From Deltaproteobacteria bacterium (GTDB lineage Bacteria; Desulfobacterota; Binatia; UBA9968): 63,072 bases of DNA. The notes below the pieces were generated by a model, which worked only from the letters and a program-made list of their open reading frames with translations, ran no database searches and was not told the origin of the DNA. Both the position numbers and the translations under genes were made by a program. The stretch lies in the NCBI GenBank assembly GCA_016193465.1, contig JACPSE010000100.1, positions 1 to 63,072 on the forward strand, written 5' to 3'. Of the stretch, positions 1 through 63,072 are shown in pieces (position 1 is the first letter of the stretch; every line of letters begins with the position of its first letter).

Positions 1-419
1 CAGCCCATGCTGTCTTCACCGATATTTGAGCGGCTCGACCACCGGAGTTCGAACCATCTTTTACGAGGCTTGCTCAGCGTTTACTCGCGTTGCAACCCGA
101 CAACTCGCTCATCGGCCCAAGGCCGACTTTGTCAGTAGGCTTCAACATGTCGATTGCTCTTCATGCCGCTACCCGTGCTAGGCGGCTTCTGGCTCTTACC
201 GCCGCGGGACTTCCCTCACCTAAATGAGAGTCACCCTATGGATCACGACAGCGATTCATCTGGACACACCAAACAAAAGACTTGACCCCTTTACCACCTG
301 GGTTCGACCTGCCCCGAGGTCATCATAGATATAGATGGCCATGGGCACCCGGGCCTGAAGGCACGGTTGTTTAGTGCCTCTATAACCTGCTGATAAAAAC
401 TAATGCTAGACACAGTTAG
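1..419 (-). other. Gene-free window edge; possible group II intron fragment
   Basis: No open gene is visible here. The minus strand carries a stop-interrupted peptide trace with phrases such as DKVGLG, LSGCNASK and DGSNSGGRA. These resemble the pseudo-coding trace often seen in the 5' ribozyme part of bacterial group II introns, ahead of the reverse transcriptase. The reverse transcriptase itself would lie beyond position 1 and cannot be seen. The resemblance is from memory, and a covariance-model search would be needed to establish it. Confidence 0.25.
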
Positions 420-2174
420 TCATCGTTCCTTGCTTTTGCTTCTCCGTAACAACAGGGGGGATAGCGAGCCAATGCATATTCCAAGCGCTGTCCCGATAAT
501 CGCAAAAGTGGCGAAGCCCACGATTGCTCCCCAGATAGGGCCAAACGCCCCATACGAGCCAAAGCCTGCGGCAATTCCTCCCATGAGCCCGCGATAAATG
601 GCCGCCGGCAGGGCAAGGATAAAACCAATCCAACCACCCCACTTAGCTCCTCTAGAAACGCCCAGTCGCCGCAGCCAAGCCCAAAGAGGCTTCCATAACC
701 ACAAAAGGGTAAACAGTAGCACCGGAAAACCGTAAAACATCACCCAGAAAGCAGTTCGGTTGGCCTGCAGGAGATTCCAAAGTGGATTGACTACAAGGTA
801 GAAAAAGATCATACCAACACTGAAGCGTGGCGTTTCCTTAGGTGTTTCTTCAGCCGGCGCTCGGCTGATTGTTCCTCCACGAAAATCCTCCGCTGCAAAA
901 TAACGAAGCTTGCCATCCGAGGTGACAACTGCGAAGCCCTCTGAGTCACTATCAGCGATGTGCATACTTGGTGGATCGGAATAGATAAACCACGATAACG
1001 ACTTCTCAAAGTCTAGGGTGGCCAAGACCCTCGCCTTTTGTGCGTCAACAATTTGAATTAGGAAACCAGACTTGACAATCACGAGATCTCCCATGCGTTG
1101 GAGGACTCTAAAGCTCACGAAATCATCCTGATACAGGTCCACCCGTGCTTCTTGTTTGCCGTCAGCAAGCCGAACTATGCTGAGTTTCTGTTGATTATCT
1201 TCCGGATTAGCGCTAGCAGCATGCGTTATGATAATTTTTGACCCTATTACCACAGGAGGATCGGGATCAATTGGGATACGTCCCCCTAGCTCGACCGCCC
1301 ATAGCGGTTGGCCTGTTTTGAGATCTATTTTTAGGAGCTGGCTTCCGGTCGTGATGAGGAGCGACTTCTCAGCGATAACCGGTGGAGAAGACCATGGCGG
1401 CGATAGCGGTAGTGCCCAAGCTAACTGGCCAGTGCTCTCGTGGAAGGCAAGCAGTTCCTTGTATTTCCGTTCATCAGGGATTCCATGATACCCAAGGATC
1501 ATCTCTGCAGCACGCCGTGACCCGTAGGGCCAAAGATAACCATTGTACGAATAATCAGAGAGACGTTGACCATCGTTTGCTCTTAGCACCACACGGTTGC
1601 GTTTGGTGGTCTTGTAAGAATATACATTTACAGTTCCGGACTGAGGATCAGGATCAAGGATTTTCTCATAGATAGCAGGCCTCGGCAGGCCCGGAATACT
1701 GACCTGCCAAACAATCGTGCCGTCTAGTGGATTCATTCCTATGACGACTAGTTCCTTCTTTTCTACATCAAACAAAGCCGCTATCAGGCGGGTCTCTGAG
1801 CGAACGAGGGCACCCCGTATAGGATAGCCGTTGAGAGCAATTCGTTTTCGCCAGACTACATTGCCCCGGGTTCGATCAAGCGCTAAGAACTGAACCCCAT
1901 TAGGAAGCTCGACCGATGCATAGACATGCTTCGAATCAAGCAGTACGCCTTCTATTTGGTCGCGGTAGATAGGCGCTAGTGCTAGTAAAGCGTAAAATGA
2001 AAAATGGTTCTTTGTAGTAAACGCCCAACGTTCGTGTGGTTTCTCTACTGCATCCGGTTGTGCTGCAGTAGCATTGAGGCGTAGGTAAGCCGCGGTCGCT
2101 ACAATACACATTGTCAGTACGAAAGTTTTATACCTTCGCAATGCCGTCCCCCTAAGCACCAACTCTTCTGGCAT
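420..2174 (-). CDS. Membrane-anchored PQQ-like beta-propeller protein
   Basis: The 584-residue protein begins with a membrane anchor or uncleaved signal (about residues 16-36). A beta-propeller region of PQQ/BamB type follows, with recurring blades of the form D/TG-x-x-x-W such as TGQPLWAVEL and DGTIVWQVSI (about 50-440). The C-terminal 130 residues form several hydrophobic segments, the last very Gly/Ala-rich. The ATG directly abuts the TAG stop of the Rhs gene (TAG-ATG), and its ribosome site GGAGG lies inside the end of that gene, so the two are translationally coupled. That coupling suggests a partner of the Rhs protein: a surface or assembly partner, or conceivably an immunity protein. 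The function is unproven; the fold call is fairly safe. Confidence 0.75.
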   Translation of the reverse strand: MPEELVLRGTALRRYKTFVLTMCIVATAAYLRLNATAAQPDAVEKPHERWAFTTKNHFSFYALLALAPIYRDQIEGVLLDSKHVYASVELPNGVQFLALDRTRGNVVWRKRIALNGYPIRGALVRSETRLIAALFDVEKKELVVIGMNPLDGTIVWQVSIPGLPRPAIYEKILDPDPQSGTVNVYSYKTTKRNRVVLRANDGQRLSDYSYNGYLWPYGSRRAAEMILGYHGIPDERKYKELLAFHESTGQLAWALPLSPPWSSPPVIAEKSLLITTGSQLLKIDLKTGQPLWAVELGGRIPIDPDPPVVIGSKIIITHAASANPEDNQQKLSIVRLADGKQEARVDLYQDDFVSFRVLQRMGDLVIVKSGFLIQIVDAQKARVLATLDFEKSLSWFIYSDPPSMHIADSDSEGFAVVTSDGKLRYFAAEDFRGGTISRAPAEETPKETPRFSVGMIFFYLVVNPLWNLLQANRTAFWVMFYGFPVLLFTLLWLWKPLWAWLRRLGVSRGAKWGGWIGFILALPAAIYRGLMGGIAAGFGSYGAFGPIWGAIVGFATFAIIGTALGICIGSLSPLLLRRSKSKER

Positions 2175-5100
2175 CTATTTCCTCCTTTTCTTTTGCTGTT
2201 TGATTCGTTTTATAATTTCCTTTTTTGTCACAGGGTCATTCCAGTACCCTGTATGATCCACCAAGCCTACACGAACCAGCCTCTCTGCCCCTGATGTCAA
2301 GGAGCCCCAGGAGATAGGGTCGGCCACGGATGTGATGTTTACCCAGACAGAAGCGGAGGCAGGATCGGCAGTAAGCGCACTCAAGGGAGATCCGATAGTT
2401 ATCAGGAGATCAACAGGACTTCCAGTCGCAGCCAAGTAGTTGGCAGCAAGCACGGAACCCCAACTGTGTCCAATTATATTTATAGGCTCACCCGGAGGAG
2501 CGTTCGAAATAAGTTGAGCGATCTGGAAAAAGGCGTCGGATGCGCCTTCCCCGCTAAGGACATTCCCGCTCCATAGAACCTCTTTTATTGTTTCGCCAGT
2601 GGCTGCTTTAATGTCCGTTGCAAATTTGCTTTCTGTATAACTTCCCTCTTTCGGTTTCCCAAATCGTAATCCGTGCACGATAATGGTGAGTAAACCAAAT
2701 GGATCACGAGCATTTATTGGATTGTTTCGAACGTAGGTGTACGCATTAATCCCGTCTCGGAAGTGTAGAGGATCTTCCGAGATGTACCTAGCCAGATCAG
2801 GATGGTAGTAGCGTGCTCTATAATGGAACAGCCCGGTTCCATCATCTTCCCTGCCCGTAAAAGATATCGGATTATCGGAGACGACCCCGGTATGCATGGA
2901 ACGGCCGAAAGGCTCGTAGGTTAGCTCGCTTGCGACTGTCCCAAGCGCGTCAAGATTGGCGACGGAAGAGCCAAGAGCATCTGCAATGACAAAATCAGTT
3001 TTATCCTGCTTACGCCGCACCCAAACGTCATCGAGTCCGAGACCTCCCAGATAAAAGGCATCTCCGTCAGCGGCGCTCTCGCTGACTACATTGCGACCGT
3101 CATATTGAAAAGTGTAGCTGAGACCGTTGACCGTGCGCAGGGTACGCCGGCCTAAAGCATCATAACCAAAAGAGGCCGATAAGTTAGGTCGCACCAGGTT
3201 AATGAGCTGATTGCGGGCATCCCACGTAAAGCTAGTAACACCGTCCGAATCGCTTATTGAGGTCAAGTTCCCATTCGCATCGAAGGTCATCGTCTTATTG
3301 CCAAATGCCAACTGTTGGTTCGCGGCGTCATAAATGGCCGAAGCGATAGGGTCAGGCAACAGTGTGCGAGCAAAACTACCGCCCACAGCTGCCCGATTGC
3401 CCGCGGGATCGTACTGATAGGTGAGATTTCCTAGAATACCAAGGGTATTACGGTAGATCAGCTCGGTGAGGCGCGAGGCGGGATCGTAGACGTACTCCGT
3501 GGAAACCCCATTGGAAACAGTCAGCCGCGTCCTTCGGCCAAGGGCGTCGTAGCTGAGATTAACAAACTGTGATCCTTGCAGAACCTCGGTGAGTTGGGAA
3601 TTTATGTCATAGCTATAGGTAACAAGCGCCTGACCTGGGACAGCCATCGAGATGCGACGACCGAGAGAGTCGTACTGATAACTAATTGTGCCCATCCCAG
3701 TGCTCTGGCTTGTCAGTCGATCCAGTAGATCATACGAGTTCAGAATTGTGCCACCTGCGCTGTCAGTTGCCTCAATCAGTCGACCCCCGGCATCATAGAC
3801 AAACCGGGTGGTGGTTCCATCTGCGTAGCCGGTACTGATACGCCGGTCGAGAGCGTCATATGTCAGTGTTGTCACTTGCTGTTTTCGGTCTGTGGCGTGG
3901 ATAAGATTTCCGGCCCGATCATACTGATATGTCTCCAATCGTCCTAGAGGATCAGCTCGGGTTGCCAGTCGATCTATGCTGTCGTAAGTGTGGGCGATAG
4001 TGTGCCCCCTGGCATCTGTCACCATAAGAAGATTCCCATTGCCATCGTAGCTGAAAGAAGTGACTCCATTTAAAGCATCGATGACCTGGGCAATCCGGTT
4101 CAGCCCATCGTAACTAAACCGTGCGCTTCTCCCTCTAGGGTCAGTCTGCTCAATAAGGCGAGAGACGAGGTCATAGGCCCTCTGGGTGGTGTTACCAAGA
4201 GGATCTGCAATAACAGCGAGATTGCCATTGCTGTCGTAGGTGAAGGTCGTGCTGTTTCCCAGCGGATCGGTGGTGCTTAGGGGCTGGCCGAATTCATTAT
4301 AGGCGATAGTTGTGCGTGCGCCGGTCGGGTCCACTGTTGCAGTAAGATTACCCTTGGCGTCGTACTCGAACGTGGTCACGTGACCGAGTGGGTCAGTGAT
4401 CTTGGTAAGTTTGTTAAAAGTTGGCTCATATTCGAACCCCCGCACATTTCCCGCCGGATCGGTGATGGTGGTTACGTTGCCGTTGGCGTCATACGCGAAG
4501 CTGGCGACTCGCCCGATGGAATCACTAGTAGAAAGGAGAAGGTTGGTTCCAGTCTGTCGCTCGAAGCTCGTGGTCTGCCCCAAGGCATTCGTCTGGCTGA
4601 TGAGAAAGCCGGAGGAGTTGAAGCGGTAGGTTGTGCTGTTTCCCCGAGGATCGGCTACCGTGGTTTGGGTGATGAAGTTACCTGACGCAGTGTAGGTGAA
4701 GGTCCACATTCCTCCGTCGGCCTGGGTCTGGCGGATGACTCGCCCAGCGGCGTCATATTCGTTGGTAAGGAAGGTAATGTTTCGGGGATCGGTGATGGTC
4801 ACCATGCGGTTAGAACCATCGTAGGTGTACCGGGTAATGCCGCCCGTAGCGTCGGTTACGGTAATGAGACGCCCGGACGCATCGTAGCCGTAGAGAATCG
4901 CCCGGCCTATAGGGTCCTGAATCCGGTCTATACGGAGATTGGTCCCTGTGTAAAATAACGTGAGTTGTCGTCCTGAAGGCTCGGTAATCTGAGTCACTCG
5001 GCCTTGGGTATCTCGTGTGAGCGTAATGGTATTCCCGTTCCGATCAGCTTGGCTAATCAATCGGCCTGCGCCATCGAAGCGCCAAAGGCTTCCGTCTTTG

Positions 5101-8100
5101 AAGCGCAAGGAGCGTATGCCCGCCACCACAGTCACAACTGCTCCACGGAGGGATGGCGAGGTTGTATTGATAAAGCTCCCGTCCGGCTGTCTGGCAAAGA
5201 GATCCTGGCGGTTGCCAGGGGTAAAGAAGATAAGCGAATCGGGCGAGTTATTCGGTGGAGGCTGAAGGAAGATATCATAGGGCCAGCTTGTTCCCAATCC
5301 AAAGGGGCCGGCATTGGTTAGTTGAGTGCGGTAGGTGCGGGTGATGGCGGTGGGCAAAATACCAGGCAAAACCATGTCGGTCTTGTCGAGATAGAAAAAG
5401 CCCGTAGCCGTATCCACAGGCTCGCCTGCCGTCTGACCGCTTCCTGACTGTCCTCCACTCGCTCCTCCACCAGGTCTTGGCTGTGGCGGTGGAACATTGA
5501 CGCGGGCGCCGCAGCAAAAGCGCGGGATGCCATAGGGAAGGTTCGTGGCCGGGTTGATATCAGTGATGATTCGACTTCCGTCCGGGGAGACAGTTCCTGT
5601 CCCATATTTCTCCCATCGGTTGGGAGCACTACCGTCCGGAGCCTCGTTGAAGTAATACAGGTCAATCTTGTCGCCGGGTAGCCCGTCCACATCATTCGGG
5701 GTATCAATAGGGACGTTTCCGGTCGGAATTCCCCCACCCATTTTGCCGAAGTTGAACAGATAAACTTGCCGGGAGCCGAGGCCGGGAGGAAGCGGGGGCA
5801 AAGGCGAGCGATCGATGGGCACGGCAGTGACGCTCACCTGAGTATTAGGCTGGTTATCCCAGCCGATGATCTGAACTCCGGAAGGGATTTCCATCTTAAA
5901 GCCAGGGACATCCGGCGGCGCGAGAACAGTTTCTTGGGCCGGTATAATGGGCATAAGTTTTGCCACCGGCAGCCCATGAAGCTTGGGAGTGAAACCGAGG
6001 CTATTCACGATTCCCACCAGGATATCCAGAGTCACTGGGATAGTTGAGTAGCTTATGCTCGGCGTGTTTGCGGTAGAGCCATCGATCAAGAAGACTTGAG
6101 GGCCAGCGACAGAGAGAGGGATAAAAAAGTTCCCGCCAGCGTCGGTGGTTCCTAGCTCCGTGATCGTGCTTCCACCCAGTTTTATGCTCACGCCGGCCAG
6201 AGGTATTTCCTGCTCATCGCGCACCTCACCGGTCAAGATTGTCTGCCCCGGAGCCTGAATGCCCAAGGTGATAGTCGCTGTGCGCATAATCGCACGGCCC
6301 TCAATCTGGGCTGTGGCACGCAGCTCCAGTATATAAGCGCCTACAGGAGTTGAGTTAGTGGTGGTTAAAGTCAGAATCCCAGTGCCGTTTGGCCCCAGAG
6401 TGGAGGGCATGAGGTTGGCGGTGATCCCAGGTAATAGCCCAGCGACAGCCAGGGAAGCCAGACCCGTGAAGGGCTCAGGACCTGTGCTTATGATGCGCAA
6501 AGCATAGGTTGCAGACATCCCTTGAACAGCGGTTCCAACAGCAGGGCTCGCGGAGAGGACAAAGTCCTGGCGAAGCAGGACAATAAAGTCGGTGCTGCTC
6601 GTTCCAATTCCACGAGGAGTCTCCACAGCGATGCGGCCTGTGGTAGCTCCGAGCGGAACGAAAGTTCTAATAATTGTCTCGGTAACGCTTGTGATAATGG
6701 CCTGGACGCCATTAAATTTGACGATCGTCTTGCCAGAGCTTGGATCAAAGCCTCTTCCCTGAATTGTCACCTCAGTACCTACGGTCCCGCTTCCCGGCGA
6801 GAAAACGGTAATTTCGGGATGCGTCGTGACGGTAAAGGTAGATGAAACAGAGGCGGGGTTACCGGCAAGATCTGAGAGGGAGACAAACACCGTATGTGAA
6901 CCCTGGGTTAAAGGGTTCAAGGGGTGAAGGGATAAAGGGTTGAAGGGATAAAGGGTAAACCCAGAGGGAGTAATGCTGGCAAGAGAGGTCACATCCATGT
7001 TGTCGAGAAAGATTTTCACTGAGGCCAGGTTGATGCCGAAGTTGTCGTTGAACTGGGCCGTTATCAGAGGGCGGTCTGTGGTAAGAACAGATCCATCGGC
7101 TGGAGTGAGATTGGTGATTAGTGGTGGGGTGATATCGACAGCAAAAGTAGAAGAGGTGGAGGCTGAGTTGCCAGCTCGGTCGGAGATCGTAACCAAAACC
7201 GTATGCAGGCCTTCAGTCAAAGAGTTTAAGGGTTTAAGGGTTGAAGGGTTAGAAAGGTCAAGAGAAAAACCGGAAGGCGTGACTGAAGCATGGTTTGTGA
7301 CGTTAAGTCCGTCGAGGCGGACCTCGACCTTGGTAACATCTACCCCTGAGAGGTTATCCGAGAAGTTGGCCTGGATTAGAGGGCGTGGATTATTTAAGAA
7401 GGAGCCGTTGATTGGCTGTATATTTGCAATGAATGGAGCGATGTTGTCGTGGACGATGGTAAACTCTGCTGGGGCGCTGGTGAGTCCTTGGCCACTGTGG
7501 GTGGTGGTAAAAACATCAAGGAAGTTTTGAGCGTTGAGTTTTAGGTTTAAGGTGAGAGCGAAACTGCCGTCTTGGGTCGAGACTGTAATGGGCGCAGCAG
7601 AGTCATTGAGAAAGGCATCGATACGGGAGTTGGCTTCGGTCTTACCGTTTAAAATGAGGGAGTTCTGGCTGGTAAAAGAAGGGAAGGCAAGCGTGGGAGG
7701 GGGAGGGGCTCGCAGGCGAAGAACACGGCCATGCTGATCTCCCTTGCCGTCGGCTACATAGAGATTTGCGGAGTTGTCAAATGCTAGACCGCGAGGATTC
7801 TTTAACTTCGAGGCAAAGCGGGTAAGGGTGCCGTCAGTGACAACTTTGCCAATGGCGTCTTTGATCTTTTTAGAAAACTCCAGCTCTTCTGCGGTCACGT
7901 AGAAGGCGCCTAAAGCGTCCAGCGCCAGACCAAAGGGCCTTTTGATGTTGGTCTGTGTGAGGCGTGTTATCAGGCCAGCTTTGCCATCACTCTGAATGGG
8001 GATCTTAAAGATCCCGCCATGATCGTTCTTTTCCTGCTTCAGTCCCTTGGAGGCAGCAAAGAGACTGTTCTCGTGGACGACCAGTCCTTGAAGCTCTTTA

Positions 8101-8654
8101 AAACCCGTGGCCCAGACAGAAAGAATTCCGTCAGGCGTAAGGCGTAAAATGACTTCTCCCTGCTCTTCGTCGTCATCATTCCCTTCGTCTGTTCCTAATC
8201 CCTTGGCCGAAATATAAACGGTTGTATCCTCTGCCACGGCGAGCCAGCGCGGTTTTCCCATTCCCTCAGCCAGGACGGAAAGATTTCCGTTGGCTTCCAC
8301 TCTGAGCAACCTCCCGCTCTTTTCCTCCACGACCAGAAGACGACCCTCAAGGTCAAAACTCATACCTACGGGACGACTTAGATGGGTAATAAAGGGGTGC
8401 ACTTCTCCTGCGCTGACCTTGAAGAGAGTCCCACTCTTACGGTCCGAGACAAAAAGCGCACCGTTTTGATCTACGACTAACCCTGTCGGTTCGCTAAAAC
8501 CGTCGGCTACAACCTCAACAAGAGCCAAGGAATCGATCTCTGACGGGTCCGAGGATTCGGATGATATAGGAAGGAAGAAGTAGAGAGCGGCAAGTAGAAT
8601 TAAAAACGAAAGAAGGAAAAGAAGAAAAGGAGCGCCTTTTCTTAGATGCCTCAA
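2175..8654 (-). CDS. Giant Rhs/YD-repeat protein with alpha/beta-hydrolase C-terminus
   Basis: The 2159-residue protein has a Lys/Arg-rich start and a hydrophobic export anchor (about 8-29). NHL-like propeller repeats follow (about 45-320), then Ig-like repeats (about 330-610), an IPT/TIG domain (about 611-690), a carboxypeptidase-regulatory-like domain (about 803-870), a DUF6531-type entry with TATGFFY (about 1075), and a long array of YD repeats. The Rhs core ends in RYYHPDLARY...DPFGL near residue 1983. The variable tail (about 1985-2159) has IIVHG and the nucleophile elbow GHSWGS with Ser at about 2064, typical of alpha/beta-hydrolase lipases. It ends in a Lys/Arg-rich tail. The start is TTG with GAGG 7 nt upstream. 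By family knowledge this is a polymorphic-toxin style surface protein; lipase toxicity is inference. The upstream region is disrupted by mobile DNA. Confidence 0.88.
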   Translation of the reverse strand: MRHLRKGAPFLLFLLSFLILLAALYFFLPISSESSDPSEIDSLALVEVVADGFSEPTGLVVDQNGALFVSDRKSGTLFKVSAGEVHPFITHLSRPVGMSFDLEGRLLVVEEKSGRLLRVEANGNLSVLAEGMGKPRWLAVAEDTTVYISAKGLGTDEGNDDDEEQGEVILRLTPDGILSVWATGFKELQGLVVHENSLFAASKGLKQEKNDHGGIFKIPIQSDGKAGLITRLTQTNIKRPFGLALDALGAFYVTAEELEFSKKIKDAIGKVVTDGTLTRFASKLKNPRGLAFDNSANLYVADGKGDQHGRVLRLRAPPPPTLAFPSFTSQNSLILNGKTEANSRIDAFLNDSAAPITVSTQDGSFALTLNLKLNAQNFLDVFTTTHSGQGLTSAPAEFTIVHDNIAPFIANIQPINGSFLNNPRPLIQANFSDNLSGVDVTKVEVRLDGLNVTNHASVTPSGFSLDLSNPSTLKPLNSLTEGLHTVLVTISDRAGNSASTSSTFAVDITPPLITNLTPADGSVLTTDRPLITAQFNDNFGINLASVKIFLDNMDVTSLASITPSGFTLYPFNPLSLHPLNPLTQGSHTVFVSLSDLAGNPASVSSTFTVTTHPEITVFSPGSGTVGTEVTIQGRGFDPSSGKTIVKFNGVQAIITSVTETIIRTFVPLGATTGRIAVETPRGIGTSSTDFIVLLRQDFVLSASPAVGTAVQGMSATYALRIISTGPEPFTGLASLAVAGLLPGITANLMPSTLGPNGTGILTLTTTNSTPVGAYILELRATAQIEGRAIMRTATITLGIQAPGQTILTGEVRDEQEIPLAGVSIKLGGSTITELGTTDAGGNFFIPLSVAGPQVFLIDGSTANTPSISYSTIPVTLDILVGIVNSLGFTPKLHGLPVAKLMPIIPAQETVLAPPDVPGFKMEIPSGVQIIGWDNQPNTQVSVTAVPIDRSPLPPLPPGLGSRQVYLFNFGKMGGGIPTGNVPIDTPNDVDGLPGDKIDLYYFNEAPDGSAPNRWEKYGTGTVSPDGSRIITDINPATNLPYGIPRFCCGARVNVPPPQPRPGGGASGGQSGSGQTAGEPVDTATGFFYLDKTDMVLPGILPTAITRTYRTQLTNAGPFGLGTSWPYDIFLQPPPNNSPDSLIFFTPGNRQDLFARQPDGSFINTTSPSLRGAVVTVVAGIRSLRFKDGSLWRFDGAGRLISQADRNGNTITLTRDTQGRVTQITEPSGRQLTLFYTGTNLRIDRIQDPIGRAILYGYDASGRLITVTDATGGITRYTYDGSNRMVTITDPRNITFLTNEYDAAGRVIRQTQADGGMWTFTYTASGNFITQTTVADPRGNSTTYRFNSSGFLISQTNALGQTTSFERQTGTNLLLSTSDSIGRVASFAYDANGNVTTITDPAGNVRGFEYEPTFNKLTKITDPLGHVTTFEYDAKGNLTATVDPTGARTTIAYNEFGQPLSTTDPLGNSTTFTYDSNGNLAVIADPLGNTTQRAYDLVSRLIEQTDPRGRSARFSYDGLNRIAQVIDALNGVTSFSYDGNGNLLMVTDARGHTIAHTYDSIDRLATRADPLGRLETYQYDRAGNLIHATDRKQQVTTLTYDALDRRISTGYADGTTTRFVYDAGGRLIEATDSAGGTILNSYDLLDRLTSQSTGMGTISYQYDSLGRRISMAVPGQALVTYSYDINSQLTEVLQGSQFVNLSYDALGRRTRLTVSNGVSTEYVYDPASRLTELIYRNTLGILGNLTYQYDPAGNRAAVGGSFARTLLPDPIASAIYDAANQQLAFGNKTMTFDANGNLTSISDSDGVTSFTWDARNQLINLVRPNLSASFGYDALGRRTLRTVNGLSYTFQYDGRNVVSESAADGDAFYLGGLGLDDVWVRRKQDKTDFVIADALGSSVANLDALGTVASELTYEPFGRSMHTGVVSDNPISFTGREDDGTGLFHYRARYYHPDLARYISEDPLHFRDGINAYTYVRNNPINARDPFGLLTIIVHGLRFGKPKEGSYTESKFATDIKAATGETIKEVLWSGNVLSGEGASDAFFQIAQLISNAPPGEPINIIGHSWGSVLAANYLAATGSPVDLLITIGSPLSALTADPASASVWVNITSVADPISWGSLTSGAERLVRVGLVDHTGYWNDPVTKKEIIKRIKQQKKRRK
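6905..6955 (+). repeat. G-run minisatellite inside the Rhs gene
   Basis: On the plus strand, runs of three to four G recur every 7-8 bases (GGGTTAAA, GGGTTCAA, GGGGTGAA, GGGATAAA, GGGTTGAA, GGGATAAA, GGG). On the coding strand this gives a repeated Asn/Ser-Pro-Leu stretch in a linker between Ig-like domains. Seven G-tracts with loops of 4-5 nt could form a G-quadruplex on the template strand. Confidence 0.7.
7225..7248 (+). repeat. Second, shorter G-run repeat in the Rhs gene
   Basis: Three GGG tracts spaced by TTTAA or TTGAA occur at the equivalent linker of the neighbouring Ig-like repeat. It is a shorter relative of the array at 6905-6955 and encodes a similar Pro-Leu/Asn-Ser linker, which suggests slippage-driven length variation. 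Confidence 0.6.
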
Positions 8655-8787
8655 AGCTGAGCCTCACTGGTGCATATACAGGAAGCGCAAAGTCTTGATT
8701 CGGCTACTTACAAATGGCAGGCGACTATAGTGTGCATGCCGATGCGTGTCAAGAAAAAAAGAAGCTGTGAAGATTCCTGCCGATCTC

Positions 8788-8955
8788 TTACTGCACAGCA
8801 CCGCACCTGGGGCAGGTGAGTGGGGGAGGGCCTTTGAGGATCGACCAGCCGCAGGCGGTGCAGGTCTCAACCTCTTCCCCAAGCATTTCCCGGATCATGG
8901 GGCCGCATCTGGCCGCGCCGCACGGTCCCGTGCCAGCGCCGCTTCTCCGGCTCAC
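8788..8955 (-). pseudogene. 5'-truncated duplicate of the BFD-type ferredoxin gene
   Basis: This reads as the last 55 residues of a protein nearly identical to the complete gene at 46948-47253: VSRRSGAGTGPCGAARCGPM, then CTACGW and CPRCGAVQ before TAA. The homology also covers about 35 bp past the stop. It ends abruptly at 8955, exactly where the IS3-like left end begins, so the N-terminal 46 residues with the first Cys pair are missing. The fragment cannot bind a full BFD [2Fe-2S] cluster. Confidence 0.8.
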
Positions 8956-9685
8956 TGGACTGACCCCCTCAGTTGGACAGTTTGAGGGAGCAAGTTAGAA
9001 TGCCTGGTGGGAAGGAGAAAGGATCTCATCATGGCAGAGAGAAGGAAATTTTCAGCGACTTTCAAACGGCAGGTGGTCGAGGAGTTGCTCAGTCAGAACT
9101 CGACCCTGGCTCAACTGAGCCGCCGCTACGATGTTTCCTCAGGGCTTATCCTACATTGGAAGAAGCGCTACCAGGGAGGGGGACTAGTGGAGGGCCCCTC
9201 TCAGACAGAGAGAGAACTTCTAGCCCGTAATGCGGCGCTGGAGCAGAACAGTTACCTCGATGCCAAGCGGATGCTTAAGGACTTCGAGCAGTGGCTGAGC
9301 CAGCTCAACGAATCGGCGGCGGAGTCGCTTCGAGAGGCGCGGGAAGAGATTCTCACGCTTCATCGGCTCAAGGTGCCGGCGCTGCTCAGAAAGGCTCTGC
9401 ACTCCACCAATACGATCGAGAGCATGTTCTCTACGGTGAGAGACTGCGAGGGCAATCTCAAGCGGTACCGGGACAGTCGGATGTCTCAGCGATGGTTGGG
9501 AGCTGTGCTGCTTCACTGTGAGCGAGGATTCAAGAGAGTCAAGGGATACGCGGCCATCAAACAGGTCGTCGCAGCGATTGAGGCGGAGCAGGCTGAAAGT
9601 CGGAGGCTAAGGTCGGCAGCGTGAGGAGTTCAGGCAGGGGTCACTCAGGAAAATTTCAACTAGGAACTTGACAACCTCTTGCTGA
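8956..9685 (+). mobile_element. Composite IS remnant: IS3 left part joined to mutator-type right part
   Basis: The left boundary TGGACTGACCCCCTCAG-TTGGACA resembles IS3-family termini. The right boundary region near 9650-9685 (TTTCAACTAGG, then GACAACCTCT) belongs to the other half. The single ORF inside is a chimera of two unrelated transposase families. No matching terminal inverted repeats or target duplication are visible, so this is a recombination scar rather than a live element. Confidence 0.6.
9031..9624 (+). CDS. Chimeric transposase (IS3 OrfA head, mutator/IS256-type tail)
   Basis: Residues 1 to about 70 are a typical IS3 OrfA helix-turn-helix (RRKFSATFKRQVVEELL, then LSRRYDVSSGLILHWKKRYQGG) with part of the coiled coil. 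From about residue 71 the sequence switches in frame to the C-terminal part of a mutator-type (IS256) transposase (STNTIESMFSTVR, then NLKRYRDSRMSQRWLGAVLL). The DDE core is split and incomplete on both sides, so transposase activity is not expected. ATG 9031 is the natural OrfA start with GGAAGGAG upstream; a GTG 24 nt earlier is possible. Confidence 0.72.
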   Translation: MAERRKFSATFKRQVVEELLSQNSTLAQLSRRYDVSSGLILHWKKRYQGGGLVEGPSQTERELLARNAALEQNSYLDAKRMLKDFEQWLSQLNESAAESLREAREEILTLHRLKVPALLRKALHSTNTIESMFSTVRDCEGNLKRYRDSRMSQRWLGAVLLHCERGFKRVKGYAAIKQVVAAIEAEQAESRRLRSAA

Positions 9686-9892
9686 GAATGTAGAGGGGAT
9701 GGGTGGAACAGCTGGAGTTTTCACTCACGGATTAAAAAGGATATGCACGAGCTCAGGTCTGCTGAATCCTCACTATTACAAAATAGCGGCATTCCATCTG
9801 AGACTTTTGGAGGTCTCATGGCTGTAGGCGGCTCTGCCGACATGAGCATCAAAGCAGAATACTTACATCGGGTTGAGGATAGATTGCGGTGA
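9686..9892 (+). pseudogene. 3' end of an unidentified gene cut by the IS remnant
   Basis: A 68-codon open frame without a start begins at the IS boundary and ends in TGA. It reads GWNSWSFHSRIKKDMHEL, then GIPSETFGGLMAVGGSADMS, and ends in EYLHRVEDRL. It looks like real protein (a C-terminal end with amphipathic helices), but I do not recognise the family. It is probably the tail of a gene whose body was removed by the rearrangement. Confidence 0.35.
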
Positions 9893-9999
9893 CCCGTGCA
9901 AAGTTTGCTTGGGATCAGGAGAAGCCGGCACGTTTTCGTCGAAAGAAGAAAAGCTTTACCTCGACGACTCAAAAATTCTCGACAAGGGGCGATTTTGTT

Positions 10000-10941
10000 A
10001 TGTCACATGGAATTCTAACACACGGCTTTTCATCGACGGTGGCTGCAGTCGCAATGCTGCTGACACTCATGTTTTATGTCTCTTTGGCGCCAACCGTGGA
10101 AGGGCGGGATCTAGCCGAGCACTTCAAAGGGAAGAAGGTGGAAATCATCGTCGGCTCGTCCCCCGGTGGGGGCTACGACATAAAAGGGCGACTGATAGCT
10201 CGCTTTATAGGCAAATATCTTCCCGGACAACCGTCGGCTATCTTAGTGCGGAACGTCCCCGGTGGCGGAGGCCTGCGAGGCCTCAGGGCCGCGATGAAAG
10301 CGCGGCCGGACGACGTCGCGACTTCGTGGGAAGCGGTCCTGAAGCTCGGCCGGCCGATTACGGGTGGGGCTTCGGGGCCAGGGTCGGGGGGCACGGTCGG
10401 GGCGGACTTCGTGGAGCTCATCGGTGGCCCGGTAAACATGGTGTACGGTTACGGAGGATCGGCGGATGTCGCGGCCGCTTTTGACAGGGGAGAGCTGGAC
10501 ATGGACCGCTGTCAAGAGGAGGTGGTGCCGCGATTGTATCCGCAGTGGATCAAAAAAAAGATTTTGGTCCCGATTTTCTGGTGGGGTGCCACTCCTTCCG
10601 AGGAGTGGTTGCGCCTGCTCGAAGCCCCTATGCCACCGCATCTGTTTGATGCTGTAAAAGTGACTCAGGAGCAAAAAAAAGCTTTTGACGTGGCGTTTGG
10701 CTTGATGGAGACGATGACTCGGGCGTTCTTCATGCCGCCCGGTGTTCCCGACGACGTTTATCAAACGTGGAGGAAGGCTTTTGAGGCGACAGTTGGCGAC
10801 CCGGAGTTCATCAAGGGCGCAGAGGTGGCCACGTTAGAGGTCGGATTGGCTACTGTAGAAGATTTCGAGCGGGTTATACGGGCGTTTCGGGAGCTCTCTC
10901 CTGCAGGTCGGAATCTCGTGAAAAAGCTCCTAGGCCAGTAG
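10000..10941 (+). CDS. TctC-like solute receptor with a 49-residue internal deletion
   Basis: The 313-residue protein has a signal segment (about 8-35), then the ligand-fold opening KVEIIVGSSPGGGYD and NVPGGGG typical of tripartite tricarboxylate transporter (Bug/TctC) receptors. Aligned by eye with the paralogue at 20801-21889, which is its closest relative here, residues between ARPD and DVATSWE are missing. Exactly 49 residues (147 nt) are gone, and the reading frame continues. The lost segment carries lobe-1 core strands including LTVGTL and MLCVRRD, so folding or binding is probably impaired. ATG 10000 is chosen because the signal peptide begins there; upstream in-frame codons look non-native. 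It opens module A ahead of the NifU-like and UGSC genes. Confidence 0.8.
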   Translation: MSHGILTHGFSSTVAAVAMLLTLMFYVSLAPTVEGRDLAEHFKGKKVEIIVGSSPGGGYDIKGRLIARFIGKYLPGQPSAILVRNVPGGGGLRGLRAAMKARPDDVATSWEAVLKLGRPITGGASGPGSGGTVGADFVELIGGPVNMVYGYGGSADVAAAFDRGELDMDRCQEEVVPRLYPQWIKKKILVPIFWWGATPSEEWLRLLEAPMPPHLFDAVKVTQEQKKAFDVAFGLMETMTRAFFMPPGVPDDVYQTWRKAFEATVGDPEFIKGAEVATLEVGLATVEDFERVIRAFRELSPAGRNLVKKLLGQ

Positions 10942-10974
10942 CGCGTCACGCACCCACACACGGAGGAGCTTAAG

Positions 10975-11235
10975 ATGGGAATAGATGAGCAGATTATCTA
11001 CGATGCGTTGTCGAACATACGCAGTAGCGTCGACGCGGATGGGTATGAACTTGAAGTGCGAGAATTCACGGCTGGAATGCTTCGGTTGGTCATAAATGCG
11101 CGAAAGGGAGCCTGTGAGGAGTGTCTCATTGCTAAGCCGATCATGGAATCTATACTCCGCGCTGCATTGGATGATATCCCTGGCTTTGAGAAGCGCATTC
11201 AAAAGATCACGCTCGTCTATCCTGGCGAAGCGTAG
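10975..11235 (+). CDS. NifU-like small CxxC protein
   Basis: The 86-residue protein ends its single alpha/beta domain with KGACEECLIAKPIMESILRA, which matches the G-x-C-x-x-C signature of NifU C-terminal (Nfu) domains that carry [4Fe-4S] clusters or thiols. It has a strong GGAGGAG site 7 nt before the ATG. It lies 33 nt after the TctC-like gene and 83 nt before a UGSC selenoprotein. A second member (31983-32261) also sits beside a UGSC gene, so a shared job is likely, for instance electron or Fe-S transfer. That role is inferred. Confidence 0.65.
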   Translation: MGIDEQIIYDALSNIRSSVDADGYELEVREFTAGMLRLVINARKGACEECLIAKPIMESILRAALDDIPGFEKRIQKITLVYPGEA

Positions 11236-11318
11236 AGTGTGTATTGTTGGCTTCATGGGGAGCGATGTCTCATTGGCCCTTAGCGGAAGTGCTGAATTGC
11301 GAATAAGGAGGGTTTTTG

Positions 11319-11891
11319 ATGGCAACTGAAAGACAAAAATCTGCACGCATACGGATTCTCGATCCGGTTGCTGTTTTGGAAGGAGCGGGCCAGCAGTTGG
11401 CTCGGAGGCCGCAAGACCTGAATGGAAAGGTGCTCGTTTTGTTCGACAATCTTCCGAGAGGTCTTGGAGGGGGCGAGCTTGGGATGAATGAGATCTACGA
11501 GCGGTTGCAGGCCAAGCTAGAACAGCGCGTCAGTTTTGCCGAAGTTTTATGGAAGATAAAACCGAAGCGAGGGGCGCAGGCACCTTCGGAGTTGATGGAC
11601 GAGGTAGTGAATCAAGGGCAGGTGGTGATTAATGGTTCTTGTACGTGAGGGTCATGCACGTCCGCCTGTGTGCGTGACTCAGTAGAACTGGAAAGGCGAG
11701 GGAGACCGACAGCGACGATATGTTGGGACCGATTCGAGGGGCTGGCACGCGCTCAAGCGAAGGCTCTGGGGATGCCGTCGTTGCCGCTGGTAGTGATACG
11801 GGAGACGCGGTTTTTGCATACGCCGGAGGAGAAAGAACTCTGTGCCGAGCGGGCCGCGGAAGAAGTTATAAAAGCATTGACGGTTGGTTAA
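11319..11891 (+). CDS. UGSC-family selenoprotein (in-frame TGA at codon 110)
   Basis: Read conventionally this is a 109-residue ORF ending in TGA, followed in the same frame by 80 more codons to TAA. Across the TGA (11646-11648) the protein reads NGSCT-U-GSCTSACVRDSV. The N-terminal half (LNGKVLVLFDNLPRG, later IYERLQAKL) and the C-terminal half (GRPTATICWDRFEGLARAQA, then GMPSLPLVVI) both match the three minus-strand relatives. The product would be 190 residues with Sec110 in a U-x-x-C redox motif. ATG 11319 follows AAGGAGG. A hairpin starts 11 nt after the TGA. UGSC (seleno)proteins are a known but functionally uncharacterised family. The only alternative is a premature stop, unlikely because all four copies have TGA at the same position. 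Confidence 0.85.
11660..11678 (+). promoter_or_regulatory. Putative bacterial SECIS hairpin of UGSC gene 1
   Basis: GTC-CGC pairs with GCG-(T)-GAC around the loop CTGTGT, starting 11 nt after the TGA. It is a six-pair stem with one bulged base and a GU-containing loop. It is weaker than the three minus-strand counterparts but at the same distance. Confidence 0.55.
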
Positions 11892-11916
11892 AGGCGTTGG
11901 CCGAATGGAGGTAGCC

Positions 11917-12993
11917 ATGGAGCGGGAATTAGAGCGAGTCAGGGAACGGGAGCCTGAGCCACAGGACCCCTACGAGTTCAACCTGCGGTGGAAGATGGAG
12001 AAGACCCGCAAGATGCGGGAAGGGAAGGTCGTGATCAAGGCGAAGGAAGTGCCCTTGATTCAGACTCGCCATAGCTTTGGGAGGTGGTATCTCGGCCCGG
12101 CCCAGTGGGATCAGGTAGGTGCCCCGGGGTGGATCGTCAAACGGTCGTTCTTGGAGAACATCAGAAGGGGCAAGCACACCCATACTGGAGGAGGAGTGGT
12201 TTTCTACATTCTGGAGGGTCAAGGCTGCACCGTCAACAACGACGGTCGAATGGATTGGGGGCCAGGAGATGTGGAGTTGCTCCCCATTACGCCCTTTGAA
12301 AACGTCCATCAGCATTTCAATCTGGAACCGGGCCGCCCGTGCGGGTGGGTATCGATCCGCTTCTGGCCCTTTATGGAGCCCTTGGCCTATGAGACGAGAC
12401 AGGTAGAGGACTCCCCCGACTGGAAGGGGTCCAGAAGCGAAGAGCTTTTTCGCCCCGCGGATTTCGTTCCCGATGCTGCCAAAGTTCGGGGTTACGACAT
12501 CTCTTTTGAGGGGCCACCGGCCACATTGCTCGATGACATCTTCCGCCGGAGGAATGAGTGGCGGGAGCGCATGCGCAAGGCCAAGCAGGTGATCCAGGAA
12601 AAGGATTGTCCTGTGGAGCGGAACCGTATGGGACTTTATCGGTGGTATATCCATCCCTCTTTTACCGATGTGGCCTGCCGCCACATCTTTTTATGGACTC
12701 AGCAGATCCCGCCGGGTAGCTGCAGCGGCCGGCAGAAACATCAGGGGGGCCGGATCCACTTCATTATCCAAGGGAAAGGCTACAGCGTCCTGGACGGGGT
12801 GAGGTACGACTGGGAGGAGGAGGACTTGCTGATCTTGCCCATCAAGGTGGGGGGCACGATCTTTCAACACTTTAACGCGGACCCTGATCGCCCGGCCAAG
12901 ATGGCGGTGGCGGAGCCCAATTGGTACGACATTCTGGGCGTGGACATGGCTTGCGGCCTTGAGCAGATGGAGGACTCACCGGACTATCCATGA
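11917..12993 (+). CDS. Double-cupin fusion protein
   Basis: The 358-residue protein holds two cupin domains. The first (about 45-165) has KHTHTGG and HQHFN, giving the His set of a metal-binding cupin. The second (about 235-345) has GRQKHQGG and QHFN, so only part of the ligand set remains. Each half ends in the same tail motif, EDSPDW or EDSPDY. The N-half matches the separate gene 39774-40298 and the C-half matches 37933-38448, so this is the fused version of a split pair. ATG 11917 has GGAGG at the right distance. Such proteins are often dioxygenase- or isomerase-like; the substrate is unknown. Confidence 0.82.
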   Translation: MERELERVREREPEPQDPYEFNLRWKMEKTRKMREGKVVIKAKEVPLIQTRHSFGRWYLGPAQWDQVGAPGWIVKRSFLENIRRGKHTHTGGGVVFYILEGQGCTVNNDGRMDWGPGDVELLPITPFENVHQHFNLEPGRPCGWVSIRFWPFMEPLAYETRQVEDSPDWKGSRSEELFRPADFVPDAAKVRGYDISFEGPPATLLDDIFRRRNEWRERMRKAKQVIQEKDCPVERNRMGLYRWYIHPSFTDVACRHIFLWTQQIPPGSCSGRQKHQGGRIHFIIQGKGYSVLDGVRYDWEEEDLLILPIKVGGTIFQHFNADPDRPAKMAVAEPNWYDILGVDMACGLEQMEDSPDYP

Positions 12994-15153
12994 ATGGCGA
13001 GTGACATGGTGTTACTGACCGTCAGTCGCAGTCCTAGTGAACACAATGGTAGATGCCTTGCTTTTCTTGATCCTTCTGTCATGGCGGAGGCAAACATCAG
13101 CGTCCATGACATTGTTGAGATCCGAAGCCGCTCTGGCAGAAGGGCGCTGGCCAAAGTGGCTGCACCTTTCCCCGAGGACGCCAAAAAGGGCACCATCCGC
13201 CTCGATCGGTACCTGCGCGAGGCTGTCAAAGTGTCTCTTAGAGACGAGGTATACGTAGAGAAGAGCTCTGCCCCGCCGGCCAGCCGGGTATGCCTCAAGC
13301 CCTTAATCGATATTTCCCTTTCTGCAGGCCAATTAGCGTCCCATCTTCAGAATATTTTAAGCAGGGATTCACTGCCTCTTTGCGCGGGCTCTATCATCTT
13401 CGCCAGTCTTCCCACAGCCCCGGGACGGGCTTCCTTTGAAGTTGTTCTGGTCGAGCCCGGATCGGGCGTAGTTACAATCAGCACTAAGATTGAATTTGTT
13501 TCCCGCACCGGCTCGACGGACGCGCACGACCATGAGCATGTACCGATCTCGGAGGTGACCTATGAAGATGTCGGAGGGCGGCATAATGAAATTAAGATGG
13601 TAAAAGAGTTGATAGAAATACCCCTTCGCTTCCCGGAAGTTTATTCTCACTTGGGGATTGCTCTCCCGCGCGGCGTTATCTTTCACGGGCCGCCTGGTGC
13701 CGGCAAGACCCATCTAGCATTAGCGGTCTCCAACGAGGTGGATGCCCAATTCTTCTACATCAATGGCCCTGAGATCGTAAGCAGCCAATTCGGCGAGACA
13801 GAAACCAACCTGCGCGAGATTTTCCACAAAGCCGCTCATCATACACCGTCGATCATTCTTATTGACGAGCTCGATGTCATAGCGCCCAAGCGAGGCGAAA
13901 CCGGATCGTTTACGACTACGAGGACGGTGTCGCAGCTTCTGACATTACTCGACGGCCTGCGGAAAATGGAGGGGGTAATCGTTATCGGGACTACGAACCG
14001 TGTTGACTCGGTAGACCCTGCGATGCGCCGTCCCGGTCGTTTTGACCGCGAGATCTTTCTGGGTCCTCCTGATAGCACCGGGCGGCTGGAGATTCTGCGG
14101 ATTCATAGCCGGGCTATGCCCCTTTCGGAGCAAGCATTTGACTATCTGGACGAACTCGCACAGGTGCTCCATGGCTTCGTAGGCGCCGACTTGATGGAGT
14201 TATGCCGTGAAGCCGGCTTGAATGCGCTACGCAGGAACTTTGGCGATGGCTATGCCAGTTTTCCCCAGGCCGCTCTGGAAGAGCTAACCGTGGAGAAGAC
14301 GGACTTTGAGCATGCCTTGGCCCGGGTGCGTCCTTCAGCAATGAGGGAAGTTCTAGTGACGGTTCCCGACGTCAGTTGGGATGATATCGGTGGTCTTAGG
14401 GGGGCCAAGGAGGAACTGAGAGAAGTTGTGCGGATGTCGCTGAAAAACATGGGGACCTTTGCAGTCGGCAAAATAAAACCCCCTTCCGGTATCCTGCTGC
14501 ATGGTCCTCCTGGAACGGGCAAGAGCTTGCTGGCTCAAGCTGTGGCTAGGGAATTTCAGGCCAACTTTATCCCGGTAAAGGGTCCCGAGATTTTCTCGAA
14601 ATGGTTAGGGGAATCAGAAGCGGAGCTTAGATACATTTTCCAGCTTGCCCATCGGATGGTTCCCTGCATCATTCTTTTTGAGCAGATCGACACCATTGCG
14701 CCGCGCAGGAGGAGGGATAGTAGTGCGCAAGCCATCGAGAGGGTAGTGAGCCAGCTTCTGGCTGAAATGGACAGCATTCAGCCGATGAGCGGAATTGTGG
14801 TAATAGGAACCACCAATCGCTTCGATTTGATTGACCCGGCTCTCCTTCAAGCCAGGCGGTTCGGCGCTCACATTCTGGTGCCTTTGCCGGATGAGATCGA
14901 AAGAAGGCAGATTCTGAGCATCCACCTCAGAGATGTCACGCTGGACCCCAGGGCAAGTCCGGGAGAAGTGGTACAAATGCTGTCTGCCGGTAGCGAAGGG
15001 TTCTCAGGCGCTGAATTGGAGTCGGTGTGTCATCGAGCGAAGATGCATGCTTTGCGGGGGCATGATTTTGACAATCCCGTGCCTTTAACACAGGGGCATT
15101 TTAGCGATGCTTTGACAGAGATGAAGCAATCGAGGATCGCGCTTGATAGTTAA
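12994..15153 (+). CDS. CDC48/p97-like double AAA+ ATPase with altered second Walker B
   Basis: The 719-residue protein has a Cdc48-type N-domain (about 5-100), then AAA domain 1 with GPPGAGKT (about 232-239), the Walker B IILIDE (Asp291, Glu292), GTTNR and RRPGRFDRE. Domain 2 has GPPGTGKS (about 504-511), but its Walker B reads IILFEQ: Asp is Glu563 and the catalytic Glu is Gln564. The distal LLRPGRFD motif has become LLQARRFG. Domain 2 probably binds ATP without efficient hydrolysis. The ATG abuts the TGA of the cupin gene (TGA-ATG), implying coupling. Bacterial CDC48 homologues are unfoldases or remodelers; here a client in the module is plausible but unproven. Confidence 0.9.
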   Translation: MASDMVLLTVSRSPSEHNGRCLAFLDPSVMAEANISVHDIVEIRSRSGRRALAKVAAPFPEDAKKGTIRLDRYLREAVKVSLRDEVYVEKSSAPPASRVCLKPLIDISLSAGQLASHLQNILSRDSLPLCAGSIIFASLPTAPGRASFEVVLVEPGSGVVTISTKIEFVSRTGSTDAHDHEHVPISEVTYEDVGGRHNEIKMVKELIEIPLRFPEVYSHLGIALPRGVIFHGPPGAGKTHLALAVSNEVDAQFFYINGPEIVSSQFGETETNLREIFHKAAHHTPSIILIDELDVIAPKRGETGSFTTTRTVSQLLTLLDGLRKMEGVIVIGTTNRVDSVDPAMRRPGRFDREIFLGPPDSTGRLEILRIHSRAMPLSEQAFDYLDELAQVLHGFVGADLMELCREAGLNALRRNFGDGYASFPQAALEELTVEKTDFEHALARVRPSAMREVLVTVPDVSWDDIGGLRGAKEELREVVRMSLKNMGTFAVGKIKPPSGILLHGPPGTGKSLLAQAVAREFQANFIPVKGPEIFSKWLGESEAELRYIFQLAHRMVPCIILFEQIDTIAPRRRRDSSAQAIERVVSQLLAEMDSIQPMSGIVVIGTTNRFDLIDPALLQARRFGAHILVPLPDEIERRQILSIHLRDVTLDPRASPGEVVQMLSAGSEGFSGAELESVCHRAKMHALRGHDFDNPVPLTQGHFSDALTEMKQSRIALDS

Positions 15154-15309
15154 GCTGAATCCGGCACGGTCACGAAGTCTACGGAACTTAGTGTATTGTA
15201 GGACCTCAGCGACAGATCAGAGAAACTCCATGACGATCAAGGGCATCGCGGCTTCTCGCGCGTTAAAACAAGCACGGTCTGAGGTTTGCCGTGTCCCCTC
15301 CGCGCCCCT

Positions 15310-15350
15310 GACGGAGTAGGGATCATGGTACCCATTACCCTTACTCCGTC
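15310..15350 (+). terminator. Inverted repeat downstream of the AAA gene
   Basis: GACGGAGTA (15310-15318) pairs perfectly with TACTCCGTC (15342-15350). A GGG/CCC pair inside extends the stem. No T-run follows, so it is either a weak or factor-dependent terminator or an mRNA-stabilising hairpin. Confidence 0.4.
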
Positions 15351-15460
15351 AACTTCGGCTGCTTGGAGATCGTTAGGACACTTGTGGAAGAAATTTTTCC
15401 AGCATGGAGACCGAACACAGCTAGCCTATGCAACAAGAACGTTATAACTAATGGACCGGC

Positions 15461-15490
15461 GATGAAGAGTCCGTAGATGAAGAGTCCGTA
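15461..15490 (+). repeat. Perfect 15-bp tandem repeat in the MmgE/PrpD leader
   Basis: GATGAAGAGTCCGTA occurs twice back to back and ends right at the AAGGAGAG ribosome site of the next gene. It may be slippage or a regulatory spacer. The homologous gene at 42108-43472 lacks this duplication. Confidence 0.75.
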
Positions 15491-15500
15491 AAGGAGAGCG

Positions 15501-16856
15501 ATGATGGCAGATACAAGAGGCCTGACTGCAAGGCTGTGCGATTGGGTTTGTTCTATGGGCTATAGTGACCTTCCGGCTGAGGTGCGTAAAGAAGCCGTGA
15601 CTATCATCTATGACACCATAGGGGGCATGATTGCCAGCTCCACGCTGCCCAGTTGCCAACCAGTGGTAGAGGTAGTGAAGGCTATGGGTGGGAATAAGGA
15701 TTGCAGTGTTGTCGGACACCCGATTAAAACCTCTGTCACGTATGCTGCTCTTGCCAATGGAACCATAGGTCACGGTGACGAAGTAGACTCTACAGGTCAA
15801 CAGAGGTCTGGGCACTTTTCAGCGGTTACGGTACCTGCAGCTATAACCATGGGGCAATATGTCAAGGCATCGGGTAAAGAACTGGTAAGAGCCTTAGCTT
15901 TAGGCTTTGAGGTGGCCGCTCGTATTCGTCGTGTACAAAGTGAGTTTGATCCAAGGGCTCGCCATTCTGGCAATTCAGCCTATCCTCTCGGGGCAGCTGT
16001 AGTTGCTGGCATTCTACTAGGTTCGGACGCTACACGGATGGAGCACGCTATGGCATTAGCAGCCCACCAGGCCAGCGGGCTAGGCACCCAGTTCCACGAT
16101 CCTACCCACGAGTCGAAGTCGCTCGGGTTCGGCATTGCCGCCCAGGCAGGAATTCTCGCCGCCCTTCTCGCTCAACGGGGATTCCATGGGGGCCGCGAGA
16201 TACTCACTGTCGAAAATGGTTTTTTTGATATCTTCATTGGCTGCGCCGACTACGCTAGCCTTGGCGACCGGCTATTGGATGGGCTGGGTGATACCTATCT
16301 TGTCCGTCAAGTCGCCTACAAGCGCTTCCCCGTTGGTCGTCCTGACCAGGCCCCGCTCTACGCTTTCTTACAACTGCTAAAGAGCCACAACCTCACAGCT
16401 AATGACATAGAACAACTGGAGGTAGGCATGAGCCGGCATGACTTTTCGATAGCAGATAGCCTAAAGCATCCTTCAGTGTACTTGCCCACCATCCTCTCCC
16501 TGGCTGCAGTTTTCGGAGAGGTTTGCTTTCAGCATATCCACCAAGCTCAATACTACAAGGATCCACAGGTGCAGGCATTCAGAGAACGCATCAAGTTACT
16601 GCCTGACCGGAACGCTGATATACAAAGGAAGCGTTTCGAGGCTGAGATACGCGTATATACTAGAAACGGCGCGGTATTGAATCAGCAATTGTGTGCTCCC
16701 TTAATGACCGAGGAGGAAATACAATATAAGTTTCGCTCTCTAGTAGGTTTACGTGTAAAGCAGGAAAAGGCGCTCGATCTAGAGAGCAAGCTGAAAGGCA
16801 TTGAGGGTGTGTCCAACGTGGCGCCTCTCATCAGTGAGTTGGAACTATCCGCTTAG
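15501..16856 (+). CDS. MmgE/PrpD family protein (copy 1)
   Basis: The 451-residue protein has the full length of the 2-methylcitrate dehydratase/MmgE family, with the conserved N-terminal DTIGGMIASS, GTIGHGDEVDSTG and ALALGFEVAARI, and the late FPVGRPDQAP. Family members dehydrate or isomerise tricarboxylates and related acids; some are decarboxylases. It is nearly identical by eye to 42108-43472, with a 3-residue gap near residue 155, and only distantly related to 23277-24668. Two ATGs (15501, 15504) follow AAGGAGAG. It closes module A. Confidence 0.87.
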   Translation: MMADTRGLTARLCDWVCSMGYSDLPAEVRKEAVTIIYDTIGGMIASSTLPSCQPVVEVVKAMGGNKDCSVVGHPIKTSVTYAALANGTIGHGDEVDSTGQQRSGHFSAVTVPAAITMGQYVKASGKELVRALALGFEVAARIRRVQSEFDPRARHSGNSAYPLGAAVVAGILLGSDATRMEHAMALAAHQASGLGTQFHDPTHESKSLGFGIAAQAGILAALLAQRGFHGGREILTVENGFFDIFIGCADYASLGDRLLDGLGDTYLVRQVAYKRFPVGRPDQAPLYAFLQLLKSHNLTANDIEQLEVGMSRHDFSIADSLKHPSVYLPTILSLAAVFGEVCFQHIHQAQYYKDPQVQAFRERIKLLPDRNADIQRKRFEAEIRVYTRNGAVLNQQLCAPLMTEEEIQYKFRSLVGLRVKQEKALDLESKLKGIEGVSNVAPLISELELSA

Positions 16857-16860
16857 AGAT

Positions 16861-17160
16861 GTGAACTGCGCCCTTAGGCTGGACAGATTGAGCAGGACTT
16901 GTGTAAGGCTTAAGGAGACTCCTGGAAAAGGAGGTATGGTAGAACGTCTGGGAGTGAGGAGCTGGCCATAGCGAAGAAGAGAGGGTGATTCCCGCTGGAG
17001 GTAAAGAAGCAGATCGTGGCAGAGATCGAACTGGACACTCGCTGAGTGGGCGTCAGGGAAATACGGGATCTCAGCCACAGCGATCAAACCGCTGGCGCTA
17101 GAAGTTCAGAAGCCGGTGCTGGAAGAGAGCCGTCGGCTTCCTGTGCATAGCGGCTGAGAA
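16861..17160 (+). mobile_element. Degenerate IS3-family OrfA remnant
   Basis: The left edge TGAACTGCGCCC-TTAGGCTGGACAG looks like an IS3-type terminus. A frame from 16971 reads AKKRG-stop-FPLEVKKQIVAEIELDTR-stop, the start of an OrfA helix-turn-helix broken by two stops. No OrfB follows. This is a dead fragment. Confidence 0.55.
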
Positions 17161-17599
17161 GTGCGATTCTTACAAATTTTCACGCACTCGCCCGCACCAT
17201 GACCGTTGCTCGTGATCCGTTTATACGCTTCTGGGCTCTCGCAAACTCAGCCGCGAAGTTGCTGAACAACATCCCGACGCCGAACTCCTCACGGAAAGCC
17301 AGACGACCGCGGTTCTGCGAGGTCTTTCCTACTTTCTTTCTTTAGGGAAAGCGGAACATTCTCAGCTTTGGGAAACGCTGGGTCTGCAAAGTAGATGTCG
17401 GCACGCAGCCAGAGAGGAATTCCTACAGCAAAGACGAGTCGATGACGGGTCATCATGTCTTCCTATGTAGAGAAAAGCACGACAAAATTCCCATCTCATG
17501 GATTCCTTGTTCGGTGATTCCCTGCCGTCCTCTGTCTTGCCTCAATCGTCTGCTTGCATGTTGTTTGCTCGGGAAGTGTAGGGTGCTGCGCGAGCGCTG
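17161..17599. other. Gene-free stretch between remnants
   Basis: No convincing coding sequence on either strand. The short ORFs lack a recognisable protein pattern. It is flanked by an IS3 scar and a decayed nuclease, so it is probably also decayed DNA. Confidence 0.5.
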
Positions 17600-17899
17600 G
17601 TCGTCGCTAGGTTTGCCGTTGTGCACAATAGTGCGGGTCCACCCCACGATGCGCGTGGGGATTCCGAGCCACCTCTACAAGATGATCCTGGACGCTGGGA
17701 AGAAACTGGAATAGATCTCCATCTTCTTGCCCTACAACGAAATAAGTCCGTCCAACCGGATCGGCTATCTGCGGAAGCATATCGTGAGCGCATCGAGGAG
17801 ATCCAGAGCGGACGGGCCTCGACTTCCTGCCGGGCCTGGGGGCTAACCAAGGAGATCGTGGAAAAAGCCCCGGTCCCGGAGCTCTGGCCGCGGCAATGA
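17600..17899 (+). pseudogene. Decayed DNA/RNA non-specific endonuclease fragment
   Basis: Pieces read VGIPSHLYKMILDAG, then after a stop ISIFLPYNE and GYLRKHIVS. After frame changes come residues compatible with ...TGLDFLPGL. These phrases match the C-terminal half of the NUC-type (NucA/EndoG) nuclease family. The catalytic DRGH half is absent, and stops and frameshifts interrupt the rest. Confidence 0.55.
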
Positions 17900-17929
17900 G
17901 AACCCCGCTGACGAAATAGGAGGAATAAA

Positions 17930-18111
17930 TTGGCGCAAGTGGACAGACAAGGCACTGTCAGATTGGAAGAGTTTTTGGTATCGGCTTTGGCCCAGTCGAC
18001 GCCCTCTGGAAACTCCTGATCGAGAAGCGCTTGATTACGGAGAGTGAATTTATGAACAAACTTTCGGAGCAGCGGGCGACCTACCCCGCGTTGTTCCGGA
18101 GTACGAAATAG
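17930..18111 (+). pseudogene. Frameshifted small hypothetical protein
   Basis: A TTG start with TAGGAGGA 6 nt upstream opens AQVDRQGTVRLEEFLVSALAQ. Near 17996 the sensible sequence moves to another frame: VDALWKLLIEKRLITESEFM, then NKLSEQRATYPAL, ending in TAG. Both parts form one short helical protein of about 60 residues of the kind often found beside catabolic genes; the function is unknown. The shift may be a real mutation or a sequencing error. Confidence 0.5.
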
Positions 18112-18127
18112 GACAGCTGACACTTAC

Positions 18128-18610
18128 GCAATTCCGGTTATGACCACTCTGGCGGCCAAGGGCGTGATTGCAGAGGATCATCCGCTTTGCCTTGGTCTTG
18201 GAGGGTATCCCCAAGCTGTCTACAGTACCCTGCCGGCCCAAAAGTATGCCGAAGATGCTGATTTGATCCTGGCACTCGGTTGTAGCTTCGCGCAACAAGC
18301 TACTTTAGGTTGGCGACCAAAGCCAGACAAAGCACGGTTAATTCAAGTTGACGTTGATCCTGCCGAACTTCACAAGAATTATTCTGCCGACCTAGCAATC
18401 CTCGCTGACATCAAGCTTTTCCTGCAGTCTTTCCTTGAGAAGGCCGCAGAAGTGATGGGGCAGTTGCGCAACGGAATGGGAACATCGGTGGCTCAAGAGA
18501 TACGCGAGTTGAAACGGCAATGGCTCGATGCGTGGAAGCCTAGACTGACCTCTGAGGAAATTCCCATGAACCCTTACCGAGTCATGAGACGGCAGCAATT
18601 GACAGAGTGA
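18128..18610 (+). pseudogene. Central-domain fragment of a thiamine-diphosphate enzyme
   Basis: About 160 residues (IPVMTTLAAKGVIAEDHPL, then GCSFAQQATLGWRPKPDKAR, LIQVDVDPAELHKNY, EEIPMNPYRVM) match the middle domain of acetolactate-synthase-like enzymes. Both the N-terminal catalytic Glu domain and the C-terminal GDG cofactor domain are missing. The fragment ends at TGA, just short of the convergent TctA-TctB gene. It is not related in detail to the intact enzyme at 50055-51728. Confidence 0.75.
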
Positions 18611-18631
18611 AAGCGTATAACCCAATGCTGA

Positions 18632-20743
18632 TTAAAACAAGGAAAGCCGCCACATAGAAACCACGGGTTCAGGCCAAGTGATGTGGAGGAGGAGGTCGAA
18701 GACACCCACAATGAACGCCAGAAACGCCAGGGAGACGACCGACGACAAAAACCATCCCGCTCTGCCGTAGGTATAGAGGTAAGCGAAGACTCCTATCGGC
18801 AGCGCAAGGTGGAAGCCAAACATCCAGATGGCCACGTAAAGAAGCACGATCCAACCCGAGATCTGCACAAACCGGATCCACTCCCCCTTGGGGTCCGATC
18901 CGAGCCAGAAGCCCGTGTCCATGATCTCCGCTCGGGAGTCTGTCGTGGGCCGGAACAGAGCCGCGAGGCGAGCAACCCAGAATGGAATCCCAAACAGGAT
19001 TGCGATCCGCGGCATCAGCCAGGCGCCGGTCGGCCAACTAAACGACTGCCAGAACATGTAGGCAAAGAATGCGCCTGTCATCGCCAACAGAACAATCTCA
19101 CCGATCGCCTCCATGGAAATCCTGCGGTGCCTGGAGCCCTCCTCCCGGAGCCTGTATGCCGCAGGCCGCAATTGGTCGCCCGCCTCCACTGCTTCTGCTA
19201 TTTTTTCACCAGGATGGCGATCAGATTCTACTCCTGTTAAGGAACGGTCCGGTTCAGCCATGGGACGTTGTAATTTGGATAGCGAAATCGACATGGCGAT
19301 AAGCGACACCATAATACCGCACAGGATCAAAAACTGAGGCCTGGCAAGCATGGAGACGCCATAGGTATTGAGGGAGAGCCACAGGTACTTCTCTAGCGGC
19401 TCCGCTAACACCACCGCAATCAGGATGGGCGGACGAGGCCACCCGTAGCGCTTCATGAACACTCCTAGTGCGGTGAACCCCAAAACCAGCACCAGATCCC
19501 CTATAGAGTTCGTCGCCTGGAACGCGCTCAGCGTAACGACGCCAACGACGATCGGCGCCAGGATGTGGGGTGGCACGGTCACCATGCGGGCAACATAGGG
19601 AGCGAAAAGCAGCATGATCGGCGTAGTAACGATATTGCCCAAGGCGACGATAATCACCAGGCCGAGGGTCAGATCCAGGTGCCGTTCCAGCATGGCTGGG
19701 CCGGGCTGGATGCCCGACAAGATCAGGACCGCCATTAGTATGGCCATGCCAGCACTCCCGGGAATGCCGAACACCACAGTGGGGATGAGCACGGCGCCAT
19801 CAACGGAGTTATTGGGAGCGTCCGCGGCGATAATGCCCCGCACATCTCCTTTTCCGAATGTCTCCCTGGCTCCCTTCTCCACCTGCCGGGCATAGGCATA
19901 CGAGATCCAGTGGGCTTCCGTGCCTCCCAGGGCTGGCAATGCCCCCACAAACACACCGATAAGAGAGGACCGGACCAGCAGCCACCAGTGCCGCAGCGCA
20001 ATCAGCATCCCGCGGTAGACATCCCGCTTGGAATTCCTGAGCATGGTGTCCAGGTGCTCCCCAGCAATGGAGATATTTGCTATGACGAGGGCCATCATCT
20101 CCGGGATAGCAAAGAGCCCAACTACAACGGGGCCGAGCCGAACCCCATCCCACAAGTAGTCGATCCCCAGGTTCGCCCGGACAACCCCGCCGATCGGGGA
20201 GGAGCCGATCAGAGCAATAGCCAAGCCTAAGGCAGCGGTCAGCATTCCCTTGACGAACGCTCCGGCGCTTACCACCGCAACGGCAAGAATAGCCATAAAG
20301 GACAAGAGGAAGAACTCGGCCGAACCGAATAACCGAAGAAGCTCCCGGGCAACCGGCAGCACAAGGAAGAGCGCAACGGCGCCGATCAACCCACCCACCA
20401 TTTCGCAGGTATAGCTGGCTCCCAGGGCGACGCCCGCCAGGCCCTTCTGCGCCATGGGATAACCATCCAGCACAGTCGCCTGCGCCGATCTGCTTCCAGG
20501 GATGCCCAATAAAATAGAGGGCACATTTTCCGTGATATCGTTGGCAGCCATATGGAAGACGATGACCGTGACCGCGATCCAAGGGTCCAGGTAACCGGCG
20601 AAGCCCAGGATCACTACGGCTACCGGCAAATGGCCACCCGGCATTAACCCCGAGAACAGGGAAACGGGGATCATGAGAAGCATGGCCAGCAGCGGCCCAG
20701 GTGAAAATACATGTTGCGCGGCGCTGATAAGGGCTTCTGTCAT
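18632..20743 (-). CDS. TctA-TctB fused membrane subunit of a TTT transporter
   Basis: The 703-residue membrane protein has, in residues 1 to about 500, the TctA fold with many helices and the conserved LLGIPGS and LDGYPMAQKG. A cytoplasmic linker (about 500-550) leads to four more helices (about 555-700) that resemble TctB (DUF1468). Normally TctA (12 helices) and TctB (4 helices) are separate genes, so one polypeptide supplies the whole membrane part. It lies 57 nt after a TctC-like receptor gene. The system should import a carboxylate by sodium or proton symport. Confidence 0.88.
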   Translation of the reverse strand: MTEALISAAQHVFSPGPLLAMLLMIPVSLFSGLMPGGHLPVAVVILGFAGYLDPWIAVTVIVFHMAANDITENVPSILLGIPGSRSAQATVLDGYPMAQKGLAGVALGASYTCEMVGGLIGAVALFLVLPVARELLRLFGSAEFFLLSFMAILAVAVVSAGAFVKGMLTAALGLAIALIGSSPIGGVVRANLGIDYLWDGVRLGPVVVGLFAIPEMMALVIANISIAGEHLDTMLRNSKRDVYRGMLIALRHWWLLVRSSLIGVFVGALPALGGTEAHWISYAYARQVEKGARETFGKGDVRGIIAADAPNNSVDGAVLIPTVVFGIPGSAGMAILMAVLILSGIQPGPAMLERHLDLTLGLVIIVALGNIVTTPIMLLFAPYVARMVTVPPHILAPIVVGVVTLSAFQATNSIGDLVLVLGFTALGVFMKRYGWPRPPILIAVVLAEPLEKYLWLSLNTYGVSMLARPQFLILCGIMVSLIAMSISLSKLQRPMAEPDRSLTGVESDRHPGEKIAEAVEAGDQLRPAAYRLREEGSRHRRISMEAIGEIVLLAMTGAFFAYMFWQSFSWPTGAWLMPRIAILFGIPFWVARLAALFRPTTDSRAEIMDTGFWLGSDPKGEWIRFVQISGWIVLLYVAIWMFGFHLALPIGVFAYLYTYGRAGWFLSSVVSLAFLAFIVGVFDLLLHITWPEPVVSMWRLSLF

Positions 20744-20800
20744 AAGAAAGACTCCACCAACATTAAGAGCAACTCGGTTTCTCGTTCGCTAAAGCGACCG

Positions 20801-21889
20801 CTATTCGCCCATGAGTTTTTTCACAAGACCCCGACCCGCAGGTGAGAGCTCCCGAAAACCCCGGATAACCCGCTCGAAATCTTCTACAGTAGCCAATCCT
20901 ACCTCTAACACGGCCACCTCCGCGCCCTTGACGAACTCCGGGTCACGGACCGTCGCCTCGAAAGCGTTCCTCCACGCCTGGTAAATGTCATTGGGAACGC
21001 CCGGCGGCATGACAAACGCCCGGGTCATCGTCTCCAGCAAGCCAACCGCCACCTGAAAAACCCTTTTTTGCTCTTCAGTCGGTTTTACGGCATCGAAGAG
21101 ATGGGGTGGCGTGGGTGCCTCAAGCCGGCGCAACCAGTCTTCGGAAGGAGCGGCATTCCACCAGAAAACGGCGGCCAAAATCTTTTTTTTGATCCACTCC
21201 GGATAAGGTCGCGCCACGACCTCCTCTGTACAGCGCACCATGTCCAGCTCTCCCCGGTCAAAAGCCGCCATGACCTCAGCCATTCCTCCATAACCGTAGA
21301 TCATCTTTATTGGGCCGCCGATGAGCTCCACGAATTCCGGCCCGATGCTGGCTTGTGCTGCTCGCCCCGAGGAGCCGACTCTAATTGGCCGGCCGAGCTT
21401 CAAGACCCCTTCCCACGAAGTCGCGACATCGCGTCGTACGCAGAGCATACGTTCTCTTTTAGCGCCGCCGCTGGGACTGCCGAGAAACCGCGCGGTGTCC
21501 AGATCAAAGTCCGGGACGTCTATTCCGAGGAGTTCCCGTAAGACCCAGCGCGTCTGAAGCGTTCCTACAGTCAGTCCGTCAGGCCGCGCCCTCATCGTCG
21601 CTCCGAGTCCGCGCTGGCCTCCTCCCCCAGGCATGTTTCGGACAACAACGGCTGACGGCCCCCCGGGAAGATATTTCCCGATGAAGCGAGCTATCAGGCG
21701 CGCGTTGAGGTCGTAGCCGCCACCTGGCGCTGACCCTACGACGATTTCCACCTTCTTGCCTTTAAAGTACTCGGCCAGATCCCGCTCCTGCGCCCAGGTG
21801 GACAGAGAGACAAAGAATATGACCGTCGCCAGCATTGCGGCTGCAGCCGGCGGCGACGAGAAGCCGTGCTTCACGACGTTACACACCAT
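20801..21889 (-). CDS. TctC-like solute receptor (paralogue 2)
   Basis: The 362-residue protein has a signal peptide ending near residue 34 (STWAQE), then KVEIVVGSAPGGGYD, NMPGGGG and a C-terminal lobe ending in ELSPAGRGLVKKLMGE. The family is that of extracytoplasmic receptors that hand carboxylates to TctA/TctB. GGAGGTGATTT precedes the ATG. It sits directly upstream of the TctA-TctB fusion and is the closest relative of the deleted copy at 10000-10941. Confidence 0.85.
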   Translation of the reverse strand: MVCNVVKHGFSSPPAAAAMLATVIFFVSLSTWAQERDLAEYFKGKKVEIVVGSAPGGGYDLNARLIARFIGKYLPGGPSAVVVRNMPGGGGQRGLGATMRARPDGLTVGTLQTRWVLRELLGIDVPDFDLDTARFLGSPSGGAKRERMLCVRRDVATSWEGVLKLGRPIRVGSSGRAAQASIGPEFVELIGGPIKMIYGYGGMAEVMAAFDRGELDMVRCTEEVVARPYPEWIKKKILAAVFWWNAAPSEDWLRRLEAPTPPHLFDAVKPTEEQKRVFQVAVGLLETMTRAFVMPPGVPNDIYQAWRNAFEATVRDPEFVKGAEVAVLEVGLATVEDFERVIRGFRELSPAGRGLVKKLMGE

Positions 21890-22043
21890 AAATCACCTCC
21901 GTGTTCGCGAGCTGAGTCGGTTCCAATTCATCGGCGAGCAGCTTCTTGGACTGGCATCAGCCAAAAAGCCGCGGCAACCATGTACCTCGCTTAGCCAGCA
22001 TCAGGGCGCCTCCTTACCCAGGTGGTCACGAAACCAAGCACTA

Positions 22044-23135
22044 TTACCTGAGGACCATCTTCTTCAGAAGAGCGCGAGAGTCAGGCGAGAGCTCTCGAAA
22101 CGCCCGAAAAGTGCGCTCATAGTCTTCTGGCGTTGCCATCCCCACCGGCATCATGGCCACCTCCGCAGCTTTGATGAAATCCGAATCGCGAGCCGTCGCT
22201 TCAAACGCCCTCCTCCACGCCTTGTAAGTGTCATCGGAGACGGCCGCCGGCATAACGAACCCTATGGTCATCGAGCCTACCAAGCCAACGGCTACCTTGA
22301 ACGCCTTTTTCTGGTCTTCGGTGGCCTTTAGGACATCAAACAGATATGGCGGCATAGGTGCCCCGATCCGGCGCAACCAGGCCTCCGACGGTCTGTCCGC
22401 CCACCAAAAGAGTGGAGCCAACATCTTCTTTTCCAGCCAATGTGGATATCGCACGAACACGTAGTCTTCATTACAGCGGTTGGTATAATCTAGCTCACCC
22501 CGGTCAAAAGCAGCCTCTACTTCGGAGACGCCCCCATAGCCGTAGACCACCTTGATTGGGCCGCCGATGTGCTCCACAAAACTGGTCGCGAGACCAACAA
22601 AATCCCCTGGCGCCGAACCGCCTCCCTTAATCGGCCGGCCAAGCTTCAGAACTTCTTCCCACGAAGTCGTGATATCGCGCCGAACGCACACCAGAAATTG
22701 CCTCTTGGCGCCGCCGGCGAAACTGCCGAGGAACCGCGCGGTGCCCAGGTCAAAGTCCGGGATGTCTTTTCCGAACAGTTCCTGGATGATGATCCGCGGA
22801 TGCAACATCCCGATGGTGAGCCCATCGGGCCTGGCTTTCATCGTCGCCGCCACGCCACGGAGCCCCCCTCCACCAGGCATGTTTTGCACCAAAAAGGCAG
22901 CCGGCTTTCCAGGGAGGTATTTGCCCACAAAGCGGGCCACCAGGCGCGCGTAGGTGTCGTAGCCACCGCCTGGAGCGGACCCGACGACGATATTAACGGT
23001 CTTCCCGCTGAAGTGCGTGGCCAGATCTTGCCCCTCGGCCCTGGCTGGCAGAGAGACAGAAAATATGAGCGCCGCCAGCATTGCGGCTGCAGCCAGCGAC
23101 CATGATGAGCCGGACTTTACAACTCCGTGCACCAT
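22044..23135 (-). CDS. TctC-like solute receptor (paralogue 3)
   Basis: The 363-residue protein has a signal peptide (ends near PARAEG), VNIVVGSAPGGGYDTYARLV, then NMPGGGGLRG and the later DFVGLATSFVEHIGG. It is tandem to paralogue 2 with a 154-nt gap and about half identical by eye, suggesting ligand divergence. A GGGGGTGATT ribosome site precedes the ATG. It is expected in the periplasm, feeding the same membrane subunit. Confidence 0.85.
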   Translation of the reverse strand: MVHGVVKSGSSWSLAAAAMLAALIFSVSLPARAEGQDLATHFSGKTVNIVVGSAPGGGYDTYARLVARFVGKYLPGKPAAFLVQNMPGGGGLRGVAATMKARPDGLTIGMLHPRIIIQELFGKDIPDFDLGTARFLGSFAGGAKRQFLVCVRRDITTSWEEVLKLGRPIKGGGSAPGDFVGLATSFVEHIGGPIKVVYGYGGVSEVEAAFDRGELDYTNRCNEDYVFVRYPHWLEKKMLAPLFWWADRPSEAWLRRIGAPMPPYLFDVLKATEDQKKAFKVAVGLVGSMTIGFVMPAAVSDDTYKAWRRAFEATARDSDFIKAAEVAMMPVGMATPEDYERTFRAFRELSPDSRALLKKMVLR

Positions 23136-23276
23136 TTCAAATCACCCCCATCGAGAGATTTTCCCAAGCAAGCAGAACCGTGAGAGCCTTCCTGTAAAGG
23201 TTTTCTTACCCGGTGGAAAGTCCTCCTGCATGCATGTCACACCCCTCATCTTCTGGTCTGGATGAACTACGACAAG

Positions 23277-24668
23277 TCAATTTGAGCTGCGGACCAAGAG
23301 CTCGGTTAATGTACGAACGGTAGCAAGCTCGTCGAGTTTGGTAACCACTGCGATTAACTTCTCCCTCTTCTCGTCAGGCAGCACATGGCTCACGTTGCCA
23401 CGGAATTTCTGTAAGACCTCTTCCTCCGTTACTGGGTTCTCGGGGTGCCCCCTGGGAACTTTGGTCGTGTGAGCCAATCGTTTTCCATTCTTCAGTATAA
23501 CTGTCATCGGGCATGTTTCTTCCGTATAGGCCTGGGAAACGTTGGGGTCGATAATCACCTCCACTTTGCTCAATGCCTCTCGAACCTTTGGATCCCTGAC
23601 CTTTTCATCTGCAAAGCTCTCTTTTTCAAATTTTCCTTCCAGGATACCAATCGCAGTGACATAATTGATCGAGAATTTCGCCTGTAATCCGGATTTCGGC
23701 TCAGGGATAAAGTGATGATCGTAACGCCCTTGTGAGACTCTGAGCTCAACCTTGTTTACATCTTCATACTTAATACTACTGTGATTAACCAAATGGAGAA
23801 TCGCATCTGCCGCAAGGTACTGTGGAGTGCTAAAGGGATAAGGTTTGAAAGAGAGTCCGGGAGATTCGATGTAATACGGATCCCCCAATCCCTCGATCAT
23901 CTTTTGATAATTACAATTCCCTTTTCCAAAAAGGGTATCGCAAAAGCCCATAGGACTCTCGAAAATAGCCTCGGATGAAGTAAAACCGAATCGAGCCAAC
24001 AAGGCCGCTTCCACACCGTTTCGGGCCGCGTTTCCAGCGTGATAGGGCTTACACATCGAGCCATGCTGGCGCTGAATACCGCTGACGCCGGATGCAGCGA
24101 TTCCGAAGGCCATTTCGATCTGTTTTACATCGATCCTCAACAGAGACGCCGCTGCAGCCACGGCACCCATGCTTCCGAAGACTGGGGTGCCATGAAATCC
24201 TCTCTTCCGGATATTCGGAGCCCCAGATGCTATTCGGTTGTAAATCTCAACTCCGGTGACGTAAGCTTTGATTACGTCTTTACCCGAGGCGTCTAACGCT
24301 TCACCGACAGCCAACGCCGGAGCCACAATCATGCAACTCGGATGGCCGGAATGTAGTATGGCTTCCCAATCATCAAAGTCTATGCCGTGGGCTAGAAGCG
24401 CATTAGTAAAAGCCGCCATTGGAAGAGATGTTTTCAGGGAAGAGCCCCAGACGGCAGCCTTTGGCACACCGCCAACTTCTTCACAGTATTCAAGAGCGAT
24501 TTTCCCCACCGGATATGAGAGCGAGGCCATCGCCGCGCCGATGGTGTCGAGGAAGAATAGTTTTGCATTCCGAGCGGCCTTTGCAGAAATCTCTACCTTG
24601 ATCGAGTTCGCTACAAACTCGGAAAGTCTGAGTGTCAATGGTACTGTCATACCAACGCCGCGTTTCAA
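23277..24668 (-). CDS. MmgE/PrpD family protein (divergent copy)
   Basis: The 463-residue protein has the family landmarks AKLFFLDTIGAAMAS, HGIDFDDWE, GGVPKAAVWG and FKPYPFSTPQ. It is far from the other two copies here, so it likely has a different substrate. The TTG at 24668 and the ATG at 24650 are both possible starts, and neither has a strong ribosome site. It lies between the UGSC fusion gene and two TctC-like genes. Confidence 0.85.
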   Translation of the reverse strand: MKRGVGMTVPLTLRLSEFVANSIKVEISAKAARNAKLFFLDTIGAAMASLSYPVGKIALEYCEEVGGVPKAAVWGSSLKTSLPMAAFTNALLAHGIDFDDWEAILHSGHPSCMIVAPALAVGEALDASGKDVIKAYVTGVEIYNRIASGAPNIRKRGFHGTPVFGSMGAVAAAASLLRIDVKQIEMAFGIAASGVSGIQRQHGSMCKPYHAGNAARNGVEAALLARFGFTSSEAIFESPMGFCDTLFGKGNCNYQKMIEGLGDPYYIESPGLSFKPYPFSTPQYLAADAILHLVNHSSIKYEDVNKVELRVSQGRYDHHFIPEPKSGLQAKFSINYVTAIGILEGKFEKESFADEKVRDPKVREALSKVEVIIDPNVSQAYTEETCPMTVILKNGKRLAHTTKVPRGHPENPVTEEEVLQKFRGNVSHVLPDEKREKLIAVVTKLDELATVRTLTELLVRSSN

Positions 24669-24797
24669 GAATCGGCTCTCACTTCTAGATGTATCAATTT
24701 ACCCAGCAGACTGGCTGCAGCATTTTGAGTCAAGCCCCCATGTTTCCGTAAAAGCGTGAGGTGATGGATATCTCTTTTCACCATAAAGCGAGAACCT

Positions 24798-26402
24798 CTA
24801 AATCGTAGCGGTTGTCATTTTTGCATCCTTAAAAGAGGGGATAAAAGCTGACTTTGTGCCCTTGCCTCCCGCAACAACGATCCAAATGTCCTCGGGACTA
24901 TCTACCACCGGAATTTCTCGCTTCTCACCTGCACGGAACCATCGGGGTCGCCTTTTGGCGATAAGCTCAAGGTTCTCTTCCGAGAATTTCTCATGGGGTA
25001 ATCGCGCCCGCTCAAACAGCACTTGGCGGATATCCTGCTTTTTATAGCCATCCCGGCGAAATATTGCAGCATGCTGCGGACCTATGATGATGAGAGCCTC
25101 GGAGGGCCACGAGCACATACTTACCCCCCCGCCAGATATCGCTGTTGCGGCGGTAGTGAGGAGTCCCTCAGCTGTCTTACTTGCCTTATCAACGATGCTA
25201 AGGATACCCGAACAGCCGAAAGCGGTGACAGTATTTATCTGCCTGTCGAATCCTCTTTCCACGTGCAGAGGCTCCCAGGGACTTTCCGCTTCGTTCTCTG
25301 CAATACAGAACGTATACTTTGCCGGCTGCCCGAGAGTCGCTTTGTCATAAACTCCGGGTATCCCACCTCCAATGTTAGTTAGGATCAGGCGAATGGCTCT
25401 TCCTATTGTTGCATTAGCCCGCCATCCCTGCCCCAGCACATTATACGAATAATTGATATTGAGTGAGTGTCGGCAAGGACCGTTGACAATGAACAGGGGC
25501 GTGACGTTGCCCGTAGTTGTTTGAACCGCGCTAAGATTAAAGCTGGGGAGCAGGATACACCGTAAAGCCGCCATGACGACCGGAACGAACTTCGGCTCAC
25601 AGCCCGCCATAACTGCATTGATGGCGACCTTTTCAACGGTTGCCTGCCCGTTGAGTGGAGGAATGATACCCAGAAGGTCGTCTCCCTTCTTACCCGATGC
25701 TTCAATCATCGCGTCAACGGCTTCCTTGGTCGGTGGAATGATCGGAAGCCCATCGGTCCAGCCTCTCTCTGAAAAATACTGAAAAATCTCACCGGGTGAA
25801 GCGGGCACCCGCAATATTTGCTCGGATTGGACTTCTTCCACCGTCGTTCCGCTGTCCGACGGGCCGAGAAAATCTTTGTCGCTTGTTAGCGCATCGATTA
25901 CCGGCTCAAATGTGGAATGCGCAAGAGATTTCAACTCATCCAGGGAAAGTGAACCAACGGGATGCGGAACCTTGATCAGTCGAAGGTTTTCTAGCCCGCG
26001 CACCTCAGCCTCAGCCTTCGCAAGTGTAAGAAACTCATCAGTGACGACAGTTACTGTTGGTTTACCTAAGCTCTCAAGCTTCACTGAGTCGTGGATACTC
26101 CACGACGTGCAGCCTCCTCAATCAGCAAAAGCGGATATTACGGCATCACATTTCTCAGCTAGTTCCGTTAGGCAATCCGCCTCAACGGAGGTCATCTTCC
26201 GTCTATAAAGCAGCCTCACCTGTGGAAATCTTCTTCCGAGGAGATCCCCTAGGTATTCCAAAAACCTGTCAGCGTTCGGCTTGTTATTATCTAATAAGCC
26301 GATAGTTCCGCTCTGTAGTGACGCGCGTCTGGGAGCCAATTGGCTCGACGAGATTTGTTTCTCCGCGATCGGGATCATTAACTCGAGATAATCCTCAGCC
26401 AT
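24798..26402 (-). CDS. UGSC selenoprotein fused to a long unknown domain (TGA codon 95)
   Basis: Two ORFs are one gene across TGA (26118-26120). The join reads VISAFAD-U-GGCTSWSIHDSV, continuing into KLESLGKPTVTVVTDEFLT. The UGSC part is about residues 1-185. The rest (about 195-534) is a domain with FSERGWTDGLPIIPPT, NAVMAGCEP, a CRHSLNINYS stretch and AENEAESPWEPLHVERGF, also present at 32254-33351 and 35868-37565. GGGGAGG precedes ATG 26402. The second motif position is Gly instead of Ser (UGGC). A perfect 8-bp hairpin begins 11 nt after the TGA. Total 534 residues with Sec95. The reaction is unknown; a Sec/Cys redox step is inferred from U-x-x-C. Confidence 0.88.
26088..26106 (-). promoter_or_regulatory. 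Putative SECIS hairpin of UGSC gene 2
   Basis: On the coding strand, GTCGTGGA-GTA-TCCACGAC forms eight perfect pairs with a GTA loop, starting 11 nt after the in-frame TGA. This is within the usual bacterial SECIS distance. Confidence 0.75.
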
Positions 26403-26513
26403 TATTCATACCTCCCCATTTTGCATGTTTATGCCGCCTGGCGACTACAAGAGCGATCAGTTACTCTTCACTACTTGATCGGTAAGCGTCTTCGCCTGTG
26501 TCGACATCCATCG

Positions 26514-27281
26514 CTAGTGGTCAGGACCCTTTCGTCGTTCTGCTAACAAACAGAGGTTGCTATAGGTTGCCTGCTCGATTTCAGCGAGCGAGGTTCCGCG
26601 AAGATCCGCCACCCTCTGGGCGATTTCTGCTATCCTCCCGGGGTGGTTCTGATTCTGGCGCCAAGATCTCACTGAAGAATCTGTATCCAGAAGAAGCCGA
26701 TCTAAGGGGATACGGCGTACCAGTGCTTCCGCCTCCGATCCGGTGTTCAAGAGAGTACGTCCGAAGGACACGAAAAGACCCAATTCCAAGCAGCGCTCCA
26801 TGGCCGCTAGATCGCCATCAAAGCCATGAATCAATCCGGTCAAAGAAGTAAACCCTTCTTCCGTTGCGACCTCGCGCAATTTTGCATGCGCTTGACGGCA
26901 GTGAAGGTTCAAGGGTAAGCCCATCTCAGTTGCCAAACGTATTTCCTGTCTGAGCAAGGTTATCTGCACGTCAAGGGTCTCCGGTGCCCGATTGAGATCC
27001 AGGCCAACCTCCCCGATAAAAAGGACCTTGGGATGCGTAGCCAGTTTCTTAAGTTGATGGTATGCCTGCTGGTCCAGTGGGCGCGCATACCACGGGTGGA
27101 CTCCCACGGCAGCCCAAATTCTCGATTCCGACTGCGCCAAGCTCACTGCCCGTGCCGATGATTCCAGATCGATGCCCACACTGATCAGCATCTCCACGTT
27201 TGCCTCTTGGCTCAGGCGAAGCATCAATTCGAGCTCTTTGGGTTTCAATCTATCTAGATGGACGTGAGCGTCAGCAAACAT
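26514..27281 (-). CDS. TatD-family metal-dependent hydrolase
   Basis: The 255-residue TIM-barrel protein has DAHVHLD (His6, His8), GVHPWYA, IGEVGLDLN, LHCRQAH and LLDTDSSV, the metal ligands of the TatD amidohydrolase group in the expected order. Members are 3' exonucleases or uncharacterised hydrolases. It sits between the CaiB-type gene and a UGSC gene in the same direction. Here a small-molecule hydrolase role is as plausible as DNase. Confidence 0.85.
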   Translation of the reverse strand: MFADAHVHLDRLKPKELELMLRLSQEANVEMLISVGIDLESSARAVSLAQSESRIWAAVGVHPWYARPLDQQAYHQLKKLATHPKVLFIGEVGLDLNRAPETLDVQITLLRQEIRLATEMGLPLNLHCRQAHAKLREVATEEGFTSLTGLIHGFDGDLAAMERCLELGLFVSFGRTLLNTGSEAEALVRRIPLDRLLLDTDSSVRSWRQNQNHPGRIAEIAQRVADLRGTSLAEIEQATYSNLCLLAERRKGPDH

Positions 27282-27311
27282 TTATATGACCAGTCTCCTC
27301 ACAACGTATTC

Positions 27312-28475
27312 TTATTTGTTGGAGTAGCGTTTAATGATTTCCTCTGTGTGCTCTCCGAGTGCTGGAACATGTCCTGTTGTTGGAGGAGCATGGCTGCCAA
27401 TTCTAATCGGAAGTACTGGAGTGCGCAGCTCCCTGCCTTCCGCGTCCAGCGTTAGTAACTGCCTGGCCTCTATTAATTGTGGGTCATTAACAAGATCTGC
27501 CGGGGTATTGACTGGGGCCGTTGGCACTCCATTGCGGTCGAGAAGTTGGATAAGATCATCGCGAGCATAGCCGGTCACCACGCTTTGAATCAGGGGAAGC
27601 AACCAGTCGCGGGTCGCTAGACGGTTTTCCTTGGTTGCCAGCCGTGGATCCTGTTTCCATGAAGCGAGGCCCAGCGTGTTGCAAAATCCAATCCAATGTT
27701 TATCGCTCGTGAATGCAATGATGACTTCTTTACCATCTCGTGTTTTGAAGCGATCATAGACTTCCCACCGCATACGTAGGGCCATGTTCTTCACCGTCAT
27801 GGGCTCCGGCACCTCTCCAGTGAGCTGATGCTCGATGACATAGCGCGCTACCCATAAAGCCACGGTTTCAAAGATCCCAGCGGAGATGTGCTCGCCACGC
27901 CCGGTCTCCTTTCGCCGGAAAAGCGCGGCCAATACCCCTATGGCAGCAAAAGCAGCTGCAGTCATGTCGGCGATCGAGGCGCCCGCTCGCATCGGCTGGC
28001 CGGGCGGCCCTGTCATGTAAGCCAGACCTCCCATCATTTGTGCCATCTCATCGACGAGAGGGCGGTGCGCATATGGGCCGGGGAGAAAACCTTTGATCGC
28101 GCAATAGATCAGCGCTGGGTTTATGCGGGATAGTTCTTGGTAACCGATGCCTAGTTTGTCGACAACTCCGGGACCGAGATTCTCAATCAAAACGTCACTG
28201 TCACGAATGAGTTCGTAGAAAACCTCCCGATCCTTTTCCGCTCGCAAATTCAATTGTACGCTCTTTTTGTTCCAGTTGAGGCTGTAAAACAGGCCGATGG
28301 ACGCAGGCCTGCGCATCGAATCGCCTCCATCGGGATGCTCGATCTTGATAACTTCAGCCCCAAGTCCGGACAAGATCATCCCCGCAAAGGGACCAGCAAC
28401 GATATGCCCAAGCTCGATGACGCGAATGCCCTTGAGGATGGGCTCTCTGGTGGAATCTGGCTGGGGCTCAGTCAA
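27312..28475 (-). CDS. CaiB/BaiF family CoA-transferase
   Basis: The 387-residue protein has LKGIRVIELGHIVAGPFAGM, LGAEVIKIEHP, NWNKKSVQLNL and DVLIENLGPG, and the catalytic-region sequence ALIYCAIKGFLPGPYAHRP ahead of an acidic DEM where class III enzymes carry their active Asp. It should move CoA from an acyl-CoA to a free acid. The TTG at 28475 is chosen because GGAGG lies 6 nt upstream and the gene then overlaps the preceding stop by 8 nt. The longer open frame upstream is the shadow of the synthetase gene. Confidence 0.87.
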   Translation of the reverse strand: MTEPQPDSTREPILKGIRVIELGHIVAGPFAGMILSGLGAEVIKIEHPDGGDSMRRPASIGLFYSLNWNKKSVQLNLRAEKDREVFYELIRDSDVLIENLGPGVVDKLGIGYQELSRINPALIYCAIKGFLPGPYAHRPLVDEMAQMMGGLAYMTGPPGQPMRAGASIADMTAAAFAAIGVLAALFRRKETGRGEHISAGIFETVALWVARYVIEHQLTGEVPEPMTVKNMALRMRWEVYDRFKTRDGKEVIIAFTSDKHWIGFCNTLGLASWKQDPRLATKENRLATRDWLLPLIQSVVTGYARDDLIQLLDRNGVPTAPVNTPADLVNDPQLIEARQLLTLDAEGRELRTPVLPIRIGSHAPPTTGHVPALGEHTEEIIKRYSNK

Positions 28476-30630
28476 CGGAAACCTCCCGGTAAAACAGCAC
28501 CTTTGCGAGAGCTTTAAGACAACGATCCATGCTGGCAAAGACTGGTATGCTCTCGGACAGCAACAAACGCTCCAGTTCTGCGCGCTTATGATCTGCAACG
28601 GTGTATGGCAGCACGACGGCGAGCGGCTTCCCGTGGGCTTTCGCTTCCACCAGGGTCTGCAGGAATTTCTCTCCCGCCAACGGGGCGTATTCTGTTGTGG
28701 TAGCGTACACGTCCATAGCCAGGTGGAAGACCAATAAAGAAATATTCTCATCCTCGGCGATCGCGGAAAAGATGCCCTGCATGATCTCTCGCTTGAAATA
28801 GCCCTGCGCCACGTCGACTGGATTTCTGGGATTTGTCCCGGGAGGCAACAACGCCCGGATCCGCTCCTGCGTTTTCGGCTCCAACTCGGGCAATACGAAC
28901 CCCTCTCGGTTACATGCATCGGCGTAAGTTACTGCGGCAGCGCCGCTCGGTGTAATTAGCCCAACACGCTTGCCGGTTCTTCTGCGAATATGAGTGAAAG
29001 CGACAATCAAATCGATGAGTTCTTCGAAGGTTTCGGCCTGGACCGCCCGGGCCTTGACAAAGGCTGCCCTCCAGGCCTCCGCCGAACCAGCCAACGCCCC
29101 GCTATGGGATGCCGCCGCCCGGGCTCCAGCCGCAGTCATGCCGCCCTTCAAAACGATGACAGGCTTGACCTTTGCAAGGCGTTCCAGCGCTGCAACAAAC
29201 GGGCGGGGGCGCCTTACTCCCTCGAGATACATGGCTACAATTTCCGTTTCATCATCACGGGCAAGGAAAGAAAGAAAAGCGTCGACCGTTACACCTGCTT
29301 CGCTTCCGTAGCTAATCCCTTTGCTTATTCCCAGGTCTTTTTCCAGTGCGATCTTCCCCAGACCCAGAAAGGTAACGCCGCTCTGTGAAAGTAGCGCCAG
29401 ATGCCCTGGCTTCTTGCTTACTTCACTAGGGATAATTCCCGATGCAGGGGAGTAGGGACCGAGGGCATTGGGACCAATCAAGTGCGTTTTCGTCCCTTCA
29501 ACGATCGCCTGCAACGATCGTAGCCGCTGAACTCCTTCTTCCGTCCCTGTCTCTCCGAAGCCGGAGGCGTGTACCGAGAGCCACGGAACCTCAAGCTTGA
29601 CGCATTCTCGCGCGATCGAAGAAACGGTCTCACTTCCGACTTCCACCATCACCAGGTCTGGACGCTCGGGGATATCGCTCACACTAGGGAAGGTGGGCCA
29701 GTGTTCCACTTGCTCTTTTCGCGAGACGGCGTACAAATTTCCCTTGTACCCGGCCTGTTCAACCCTCTTCAACCAGGCCCTTCCGCGGTTGTAGCGACCT
29801 GTTGTAGCTCCGACCACCGCGATACTCCGTGGCGCGAAAAGAGAGCTAATATTTTCATCTGGCAAATCTGTCCTGAAGTCTGTGTGCGCTTCCTCTTGGG
29901 TCAAGTCGTCGACAATGATTCGTGCGTCAGCCACCACCAGTTCGGCCTCCTTAGCGAAGAGGGGATTGATATCCAGCTCCCGGATCTCCGGGTACTCCGC
30001 TACGAGCCGAGATACGCAAACCAGGATGTCGGCCAGGGCATCGATGTCAACTCCCGGCTGCCCCCTGAACCCCTGGAGCAGCGGAAACGCGCGAATCTCT
30101 CGGATCATATTTAGAGCCTCTCGCCGCTCGAGAGGAGCAAGTCGATAACTCACGTCACGCATGAGCTCGACCGCTATACCACCGAGCCCGAAAAGCAGGA
30201 GCGGGCCGAAGTCCGTTCTCGTGGCTCCGACGATGAGCTCTAGTCCCAGCGCCACATGCTCAACCAGGATCCCTCGAATCTCGGCGTCGGGCTTGTATCG
30301 GCGTACTGCGTTCAAGATCCCATCGAAACCTGCCGCCACGGCTTCTTCAGAAGTTAATCCTATGACCACACCTCCCGCGTCGCTCTTGTGAGGGATCTGA
30401 GGCGATACAACTTTAAGAACTATAGGATATCCTATTTGGCGGGCCGCACTCACCGCTTCATCTTTGGTCAAGCAGATGCGCCCGGAAGGAGTTCTGATCC
30501 CAACGGCCCGTAGTATTTCCTTGGCTATGGGTTCGGTCAGAAGAGCACCTTCCTGCAACGATAGTAGATTCCGGATCTTAGCATTAACAGTGGTCTGGGC
30601 AGCCTTCTTTTCACCCACGGGAATCACCAT
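28468..30630 (-). CDS. ADP-forming acyl-CoA synthetase (beta-alpha fusion)
   Basis: The 720-residue protein starts with an ATP-grasp domain (about 15-240; YPIVLKVVSPQIPHKSDAGG, LFGLGGIAVELMRD). A CoA-binding domain (about 255-385; SIAVVGAT) and succinyl-CoA-ligase-like domains follow, with the phosphohistidine loop SHSGALAGS. It makes acyl-CoA plus ADP and phosphate from acid, ATP and CoA, or runs in reverse for ATP. The order is beta then alpha, while many bacterial fusions are alpha then beta. It starts 9 nt after the MaoC-like gene and overlaps the CoA-transferase. The acid substrate is unknown. Confidence 0.88.
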   Translation of the reverse strand: MVIPVGEKKAAQTTVNAKIRNLLSLQEGALLTEPIAKEILRAVGIRTPSGRICLTKDEAVSAARQIGYPIVLKVVSPQIPHKSDAGGVVIGLTSEEAVAAGFDGILNAVRRYKPDAEIRGILVEHVALGLELIVGATRTDFGPLLLFGLGGIAVELMRDVSYRLAPLERREALNMIREIRAFPLLQGFRGQPGVDIDALADILVCVSRLVAEYPEIRELDINPLFAKEAELVVADARIIVDDLTQEEAHTDFRTDLPDENISSLFAPRSIAVVGATTGRYNRGRAWLKRVEQAGYKGNLYAVSRKEQVEHWPTFPSVSDIPERPDLVMVEVGSETVSSIARECVKLEVPWLSVHASGFGETGTEEGVQRLRSLQAIVEGTKTHLIGPNALGPYSPASGIIPSEVSKKPGHLALLSQSGVTFLGLGKIALEKDLGISKGISYGSEAGVTVDAFLSFLARDDETEIVAMYLEGVRRPRPFVAALERLAKVKPVIVLKGGMTAAGARAAASHSGALAGSAEAWRAAFVKARAVQAETFEELIDLIVAFTHIRRRTGKRVGLITPSGAAAVTYADACNREGFVLPELEPKTQERIRALLPPGTNPRNPVDVAQGYFKREIMQGIFSAIAEDENISLLVFHLAMDVYATTTEYAPLAGEKFLQTLVEAKAHGKPLAVVLPYTVADHKRAELERLLLSESIPVFASMDRCLKALAKVLFYREVSVD

Positions 30631-30639
30631 GCCCTTCGC

Positions 30640-31857
30640 TCAATCACGGCGGTCCGCTCCTGAAGGCTCCGCCGGACGGATGACTAGCTTCACCGGCCCG
30701 GATTCCCTTGATGGTAACGCGACCTCTGCCCACCCTTGACTTGTAGTCTCCCCTCGTTGGTCTTCGCACCACACTTTGCAACGAACGAGATATTGACCAT
30801 CTCTTTCAAACTTATCCTCAACGGTACCCTTACAATAGGTCACATCTCCAACATAGTTAAATCGACGCAGTTGGGCATGTATACGTCGCAAAAAACCGTC
30901 ATCACCAGCCCAATCTGATATCAGCTGGCATAGCCATGCTACGCGTTGAGCTCCGTAGTCGTATGGAGCTGGATTTCCCGTCTTATGAGCTAGATCATCA
31001 GACCAGTGGACGCGCTCGACTATGTCGGGAACGCCATACTCATCCGCAGGAAACGCATTGGGATGCTTATCGCGGTACGCAAATGCCAGCTTGTGTGCGC
31101 GAATGTAAGGAGATCCACGACCCATCGCGAACCTAATCATGTCACTAATTGTCAGTGGCCCCTTGATCCGGCGAGGCAGCTGCTCCCCGATCTCAACATT
31201 CTCCCAGTACCTTGGCTCGCCACCCCTGCGCCGTTCATTCCGGTACTCGGCAGCAATCTCCTCGATTTGCTCCGGAGTCCAGCGCTGGCGCTCAATTTTG
31301 ATGTACTTACGCCGCTCACCGGGCGTTCTTTCACGCCCACCCCTAATGTAAAGACGGTCAGCCCGCGCCAATAGCTCTCCACGCTGGTTTATCGACTCCT
31401 GCCGGCGAATGAAATGAACAGTGCGCCCGGCGAATTCGCTCTGTTTGACTTGAACATCGCCGACATACACCCTAGCCCATGTCCGGTCCCCTGCATGCAC
31501 GGGCAACCAGAGTTCCACTGTATCGCCCGAGTACCACCCATGGATACCGCTAAGGGCGCCCCGTCCTTTCTCACGAACTTCAGGTGGGATTTCCTTGATT
31601 TTGCTGACGCCCATGGTCTCAACAAAATAAGGCGGCGCGATTATACCTCCCCAGCGCGTTTTACGTGCATATTCGGGGTCATTAAACAACGGATTGTCAT
31701 CGCCAATGCCCTCGGCATAATGCCGAATTGCGTCTAGAGTGGCGTACTCGTTGTAAGGGCGCGGCTGCGGAATTTCCACACCGATCCGCGCCTCCATGCG
31801 ACGGATATCCTCATCCGTGATTTCACGATGCTGTTGTCTTTCTTCAGGAGGTTCCAT
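30640..31857 (-). CDS. MaoC-like double hot-dog hydratase/dehydratase
   Basis: The 405-residue protein has two hot-dog domains. The first (about 20-180) has ARIGVEIPQPRPYN, GDDNPLFNDPEYA and GGIIAPP, typical of FAS1-like/MaoC N-terminal dehydratases. The second (about 225-385) has GEQLPRRIKGPLTISDMIRF and a late WCEDQRGETTSQGWAEV. It likely hydrates or dehydrates an acyl-CoA made by the neighbouring synthetase or transferase. Co-directional and 9 nt from the synthetase. Confidence 0.82.
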   Translation of the reverse strand: MEPPEERQQHREITDEDIRRMEARIGVEIPQPRPYNEYATLDAIRHYAEGIGDDNPLFNDPEYARKTRWGGIIAPPYFVETMGVSKIKEIPPEVREKGRGALSGIHGWYSGDTVELWLPVHAGDRTWARVYVGDVQVKQSEFAGRTVHFIRRQESINQRGELLARADRLYIRGGRERTPGERRKYIKIERQRWTPEQIEEIAAEYRNERRRGGEPRYWENVEIGEQLPRRIKGPLTISDMIRFAMGRGSPYIRAHKLAFAYRDKHPNAFPADEYGVPDIVERVHWSDDLAHKTGNPAPYDYGAQRVAWLCQLISDWAGDDGFLRRIHAQLRRFNYVGDVTYCKGTVEDKFERDGQYLVRCKVWCEDQRGETTSQGWAEVALPSRESGPVKLVIRPAEPSGADRRD

Positions 31858-31982
31858 TCCGTACCCCTTCTTTCAACGTGACCCGTAGGTTCGAGTGCGT
31901 TTGCTACATGTCGCGTTCGTTTTCAAAGATTTTTATTCTCAGGCCGCGCCGCAGCACGCCAAAGTGAGGCCGCATTGCGTAA

Positions 31983-32261
31983 TCACGCGTTGCGGATCAG
32001 TGCTACTTGCACAGCCTCAACCTCAACGCCGGCTTTCCGGAGTGTGTGTAATATCAAAGCTTCCATTTGACTTTCCGGAAGCAGGCACTCCTGGCAGGTA
32101 GTGTCACTCGTGTACAGATTCACCGTTACAAGCCTTTCTTCGACGACCTTACCTACTTCTAGACGCAGGCCATCCGCCTCAAAGCCAGTTTTAAGGGGTT
32201 CAATAGCCTCTTCAACTCTTCCTTTTATGTTGCTCATAGTAGTGTCGTTTAGCTTAGCCAT
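31983..32261 (-). CDS. NifU-like small CxxC protein (second copy)
   Basis: The 92-residue protein has DTTCQECLLPESQMEALILH, the same C-x-x-C helix start as at 10975-11235, and a similar GLRLEVGKVVEERLVTVNLY strand pattern. ATG 32261 overlaps the previous stop as ATGGCTAA; a longer in-frame start would run into that gene. It follows the unknown-domain protein and a UGSC selenoprotein, repeating the linkage seen in module A. Confidence 0.62.
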   Translation of the reverse strand: MAKLNDTTMSNIKGRVEEAIEPLKTGFEADGLRLEVGKVVEERLVTVNLYTSDTTCQECLLPESQMEALILHTLRKAGVEVEAVQVALIRNA

Positions 32262-33351
32262 TACTAGCTGTTGAAAGGCTGCTTCGCCTAATAGCTGGAT
32301 CAATCCGTAACGTCACAGGCGTAGACCGTGTGGTAGGAGGGAAAAAGACTGACTGACGCCCAGGCCCTCCAGCAACCACAACTAAAATATCCTCCGGTCG
32401 CTCGGCTAGACTGACCGTCCCGTCCGGCCACAAGCAAGTAGCGCGCTTCCGCATTTCTTCCAAGCCAAGCTTCTCCCCACTGTCAGGGTGGTAAATATCT
32501 TCAAATCGGCCGCGAGCATGATAGAACAAGTATTCCTGCGCTTGAGCCTTTGAAATACCGTCTCTAGCAATCTGATGCGCATTTTCAGGTCCCAAGACAA
32601 GAAAAGGCTTCATATCTTTCTTGTACAGATACTGCTTGTCAGCCGGTCTCATAGCATGCGCTAATGACTGCAAAGCACCAAGTCCCGTCGTCGTCCAGCC
32701 AGCACCGATTTTGTGTAGATAACCTGTCGCAAAAACAGTCACGGTACTCTCGTCTCGGCCAAACCCGGCCTCAACGTGGAACGCGTCCCAGGGTGATGCT
32801 TCTTCATTTTCTCCCCAACATAGAGTGTACTTGCCTGGCCAACCGTGGCATGATTTATCCGTACTCCCTGGGATCGCTCCGGCGATATTGATCTGTATGA
32901 GCCGCAATGCACGCCCGATGACAGCGTTAGCGAGTTTTCCTGGCCCGAACAGGTTGTTCGAGCAATTCACGTCAAGCTCGTGTCTAACAGGTCCGTTGAG
33001 CATTATGGAAACAGCGTTGCCTCCTGTTGTTGAGAGAGTGCCAAGCAGGTTAAACTCGGGATCGGCTATAGCCTGAACCGCTGCAACCAAAACGGGTAAA
33101 TGCGCGGGGAGGCAGCCCGCCATCACTGCATTGATTGCAATCGCTTCCACAGATGCGGGTGCCCACGCTGGCGGAAGCACGGCAACCTCATGGTCTGGCT
33201 CCAGCGTAGTGCCCTCCAACATTTTCTTAACCCGCTCCTCTGTGGGCGGAATTATCGGGAGTCCGTCTGTCATGCCCTTGAGGTAAAGCTCGCGATTGAT
33301 TTCCTCAAGTGAGTCCGGTACCTGCAGTCTATCTGCCTTCAGCGTTTCCAT
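32254..33351 (-). CDS. Stand-alone UGSC-associated unknown domain
   Basis: The 365-residue protein matches the C-terminal domain of the two UGSC fusions. It has KGMTDGLPIIPPT, AINAVMAGCLP, MLNGPVRHELDVNCSNN, GRALRLIQIN, GENEEASPWDAFHVEAGFGR and a final EDILVVVAGGPGR. No signal peptide or membrane segment. The conserved Cys after NAVMAG is shared by all copies and is a candidate catalytic or partner thiol. It lies 48 nt after the stop of a domain-only UGSC gene, so the pair is the split form of the fusions. I cannot assign a reaction. Confidence 0.8.
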   Translation of the reverse strand: METLKADRLQVPDSLEEINRELYLKGMTDGLPIIPPTEERVKKMLEGTTLEPDHEVAVLPPAWAPASVEAIAINAVMAGCLPAHLPVLVAAVQAIADPEFNLLGTLSTTGGNAVSIMLNGPVRHELDVNCSNNLFGPGKLANAVIGRALRLIQINIAGAIPGSTDKSCHGWPGKYTLCWGENEEASPWDAFHVEAGFGRDESTVTVFATGYLHKIGAGWTTTGLGALQSLAHAMRPADKQYLYKKDMKPFLVLGPENAHQIARDGISKAQAQEYLFYHARGRFEDIYHPDSGEKLGLEEMRKRATCLWPDGTVSLAERPEDILVVVAGGPGRQSVFFPPTTRSTPVTLRIDPAIRRSSLSTASNG

Positions 33352-33398
33352 AGGTGTACCTGTTCAGCCGGAGAGTTCATGCTCAAATGAAATCAGGC

Positions 33399-33929
33399 TC
33401 AAAGTCCCGCACTCCGTGTCAAGCTACCTACAACTGCACTAATAGCGGATTCTGACTTTCTGCGCGCTTCTGCGGGATCGACACCAGCCAACGGGTGGGG
33501 AACAATGATTATTGCCGCTTCAGGCAACCCGAGTGCCTTTGCCTGAAATCGTGCGGTCTGTTCAAACACATCCGTGCAGATTACTGTCGTTGCAACCCCG
33601 CGCTTTTCAAATTCAATAAGATCGTGGACACTCCACGATGTGCAAGAACCTCAATCGCCGCTCCCGGTAATAATGACGTCGGTAGCTTCAACTAATTCCT
33701 GCAGCAACTCTGCTGGAGCTGCTTTCAACGCATGTGGCTTGCGGCGATAGATGGCATTAAAATTAAACTTCTCCTGCAACAGCTGTTCGGTACGCTCTAG
33801 AAAGACGTCAAAATTTCGCTTTCCGTTATCGAGAAACCCAATAGTTTTACCGTTTAAATCCGCGGGACGAGGAGCAAGCCGCAAAGCCCGGTCACCTGGG
33901 TTAACCTTAGGACTTAAAATCGTGATCAT
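33399..33929 (-). CDS. UGSC-family selenoprotein (TGA codon 93)
   Basis: Across TGA (33651-33653) the frame reads VIITGSGD-U-GSCTSWSVHDLI. It continues EFEKRGVATTVICTDVFEQT, then FQAKALGLPEAAIIIVPHPL, to a true TGA stop at 33399. The product is 176 residues with Sec93. GGAGGTTTGG precedes the ATG. The perfect hairpin after the Sec codon has the same spacing as in the other copies. Use of TGA both as Sec and as the final stop in one gene argues for context-directed decoding. Its partner domain is the next gene downstream. Confidence 0.87.
33621..33639 (-). promoter_or_regulatory. Putative SECIS hairpin of UGSC gene 3
   Basis: The coding strand ATCGTGGA-GTG-TCCACGAT gives eight perfect pairs, 11 nt after the TGA. 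Compared with gene 2 the outer pair G-C has become A-T on both sides, a compensatory change. Confidence 0.75.
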
Positions 33930-34025
33930 CCAAACCTCCGTTTAGAGAGATGTTTATGAAAGATCGGATGGAAGAGGCAGTACCTCGCATGGCATTTTAA
34001 AAACCCATTGATAATCCCGCAGCTT

Positions 34026-35117
34026 CTATTTGGTCGGTATGAGCTTTTTTAGCACATCGCGGCCGGTGGTCGAGAGTTCCCGATATGCCCGGATAATCCG
34101 CCCGAAGTCTTCTGCGGTAGCCAATCCCACCTCTAGTCCGGCCACCTCTGCGGCCGCAACAAACCCAGGATCGCGAACCGTCGCCTCGAAAGCCCTCTTC
34201 CAAGCCTGGTAAACGGCATCGGGAATACCGGGCGGCGCGACGAAGAGCCGGCCCAGAACCGTCCCTACCGCAAGTCCCACCTCAAAAGCTTCTTTATGGT
34301 CTTTCATGACGTTTACAACATCAAACACATTTGGTGGCATGGATGCCCCGATCCGGCGCAACCAGTCCTCGGAAGGCCTGCCATTATGCCAGAAAACGGG
34401 AGCCAGAATCTTTTTTTCGATCCACTCAGGAAACATCCGGGGTACCTGCGTTTCAGCACACCATTGGGTTGCGTCAAGCTCTTTTCTGTCAAAGGCCGCC
34501 CACGCATCGGAAGCTCCTCCATAGCCATAGACCATCTTTATCGGGCCACCCGAGATCTCCACAAGTTGCGCCGCGAGAGAAACAGGGCCCCCTGGAGCCG
34601 AAGCTCCAAGTTTAAGCGGCCGGCCGAGCTTCAGGATCTCCGCCCACGAAGTCGCGATGTCGCGACGAACGCACAGCAGAAACGGTCGCCCGGCCTCGCC
34701 GCTCGGGCTGCCAAGGACCCGCACGGTGTTCACGTCAAAGTCCGGAATGTCCCCTTCGACCAATTCCCGCAAGACCCAGCGCGGGTTCATAACCCCGATT
34801 GTCAGCCCGTCGGGCTTGGCCTTCATCGTCGCCGTCAGGCCGCGCAGCCCCCCTGCGCCAGGCATATTTTGCACGGAAAACGATGGGTTGGCTGGAAGAT
34901 GCTTGCCCCCAAAGCGGGCCACCAGGCGCGCAAACACGTCGTAATTACCGCCCGGAGCGGACCCTACGATGATCGTCACGGTCTTCCCGCTGAAGTGCTT
35001 GGCCAGATCTTGCCCTTCCGCCCGGGCCGGCAGAGAGAGAAAAGATATGAGCGCCGCCAGCATTGCGACTGAAGCCAGCGACCATGATGAGCTAGACTTT
35101 ACAACTCCATGCACCAT
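34026..35117 (-). CDS. TctC-like solute receptor (paralogue 4)
   Basis: The 363-residue protein has a signal peptide (ends near PARAEG), VTIIVGSAPGGNYDVFARLV, NMPGAGGLRG and a C-terminus ending in ELSTTGRDVLKKLIPTK. Its first 40 residues are almost the same as paralogue 3, while the ligand lobes differ, suggesting a recent shared origin. The ATG is one base after the TGA of the truncated domain copy (35119-35824), whose end supplies GAGGTG as ribosome site. No TctA is adjacent, so it probably uses the fusion subunit at 18632. Confidence 0.84.
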   Translation of the reverse strand: MVHGVVKSSSSWSLASVAMLAALISFLSLPARAEGQDLAKHFSGKTVTIIVGSAPGGNYDVFARLVARFGGKHLPANPSFSVQNMPGAGGLRGLTATMKAKPDGLTIGVMNPRWVLRELVEGDIPDFDVNTVRVLGSPSGEAGRPFLLCVRRDIATSWAEILKLGRPLKLGASAPGGPVSLAAQLVEISGGPIKMVYGYGGASDAWAAFDRKELDATQWCAETQVPRMFPEWIEKKILAPVFWHNGRPSEDWLRRIGASMPPNVFDVVNVMKDHKEAFEVGLAVGTVLGRLFVAPPGIPDAVYQAWKRAFEATVRDPGFVAAAEVAGLEVGLATAEDFGRIIRAYRELSTTGRDVLKKLIPTK

Positions 35118-35118
35118 T

Positions 35119-35824
35119 TCACTTCACCTCTACAGTAATCATAAAATCGTTTGGCGATACAAGCAAAGGGACTAGCCGATTCGGGTCTGTAGATTCGCAA
35201 TAGTATTTGGGCAACCTACCGCGGTTAACCGCGTCACACAAGGAACCAATCTCAGGGCGTAATCTCTCGAACCGTACGGCAGGGAATGTCGCACGCTCAT
35301 ATAAATACTGTCTCATTCGATCCTTAGAATAACCACCATTTGCGATTTTTTCTGCTATACAGGGGCTTAGTAGGATCTGTGGGCGCACACCAGGTCCGCT
35401 GTAAGTAACCCTAAACAGAATTAGTTGAATGTCTACTATGCGCGCTGCCAGTTTATCGAGAATTTCCTCTGCCGTATTCGCACCGATTGAAAATACCGAA
35501 TCTGTGCAGGTGCAGGAATTGATTGTCACAACATTCTCACCAGCCCTGAAACCTTGATCGACACTCATCGGTTCCCAGCCAATCTTGGCAACGGCATCCC
35601 CGTTCTCTGCCAGAACCACCCTCCATGTCCCACCAAATGTGCCCTTATCAGTTATATGTGGCAGAAATCCAGCGACGTTCCTCAAATACAGTCTCCAAAA
35701 GCGACCGATACTCGTATTCGATTGAAAACCAACGCGAAGAGCCCCCTGTTTGTAGTTAAAGTCCAATTCCTTGATGATCGGTCCGTTTATTGTAATTAGC
35801 ACCTCTGTTCCTGGCGTATGGCCA
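35119..35824 (-). pseudogene. Truncated tandem duplicate of the UGSC-associated domain
   Basis: About 230 residues from LITINGPIIKELDFNYKQ to DDFMITV-like DFMITVEVK repeat the C-terminal part of the gene at 35868-37565, with roughly one base in ten changed. The UGSC part and the first third of the domain are missing. The copy has no frameshift and an open frame with many synonymous changes, so it could still be translated from an internal ATG (35802). It now ends by leading straight into a TctC-like gene. Confidence 0.75.
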
Positions 35825-35867
35825 ACCTACAGCAATTCGTGTTATAAATCAAATAAATAGAGCATCA

Positions 35868-37565
35868 TCACTTATTTTTATCCTCCTTAAGAAGTTCCGC
35901 CCAGTTGGCTGGCAGCTTTATCTTCTTGCTCACCGGGTAGCCGATAAAACCATTTTGGGCGCATATGAAGCAGTTATCTCTGTCTGGGTCGCCGCTTACG
36001 GTAATCATGAAATCGTCTGGCGATAAAAGCATCGGGACTAACCGACTTGGCTCTGTAGATTCGCAATAGCGCTTTGGCAACCTACCCTGCTTAACAGCGT
36101 CACACAATGAACCAATATCAGGACGTAGCCGCTCGAACCGCATGGCAGAGAATGTTGTGCGCTCGTATAAATACTGTCTCATTCGATCCTTAGAATAGCC
36201 GCCATTTGCGATTTTTTCTGCCACGCAGGGACTTAAAAGGATTTGTGGCCGTACACCAGGGCCGCTGTAAGTAACCCTAAACAAACTTAGTTGAATGTCT
36301 ACTATGCGCGCTGCAAGCTTATCGAGAATCTCCTCTGTCGTGTTCGCCCCAATCGAAAATATCGAATCTGTGCAGGTGCAGGAATTGATTGTTACAACGT
36401 TGTCACCAGCCCTGAAACCTTGGTCAACACTCATCGGTTCCCAGCCAACCTTGGCAACGGCATCCTCGTTCTCCGCCAGAACCACTCTCCATGTCCCACC
36501 AAATGTGCCCTTATCAGTTTTATGTGGCAGAAATCCAGCCACGTTTCTCAAATACAACCTCCAAAAGCGACCGATACTCGTATTCGACTGAAAGCCAACG
36601 CGAAGAGCCCCTTGTTTGTAGTTAAAGTCCAATTCCTTGATGATCGGCCCGTTTATAGTAATCAGCACCTCCGTTCCCGGCGTATGGCCAAGGTGCTCTT
36701 GGCCGAATTTAGGGTCTACCATCCCCTCTACAACCGATATTAAGACTGGCATATACTCGGGTCGGCAGCCAGCCATCACGCCATTGACAGCAGTGTTCCA
36801 TACCGTTGCTTCACGCCTATCAGGCAGAAGCACGCCTATCACTTCGTCAGCGGGCCGATCCGTGTATTTCAGAAATTTTCCAACCTTCTCCATGGTAGGC
36901 GGCACGATGGGCAACCCATCACCCCACTCCTTATCATAGAAGAACTCGTTGACCTCCTCAAACGAACCCTCGAACACAATTTCTCTAGGCCCGGGCTCGC
37001 TGGGAAGCAGGGGTTCCAAAGGCTGGGCCGTTAAACACGTAACGACCTGATCCAAGAGGCTCCTCTCAACGTTTTTTCGCCGCTCCTCAACAGAATGAAG
37101 ATTAACATGTCCAGGGTACTTTGCCATCGGTAAGTTCGGCATCCCCAAACCTGCCGCTGTGGCGCTCCCTTGCACTGCAAAACCTTCACAAACAAGGGAT
37201 GCGGTGGGTAAGCCCAACTTCTCGACCTCTATACTCGCCCGCACAACTGCGGGCGTGCAACTCCCTCAACAGCCTACACCCGATATCACCGCTTCACATC
37301 CATTCTCACAAAGTTTATCCGGGAGGGCTGCGAGCACTGCTGCCTCTTTCGCTCCATGTGTAGAACCGAATACTTCATAACTTACAAACTTAATCCCGGG
37401 ATACAGCCTGGTCAATTCCGTTTCTAAGGTGCGGAAAAGCTCATCCCCATGGAAATCCAAATTCCACAGCTCACCGATCGTCTTACCATCCAAGGTGTCC
37501 AGGCGCTTGGCCAAGCGCCCTAGCCCTCCAGCTTTCCTACCACGCGGCCATAAAACTCTGTACAT
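35868..37565 (-). CDS. UGSC selenoprotein fused to a long unknown domain (TGA codon 100)
   Basis: Across TGA (37266-37268) the frame reads AVISGVGC-U-GSCTPAVVRASI, then EVEKLGLPTASLVCEGF. The UGSC region (about 1-190) is followed by the long domain (about 220-530) with DKEWGDGLPIVPPT, NGVMAGCRPEYMPVL, LITINGPII and NSCTCTDS. This copy also has an extra Cys-rich tail (DRDNCFICAQNG). Total 565 residues with Sec100. The motif has an extra Cys before Sec (C-U-G-S-C). GGGAGGATAAAGGCA precedes ATG. It is distinct from the fusion at 24798-26402, in which the TSWS motif is kept. Confidence 0.87.
37236..37255 (-). promoter_or_regulatory. Putative SECIS hairpin of UGSC gene 4
   Basis: The coding strand CGCCCGCA-GTTG-TGCGGGCG forms eight perfect pairs with a GTTG loop, 10 nt after the TGA. 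The stem sequence is entirely different from genes 2 and 3 yet fully paired. Confidence 0.75.
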
Positions 37566-37661
37566 TGCCTTTATCCTCCCTAAATATCGTGCCAGTCCTT
37601 ACATGTCCACCGCCTTAACGTAACCGGAATTGGTTACTTAACATATTTCTTAATCACTTCA

Positions 37662-37868
37662 TTAAATACCTATTTGATTTCTGCTCGCGCCGCCATATCT
37701 ATAGCGACCGATCGGTCGCACCTGCCGCATGTGTAGATAACCTTCCGGTCCACCATTACCATGTTGATTGTAGACAACAACAACACCGACCGCCTTCCTC
37801 AGATACTCTTCCCACACTCTGACGCATCTGCTGGTACCACCCGGGCTGAAAGATATAGTGAAATCTAT
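37662..37868 (-). pseudogene. N-terminal remnant of another TctC/Bug-type receptor
   Basis: A 68-codon frame reads FTISFSPGGTSRCVRVWEEY, then LRKAVGVVVVYNQHGNGGPE and GYLHM, ending at TAA. It matches the classic Bug opening (x-I-x-x-PFSPGGTSD, then ENRPGAGG) with key residues altered. It belongs to a different subfamily from the four long receptors nearby. No signal peptide or second lobe remains. It fills most of the 370-nt gap before the cupin cluster. Confidence 0.6.
37704..37719. repeat. Perfect 16-bp palindrome
   Basis: GCGACCGATCGGTCGC is a perfect palindrome within the dead receptor fragment. It could be an operator-like site or part of a hairpin, but no regulator gene is nearby and no second copy was noticed. 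Confidence 0.45.
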
Positions 37869-37932
37869 GGTCCTATCCTCGTAAAACTACGCCTTTCGTT
37901 GGGACGACGCAGCCTGAAGCAAGCACAGTAGT

Positions 37933-38448
37933 TCATGGCTTATAGTCGGGTGAATCCTCAAGGATCTCAAAGCCAGATCCTTTGTCTACACCCATCGAGT
38001 CAACGAAGTTGGGCTCAGAACAGAGAAGCTTGGCCCATTCCTTGGGGTCGCTATTAAAGTGTTGAATGACGGTACCTTCGGGTAAAAGGGGATGGAAAAG
38101 TGCATCAAATTGTTTCCAATCAGTCCTAACTCCATCGATAATGGTGTAGCCTCTTCCTTCAAGGACGATGCTAATTTGTCCCCCCTGACTCTTCAGTTTT
38201 CCAGAGCGACTTCCGGGTGATATTTCTTGTACCCAGACCAGTTGGGTTCTGATAGGAATTTTCTTCATGCTCGGATGCAGGTACCAGCGTATCAGACCCA
38301 TGGCGTTGTTTTCCAATGGTATCGCCTCCCCATTTATGACCGGGGAGGCGTCTTTCGTATCTTCACGATATTCGTCGCGCAACCGTATAAGTTCACTGAA
38401 GTAGTTTACTGGTCTCGACTGAGAACCTCTCGCTTTGGTATTATCCAT
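37933..38448 (-). CDS. Cupin protein, C-half type with degenerate metal site
   Basis: The 171-residue protein has one cupin fold: MGLIRWYLHPSMKK, then GKLKSQGGQISIVLEG, GYTIIDGVRTDW, IQHFNSDP and EDSPDY. It matches the second half of the fusion at 11917-12993. The HxH position is replaced by K-x-K-S, leaving only QHFN, so metal binding is doubtful; it may be a structural partner of the N-half protein. Last of three cupins transcribed from 40298 down. Confidence 0.78.
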   Translation of the reverse strand: MDNTKARGSQSRPVNYFSELIRLRDEYREDTKDASPVINGEAIPLENNAMGLIRWYLHPSMKKIPIRTQLVWVQEISPGSRSGKLKSQGGQISIVLEGRGYTIIDGVRTDWKQFDALFHPLLPEGTVIQHFNSDPKEWAKLLCSEPNFVDSMGVDKGSGFEILEDSPDYKP

Positions 38449-38603
38449 ATTTATCCTCCCAGAAACTTGAGTAGACAGAGCGCCTTGCTTGTCTATTCCA
38501 ATCCAGTTGGAATCCGACTTGCGTCAGTCGACAACTGACACTTTTTTCTTAGAAGACCATGAATCCTCCGCAACCTATAAAGGGTATTTAACCGTAGATT
38601 AGT

Positions 38604-39680
38604 TTACATTCTTATCGTCAATCCTTCTTTTGCCAGCTCCCTTTCGAACGTTAGTCTTATCTCAGGGCTTTCATCCTCGTACTCTATCTGATCTCCCCCC
38701 TTTTTAATGCTAAGCTTGACCGCCGAATCATAGCGGGCTAAATCGCCAATAGGGAACCTATGACTACCCCATCTCAAAGCCAGATATCTAGCCGGCTTTT
38801 TTCCCGTGTTGAAATGCTGGTGAAACCACCTGTTTGGTGGAACGAACATACTACCTTCATGCCAATCAATTTTGTGCATTGGAACACCCTCTTTCCACAG
38901 CAGCGAATATCCCTTGCCACTTAGTATTACGACATGAGCTCCTGGACCATGGCGATGAGCCTTTTTGTAAGTTCCCGTGTGGAATTCAGCAACGTGAGCC
39001 GTCATCGTGTTATATGACAATAAGAAATGTTTGCTCGACCCCCCGGCCCCTCTCGCTGGATGGTATTTCAATTGGTCAAAGCCCTTGACATCTGGCACGA
39101 AATTGGTTTCCCAGGTCTTTCCGTCTAGATAAGTCCTCACTTCTCTCTTGAAATAGTCTTCTTCTCCAGAATAACGGTCAGTAAAGACAAATTTGTTGTC
39201 GAATATAAAGTCTATGTTGTGGAATAGATTCATCATTAATGGAAGGTCCGTAACAGCCAAAAACCGTGCCGGCTTGTCACCTTGTACATTAAAATGTTGG
39301 CGCCAAGTGTTTAGAGGAGGTGAAAACAGACTCCCCTCCGTCCACTCTATTATTTGTTTGACGCCACCTTCGTTCCATATCGTTGTTGCTCCGGACCCAC
39401 TGAGTATGTATATTATCTCTTCGTAAAGGCATCGTTGCGGCTTCAGCTCTCCACCCGGTGGTATTTCACTCACATAGGTATTGTTGGTGTCACCTGTGCC
39501 CTCTAGATTGATCCAAACCCCCTTGCCACCCACACGCTCCCAAGGCTCGACCGGCATGGTCCTTAAATCATCGATAAAGAAACCTTTTATGACGGGTATC
39601 GACTCAGTAGCTTGCCAAACCTCGTAGGCCCCCGGCACATCGTACCCGACTTCTTTTCCAAAAATCGAGTTATCAACCAT
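38604..39680 (-). CDS. Two-domain cupin protein
   Basis: The 358-residue protein has two cupin folds. The first (about 60-160) has CLYEEIIYILSGSG and RQHFNVQG. The second (about 235-325) has AHRHGPGAHVVILSGKGYSL and HQHFNTG, a full His set. It is not the same as the split/fused pair and is more like gentisate-type or generic ring-related double cupins. It lies between the two single-domain cupins and upstream of the UGSC fusion. Substrate unknown. Confidence 0.78.
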   Translation of the reverse strand: MVDNSIFGKEVGYDVPGAYEVWQATESIPVIKGFFIDDLRTMPVEPWERVGGKGVWINLEGTGDTNNTYVSEIPPGGELKPQRCLYEEIIYILSGSGATTIWNEGGVKQIIEWTEGSLFSPPLNTWRQHFNVQGDKPARFLAVTDLPLMMNLFHNIDFIFDNKFVFTDRYSGEEDYFKREVRTYLDGKTWETNFVPDVKGFDQLKYHPARGAGGSSKHFLLSYNTMTAHVAEFHTGTYKKAHRHGPGAHVVILSGKGYSLLWKEGVPMHKIDWHEGSMFVPPNRWFHQHFNTGKKPARYLALRWGSHRFPIGDLARYDSAVKLSIKKGGDQIEYEDESPEIRLTFERELAKEGLTIRM

Positions 39681-39773
39681 CAGTAGCTCCTTGCCACACC
39701 TTGGTAGGGCAGTTTCAACCCAAGGCCATTGCCTTTGGTGTTAGCCAGCTCATCCTCCGAAAAGTTTTGTAAA

Positions 39774-40298
39774 TTACTTTTTTTTGTCATTCCAATCAGG
39801 GTGCGTCTCTACTTGGATTAGGTCACCAGCTGCGTTTTCCTGAAAAACCATGAACCGTAACGCTATCCAAACGGGAGGATTATCTGGGTCTTCATTAAAA
39901 TGCTGATGCTCTACTCCGCCTCGTTTAAAGGGTAAGCATAGCAGGTCTCCCTTCTTCCAATTATACCTAACACCGTCAATCACAGAGTAACCGCTCCCTT
40001 GAACAACGTAGATCGGTAGGCCTCCTTGGTGAATATGTTTACCCGAATGCTTGAGGACCTGTTGGTGGAACAATGTCCAACCTGGTGCGGCTAATTCATG
40101 CCACTGACCTGGGTTGCAATAAAAGCGGAGAAGACCTTGCCTACCTTGCTGCCAGTGAGTTTCTTCCCACTTTACGATCCTCTTCCCCTTCCTTCGTTCG
40201 GCCACTAAGCCGGTAACATACCGAAATTGTACCTCGTAGTGATTATCCTCTGCTTCTGGGTCTCCGCTCGCTTCTAATTCTCTTTCCCTTTCTGACAT
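39774..40298 (-). CDS. Cupin protein, N-half type with intact metal site
   Basis: The 174-residue protein has LLRFYCNPGQWHELAAPGW, then GKHIHQGGLPIYVVQGSGYS and EHQHFNEDP, and the tail ETHPDW. It aligns with the first half of the double-cupin fusion at 11917-12993, with the HxH and H-x-H pairs kept. It probably acts together with 37933-38448, as the halves of the fusion do. It follows UbiD in the transcript. Confidence 0.78.
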   Translation of the reverse strand: MSERERELEASGDPEAEDNHYEVQFRYVTGLVAERRKGKRIVKWEETHWQQGRQGLLRFYCNPGQWHELAAPGWTLFHQQVLKHSGKHIHQGGLPIYVVQGSGYSVIDGVRYNWKKGDLLCLPFKRGGVEHQHFNEDPDNPPVWIALRFMVFQENAAGDLIQVETHPDWNDKKK

Positions 40299-40495
40299 TG
40301 TCCCTCCTTATCAACTTTGTGTGTGAGGCGAGAAAATCATTCACAAATCGGTTAACCGATCCTGTTGCTCTTTGCTGGTTTACAAGGCATACCAAGGACC
40401 CGCAAAGTAACGGTACGTTCGCTATCTAAGTTCTCCCGCCGTGATAGAAGCTTAGTCTCAATTCAGTTTCAATCCACTCCTTGCTTCCTTGCAAT

Positions 40496-41923
40496 TTAGC
40501 TAAAAAACTTTGACCACTTCGCCTTCGTCTTTTCCGCCAGTTCCTGGCCGGGTTTGATGGAGGGTGGAAATTCCTTCATCCAGTGATACGGCTTGCAAGC
40601 CATAATAATCCCTCCCGAATGAGTAAGATCCCCGCGCGCTCTTTTCTCCGGAGGCAACTGTGGGTCTAAACTAGTGCCCCAACATCCCCTGATAACATCC
40701 ACACTCTCCGGATCACCCCTTGTAGCCAACGCCCAGAGAACCTCTGCAATGTTGGATGGATCGATATCCTCGTCCACCACGATGATCCACCGCCACATGT
40801 AAGCCGTGTTTGCCAGGCCAGCGGCTAACAACGCTGCCTGCTTGGCGTGTCCCCCATATTTCTGCTCAAGTGAAATGACTATTATCGCCCGAGATCCGCA
40901 CACATCAACATTCCAGACTCCTTTCACACCAGGGATTTGCTGGTCCAAGTCGGTCCACAGACGAGCAGACCTCTTAATAGTCGTTCCCAGAGTATACGTA
41001 TGAAAAATATTGGGGGCATTTCCTTGAAGTATGGGGTTGTTCCTGTGTAGTATACCTTTGACCCTAAATACTGGTTCTGGTCGCGCGCCACTCCCGTAGT
41101 ATCCGGTAGCCTCGCCAAAAGGCCCTTCTACTCTTGTATCAACTTCAGGTGGCACAATCTCACCTTCCAATACTATTTCCGCTGAGGTTGGGATAGGCAA
41201 GTCAGTAACTACACCTTTAGTAACTTCAATAGGCTCATTGATTAACCATCCAGCATATTCATATTCAGACACGCCCCAATGAACTGCAGCACCGCTCGCT
41301 GCCCATAAAACCGGTGCCTGCCCACAGGTAACTGCCACAGGGCAACCTTTGCCCTTCGCCCAGTATTTTTTTCTGATTAGGTCTCCCTGCTTCCCCGGAG
41401 AAATGTAGACCGTTGCGATAGACTTATCGTGAATTTGAACCCTGTAGGTCCCAAAGTTAAGCCAACCATCATCCGGATCCCTCATTATCACCATGCAGCC
41501 GGTACCGATGTATCTACCCCCATCAAGTTCATGCCACTTCGGAGTTGGGAACTCGAATAAGTCAACCTCATCACCAAGGTGTATATTCTCCTTCACTGGA
41601 CCGGTGGCAACCTCAACAGGCGGAATTAGTTCCATTTTCTTAGCAATTTTAGCCTGCCATGATTTTACTAACTCAATTCCTGAGGCCTCCAATGGCATTC
41701 CCAATGCCAAAGCAGTCCTTCTATTTGTAGCAAAAAGGTTCGTTGCGACCCGATAACCTTTCTTATAACCTTTGATGTTGTCAAACACGAGCACCGGTGG
41801 ATTTGGAATAGAAGACCGCCAAGATGTAATATTACCTATCTCTAAATCCCAATCTGCATGCTCAAGTACCTTGCACTCACCCATTTCCTCTGCTCGTTTT
41901 ATGAAGTCTCGGAGGTCGTCCAT
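40496..41923 (-). CDS. UbiD-family prenylated-FMN (de)carboxylase
   Basis: The 475-residue protein has DLRDFIKRAEEMGE, YRVATNLFATNRRTALALG, PKWHELDGGRYIGTG, NFGTYRVQIHDKS and the catalytic-region EGPFGEATGYYG with its Glu, then LRNNPI-like LHRNNPILQG. UbiD enzymes reversibly decarboxylate aromatic or alpha,beta-unsaturated acids with prenylated FMN made by UbiX; no ubiX is in the window. GGAAGGA precedes ATG 41923. It is followed by the cupin trio, which would suit decarboxylation followed by oxygenation or ring cleavage; this order is inferred. Confidence 0.9.
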   Translation of the reverse strand: MDDLRDFIKRAEEMGECKVLEHADWDLEIGNITSWRSSIPNPPVLVFDNIKGYKKGYRVATNLFATNRRTALALGMPLEASGIELVKSWQAKIAKKMELIPPVEVATGPVKENIHLGDEVDLFEFPTPKWHELDGGRYIGTGCMVIMRDPDDGWLNFGTYRVQIHDKSIATVYISPGKQGDLIRKKYWAKGKGCPVAVTCGQAPVLWAASGAAVHWGVSEYEYAGWLINEPIEVTKGVVTDLPIPTSAEIVLEGEIVPPEVDTRVEGPFGEATGYYGSGARPEPVFRVKGILHRNNPILQGNAPNIFHTYTLGTTIKRSARLWTDLDQQIPGVKGVWNVDVCGSRAIIVISLEQKYGGHAKQAALLAAGLANTAYMWRWIIVVDEDIDPSNIAEVLWALATRGDPESVDVIRGCWGTSLDPQLPPEKRARGDLTHSGGIIMACKPYHWMKEFPPSIKPGQELAEKTKAKWSKFFS

Positions 41924-42107
41924 ATTCTTTGTCCTTCCTCTTTTTGATCAATACCTTAGTTTCCTAAAGTTCGCTCTTCGCTTTGTGATCTGAACCCCTG
42001 TTGGATCATACGATCAAAAATGGACCTTTCCGCGGTAGCCCAAAAATGCCCCGAGCACTACAAGATCCCTTTTCTCTGCGAGAATATATGCCGCGAGTTC
42101 CATCTTT

Positions 42108-43472
42108 CTAAGGGGATAGTTCCAACTCACTGATGAGAGACGCCACGTTATCCACGGCCTCAACGCCCTTCAGCTTGCTCTCTAAGTCCAGCATCTTTTC
42201 CTGGTTTACACGTAGACCCACTAGAGAGCGAAACTTATGCTGTATTTCCTCCTCGTTCATTAAGGGGGCGCACAATTGCTGATTTAATACCTCGCCATTT
42301 CTGGTATATACCCGTATCTCAGCCTCGAAGCGCTTCCTTTGTATATCCGTGTCTCGGTCAGGCAGTAGTTTGATGCGGTCTTTGAACGTCTCCACCCGTG
42401 GATCCTGGTAGTATTGAGCTTGGTGGATGTGCTGGAAGCAAACGTCTCCAAAAACTGCAGCCAGGGAAAGGATGGTCGGCAAGTGCACCGAGGGATGCTT
42501 TAGGGTATCTGCTACCCAAAAGTCGTGCCGGCTCATGTTTACCTCCACCTGTTCTATGTCATCAGCTGTGAGCTTGTGGCTCTTTAGCAGTTGTAAGAAG
42601 GCGTAGAGTGGCGCCTGATCAGGACGACCCACAGGGAAGCGCTTGTAGGCAATCTGACGTATAAGATAGGTATTCCCCAGGTCATCCAATACCCGGTTCC
42701 CAAGGCTGGCGTAGTCAGCGTAGCCAGTGAAGGCATCAAAAAAGCCATTTTCGACAGTAAGTATCTCAGGAGTTCCATGAAATCCACGTTGCGCGAGTAG
42801 GGCAGCGAGAACTCCTGCCTGGGTGGTAATCCCGAACCCGAGCGACTTCGACTCGTGGGTAGGATCGTGGAACTGGGCGCCTAGCCCGCTGGCCTGGTGG
42901 GCTGCTAGTCCCACAGCGTGCTCCATCCGTGTAGCGTCCAAACCCAGTAAGATGCCAGCAACTACAGCTGCCCCGAGAGTATTGGCTGAATTTCCAGAAA
43001 ACTGGCGAGCCCTCGCATCACTTGCAAACTCGCTCTGTACACTACGAATACGAGCGGCCACTTCGGATCCGAGAGCTAAGGCTCTTATCAGTTCTTTGCC
43101 TGATGCCTTGACATATTGTCCCATGGTTATGGCTGCAGGTACCGTGACGGCCGCAAAGTGTCCCGTCCTGTGCTGACCTGTAGAGTCTACCTCGTCACCG
43201 TGACCTATGGTTCCGTTGGCAAGAGCAGCATAGGTGACAGTGGTTTTAACCGGGTGTCCGACAACACTGCAATCCTTGTTCCCGCCCATAGCCTTCACTA
43301 TCTCTACCACTGGTTGGCAACTGGACAGCGTGGAGCTGGCGATCATGCCCCCTATGGTATCGTAGATAATAGTCACGGCTTCTTTACGCACCTCAGCCGG
43401 AATGTCACTATAGCCCGTAGAACAAACCCAATCGCACAGTCTTGTAGTAAGCCCTGTTGTACCTGCCATCAT
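42108..43472 (-). CDS. MmgE/PrpD family protein (near-identical copy 2)
   Basis: The 454-residue protein mirrors the copy at 15501-16856 across its full length (DTIGGMIASST, GHGDEVDSTGQ, FPVGRPDQAPLYAFLQ). It has a 3-residue insertion (SDA) near residue 155. GAAGGAGGAC precedes the ATG pair. It starts just after the ABC permease and leads the UbiD/cupin block. The two copies are probably a duplication that spread with the module. Confidence 0.87.
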   Translation of the reverse strand: MMAGTTGLTTRLCDWVCSTGYSDIPAEVRKEAVTIIYDTIGGMIASSTLSSCQPVVEIVKAMGGNKDCSVVGHPVKTTVTYAALANGTIGHGDEVDSTGQHRTGHFAAVTVPAAITMGQYVKASGKELIRALALGSEVAARIRSVQSEFASDARARQFSGNSANTLGAAVVAGILLGLDATRMEHAVGLAAHQASGLGAQFHDPTHESKSLGFGITTQAGVLAALLAQRGFHGTPEILTVENGFFDAFTGYADYASLGNRVLDDLGNTYLIRQIAYKRFPVGRPDQAPLYAFLQLLKSHKLTADDIEQVEVNMSRHDFWVADTLKHPSVHLPTILSLAAVFGDVCFQHIHQAQYYQDPRVETFKDRIKLLPDRDTDIQRKRFEAEIRVYTRNGEVLNQQLCAPLMNEEEIQHKFRSLVGLRVNQEKMLDLESKLKGVEAVDNVASLISELELSP

Positions 43473-43515
43473 CGTCCTCCTTCATGGACCTTCCATCGTC
43501 GTTGGCTTACAAAAG

Positions 43516-45225
43516 TTAAGACGTACTTACTGCATAGCCCAATAGCCGTCCAAGGTATAGCAAAACAGCTAGGATAATAAGAAGGATTACACCTATGGCG
43601 CAGGTATCAGCGACTTCTCCGCTTGCCCAAAGATCCCATATTAAGACAGCGATAGTTCGGCTCTGTGGAGAATAAAGCATCACTGTCATCGACATCTCTC
43701 TAGAGACGTGTATCGCCGACCAGATCCAGACAGCGGTAAAAGACGGCATGAGTAACGGTACGGTTATCTTGGAAATGATTGTTAGGCATGAAGCACCACT
43801 AATCTGACCAGCCTCCTCAAGTTCCCTATGCAGCTGAATCATGGCACTGCTCATCGACCTTGTTCCATAAGCCATGTGTTTAGTAGTATAAGCCAAAAGT
43901 AGGATCCCGATGGTACCGTAGATGGGGATGAGCTGCATCCTGGAGTAAAGCCACAATAATGCCAAACCCATTACTATTCCGGGGACAGCGTGGGGCAGGA
44001 AAGCGAGCACGTCCAATAGCTTTCTTCCCGGAATGCGGGTGCGAACCACAATCCAGGCTACTAACGTTGAGAGAATAACAACCAAGAGTGGGGCAGCGAG
44101 TATCAGAATGAGGGTATTCTTTGAGGCATCCGGCAGCCAGGGGAAACTCAGAATTCGGGTATAAGAATCTAGTGAAATCCTTGACAGAGCCTCCATTGAG
44201 GGCAACTCGTAGTAGGGTAACAGGCTACCCCAGATCAGAATGAAAGCGGGAGCAATGACAACAATCAAGAAATATATAAGGAAAAAAGCCGTACCAGCAT
44301 ATTTCCACATGCCTAAATTCAGAACCCGGGGGCGGTACCCTTTTCCCGTGACAGTTACAAAAGAATCGGCATACCGCGTCGCCCGCCCGTAAAGATAAAC
44401 CCAAAAGGTGGCAAGAAGCAGGAGGATCATACCAAGGGTACTGCTCATGCCATAATCTGGAGGAGACTGGTGTGAGGCTTCATAGATTTTAGTGGCAAAC
44501 ACGTGGACGCCACGGGGCAACCCCAGCACTACTGGAATCTCAAAGGAATCAAAGGCAGTAGTAAAACCGTAAATTGCGGAAGCCCAGATGCCTGGCAAAA
44601 CTAGCGGCAAGGTAACACGACGTGTTGTAACTGCGACGTTGGCTCCAGAGGCGAATGCTGCCTCCTCAAGGGACGGATCCACAGCTCGAAAGATGCCTGC
44701 CATCATTAGGAAGATAATTGAGGCCAGCCTTATTCCCTCCACAAAACCCATACCTACAATGCCGTAAGGATTGAGTGGGGGCGTTTCAAGTCGGAACAAA
44801 TTCATCAGGGCAATATTGATAATTCCTGCCTCTGGGCTCAGCAAGAGAAGCCAGGCAATGCTATAAAGCATTCCCGGAACAGCTATATTAAGTGGTATCA
44901 GGGCAAAGGCAACATTTCTTAACGGGGCATTGGTTCGCTCGACAAGCCAGGCTGAGAACACGCCAATAACAAGGCCTACAGAGGTCGCAACAAGGGTATA
45001 TAGGCTAGTGGTGAGTAACAGTTCATAAGTTTCAGCATTGAGGTAAGCGTTAATGTAGTTGGCCAACGTAAAAGGTCCAGATTCGGTTGGTCCGACGGTC
45101 CTGAGACTGGAGAAAAGGAGCATGCCCAGAGGGCCTACAACCAAGTACACCACAACCCCACTGACCATCACCAGCATTACCGGCTGCCAATTTATGACTG
45201 CTCTTTTCATTCCAGCGTCAGTCAC
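43516..45225 (-). CDS. ABC transporter permease, FbpB-type (two permease domains)
   Basis: The 569-residue protein has about 12 membrane helices and two BPD_transp_1 domains (about 60-260 and 355-555), each with an EAA loop (DPSLEEAAFASGANVAVTTR, then ELEEAGQISGASCLTIISK). It is the permease of a ferric/spermidine-type importer, partner of the receptor at 45702-46757. No ATPase gene is adjacent. Starts at GTG 45225 or ATG 45210 are both possible; neither has a good ribosome site. Confidence 0.87.
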   Translation of the reverse strand: MTDAGMKRAVINWQPVMLVMVSGVVVYLVVGPLGMLLFSSLRTVGPTESGPFTLANYINAYLNAETYELLLTTSLYTLVATSVGLVIGVFSAWLVERTNAPLRNVAFALIPLNIAVPGMLYSIAWLLLLSPEAGIINIALMNLFRLETPPLNPYGIVGMGFVEGIRLASIIFLMMAGIFRAVDPSLEEAAFASGANVAVTTRRVTLPLVLPGIWASAIYGFTTAFDSFEIPVVLGLPRGVHVFATKIYEASHQSPPDYGMSSTLGMILLLLATFWVYLYGRATRYADSFVTVTGKGYRPRVLNLGMWKYAGTAFFLIYFLIVVIAPAFILIWGSLLPYYELPSMEALSRISLDSYTRILSFPWLPDASKNTLILILAAPLLVVILSTLVAWIVVRTRIPGRKLLDVLAFLPHAVPGIVMGLALLWLYSRMQLIPIYGTIGILLLAYTTKHMAYGTRSMSSAMIQLHRELEEAGQISGASCLTIISKITVPLLMPSFTAVWIWSAIHVSREMSMTVMLYSPQSRTIAVLIWDLWASGEVADTCAIGVILLIILAVLLYLGRLLGYAVSTS

Positions 45226-45701
45226 TGGTTAGGGGCCATCTCAAAATCTTCCCTTTCCACTTAAGCCTTAAGCTCATCTCGACTTTGTAACCAACGCGCG
45301 CCTAAATGTTCGAGGCCCTTCCGGATCGAGTTTCGGTAGCCCCAACAAATGACTGGAACCGGACAGAGGCATCTTCTCGTATGCATAGGGAGAGCGTACT
45401 ATACATGATGTTGTTGGGGATCAGGCTGCCTTGGCGCGTCAGGAAGGTGCTGCGGGACATGACTGAGATGCCGGGAGAACGACTTGACGTGTGGGGTCAT
45501 GTAATCCGCACACCATCAGCTTTACCGGCTGCGATCTACTTCCACTGCGTGGACTTAACCTGACCCGCGCACCGGAGCACATCACCCATGTCAAACGGCC
45601 GGTCACAACCTGTTGTGGGCATCCAAACTAAACCCGAAAGAGCATGTTTTAATAACCGTTTATATGCTAACCACCCGTCTTCTCTGGATTATCGGTTAGT
45701 T
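45226..45701. other. Intergenic region with a possible ISL3 transposase remnant
   Basis: On the plus strand (about 45395-45520) a frame reads LYMMLLGIRLPWRVRKVLRD, then GERLDVWGHV. This recalls the N-terminus of ISL3-type transposases (short LxLLG-x-x-x-PW opening), followed by nothing that continues it. Otherwise empty. It separates receptor from permease. Confidence 0.35.
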
Positions 45702-46757
45702 TTACTGTTTGTAGCCGATCGCCACCTGGTAAAGTTTTTCAAGTCTATTCATGTTTGCCAACGTCCACTCGCTGGCGCTGTGTATCTTGAGTCCCAATTT
45801 CTCAACGACCTTTGACGGGGCTGTTCCGGTGCCAGGTAGAGGATTGCCCTTAATCCTTATTTTATCCACAAGTGCCTGACCCTCGTTGGACATCCAGTAG
45901 CGCAAAAACAACTTAGCGGCATTGGGATGAGGAGCGTGGCGCAATACTACATTTGGTTGAACCGGTCTAAGGACGATGGGGTTAATTGGCATCCAGGTCA
46001 CGGGGGATCCCTTTCGCTGCATTATTATGATCCTATGCAAGAGTACGTCCAGCGCAATGGGAAACTCTCCGGCCCCCAGCATGGTTGCCATCAACGTCCC
46101 CCCCTTACTGAATATGGGCTTTTGTTCTTTCAGCTTCTTCAGATAGTCTACAACCTTTTCTTCTCCCCAGTACTCGGTGAAAAAGATGAAAAGTTTCATA
46201 CGTCTGTCCATGGCTATCTTCCCTTTCCACTTAGGATCCAGGAGATCTTCCCATGACCGAGGGACGTCATTTGGTTGTACCCTCTTAGCGTTATAAGCAC
46301 CCCCATAAAGTGTGAACTCTATAGCTGTCCCGAGCGAGTCCGAAGTGTGGTAGTCCTTAGGATAGCCAACATCTTCTATCAAGTCGCTAAGGTCTGTAAG
46401 AAGCCCCTCCTTCTTATATCTCAAATATTGGTTAGTGGAATGGATGTCCAGTGTATGTCTGCCGGATTGATGATCCATAAAGTATTTCTCGTTGCGCGTA
46501 TCTTCCTGTGCCCCCCAAAAGATTACCTTGACACCAGGGTACCTCGCTTCAAACGCATTGATGTAAGCTGTTGCTTCTGTCAGACTATGCTCATCCCACC
46601 ACTCGACCTGTCCTTCCTTCTTGCTGGCTTCATAGAGCTTTTGCTCGAGTGTAGTAAATGGTTTCGGAGTTTGGGCTTGGGAAAAAGTACTGAAAGCTAA
46701 GACAATCATTAGAATAATAAATGAACATATTGTCTCTAAAAAGATCTCTTTTTTCAT
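45702..46757 (-). CDS. ABC transporter substrate-binding protein (FbpA-like)
   Basis: The 351-residue protein has a signal peptide (about 1-28, ending FSQAQ) and then a family-1 extracellular binding fold: KEGQVEWWDEHSLTEATAYI, FEARYPGVKVIFWG, RSWEDLLDPKWKGKIAMD, HPNAAKLFLRYWMSNEGQALV. FbpA/AfuA-like receptors bind ferric iron or small organic ligands; the key Tyr pair of iron binding is not evident, so an organic ligand is possible. A good promoter precedes it. The permease is 477 nt downstream. Confidence 0.85.
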   Translation of the reverse strand: MKKEIFLETICSFIILMIVLAFSTFSQAQTPKPFTTLEQKLYEASKKEGQVEWWDEHSLTEATAYINAFEARYPGVKVIFWGAQEDTRNEKYFMDHQSGRHTLDIHSTNQYLRYKKEGLLTDLSDLIEDVGYPKDYHTSDSLGTAIEFTLYGGAYNAKRVQPNDVPRSWEDLLDPKWKGKIAMDRRMKLFIFFTEYWGEEKVVDYLKKLKEQKPIFSKGGTLMATMLGAGEFPIALDVLLHRIIIMQRKGSPVTWMPINPIVLRPVQPNVVLRHAPHPNAAKLFLRYWMSNEGQALVDKIRIKGNPLPGTGTAPSKVVEKLGLKIHSASEWTLANMNRLEKLYQVAIGYKQ

Positions 46758-46856
46758 CTTTTATCCTCCTCCTAATACTATGTCTGTTTTTCGATTTTCC
46801 AGTTTCATGTCCCCACAGGAGGATATAGAACCATTAGCTTCCTGGAGAACATCCTT

Positions 46857-46884
46857 TATATATAGTAGAGAGTGAGGTTGTCAA
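46857..46884 (-). promoter_or_regulatory. Sigma70-like promoter of the ABC receptor gene
   Basis: On the minus strand, TTGACA (46884-46879) and TATATA (46862-46857) are separated by 16 nt; TATAAA 2 nt later gives an 18-nt spacer. It lies about 100 nt before ATG 46757. It probably drives the whole minus-strand cluster start. Confidence 0.65.
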
Positions 46885-46947
46885 CTCCCTGTATTGGGCC
46901 TGCATTGGGCCTGAAAAAAAGAGGCTGTGAAGATTCCTGCCGTGCTC

Positions 46948-47253
46948 TTACTGCACAGCACCGCACCTGGGGCAGGTTAAAGGCGGCGGCGCTTTCAGGA
47001 TCGACCAGCCGCAATCCCTGCACGTTTCTACCTCCTCGCCGAGCATGCCCCGAATCATCGGGCCGCATCTGGCCGCGCCGCACGGTCCCGTGCCAGCGCC
47101 GCTTCTCCGGCTCACCGCCTCGAAACTTTTCGCCCCGGACTGAATCGCCTTGACGATGATGCCTTTGCGAATCTTGTTGCAGAGGCAGATGGGGCGGTAG
47201 GAGTCGATGATCGCCTGTTCTCGAGTTTTCTCGATTTTATCTGAGGTAGCCAA
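46948..47253 (-). CDS. BFD-like [2Fe-2S] protein with zinc-ribbon tail
   Basis: The 101-residue protein has the BFD four-Cys pattern CLCNKI and GPCGAARC (about residues 23-65), then a C-terminal CRDCGW and CPRCG pair that looks like a zinc ribbon or rubredoxin-like knuckle. BFD proteins carry a [2Fe-2S] cluster and work in iron release or electron transfer. It is the complete parent of the truncated copy at 8788-8955. It lies upstream of the ABC receptor's promoter, convergent to none. Confidence 0.8.
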   Translation of the reverse strand: MATSDKIEKTREQAIIDSYRPICLCNKIRKGIIVKAIQSGAKSFEAVSRRSGAGTGPCGAARCGPMIRGMLGEEVETCRDCGWSILKAPPPLTCPRCGAVQ

Positions 47254-47349
47254 TGTGCAATACTTTCTTTAAGTTATTTAACTATGTAGCAGACTAAAAC
47301 TAAAGTAGATTATAGAATTCATTCCAGCATTTTTCGGCTATGAGCGCCG

Positions 47350-48795
47350 TCACAGCCGCTCGATGATTCGGTAAGCCCGGCTCTTGGGTTTTAGGGGGTT
47401 GACGATTCCGAGCTTCACCATGGCACGAATCTCGCGGTAGGCAGTGTCCCGGTCCACCTCCGCTACGCGCTGGTAATCGGCGGTGGAGAACGATTTGGCG
47501 TGAGAGTAGGCGTAGGCGAGGAGCCTTCTTTGGCGAAAATTGATCGTCGAGGCGCCGAACTGGTTGAGCCACCTTAGCGTGGCCTCGTCATAAATGGGTG
47601 TGTTGTGCAGGGTGACCGTGAAGAAAAAGCCCTCCGTGGAAAATTCCGGGGCTCTCAGACCGTGATGGTCCATCTCCTGAAACATTCGCGGGACTCCCTC
47701 TCCTATCTCCTGTAGATACCCAAGATCGGCCAGCACGCGCACCAGCAATGGGTTGCGCGCGAAATGAACCCTCTTCTGCTGGCGTAACTGCTCCACGGTG
47801 ACCGGCGAAGGCGGGAGCCCGGGGCTCCGCACCTCAATGCGATCGTCAAACATCCACATCTCTACCGGCGCGCCGCTCAGGCTGTAGTCCCGGTGAGCTA
47901 CGGCGTTGACCAGGGCCTCTTGCCAGGCAAAGGTGGGGTACTCCAGCCGTTCGCGGAAAAAGAGATCGTGGAGTATGGTTCGTTCCCGGATATGCTCTTT
48001 CACTCGCCCCACGGCCTCGTCGATGAGGCGAGACAGGGGCGCTTCGAAGCGGATTCGCTTGATGACATTCAAGGAGCTACCATGCCGCCTTTCGGTCCCC
48101 TCGTACTTCACGAAGTCGATGCCGCAGCGCTGATGCCAGCGGGAGGGATCCTTGGCGAACAAGAGCAGGCAGGCCATCGTGAGGGCAACTTTGTCCCGCG
48201 AACAATCAACGAGGTGATAAGACTGAGCGAGAACGGTCCTCGGATCGCGCGGGTCTTTTATCTTGTCGGTGAACGCCGCGACCGCGGCGCTGTCGAGATC
48301 TTCCCAGGCGGCATCCAGGACATGCTGCCGCTCGTAAAAAAAGTATCTCTTGCTCTCTTTTAAGCTTTGAATTTGCTCAGCCGGGAGACAGGGGTTTTCA
48401 GTCGCGATGCGGTAAAAGGTCCGTCCGCCGGCGACGCGGTGAACCTCCAGGCTAGAGCTCACTTCGAATTTGAGAAGCAGGAGGTTTCCCAGGCTGAGCT
48501 TCTGGCAAGAAGGATGAAGCGGGGGGTTTAACATTGCCTGAGGAGACTGGATCAATGCCTGAATCTCCTCGGCCCGGTAAGGAATGCCGGTTACGCTTTT
48601 GTCCGGTTCCACTCCGACCAGCAGAGTCCCGCCGTCGGCATTCGCCATGCCTGCAAGTAGGCGTGCCAGATCCCGTGCTAAATCTTCGCTGTTTTTTTTC
48701 TGGGCGGCGCTTTTTTTGTATTCATAGGCGCTGACGAAATCGAGGAACTGTCCTCGTTCCTGTTTTAGTAGCAGTCCTAACTCTTCCCCATCCAT
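47350..48795 (-). CDS. AlbA_2/Schlafen-type ATP-binding transcriptional regulator
   Basis: The 481-residue protein has an N-terminal AlbA_2 domain (about 15-150; EYKKSAAQKKNSEDLARDLA, then MANADGGTLLVGVE). A GHKL-like ATPase-C domain follows (about 290-360; EALVNAVAHRDYSLSGAPVE, IEVRSPG), then a C-terminal winged helix (about 400-475). Such proteins are putative regulators, often with unknown targets. It may act on neighbouring genes, but no site is recognised. Confidence 0.85.
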   Translation of the reverse strand: MDGEELGLLLKQERGQFLDFVSAYEYKKSAAQKKNSEDLARDLARLLAGMANADGGTLLVGVEPDKSVTGIPYRAEEIQALIQSPQAMLNPPLHPSCQKLSLGNLLLLKFEVSSSLEVHRVAGGRTFYRIATENPCLPAEQIQSLKESKRYFFYERQHVLDAAWEDLDSAAVAAFTDKIKDPRDPRTVLAQSYHLVDCSRDKVALTMACLLLFAKDPSRWHQRCGIDFVKYEGTERRHGSSLNVIKRIRFEAPLSRLIDEAVGRVKEHIRERTILHDLFFRERLEYPTFAWQEALVNAVAHRDYSLSGAPVEMWMFDDRIEVRSPGLPPSPVTVEQLRQQKRVHFARNPLLVRVLADLGYLQEIGEGVPRMFQEMDHHGLRAPEFSTEGFFFTVTLHNTPIYDEATLRWLNQFGASTINFRQRRLLAYAYSHAKSFSTADYQRVAEVDRDTAYREIRAMVKLGIVNPLKPKSRAYRIIERL

Positions 48796-48854
48796 AGCAA
48801 CAATGCGGCAATCAGCGGTCAGCGGTCAGGTACTCTCCAGATGATGGCTGAACG

Positions 48855-50006
48855 CTAATAGCTTCCCAATGCGTTCAGCCGAACAATTTCCAAAAGCATC
48901 TCAGCCGAAAGATAAAGGTCGTCGAGGTCCAGCCACTCTTTTACTGTGTGGATCTCCCGCATGCTGGTTGAAAGATTTGCCACCTCCAGCCCTTTTTTGT
49001 TAAGCACGTTGGCGTCGCATCCGCCGCCCGTGGCCATGGTTCTGACCGCTATGCCGAGGTTGCGGCCGGCACTCCGGACCAGGCGCACGATAGCAGAGCT
49101 ATCCGGGATATCCATGCGGTCGTAATCCCGTTCGATCTTTGCTTCGACAGTGGCCCGAAAGCGCCTGCCGTCCCGCTGCAGCTCGTAGCGCGCTGCCGCT
49201 TCCTCGAGGCAACGCAGCATATGCCGGGTTTGCCATTCCAATTTCTCTTCGCTATGGCTTCTCGCCTCACCTTTGAGGTGGACGGAGTTGGGAATGATGT
49301 TGACCGCCATTCCGCCTTCTATCAAGCCGATGTTGGCCGTTGTCTCGTCGTCGATTCTGCCGAGCCTCATTTTGGAAATCCCCTCGGCAGCGACCTGGAT
49401 GGCGCTGATGCCTTTTTCCGGGCATACCCCGGCATGCGCCTCCAGCCCGTAAACGGAGAATTTCATTCGATTCGCCGCCGGCGCCTTGGTGAAGAGAAAA
49501 CCGACCGAGTCGCTGTCCAAAACGAAACCTCTGCGCGCCCTGAGACGGGAGATGTCCAGACACTTGGCGCCTAAAAGACCGGTTTCTTCACAGATAGTGA
49601 ATACCACATCGAGATCGCTGCAGGGAAGGCTCTTTTCCCGGACTACCCGCAACACCTCACAGATAATAGCGATGCCGCTCTTGTCATCTCCGCCCAGCAC
49701 GGTTCGCCCGTCACTCCGAAGTATAGTGTCCTCCAGCACCGGCACCACGCCTTCCCCCGGAACCACCGTGTCCATGTGGGCAGAGAGGAGAAGGGGACCG
49801 GAGCCTGGCGCGTTGCCGCGAAAATGGGCAATAAGGTTGCCTGCGTTGCCGCCAACCTTTTGGCCGGCATCATCCATCCACACCTCGCCTCCCAACTCTT
49901 CGAGCTCCCTTTTGAGGCGCATGGCGATGGCGTATTCCTTGCGCGAGATGCTGTCGATCTGCACCAGCTCAATAAGCAGCCTCTTTAATCGGTCCTGATG
50001 AATCAA
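48855..50006 (-). CDS. M20-family metallopeptidase (PepT-like)
   Basis: The 383-residue protein has LLLSAHMDTVVPGEG, TVLGGDDKSGIAII, VVFTICEETGLLGAKCLD and VLDSDS, then a dimerisation insert and TMATGGGCDANVLNKKG. These give the His, Asp, Glu-Glu, Asp and late His-like ligands of the M20/M28 tripeptidase-like group (two zinc ions). Cytosolic, no signal. TTG start with AAAGGGAG 7 nt upstream. Confidence 0.85.
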   Translation of the reverse strand: MIHQDRLKRLLIELVQIDSISRKEYAIAMRLKRELEELGGEVWMDDAGQKVGGNAGNLIAHFRGNAPGSGPLLLSAHMDTVVPGEGVVPVLEDTILRSDGRTVLGGDDKSGIAIICEVLRVVREKSLPCSDLDVVFTICEETGLLGAKCLDISRLRARRGFVLDSDSVGFLFTKAPAANRMKFSVYGLEAHAGVCPEKGISAIQVAAEGISKMRLGRIDDETTANIGLIEGGMAVNIIPNSVHLKGEARSHSEEKLEWQTRHMLRCLEEAAARYELQRDGRRFRATVEAKIERDYDRMDIPDSSAIVRLVRSAGRNLGIAVRTMATGGGCDANVLNKKGLEVANLSTSMREIHTVKEWLDLDDLYLSAEMLLEIVRLNALGSY

Positions 50007-50054
50007 ATGGGGCTCCCTTTGTTAAGTGAGAACTTCAAATGGCAGAGGAGCAGC

Positions 50055-51728
50055 TCAGGCCTGGGATAGGATAGCCGCCTTTTTAGCGGAGGCGCGGATG
50101 TACTTCACGGTAATAGGCGACAGGTCTCGGGGTCCGATCATGGCTTCCACGATGACGAAGGTTTGCGATTTTGCCGCCTCCTCTAAGGCGTCCCGTAACT
50201 CTGCCACAGTTTCCACCCTAAAGCCAACCCCGCCCCACAACCTTGCCAGTTCGGCATATTGCCAGGAGGGGAGGGCAAGCAGGTCCTGGCGTTTGGCTAT
50301 CGGCCGGAAGATTCCCCAGCCGCCGTTATTCAATAACACCACGATAGGGTTGAGTTTGTAACGGCGCGCATGCGCGATCTCGACTCCAGTCATTTGAAAG
50401 CCCCCGTCTCCGCTCAGGACCAATGGGCGTAGCCTGGTACCTATCTGCGCGCCCAAGGCCCCGGGTACGGCAAAGCCCATGGAGGCATAAAAACCTTGGG
50501 CCAGATAGAGGCCGTCATCCCCCACCTTGATATCGATCCCGCCAAAGAGGGCGTCTCCGGATTCTGTCACCACCATGAACTTCCTATGGTTCGCAAGAAA
50601 GCGGTTGATCTCTCGCAAGATGTCCGCGACCCGTAAGCGCTGGGCTGGATTGGAGTGGGATCTGCCAAGATTATCGCTGTAGACGACTCTCTCCCGGTGG
50701 GCTTTAAGATCCGTCCTGAGCAGGCCGTGGACGAAATCACGCAGGGTGACGTCCGTGTAAGTATGGAAGCTCACGTTGACTCTATTCTCGACAGCCCAGA
50801 TGGAGCGGTTGCGCAGGACCTCAGGGGGATGATGGCCGCCCATTTCGATGTCCGTGAGCAGCATGCCCAGGCTTAAGAGCAAATCCGCCTTCTCTACTCT
50901 CTTGCGGAGCCTTGGCGGGCTGAGCGCTCCAACGTAGACCCCCATGTAAAGCGTGTGGTTCATGGGGAAGGCCCCCTTGGCCAATACCGATGTGCCGCAC
51001 GGAGCACCCATCTTCTCTGCGAGCTTAACGATTTCCTTGACCACTTTGAAGCGGTAGGCCTCGATGCCGACGAGCACTACGGGATGCTTCGCATCATTGA
51101 AGCGCTCCGCGGTGTCGCGCACGGCTTCGTTGAGCTTGTGCCGGTCCGATTGCGGATAAGGCAGCTCGCCGCCCCAGGCGATTATGTGCTTGGGCACGGG
51201 GATCTCCTGTTCCACCACGTCGCGGTGTATCTCTAAGTAGCCCGGTCGCTGGTTGAGCCATATGGAGCGGATAACCTCATCGATATCTGTCGCGGCGCGC
51301 TGGGGATCGTTGATGATTTTAGCCGCGCAGGTAACTTCCCGATAGATATGGAACTGGGATTCTATCTCCTTGGCTTGATGATGAATCAACACCCCGAGCT
51401 TGCGTTCTTCCTCGCCGGGCCCTCCGCTGATGACCAGGATGGGGACGCGCTCCGAAAAGGAGCCCGCCACGGGATTTACCATGTTGTGCCCCCCGGCGCC
51501 GTAGGTGACACAGACGGTGCCGATTCGGCCCGTGCTGCGGGCATAACCGTCAGCGGCAAAGCCTACACCGGGCTCGTGAGAAAGGGTGATGATTTTCATT
51601 CCCCTCGGACGGCCGAACTTCAGAAACAGATTAATGACCAGATCGCCGGGGATGCCGAAGAGGTGCGAGACGCCGATCTTTTTGAGGTAGCTGACTAGAT
51701 AATCCCCTAATTTCATGCGCGGTTCCAC
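50055..51728 (-). CDS. Thiamine-diphosphate-dependent decarboxylase/synthase
   Basis: The 557-residue protein has three TPP-enzyme domains: N-terminal with HEPGVGFAADGYARSTG (the catalytic Glu in HEP), middle (about 200-335), and C-terminal with SGDGGFQMTGVEIAHARRY, KLNPIVVLLNNGGWG, the GDG-to-NN cofactor motif. It resembles 2-keto-acid decarboxylases (pyruvate or indolepyruvate type) and acetolactate-like enzymes. GTG 51728 or ATG 51716 can start. It has no adjacent regulatory subunit, so an ALS role is less likely. Confidence 0.85.
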   Translation of the reverse strand: MEPRMKLGDYLVSYLKKIGVSHLFGIPGDLVINLFLKFGRPRGMKIITLSHEPGVGFAADGYARSTGRIGTVCVTYGAGGHNMVNPVAGSFSERVPILVISGGPGEEERKLGVLIHHQAKEIESQFHIYREVTCAAKIINDPQRAATDIDEVIRSIWLNQRPGYLEIHRDVVEQEIPVPKHIIAWGGELPYPQSDRHKLNEAVRDTAERFNDAKHPVVLVGIEAYRFKVVKEIVKLAEKMGAPCGTSVLAKGAFPMNHTLYMGVYVGALSPPRLRKRVEKADLLLSLGMLLTDIEMGGHHPPEVLRNRSIWAVENRVNVSFHTYTDVTLRDFVHGLLRTDLKAHRERVVYSDNLGRSHSNPAQRLRVADILREINRFLANHRKFMVVTESGDALFGGIDIKVGDDGLYLAQGFYASMGFAVPGALGAQIGTRLRPLVLSGDGGFQMTGVEIAHARRYKLNPIVVLLNNGGWGIFRPIAKRQDLLALPSWQYAELARLWGGVGFRVETVAELRDALEEAAKSQTFVIVEAMIGPRDLSPITVKYIRASAKKAAILSQA

Positions 51729-51758
51729 GGCGGTCTAGCTCCCATTTTGGCTTGGGGA

Positions 51759-52628
51759 CTACAATGTCTTCACGAGCTGGGTAAATCCCAGCTCGGAGAA
51801 AATCGCCTGCAGCTTTTCCCTGTCCCATGCCCGATAACGGAGATCCTCCAGTTCCACCTGGATCGGGACATCGGTTTTCACAGTGGCCAGCAGGCGGCTG
51901 AGAAAGGCGGCTTCTTTACCTGCCACGAGGGCTTTGCGGATGCGCTCGATCCCCTTGAGCCCCGACTGTTCGAGGTCATCTAAGTGGGCGAAGAGGTTCT
52001 CTAAGGAGTGGTATCTCTGAATCAAGGCAATGGCTGTCTTCTCTCCGATTCCCTTGACCCCCGGAATATTGTCGCTTGAATCGCCCATCAGCCCCATGAC
52101 TTCGACCACCTTCTCCGGCTCCACACCGAATTTCTCCTTGACCCCATCCAGGCCGATCCATTTGTCTTTTCCCGTGTCCAGAAGCTTGATTCCGTTACCT
52201 ACGAGCTGCATGAGGTCCTTGTCACCGGATACGATGACCACCTGGATTCCCTGGGCGGAGAATTGCTTAGACAGGGTGGCGATAAGGTCATCGGCCTCGT
52301 ATCCCTCACGTTCCACGACAGCAACGTTTATAGCTCCAAGCACCGTTCGAATATATGGGAACTGGGGGATGAGATCCCGAGGGGCCTCCGGCCGATTGCT
52401 CTTGTATTCCTGGTAGATTTGGTTGCGGAACGTTTTCCGGCCAGCATCCAGCACAACGGCCAAGTACCCTGGACGATAGCTTTTGAGAAACTTGAGCGTC
52501 ATATTCGTGAAGCCGTAGATGGCGTTAGTGGGCAGGCCGGAGGGGTTACTAAGAGGCGGAAGGGCAAAGAAGGCCCGAAAGATATAAGAGCTTCCGTCTA
52601 AGAGATAAACACAGGGAGATTCCGCCAT
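51759..52628 (-). CDS. Stand-alone 5'-3' exonuclease (Pol I N-domain type)
   Basis: The 289-residue protein has VYLLDGSSYIFRAFFALPPL, VVLDAGRKTFRNQIYQEYKS, EGYEADDLIATL, VSGDKDLMQLV and MGDSSDNIPGVKGIGEKTA, covering the metal-binding Asp set and the helix-hairpin-helix of the FEN/PolA exonuclease family. No polymerase domain follows. It should remove RNA primers or flaps. It ends 31 nt upstream of the TPP enzyme gene. Confidence 0.88.
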   Translation of the reverse strand: MAESPCVYLLDGSSYIFRAFFALPPLSNPSGLPTNAIYGFTNMTLKFLKSYRPGYLAVVLDAGRKTFRNQIYQEYKSNRPEAPRDLIPQFPYIRTVLGAINVAVVEREGYEADDLIATLSKQFSAQGIQVVIVSGDKDLMQLVGNGIKLLDTGKDKWIGLDGVKEKFGVEPEKVVEVMGLMGDSSDNIPGVKGIGEKTAIALIQRYHSLENLFAHLDDLEQSGLKGIERIRKALVAGKEAAFLSRLLATVKTDVPIQVELEDLRYRAWDREKLQAIFSELGFTQLVKTL

Positions 52629-52692
52629 GTGGGTGGGTTGCCCTTAGAGATTTAGAGTAACAGAGGGGCTGAGGGAAGTCCAGGTAAGAGGT

Positions 52693-52769
52693 TGGTGGCG
52701 GTGGACGGACTCGAACCGTCGACTCCGCGGATATGAGCCGCGTGCTCTGACCAACTGAGCTACACCGCC
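52693..52769 (-). tRNA. tRNA-Met (anticodon CAT), CCA encoded
   Basis: GGCGGTG (acceptor) pairs with CACCGCC, followed by A and the encoded CCA. The D arm is AGCTCAGTTGGTCAGAGC, the anticodon loop CTCATAT with CAT between the GCGG/CCGC stem, and the T arm ACGGTTCGAGTCCGT. The acceptor starts G-C, so it is not the formyl-initiator. Elongator Met is likeliest; an Ile2 tRNA with modified C34 shares the anticodon. Confidence 0.95.
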
Positions 52770-52778
52770 ACGGGTTCA

Positions 52779-52806
52779 ATAATACGGAGAAGAATAGCCG
52801 AAGCAA
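52779..52806 (-). promoter_or_regulatory. Possible tRNA promoter
   Basis: On the minus strand TTGCTT (52806-52801) and TATTAT (52784-52779) are 16 nt apart, with the tRNA 5' end 10 nt further on. It overlaps the end of the phosphatase gene by a few bases. Confidence 0.35.
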
Positions 52807-52809
52807 CAA

Positions 52810-53538
52810 CTAAGGCGCATGGGGCCGGCGCATCTGCTCCCATTCATCCCTCACTATCCACCGCGTCACCTTTTTCCCTCCCTTTTTGATTTGATACAGA
52901 ACTTTTTCCTGCACCTCCAGGCAGCTTAGCTGGTTGCCGTATACGAGGCCGGTGTCGAGACCGACCTTGTAGGGCAGGTGAAAGAGAACCTCCCTTTGCG
53001 GGGTATGTCCGAAAAGCACCGTATAAGGAAGGGAGTGAGGGTTTAGAATGAACTCATCCCGGATCCAGAGCAGGTCTTCTTCCAGTTGCTGGTTTAAGGG
53101 CACGGATGGGTGAATACCCGCATGGACACAGAGATAAGGTTCCAGCAAGTAAAAGGTTTTTAATCCTTGAAGAAACTGCATGTGCTCCCGCGGGATTACG
53201 GATAGGATATTGTCGGGGCTGGCTTTCGCCGGAGAAACCCCGTAGCTCGCCAGAGTAGCCCCTCCGCCATTGAAAAGAAACATCTCCCCATATCGGCCTG
53301 GCAAACCCAGGTAGGAAAAGAACATATCTTCGTGGTTCCCTTTTAGAAAAATTAGTTCTTGCTCCCCCGTTCTTTGCCGTTCGATAAGAAAAGAGATCAC
53401 CCCCTTGGAGTCCGGGCCTCGATCTATATAGTCTCCCAGGAATATAAGGCGATCCGAGGCTTCTAGGGGGATTGCTTCCAAAAGACAAGCCAGCTCTTTC
53501 GAGCAGCCGTGGATGTCCCCGACGACGTAGCACTTCAT
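52810..53538 (-). CDS. Metallophosphatase, PP2A/ApaH-like
   Basis: The 242-residue protein has GDIHGC (Asp8, His10), FLGDYIDRGPDSKG, FLKGNHEDM, CVHAGIHP and LFGHTPQ, the five metal and phosphate motifs of the calcineurin-like superfamily in order. It is similar to serine/threonine protein phosphatases and symmetrical Ap4A hydrolases; the substrate cannot be chosen from sequence alone. ATG start. The tRNA follows in the same direction. Confidence 0.87.
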   Translation of the reverse strand: MKCYVVGDIHGCSKELACLLEAIPLEASDRLIFLGDYIDRGPDSKGVISFLIERQRTGEQELIFLKGNHEDMFFSYLGLPGRYGEMFLFNGGGATLASYGVSPAKASPDNILSVIPREHMQFLQGLKTFYLLEPYLCVHAGIHPSVPLNQQLEEDLLWIRDEFILNPHSLPYTVLFGHTPQREVLFHLPYKVGLDTGLVYGNQLSCLEVQEKVLYQIKKGGKKVTRWIVRDEWEQMRRPHAP

Positions 53539-53645
53539 GGAAACCCAATCCTAAGCTACTCTTACCTGCAGTTCAAGACACTTGGGGACCTTGGCAGGAA
53601 AAAATTTGACCTTTGCCGTGAGATTTGCTATCCAGGAGTTGTCCC

Positions 53646-54041
53646 ATGAAACCGCGCGATATCTATTCAAGCTATCTCTTGGTGGCCGGCTTCTTATGCC
53701 TGGTTCTGGGCCTTGGCAATTGGGTAGTCGGCGCGATTGAGATGGCGAGATATCAAGGGCTGCTTCACAAGACCGCGCAGACAGGACTGGAGGACAGTTA
53801 CCGCAGCTTTCAGGAGCTGGACCATCAGAAAAATGAGGAGGTCCTGCGGCCGATCAACGAGGACCGAGAGAAGTATAACGCGGCCCGGGTTAAGCTGGAC
53901 TTCTATTACGTGGTGGTTAGCGGAGGGAGAGTGCTCTTTTTGCTCGGGGCATTACTGACTTTTTTTGCCCTGATCCGTGTTATCCGGCAGGACACGGTGA
54001 TGAAAATGAGGAGGCTGGCTGCCTCAGCATTGAAAAACTAG
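53646..54041 (+). CDS. Small two-helix membrane protein
   Basis: The 131-residue protein has one helix near the N-terminus (about 12-35) and one near the C-terminus (about 89-113), separated by a charged, probably coiled segment rich in Glu, Lys and Arg. CCAGGAG precedes ATG 53646. I do not recognise the family. It is convergent with thrB. Confidence 0.6.
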   Translation: MKPRDIYSSYLLVAGFLCLVLGLGNWVVGAIEMARYQGLLHKTAQTGLEDSYRSFQELDHQKNEEVLRPINEDREKYNAARVKLDFYYVVVSGGRVLFLLGALLTFFALIRVIRQDTVMKMRRLAASALKN

Positions 54042-54077
54042 CATTGAGATGCCGCGTTTGCAGGCGGGACTGGAGAA

Positions 54078-55100
54078 CTATTTGGAGGGTTTGGACTTCT
54101 GGTATTTTCGGTAGTCGTAGCCTGTTGCCATCGCCAGCAAGATGTCTTCCATGCCGCCGCTCTTTTCCCGTCTGAGAATTAAGAGCCGATCGAAAAATTC
54201 CTTAAAGTCTTTGTAAGTCCTCTGATTTTCTTCCGCTTTACGGAGGTAAAAACCTTTGATCCTTGTTACGGTGAACCTTAGGGCGGAGAAGCGAAGCTCG
54301 TTGGGAAAGGAATCCCACTCCGGGAGCGATAATGGGCGCAAGCTTTCATATCCCGTGATCAAAGGTTCGAAGCGGTCAATCTGGTACCGGCCGTCCAGAT
54401 AGCAAAGGGCGTTCACTGCCGTGGCCAGGTCGTAAATGAGCTTTCCCCGGCAGGCAGCTTCAAAATCCACGATCCCCACCAATCTGGAACCCTTGAACTT
54501 TACGTTATCTGGGAAAAGGTCCCCGTGGATAATTCCTTTCGGCAGGTTGTTATCCAGGTAGTTTTCTAAATAAGAGACCTCATCATCCAGGACCCTTACG
54601 ATGTTTTTCAGGTGTGAGGGGAGCTGCTTTCTCACCTCCCGATACATAGCCAAGATCTTGTTGAACCCAAACCGGTTGTCGATTCCTTTCTTATAACCCC
54701 TGCTTATGAGGTGAAGATCCGCCAGGGTGTGGCCTAACGCTTCTAGGTGCGATGCGGTCAGAGCGTCTAGAGCCAGCTCCACGCCGTCTAAATGCCGGCT
54801 CACGGAAAGATATTTCCCATGGAATTCATGGTAATACTTGCCCTTTTTGCTTTTAATGGGTTGGGGGCAGGGGCATCCCTGTCGTTTGAGGAAAAAAAGG
54901 AGCTCGAGCTCTTGTTTGACCTCGACCTCACTTTTGACTTCATCAATTTTTATAAAGAAACGGCCCCGCTTTGTTTCCAGGAGATAATGAGTATTGACTG
55001 AACCGTTTCGGATACCCGTGTAGGAGACAAAGTCGCCTAGCCCGAACTCTTCGGCGATGCGTACTGCTTCTCTTTTATTAAGAGGAGTATAGGTAGCCAT
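54078..55100 (-). CDS. thrB: Homoserine kinase type II (ThrB, APH fold)
   Basis: The 340-residue protein has the aminoglycoside-phosphotransferase fold: TGIRNGSVNTHYLLETKRGR (nucleotide loop), FFIKIDE, catalytic IIHGDLFPDNVKF and VGIVDFEAACRGKLIYDLA. This combination marks the type II homoserine kinase, which phosphorylates homoserine for threonine synthesis. ATG 55100. No other threonine genes lie adjacent. Confidence 0.87.
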   Translation of the reverse strand: MATYTPLNKREAVRIAEEFGLGDFVSYTGIRNGSVNTHYLLETKRGRFFIKIDEVKSEVEVKQELELLFFLKRQGCPCPQPIKSKKGKYYHEFHGKYLSVSRHLDGVELALDALTASHLEALGHTLADLHLISRGYKKGIDNRFGFNKILAMYREVRKQLPSHLKNIVRVLDDEVSYLENYLDNNLPKGIIHGDLFPDNVKFKGSRLVGIVDFEAACRGKLIYDLATAVNALCYLDGRYQIDRFEPLITGYESLRPLSLPEWDSFPNELRFSALRFTVTRIKGFYLRKAEENQRTYKDFKEFFDRLLILRREKSGGMEDILLAMATGYDYRKYQKSKPSK

Positions 55101-55273
55101 GCTGTGTCCCTGATGATCGCGCTGTCACTACTCTTTAATACGGGGAACAAAAGAGATAACGACTTAAAATCTTAGTAAAAAAAATGCAGGATGTCAATAT
55201 AAAAGCGTTTTTCTGTTTATAATCTGCTATGAGATGTAAAAAAACGACGTAACATTAATGGCTTAGAATCTGC

Positions 55274-55738
55274 CTAAAAATAGGGCACAAGCTCTTTTTG
55301 GAGCTCCTCGATAGAGCGAACATACTTCACCCCTGGAATACTGTCCCAGGCGCCTACACCGATCACCGGCTTCCCAAGTTTCAAGGCAATTGCTATTTCC
55401 GCTCTTGTTCCATGCGATCCCATCAGGGCAACGATGATATCCCCCGATGCCACCACCAAAACATTTCGGGCATGGCCCAGTCCTGTCGGTATCACGATGT
55501 CGATATACGGATTGGCGGAGGTCGCATTATAATCTGGCAGTATTCCAACAGTTACGCCGCTGTTTTCCTTTGCTCCGCGGGAAGCAGCTTCCATCATGCC
55601 GCCCAACCCGCCACAGATTAAAACCGCGCCGCGGGCGGCAACTACCCGGCCCACTTCTCTGGCCAGGGGCAAAAATTCTGCGGCTGGCTCTGAGCTTCCG
55701 ATAACTGAAATTTGAATCTGTCTCCTTTCGTCGGTCAT
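55274..55738 (-). CDS. LOG/TIGR00725-type nucleotide-binding protein
   Basis: The 154-residue protein has ISVIGSSEPAAEFLPLAREV, GAVLICGGLGGMMEAASRGA, GITVGILP-like VTVGILPDYNATSANPYIDI, GLGHARNVLV and MGSHGTRAEIAIALKLGKPV. This Rossmann pattern belongs to the possible lysine decarboxylase (LOG-like) or molybdenum-cofactor carrier group. ATG 55738 is chosen over the longer 5' extension because GAGG lies 8 nt upstream and the family starts here. Substrate uncertain. Confidence 0.8.
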   Translation of the reverse strand: MTDERRQIQISVIGSSEPAAEFLPLAREVGRVVAARGAVLICGGLGGMMEAASRGAKENSGVTVGILPDYNATSANPYIDIVIPTGLGHARNVLVVASGDIIVALMGSHGTRAEIAIALKLGKPVIGVGAWDSIPGVKYVRSIEELQKELVPYF

Positions 55739-55765
55739 TGTCGCCCTCGGGCTAAAATTTTTTTC

Positions 55766-55795
55766 TTGACAATTGCACCCGCCTTTATCTAATGT
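55766..55795 (+). promoter_or_regulatory. Sigma70-like promoter of the cold-shock gene
   Basis: TTGACA (55766-55771) and TAATGT (55790-55795) are 18 nt apart. The resulting leader to ATG 56003 is about 200 nt, a length typical of cold-shock mRNAs with regulatory 5' UTRs. Confidence 0.6.
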
Positions 55796-56002
55796 CGCCA
55801 GCGAAAGCAAAGGAGGTCTTTTCTTCCTGAGAACTCCAAAGATGGATGGGGAGCGTGCCCCTCACCTTGGAAGGAGTTCCACTCAAAGGGAAGGCGAGAT
55901 CGGGTGTTAGACATGTTCTTAGTGACGCGCGAGGGGCAGTCACGTTTTTTAAGCTCACCTCTGTTGGTTGTTATGAGCCGGGTGGGCAGGGAGGTTTAAG
56001 AG

Positions 56003-56203
56003 ATGGCAACTGGGAAAGTAAAGTGGTTTAATAACTCTAAGGGCTACGGATTTATCGAGAAAGAGGGGGGTGGAGACGTTTTTGTCCATTATACCGCCAT
56101 TCAGGGCGATGGATTCAAAACCCTCAATGAAGGGCAGTTGGTCCAGTTCGATATTGCCCAAGGGGAGAAGGGACCGCAAGCAATCAACGTGACGAAACTC
56201 TAA
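56003..56203 (+). CDS. cspA: Cold-shock domain protein
   Basis: The 66-residue OB-fold protein has [19 protein letters not shown] with RNP1 KGYGFI, and VFVHYTAI with RNP2. It binds single-stranded RNA or DNA as an RNA chaperone. GGGAGGTTTAAGAG precedes the ATG. The gene has a long leader and its own promoter. The paralogue letter cannot be decided from sequence. Confidence 0.92.
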
Positions 56204-56274
56204 TTGATGTTTGAGCTGCAGGCAAGCGCCCAATTGGCTAAGATCGTAGCCGTGTGTGATTCGGTCCGGAAGGA

Positions 56275-56649
56275 CTATGTTAATAGTTTTTCCACCTTTT
56301 TCTTTAGGATGGTATAATCCATTATTGGTTTCGCAATATAATCATTACAGCCGGCATTTAGCGCCTTTTCCTCGTCTCTCTCCATAGCCTGGGCTGTGAG
56401 CGCGATGACGGGTAGATCCTTCCCCCATTCGCTCTGCCGTATGATTTTTGTCGCCTCCCAACCATCCAGTACGGGCATTTTGAGATCCATGATGATGAGG
56501 TCTGGCCTTTTCTTTGTAGCGAACTCTAAAGCCTCTTTGCCATTAGCGGCAAGTTGAACATCGTAGTCCCCCATATTCTTTAAGCGGTAAAGAAGAATTT
56601 CACGGGTATCGTCATTGTCCTCAACCACGAGAATTGTTTTTGTCGCCAT
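56275..56649 (-). CDS. Single-domain response regulator (CheY-like)
   Basis: The 124-residue receiver domain has the acid pair (Asp11, Asp13/14) in VVEDNDDTREI, the phospho-acceptor Asp55 in LIIMDLKMPVLDGWEA, IALTAQ and the Lys in YIAKPI. There is no output domain, so it acts by protein contact. No histidine kinase is in the window. Confidence 0.92.
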   Translation of the reverse strand: MATKTILVVEDNDDTREILLYRLKNMGDYDVQLAANGKEALEFATKKRPDLIIMDLKMPVLDGWEATKIIRQSEWGKDLPVIALTAQAMERDEEKALNAGCNDYIAKPIMDYTILKKKVEKLLT

Positions 56650-56838
56650 CCGGGACTCTCCTGATTTTCTAATCGGCGAATATAGTGGACGGAATATAAA
56701 AAAACCGCACCACTGTCCGAGACAGGGTAAAACGAGGGTATCTTGTTGTCAAGGGGTGTGAGAGGCCTATGTCGTTATGAGATATCGGCAGGCCAAATGT
56801 AGAGTTGATTTCTTTGCGGCATAGTTTATATGTAGAAC

Positions 56839-57348
56839 ATGAACTCCAGAACGCCTGAACTCCGGCATAAATACGGGGAAGATAAGCTTTTGGCGGAGAC
56901 TGTAGTGGTCACGCGGCTAGATAAGGCCATCGGTTGGGCTCGTAAATACTCTATCTTCCCATATCCGTTCGCCACCGCTTGTTGTGCGATGGAGTATATG
57001 TCGCTTTCGATGTCCCCGTATGACATTGATCGTTTCGGCGCCCTTTTGCCCCGCTTCAGTCCGCGGCAAGCTGATCTCCTTATGGTTATAGGCACGGTGA
57101 ACCATAAGTTAGCGCCGGTGCTGAAACGGGTTTACGACCAGATGAGTGAACCCAAATGGGTGATGGCATTTGGCGCCTGTGCTGCTAGCGGGGGCTTCTA
57201 CGATAACTATGCGACAGTACAGGGCATCGACCGTATTATCCCGGTTGATGTTTATGTCCCTGGATGCCCGCCTCGGCCCGAGGCGGTTCTGGATGCTCTC
57301 ATGGAGCTCCAGGGGAAAATTGCTCGCCAGAAACATCCCCTCATTTAG
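56839..57348 (+). CDS. nuoB: NuoB-like Fe-S subunit, orphan
   Basis: The 169-residue protein has all four [4Fe-4S] ligands of complex I NuoB: Cys48-Cys49 in ATACCAMEYM, Cys114 in GACAASGG and Cys143 in VPGCPPRPE. NuoB carries cluster N2 next to quinone. Here it stands alone, about 110 nt before the sulfite reductase gene and with no other nuo genes, so it may be a recruited electron carrier, or one of several copies. Confidence 0.88.
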   Translation: MNSRTPELRHKYGEDKLLAETVVVTRLDKAIGWARKYSIFPYPFATACCAMEYMSLSMSPYDIDRFGALLPRFSPRQADLLMVIGTVNHKLAPVLKRVYDQMSEPKWVMAFGACAASGGFYDNYATVQGIDRIIPVDVYVPGCPPRPEAVLDALMELQGKIARQKHPLI

Positions 57349-57367
57349 ATAGAATTATTGCTGCGGC

Positions 57368-57396
57368 TTGACATGCGCAAGAAATTGTAGTAATAA
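57368..57396 (+). promoter_or_regulatory. Sigma70-like promoter of the sulfur operon
   Basis: TTGACA (57368-57373) and TAATAA (57391-57396) are exactly 17 nt apart, about 60 nt before ATG 57457. It suggests that the sulfite reductase operon is transcribed independently of nuoB. Confidence 0.72.
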
Positions 57397-57456
57397 GTAA
57401 GTAAACAGATTAAGATTATTTAGAAAGAGCTTAATAGCTTCCAGCAGGACATTTCT

Positions 57457-59760
57457 ATGACTAAGGTCGAATCATGGAAAGAAAAACTCGCTAACCTCAT
57501 GCCCCCGGATTTGGCGCGCGAGATTGATATCTTCGAGACGCAGATCGAGTTGAGAAAGCAAGGCAAGATCGAAGAGAAGGTTTTTGCTGAGACGCGGCTG
57601 CGCCGGGGAGTGTACGGCCAACGCTACGATAACGGTCAAAGGCATGATGGGGTAAGGGTGCAGAAGCTTCGGTTGCCCTCCGGAGGTCTGACGAAGGGGC
57701 CTGAAACGGTGTGGGATGCCCCCGGCATGATGCGCATAAAAATACCTTTTGGCGGGTTAACCCCTGAACAGATGGAAGTTCTTGCCGGCTTGTCAGAGGA
57801 ATACGCGGACGGCATATCACACGTCACTACCCGCCAGGACATCCAATATCACTTTGTCCATATCGATGACACCCCATCTCTGATGCGGCGACTCGCCGCG
57901 GTGGGCATCACTACAAGAGAGGCGTGCGGCAATGTGGTCCGTAACGTGACCGCGTGCCCTCTCGCAGGAGTCTGCCAAGATGAAGTCTTTGATGTAACCC
58001 CATACGCTAAGGCTTGCTCAAAATTCTTGCTGGGTCATCCTGACACGCAGGATTTCGGGCGCAAGTTTAAGATCGCGTTCTCCGGCTGCAAGCAGCACCC
58101 ATGCGGTTTGACCAGCATGCACGACATGGGGGCAATCGCCAAGAAAAAGGTTGTGAGCGGTGAGGAGCGGCGCGGTTTTGAGTTCTACGTTGGCGGCGGT
58201 CTCGGAGCAGTGCCTTACAGGGCGCAACTCTTTAACGATTTTCTGCCTCAGGAGGAGCTTCTGCCCATCGCACAGGCCGTGGCGCGCGTCTTCGCTCGAT
58301 TGGGTGAGAAGCGCAATCGCGCCCGCGCGCGGGTCAAGTTTCTTGTCGCCAATCTAGGGATTGACGAGTTCCGCAGGATGGTGCTGGAGGAACGCGAGAA
58401 GCTTGCAGCGGACCCGCGATGGACGGACTACCTTTCAAGGCTCCATGAGTGGACGGAAAAGCCCCTCAAGCCTGGGGTGAGTTCGAACGGGAGCGAACGG
58501 CCCGCGGGGTTCGATGCCTGGTATGCCACGAACGTCTATCATCAGAAACAGCCCGGTTATGTTGTGGCGACGGTTACTCTTCCTCTTGGCGACATAACGG
58601 CCGACCAACTCCGTGCCCTTGCAGATATTGCGCCACGCTTTGTCAAGGACACTGTCCGGACTACGGTGGAGCAGAACATCGTGTTTCGATGGGCCAGTGA
58701 AGCTGATCTACCTGATCTTTATAGGGCGCTTTGTCAGATTGGCCTCGCAGAGCCCAATGCCGGCACGATTGTGGATGTTACCGCCTGCCCGGGAACGGAT
58801 ACGTGTAAGCTAGGAATCGCTTCCTCACGAGGGCTCGCCAAGAAGCTGCGTGCCCATCTGAGTGAAGCGAGCCTTCAACTGGACGAAGCCGTCAAAGGGC
58901 TCCGCATTAAGGTAAGTGGTTGCTTCAATTCATGCGGTCAACACCATATAGCGGACATAGGTTTTTACGGCATTAGCAGGAATGTCAATGGCTACACCGT
59001 ACCCCACTTTCAGGTCATGTTAGGCGGGAAGTTCAAGGATAATGCCGGGGCCTATGGGCTCCCGGTCGGGGCGGTCCCCTCGAAACGGATACCGGAAGTC
59101 GTCACGCTGGTCACCGATCGCTATGTCAGGGAGCGGCAGAGGGGGGAAAGCTTTCAAGATTTCATCAGCAGGATCGGAAAGAAAGAAGTCAAGGCCATGC
59201 TCGACGGTCTCACCAAGGTTCCGCCCCACGATGTTGACCCTTCCTATTACAGCGATTGGGGTGACCCGCGGGAGTTTACTTTGACCGACATGGGGGTTGG
59301 AGAATGCGCTGGAGAGGTCGTTTCTCAGGCACAATTTACGCTGGCGGCAAGTGAGCGGGAGCTCTTTGAGGCACAGATATACTTTGATTCCGGGGATTTT
59401 AAAAAGGCAGCACTGACGGCTTATGGAGCTATGGTCCAGGCGGCACAGGGTCTTGTTAAAACCCAGCATTACGATATTTCGGACAACGAGGAGGCTATCC
59501 TTGGCGAGTTTCAACAGCGATTTTGCGATACGCAGTTGTTTTATGACAAGTACGCCGGCAGGCAATTTGCTGATTACCTATTCAAGGCGAGAGACGCCTT
59601 GAAAAGCAGGGGTGAGGTAGGAGAGGACTTGGCGCTGCGTCGTCTTCAGGAAGCGCAGCTTTTTATCGACGCAGCGCACAATTGCTACAAGAAACTAACT
59701 GAACTGGAAAGTGCCGACCGCGCTAGCGTCGCTGGGACTGCCAGCCCAGGCGAAGGGTAG
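57457..59760 (+). CDS. Nitrite/sulfite reductase (siroheme, 4Fe-4S) with C-terminal helical domain
   Basis: The 767-residue protein has the two-repeat fold of ferredoxin-type nitrite/sulfite reductases. The second half holds the standard siroheme/[4Fe-4S] ligands Cys444, Cys450 (CPGTDTC) and Cys489, Cys493 (CFNSC). The first half also has four Cys at the matching places (Cys167, Cys173 in CPLAGVC; Cys211, Cys216 in CKQHPC), unlike most relatives where that half is degenerate. Residues about 630-760 form an all-helical, HEPN-like extension (RELFEAQIYFDSGDFKKAAL). The context (cysH, sat, siroheme synthase) supports sulfite to sulfide. Confidence 0.9.
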   Translation: MTKVESWKEKLANLMPPDLAREIDIFETQIELRKQGKIEEKVFAETRLRRGVYGQRYDNGQRHDGVRVQKLRLPSGGLTKGPETVWDAPGMMRIKIPFGGLTPEQMEVLAGLSEEYADGISHVTTRQDIQYHFVHIDDTPSLMRRLAAVGITTREACGNVVRNVTACPLAGVCQDEVFDVTPYAKACSKFLLGHPDTQDFGRKFKIAFSGCKQHPCGLTSMHDMGAIAKKKVVSGEERRGFEFYVGGGLGAVPYRAQLFNDFLPQEELLPIAQAVARVFARLGEKRNRARARVKFLVANLGIDEFRRMVLEEREKLAADPRWTDYLSRLHEWTEKPLKPGVSSNGSERPAGFDAWYATNVYHQKQPGYVVATVTLPLGDITADQLRALADIAPRFVKDTVRTTVEQNIVFRWASEADLPDLYRALCQIGLAEPNAGTIVDVTACPGTDTCKLGIASSRGLAKKLRAHLSEASLQLDEAVKGLRIKVSGCFNSCGQHHIADIGFYGISRNVNGYTVPHFQVMLGGKFKDNAGAYGLPVGAVPSKRIPEVVTLVTDRYVRERQRGESFQDFISRIGKKEVKAMLDGLTKVPPHDVDPSYYSDWGDPREFTLTDMGVGECAGEVVSQAQFTLAASERELFEAQIYFDSGDFKKAALTAYGAMVQAAQGLVKTQHYDISDNEEAILGEFQQRFCDTQLFYDKYAGRQFADYLFKARDALKSRGEVGEDLALRRLQEAQLFIDAAHNCYKKLTELESADRASVAGTASPGEG

Positions 59761-59771
59761 GTTAGTCGATC

Positions 59772-60404
59772 ATGGACCTCCAGAGAATCAACGTAAAGTT
59801 CTTCGTGGCGGATGCCGATGGAGTTGCTCTGACAGATTTTATCCATATCTTTAATTCCTGGATACAGGCCTCGGACGGAGAATACTATGATATCGCTGAT
59901 TACAATCATGTTCATGCTGGCCCTGGGGTCTTGCTGATCGCTCACGAGGCGAATATCAGCATGGACGCCACCGGCAACCGGCTAGGCCTTCTTTACAATC
60001 GAAAGCAGCCGCTTGGCGGCGGCAATATCGAAAAACTCTATGTTGTCTTTAGGGCCGCCCTGGAGTTTTGCCACCGGATCGAAAATGAGACGGCACTTAA
60101 AGGGAGAATAAGGTTTCGAGGAAATGAGGCCCTCTTCTTGATCAATGACCGGCTGCTTGCGCCCAATACAGAGGAGGGCTTCCGTGCGGTGAGGCCCGAC
60201 CTGGAAAAGCTGGCAGGGACATTGTACGGAGGGACTGAGTTTGCTCTCGATCACAACCATGATCCAAAGCAGCGTTTTAGCGTTGTTATGAAGACACGGC
60301 GTGCCTTTGATGTCGAGACACTCTTAAGAAATCTCGGCAGTCCCAGAGCCCGACTCGTGGAAGTTGTGCAACATAGCTCGGGATCAAGCGAAACGACTCG
60401 CTAG
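59772..60404 (+). CDS. Conserved hypothetical protein of the sulfur operon
   Basis: The 210-residue soluble protein is not recognised. It opens MDLQRINVKFFVADADGVAL and contains the clear blocks GPGVLLIAHEANISMD, NRLGLLYNRKQPL and FRGNEALFLINDRLLAPNTE. It begins 12 nt after the reductase stop and is co-transcribed. It has few Cys and His, so electron carrier or cofactor loading is not evident. A reductase-associated chaperone or accessory is a guess. Confidence 0.7.
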   Translation: MDLQRINVKFFVADADGVALTDFIHIFNSWIQASDGEYYDIADYNHVHAGPGVLLIAHEANISMDATGNRLGLLYNRKQPLGGGNIEKLYVVFRAALEFCHRIENETALKGRIRFRGNEALFLINDRLLAPNTEEGFRAVRPDLEKLAGTLYGGTEFALDHNHDPKQRFSVVMKTRRAFDVETLLRNLGSPRARLVEVVQHSSGSSETTR

Positions 60405-60485
60405 GAGGAAAGTTTTTTTTCGTCTATAAGATGACTATTTTGATTAACATTATTACCTTTAAAGGAGAGTGAGAAGGGGGCTACA

Positions 60486-61229
60486 TTGGAGGCAAAGGCT
60501 AATGACCGGATCAACGTGGGCGAAGAACTTGAGAGTCTCTCGGCAAATGAACTTCTCGGGTGGGCGCTGGAGACTTTTTATCCCCAAATCGCGCTCGCAT
60601 GTTCGTTTCAAGCTGAGGAATCGGTGCTCATTGATATGATGCACTCGCTCCGGGGCTCGGACTTCCGTATTTTCACGCTGGATACGGGGAGGCTGAATCA
60701 GGAGACCTACGATTGCATGGACGCGATACGGGAACGCTATGGAGTCCGGGTTGAAGTTTTCTTCCCGGATGCGGCGCGAGTCGAAGGTATGGCGCAAGAG
60801 CATGGCCTGAACCTTTTCTATCAGTCGGTGGAATTCCGCAAGCTTTGCTGTGGTATCCGGAAGGTGGAGCCGCTGAACCGCGCGCTTGGGGATCTGGATG
60901 CGTGGATGACCGGGCTTCGGCGCGAACAGGCAGTTACCCGGGCCGATGTTAGAAAGGTTGAGATCGATAAGGACCACGGCGGCATCATCAAAATCAACCC
61001 CTTGGCAGACTGGAGTCACAAGCGGGTGTGGGACTATATCCGCGAAAACAATCTCCCTTACAACAAACTGCATGATCTGGGCTACCCAAGCATCGGCTGC
61101 GCCCCTTGCACCCGGGCCATCAAACCAGGCGAAGACATCAGGGCTGGGAGATGGTGGTGGGAAAATCCCGATACGAAGGAATGCGGTCTCCATGTCCACA
61201 ATGAAGAACCATCGGTGGGCGAAGCTTAA
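60486..61229 (+). CDS. cysH: APS/PAPS reductase (CysH, Fe-S type)
   Basis: The 247-residue protein has ACSFQAEESVLIDMM, FTLDTGRLNQETYDCMDAIR, FRKLCCGIRKVEPLNRAL and PSIGCAPCTRAIKPGEDIRA, WWWEN, then ECGLHV. The Cys-Cys plus Cys-x-x-Cys set marks the [4Fe-4S] assimilatory type, which reduces APS to sulfite. TTG start after GGGG, 82 nt after the hypothetical. It lies upstream of sat. Confidence 0.92.
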   Translation: MEAKANDRINVGEELESLSANELLGWALETFYPQIALACSFQAEESVLIDMMHSLRGSDFRIFTLDTGRLNQETYDCMDAIRERYGVRVEVFFPDAARVEGMAQEHGLNLFYQSVEFRKLCCGIRKVEPLNRALGDLDAWMTGLRREQAVTRADVRKVEIDKDHGGIIKINPLADWSHKRVWDYIRENNLPYNKLHDLGYPSIGCAPCTRAIKPGEDIRAGRWWWENPDTKECGLHVHNEEPSVGEA

Positions 61230-61288
61230 AACGGATGGGACGCTAAAGAGATGTTTGACGACTTTGGACTGCTAAGGAGGAGATAAAA

Positions 61289-62458
61289 GTGTCCGAGCTT
61301 ATTAAGCCCCATGGCGGGCAGTTGGTGGATCGGGTTGTAACAACGGGAGAGGAATGGGAAGAAACCGTAGCCCGGGCTAGAGAGCTCAAAAAAATCGCTC
61401 TCAACGCCCGCACCCTCTCGGATCTTGAGCTTTTGGCGGTGGGCGCTTTTAGCCCACTCGAAGGCTTCATGGGAAAGAAGGATTACGAAGGGGTAGTTTA
61501 TGGGATGCGTCTCTCGTCCGGTCCCCTCTGGACTCTTCCCATCACCTTAGCGGTATCTAAAGAGGAGGCAGGCGAGCTCCAAGAAGGCGAAGACGTGGCT
61601 TTGCTGGATTCGACTGGGGAACCCGTGGGGCTTCTCTTTCTCGAAGAGAAGTTCGGCTATGACAAGAAAGAGGAGGCTTGGAACGTCTATAAGACCGACG
61701 AGGACCGCCATCCGGGGGTTGAGTATCTTTACCGACGGGGCGACACTCTTTTAGGCGGCAAGGTCAAGCTGATGAGGCGGGAGCCTCTCTTGCCTCGCTT
61801 TGAGACTTACAGGCTCGACCCTAAAGAGACTAGAGAGGTCTTCCAACGGCGAGGATGGAGAACTGTGGTGGGCTTTCAAACGAGGAACCCCATCCATCGC
61901 TCGCACGAGTATCTCCAAAAGTGCGCTCTGGAGCTCATGGATGGTCTGTTGATCCATCCCCTGGTCGGGAAGACGAAGCTTGATGATATCCCATCGGAGG
62001 TTCGGCTGCGCTGCTACGAGGTTTTGGTCGAGCATTATTTCCCTAAAGAACGGGTGCTCCTCTCAGTCTTTCCTGGCGCGATGCGCTATGCGGGACCGAG
62101 GGAGGCGGTCTTTCATGCCCTGGTCCGCAAGAATTATGGTTGCACGCACTTTATCGTAGGGAGGGATGCGGCTGGAGTGGGAGGCTACTACGGCCCCTAC
62201 GATGCCTGGGATCTATTTGGCCGTTTTGGGCGAGAGGAACTGGATATTACCCCGCTCTTTTTCTCCGAGACCTTTTACTGCCGCCGGTGCGATGCCGTCG
62301 CCTCGACCAAGACCTGCCCTCACAACGGCGATGATCATGTAACGCTCTCAGGAACCAGGGTCCGTGAGTTGCTGGGTCAGGGGGAGGCGCTGCCGGAGGA
62401 GTTTACTCGGCCTGAAGTGAGCGAGGTTCTCGGCGAGTGGTCGCGAAACGGTCAATAA
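61289..62458 (+). CDS. sat: ATP sulfurylase
   Basis: The 389-residue protein has GFQTRNPIHRSHEYLQK (ATP-binding), GRDAAGVGGYYGPYDAWDLF and a zinc-type FYCRRCDAVASTKTCPH, typical of the homo-oligomeric Sat family. It makes APS from sulfate and ATP, feeding CysH. GTG start with AAGGAGGAG 7 nt upstream. Confidence 0.94.
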   Translation: MSELIKPHGGQLVDRVVTTGEEWEETVARARELKKIALNARTLSDLELLAVGAFSPLEGFMGKKDYEGVVYGMRLSSGPLWTLPITLAVSKEEAGELQEGEDVALLDSTGEPVGLLFLEEKFGYDKKEEAWNVYKTDEDRHPGVEYLYRRGDTLLGGKVKLMRREPLLPRFETYRLDPKETREVFQRRGWRTVVGFQTRNPIHRSHEYLQKCALELMDGLLIHPLVGKTKLDDIPSEVRLRCYEVLVEHYFPKERVLLSVFPGAMRYAGPREAVFHALVRKNYGCTHFIVGRDAAGVGGYYGPYDAWDLFGRFGREELDITPLFFSETFYCRRCDAVASTKTCPHNGDDHVTLSGTRVRELLGQGEALPEEFTRPEVSEVLGEWSRNGQ

Positions 62459-62483
62459 TGAGTGGAGATGTCCATCAAACGTT

Positions 62484-62909
62484 ATGAGGTCGACATTGAA
62501 AGAAGCTATAAGTGACTTTTTCACCGGCGGATCCAGGAAGTCGAAATTGCCAGGGGGTGTGACGGCAGGGAAAAGGTTTGCAGAGGCTCCTGAGACGAAG
62601 GGCCTTGAGGGACTAATCATCCGACTCCTGGAGGCATCTCGACCTCCAGCTACGCAAGTGGAGCGGCTGGCAATAGATTTCCTTACACGCGAGGGGCGGA
62701 TTTCTCTAAAGAAGCTCGTCGAGCATGTCGCCCGCGAGCTCTATTCCGCTGAGGTCCGCAATGGCGCTTGGGCCTTGGACATCGGCTTATACGGACCGGA
62801 GCTGTTTGTGCGAGATGTAATCTCGGAAATCAGATCAGGAGACCAGATTTTATGGAGTATTGAAAGGCCGGAGCGGGAAGGAAATGGGCTACTATCCAAT
62901 CTTTCTTGA
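62484..62909 (+). CDS. Hypothetical protein between sat and siroheme synthase
   Basis: The 141-residue soluble protein has a Lys-rich, flexible N-terminus (about 1-45) and a helical region with [33 protein letters not shown] and [13 protein letters not shown]. Not recognised. It overlaps the start of the next gene by 26 nt, so it belongs to the operon. Weak ribosome site. Confidence 0.6.
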
Positions 62910-63072
62910 GTTGAAAGATCGCCATTGCGTCGTCATTGGCGGTGGGGCCGTGGCCGAGCGTAAAGTCGATGGGTTACTGCAAGCGGGCGCACGTGTGACT
63001 GTCGTCAGCCCAAGCCTGACCTCAAAGCTTGCCTACCTAGTTAGCCAAGGAGGAGTCTGCCACGTCGCGCGC
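62884..63072 (+). CDS. Siroheme synthase / precorrin-2 dehydrogenase, start only
   Basis: The 63 residues present read [20 protein letters not shown], with [10 protein letters not shown] and [20 protein letters not shown]. This is the NAD-binding opening of the CysG N-domain/Met8 family, which makes sirohydrochlorin for siroheme. Whether a methyltransferase or HemA region is fused cannot be seen because the window ends. AAGGA lies just before the ATG. It supplies cofactor for the reductase at 57457. Confidence 0.88.

Follow-up and report, generated by a model that had tools for sequence, protein, structure and literature searches.

The apical loop of a bacterial SECIS hairpin is the binding site of SelB, which carries GTP and Sec-tRNA(Sec); selenocysteine is then inserted at the UGA codon and translation is not terminated. 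By the time of the Global Ocean Sampling study at the latest, UGSC (PF24696/NF041046) was a known family of selenoproteins; that study lists 255 Sec and 21 Cys versions (PMC2398784). The family also appears in a 2026 review (PMC13188914), from which the consensus for bacterial SECIS (bSECIS) elements used here for comparison was taken. Both the type of SECIS element and the UGSC family are already known. What is added here is a control in which Sec and Cys genes encode the same peptide, the occurrence of several stem registers, and a putative distant relation to GrdB.

Results and Discussion

Genes of the UGSC family

The window, meaning the whole 63,072-nucleotide stretch of DNA that was analysed, comes from a 4.5-Mb draft genome of 238 contigs. 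This genome contains 11 UGSC genes, each of which has a single in-frame TGA, as well as one fragment at a contig edge. Four of the genes lie in the window. Gene 1 (11319..11891, + strand) continues through a TGA at 11646..11648 (+) that aligns with the Sec/Cys position of the family, and matches PF24696 with an E-value of 4e-36 when TGA is read as Sec. The other three are on the minus strand: gene 2 (24798..26402; TGA at 26118..26120; E 2e-45), gene 3 (33399..33929; TGA at 33651..33653; E 3e-50), and gene 4 (35868..37565; TGA at 37266..37268; E 1e-33). Genes 1 and 3 encode single-domain proteins, while in genes 2 and 4 the UGSC domain is fused to a further domain of some 360-390 residues at the C terminus, for which a Pfam search gave no match.

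The window genes are members of the known UGSC selenoprotein family. They share with it the family match and the placement of Sec, in a family known in both Sec and Cys versions; the TGA is the first position of the U-G-S-C motif, which reads UGSC in genes 1, 3, and 4 and UGGC in gene 2. The PF24696 scores of all four (117-172 bits) pass the gathering score of 25. The NF041046 equivalog cut-off of 125 bits is exceeded by genes 2 (135.6) and 3 (140.8); genes 1 (85.6) and 4 (60) fall under this cut-off, yet are far over that of Pfam. The genome differs from previous descriptions of the family in carrying 11 Sec copies, some fused to the unnamed C-terminal domain, and in including the variants UAGN and UGTS, which lack the second Cys. 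In addition, an Rfam search of the whole window detected nothing beyond a tRNA and a group II intron, and the plain pattern TGA-GG[N] occurred four times in the window against 2.1 expected, which alone is not significant. The neighboring genes encode TctA- and TctC-like transport proteins, MmgE/PrpD-like enzymes, a CoA-transferase, and a CoA ligase; they are compatible with organic-acid metabolism, and no more than that.

If the TGAs were true stops or errors in decaying genes, the frames downstream would be pseudogene remnants, and the failure to find Sec machinery in this assembly (see below) would fit such decay. This explanation has next to no probability. All 11 UGSC genes of the genome, and about 160 homologues as well, have the TGA at the same codon; the frames are open with family matches on both sides of it, and relatives put Cys in its place.

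Hairpins downstream of the UGA codons

The sequence-only reading placed a stem 10-11 nt past each TGA. In genes 2, 3, and 4, stems start exactly there, each of 8 bp and all on the minus strand. The stem-loop of gene 2 (26088..26106) has the arms GTCGTGGA/TCCACGAC and the loop GUA; that of gene 3 (33621..33639) has the arms ATCGTGGA/TCCACGAT and the loop GUG; and that of gene 4 (37236..37255) has the arms CGCCCGCA/TGCGGGCG and the loop GUUG in a shifted register. When folding is predicted for the 42 nt that follow the TGA, these stems make up the core of the minimum-energy structure, with energies of -19.1, -12.1, and -18.7 kcal/mol and dinucleotide-shuffle z-scores of -3.7, -2.4, and -3.5 for genes 2, 3, and 4, respectively. 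A synonymous-codon null, with the peptide fixed and codons drawn from the window's own usage, gave p = 0.0010, 0.145, and 0.0027 for this 42-nt stretch and p = 0.0067, 0.013, and 0.0007 for one of 30 nt. Like described bacterial SECIS elements, the hairpins of genes 2-4 lie just past the UGA, with an 8-bp stem, a small loop with an early G followed by U, and a spacing within the bSECIS limits (19, 19, and 18 nt). The fold energies of all four genes, including gene 1 at -18.5 kcal/mol, are below the bSECIS threshold of -7.5 kcal/mol.

Gene 1 departs from this arrangement. The stem originally drawn for it, GTCCGC/GCG-T-GAC at 11660-11678, is weak (-6.7 kcal/mol, p = 0.25) and is replaced by a stable hairpin at 11649..11680 (+ strand), in which 11649-11660 pair with 11669-11680 to give 12 bp and an 8-nt loop. 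This hairpin starts at the first base after the TGA and folds better than expected under the synonymous null (p = 0.007). In contrast to bacterial SECIS elements, its best fold has a spacing of 12 nt and a loop, UCCGCCUG, with no G in the first two positions. The nearest homologues outside the genome are at about 40% identity, and no close homologue is available for covariation analysis. It is likely that the gene 1 hairpin is also functional, though atypical.

Compensatory changes had also been claimed among the four genes. This is strictly true only of the outermost pair in genes 2 and 3, which changes from G-C to A-U, because genes 1 and 4 are out of register with these two: gene 4 has a different register with a 4-nt loop, and gene 1 forms another structure. 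For gene 4, the only close relatives for covariation are L126 and L127. The claim becomes solid only when homologues are included.

Conservation of pairing across the family

G041 is a genome from the same class as the window, and UGSC genes were collected from 296 genomes of its phylum as well as from 58 relatives; a scan for Cys-type genes was added. A mixed alignment of 18 sequences was too divergent for the collection scan, whereas a narrower alignment worked. Locating the UGA/Cys column by profile yielded 162 UGA and 27 Cys genes, all of them distinct. With the T of TGA numbered as 0, positions 15-20 pair with positions 31-26.

All six pairs are intact in 101 of the 162 UGA genes, compared with 3 of the 27 Cys genes. 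Across the 162 UGA rows, which were not selected for pairing, 81% of positions are paired against 63% in shuffles (maximum 67%), and sliding the partner along reduces pairing to at most 48%. Pairing in the Cys genes is not above that of their own shuffles. The closing pair is G-C in 90 UGA genes and C-G in 54, and flips between these states in concert in 93 of 93 comparable TGA genes. The remaining pairs vary among G-C, C-G, A-U, U-A, and G-U. The comparison of many UGSC genes that the sequence-only reading had proposed thus does reveal covariation, with a score of 0.329 against 0.101 that none of 500 shuffles reached; it was computed from 65 in-register stems of other genomes, which were picked for pairing, so that the percentage paired in these rows is partly by construction. 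On a protein tree that omits the stem-coding residues, the minimum number of switches is five for the closing pair, seven for pair 18/28, and five for pair 17/29. The number of firmly independent compensatory events is nevertheless small, since few of the switches fall on branches with good support and the rows had been chosen for their pairing.

Folding was further compared with synonymous variants in 42-nt windows. In UGA genes, the mean z-score is -1.59 at +3..+44 and between -0.08 and -0.51 in seven other windows, while Cys genes score -0.13 at +3..+44. Excess folding is confined to +3..+44 of TGA genes (Mann-Whitney p 7e-8).

Codon choice in Sec and Cys genes

The cleanest control for selection on RNA is the comparison of Sec and Cys genes that encode the same peptide. 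For the peptide SWSVH, AGT-GTC is used in 32 of 32 UGA genes and in none of four Cys genes, of which three use AGC-GTG and one AGC-GTC. When more genes are included, Ser is encoded by AGT in 49 of 49 UGA genes and 2 of 15 Cys genes (Fisher p 8e-12, which is nominal since the rows are related). The GU of the loop is constant while the amino acid varies, the codon being AGT (Ser), TGT (Cys), or GGT (Gly). The Cys set consists mostly of actinobacteria and other GC-rich genomes, and its preference for AGC may be partly a matter of composition. Cases within the window's own class argue against composition as the whole explanation: the Cys genes L286 and L287 have TGG-AGC-CTG-CAC, in which the closing pair is broken, and the UGA gene L288 has TGG-AGT-GTC-CAC.

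These data bear on whether codon bias and the conserved peptide GSCTSWSVHD by themselves give rise to the stem, without any selection on RNA. Conserved residues do encode much of the main stem, and in Cys genes with the same peptide 76% of positions are still paired. However, synonymous choice differs between Sec and Cys genes despite the shared peptide, and the synonymous nulls detect excess folding only after TGA. As had been noted from the window, pairing is also kept while the encoded residues change, with the stem present over such different peptides as TPAVVRA, TSGCMLD, and SSSSVLD. A by-product of the peptide is therefore very unlikely.

Covariance model and stem types

A covariance model built only from the stems of other genomes ranked gene 2 first (35.7 bits) and gene 3 second (31.4 bits) in the window. 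This main-type model did not recover gene 4 and gave gene 1 only 8 bits; these two genes have other stem types. Another seven UGA-type UGSC genes in the genome scored 14-32 bits. The model is not a specific SECIS detector, since it carries primary sequence, and some Cys genes score up to 25 bits with the main-type model.

Several other stem types occur in the family, a difference from the standard bacterial SECIS. Gene 4 shares a register-shifted CGCCCGC type with L126 and L127. USTCAPAV genes have a GC-rich stem (CGGC-GGTC-GCCG), L115 and L117 carry CTGGT-CGTGA-ACCAG farther downstream, and in UGSCTKYLVY genes reading by eye gave a stem that is longer and imperfect and encloses a large loop. 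The sequence-only reading had named, as evidence against it, homologues in which the TGA is kept and the stem is lost. Where a TGA gene lacks the main stem, it mostly has a different hairpin, either longer or in another register. In a few genes (e.g. L113, L118, L167, L234) no hairpin fits the standard model, and these are too few to overturn the interpretation; the perfect-stem bSECIS scan skips bulged forms and consequently undercounts.

The evidence is strong that RNA structure is under selection within these coding regions, as for SECIS, and the original proposal to this effect stands on covariation, the synonymous null, the stemless Cys homologues, and the held-out covariance model. The hairpins are almost certainly bacterial SECIS elements in UGSC selenoprotein genes. 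This reading follows from the UGA at the family's Sec/Cys position, the conserved place of the hairpin, the pairing kept despite sequence change, the retained loop GU, and the loss of the stem in Cys-type homologues. Several observations count against it, namely the atypical gene 1, the p of 0.145 for gene 3 under the 42-nt null, the few independent events, the sel genes not found in the assembly, and the few TGA genes without a conforming hairpin. Overall, the interpretation holds for genes 2-4 and probably also for gene 1. In the window's organism, a hairpin in the coding region just past the UGA of a UGSC-family gene would be bound by SelB, and selenocysteine would be inserted at the UGA.

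Selenocysteine machinery

SelA, SelB, SelD, and tRNA-Sec were all under cut-off in the window's draft genome. In the congener G003, selA, selB, selD, and tRNA-Sec were all found, within a span of about 5 kb. The 12.7-kb sel region of the congener, compared with the window's genome, matched nothing but repeats, weakly similar paralogues, and a toxin-antitoxin pair. A match adjoining the congener's tRNA-Sec (C197) was rejected as a sel locus, as it proved to be a toxin-antitoxin pair. As the four sel genes of the congener lie so close together, one lost contig would be enough to explain their absence. Another assembly, G013, has tRNA-Sec but neither SelB nor SelD, which suggests that such losses of sel genes occur in these assemblies. 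We infer that the genes are likely missing through an assembly gap. It is far less likely, and in itself very improbable, that the genome truly lacks all four of these components and reads the UGA of its 11 hairpin-keeping UGSC genes by an unrecognised route.

SelB is above cut-off in 48 of the 58 relatives and is associated with UGA-type UGSC genes (39/43 versus 9/15). Instead of directing Sec insertion through SelB, the hairpins might promote programmed readthrough by an ordinary near-cognate tRNA, cause translation to pause, or affect mRNA stability, in keeping with the sel genes absent from the assembly and with a gene 1 hairpin that is not bSECIS-like. Such purposes are extremely unlikely, given that loop GU and spacing in genes 2-4 fit the SelB-type bSECIS model, that most relatives with UGA-type UGSC genes have SelB and tRNA-Sec, and that the stem is lost once Cys replaces the UGA residue.

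Relation to GrdB

UGSC also resembles the GrdB/PrdB selenoproteins (PF07355). In one hhalign profile comparison, UGSC aligned with the Sec-bearing end of GrdB, UGA on UGA, with a probability of 96% and an E-value of 3.4e-9 (101 columns, 17% identity). The GrdB genes of relatives likewise have a hairpin at the same distance past the TGA, whereas the N-terminal part of GrdB is missing from UGSC. With an E-value limit as loose as 10, the Pfam GRDB model still missed genes 1 and 3, and a PF07355 search of the genome gave no match. The homology would be distant, being detected only by profile-profile comparison, and the excerpted text of the 2026 review does not state it (PMC13188914). The predicted UGSC fold is a confident alpha/beta domain (pLDDT 93). 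Foldseek searches with this model returned nothing closer than alpha/beta folds of a generic kind, with TM no higher than about 0.5, and no close solved relative. A reductive role like that of GrdB/PrdB may be proposed for UGSC proteins from the profile alignment.

Implications

The UGAs of these genes are confirmed as Sec codons, not stops, by a built-in Sec/Cys control. As a result, the four genes in the window and about eleven in the genome would be cut off by standard annotation. The UGSC family provides a clean system for measuring the effect of an RNA element on both synonymous and amino-acid choice. For a family without an assigned function, the putative distant tie to GrdB's Sec domain also hints at a reductase-type role.

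Selenocysteine machinery and TGA-containing genes

The draft genome to which the window belongs (G000; the window is its contig C35) encodes 11 UGSC-family genes with an in-frame TGA, although a search of this assembly, which is rated 100% complete, for selA, selB, selD and tRNA-Sec detected none of them. In genome G008, selB, selD and tRNA-Sec likewise went undetected. Gene 1 (11319-11891, + strand) has a nearly identical duplicate on contig C211 of G000 (locus L145). This copy ends at the contig edge, exactly inside the region of the gene 1 hairpin (11649-11680, + strand), at a point equivalent to window position 11664.

Other features of the window

Directly downstream of gene 3 (33399-33929, - strand) lies a stand-alone domain (32254-33351, - strand) that resembles, as judged by eye, the C-terminal parts that are joined to the UGSC domain in gene 2 (24798-26402, - strand) and gene 4 (35868-37565, - strand). 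Neither this domain nor those C-terminal parts matched any entry in Pfam or NCBIfam. Domains D1-D4 of a group II intron (RF02003) were detected at 85-222 (- strand; 110 bits).

Variation in motif and hairpin

Among the collected UGSC homologues, two loci from different genomes (L221, + strand; L222, - strand) carry tandem in-frame TGA codons at the motif (TGA TGA GGN TGC), possibly encoding consecutive selenocysteines. Three TGA-type genes (L006, L007, L111) have motifs without the second Cys (UAGN, UGTS) and retain the hairpin. Genes of the UGSCTKYLVY/KFLV type (L223, L224, L226, L229, L230) are without a standard bacterial SECIS (bSECIS); inspection by eye shows a longer stem with a large loop (e.g. 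AAAGTaCCTCG paired with CGAGGACTTT), a form that perhaps represents a separate SECIS class.

Relationship to GrdB

The UGSC domain aligns with the C-terminal selenocysteine region of GrdB from relatives (L248-L255), with UGA placed on UGA (hhalign probability 96%). Most of these GrdB sequences read UGTSTRSG, in which Ser replaces the Cys residues of the UGSC motif.
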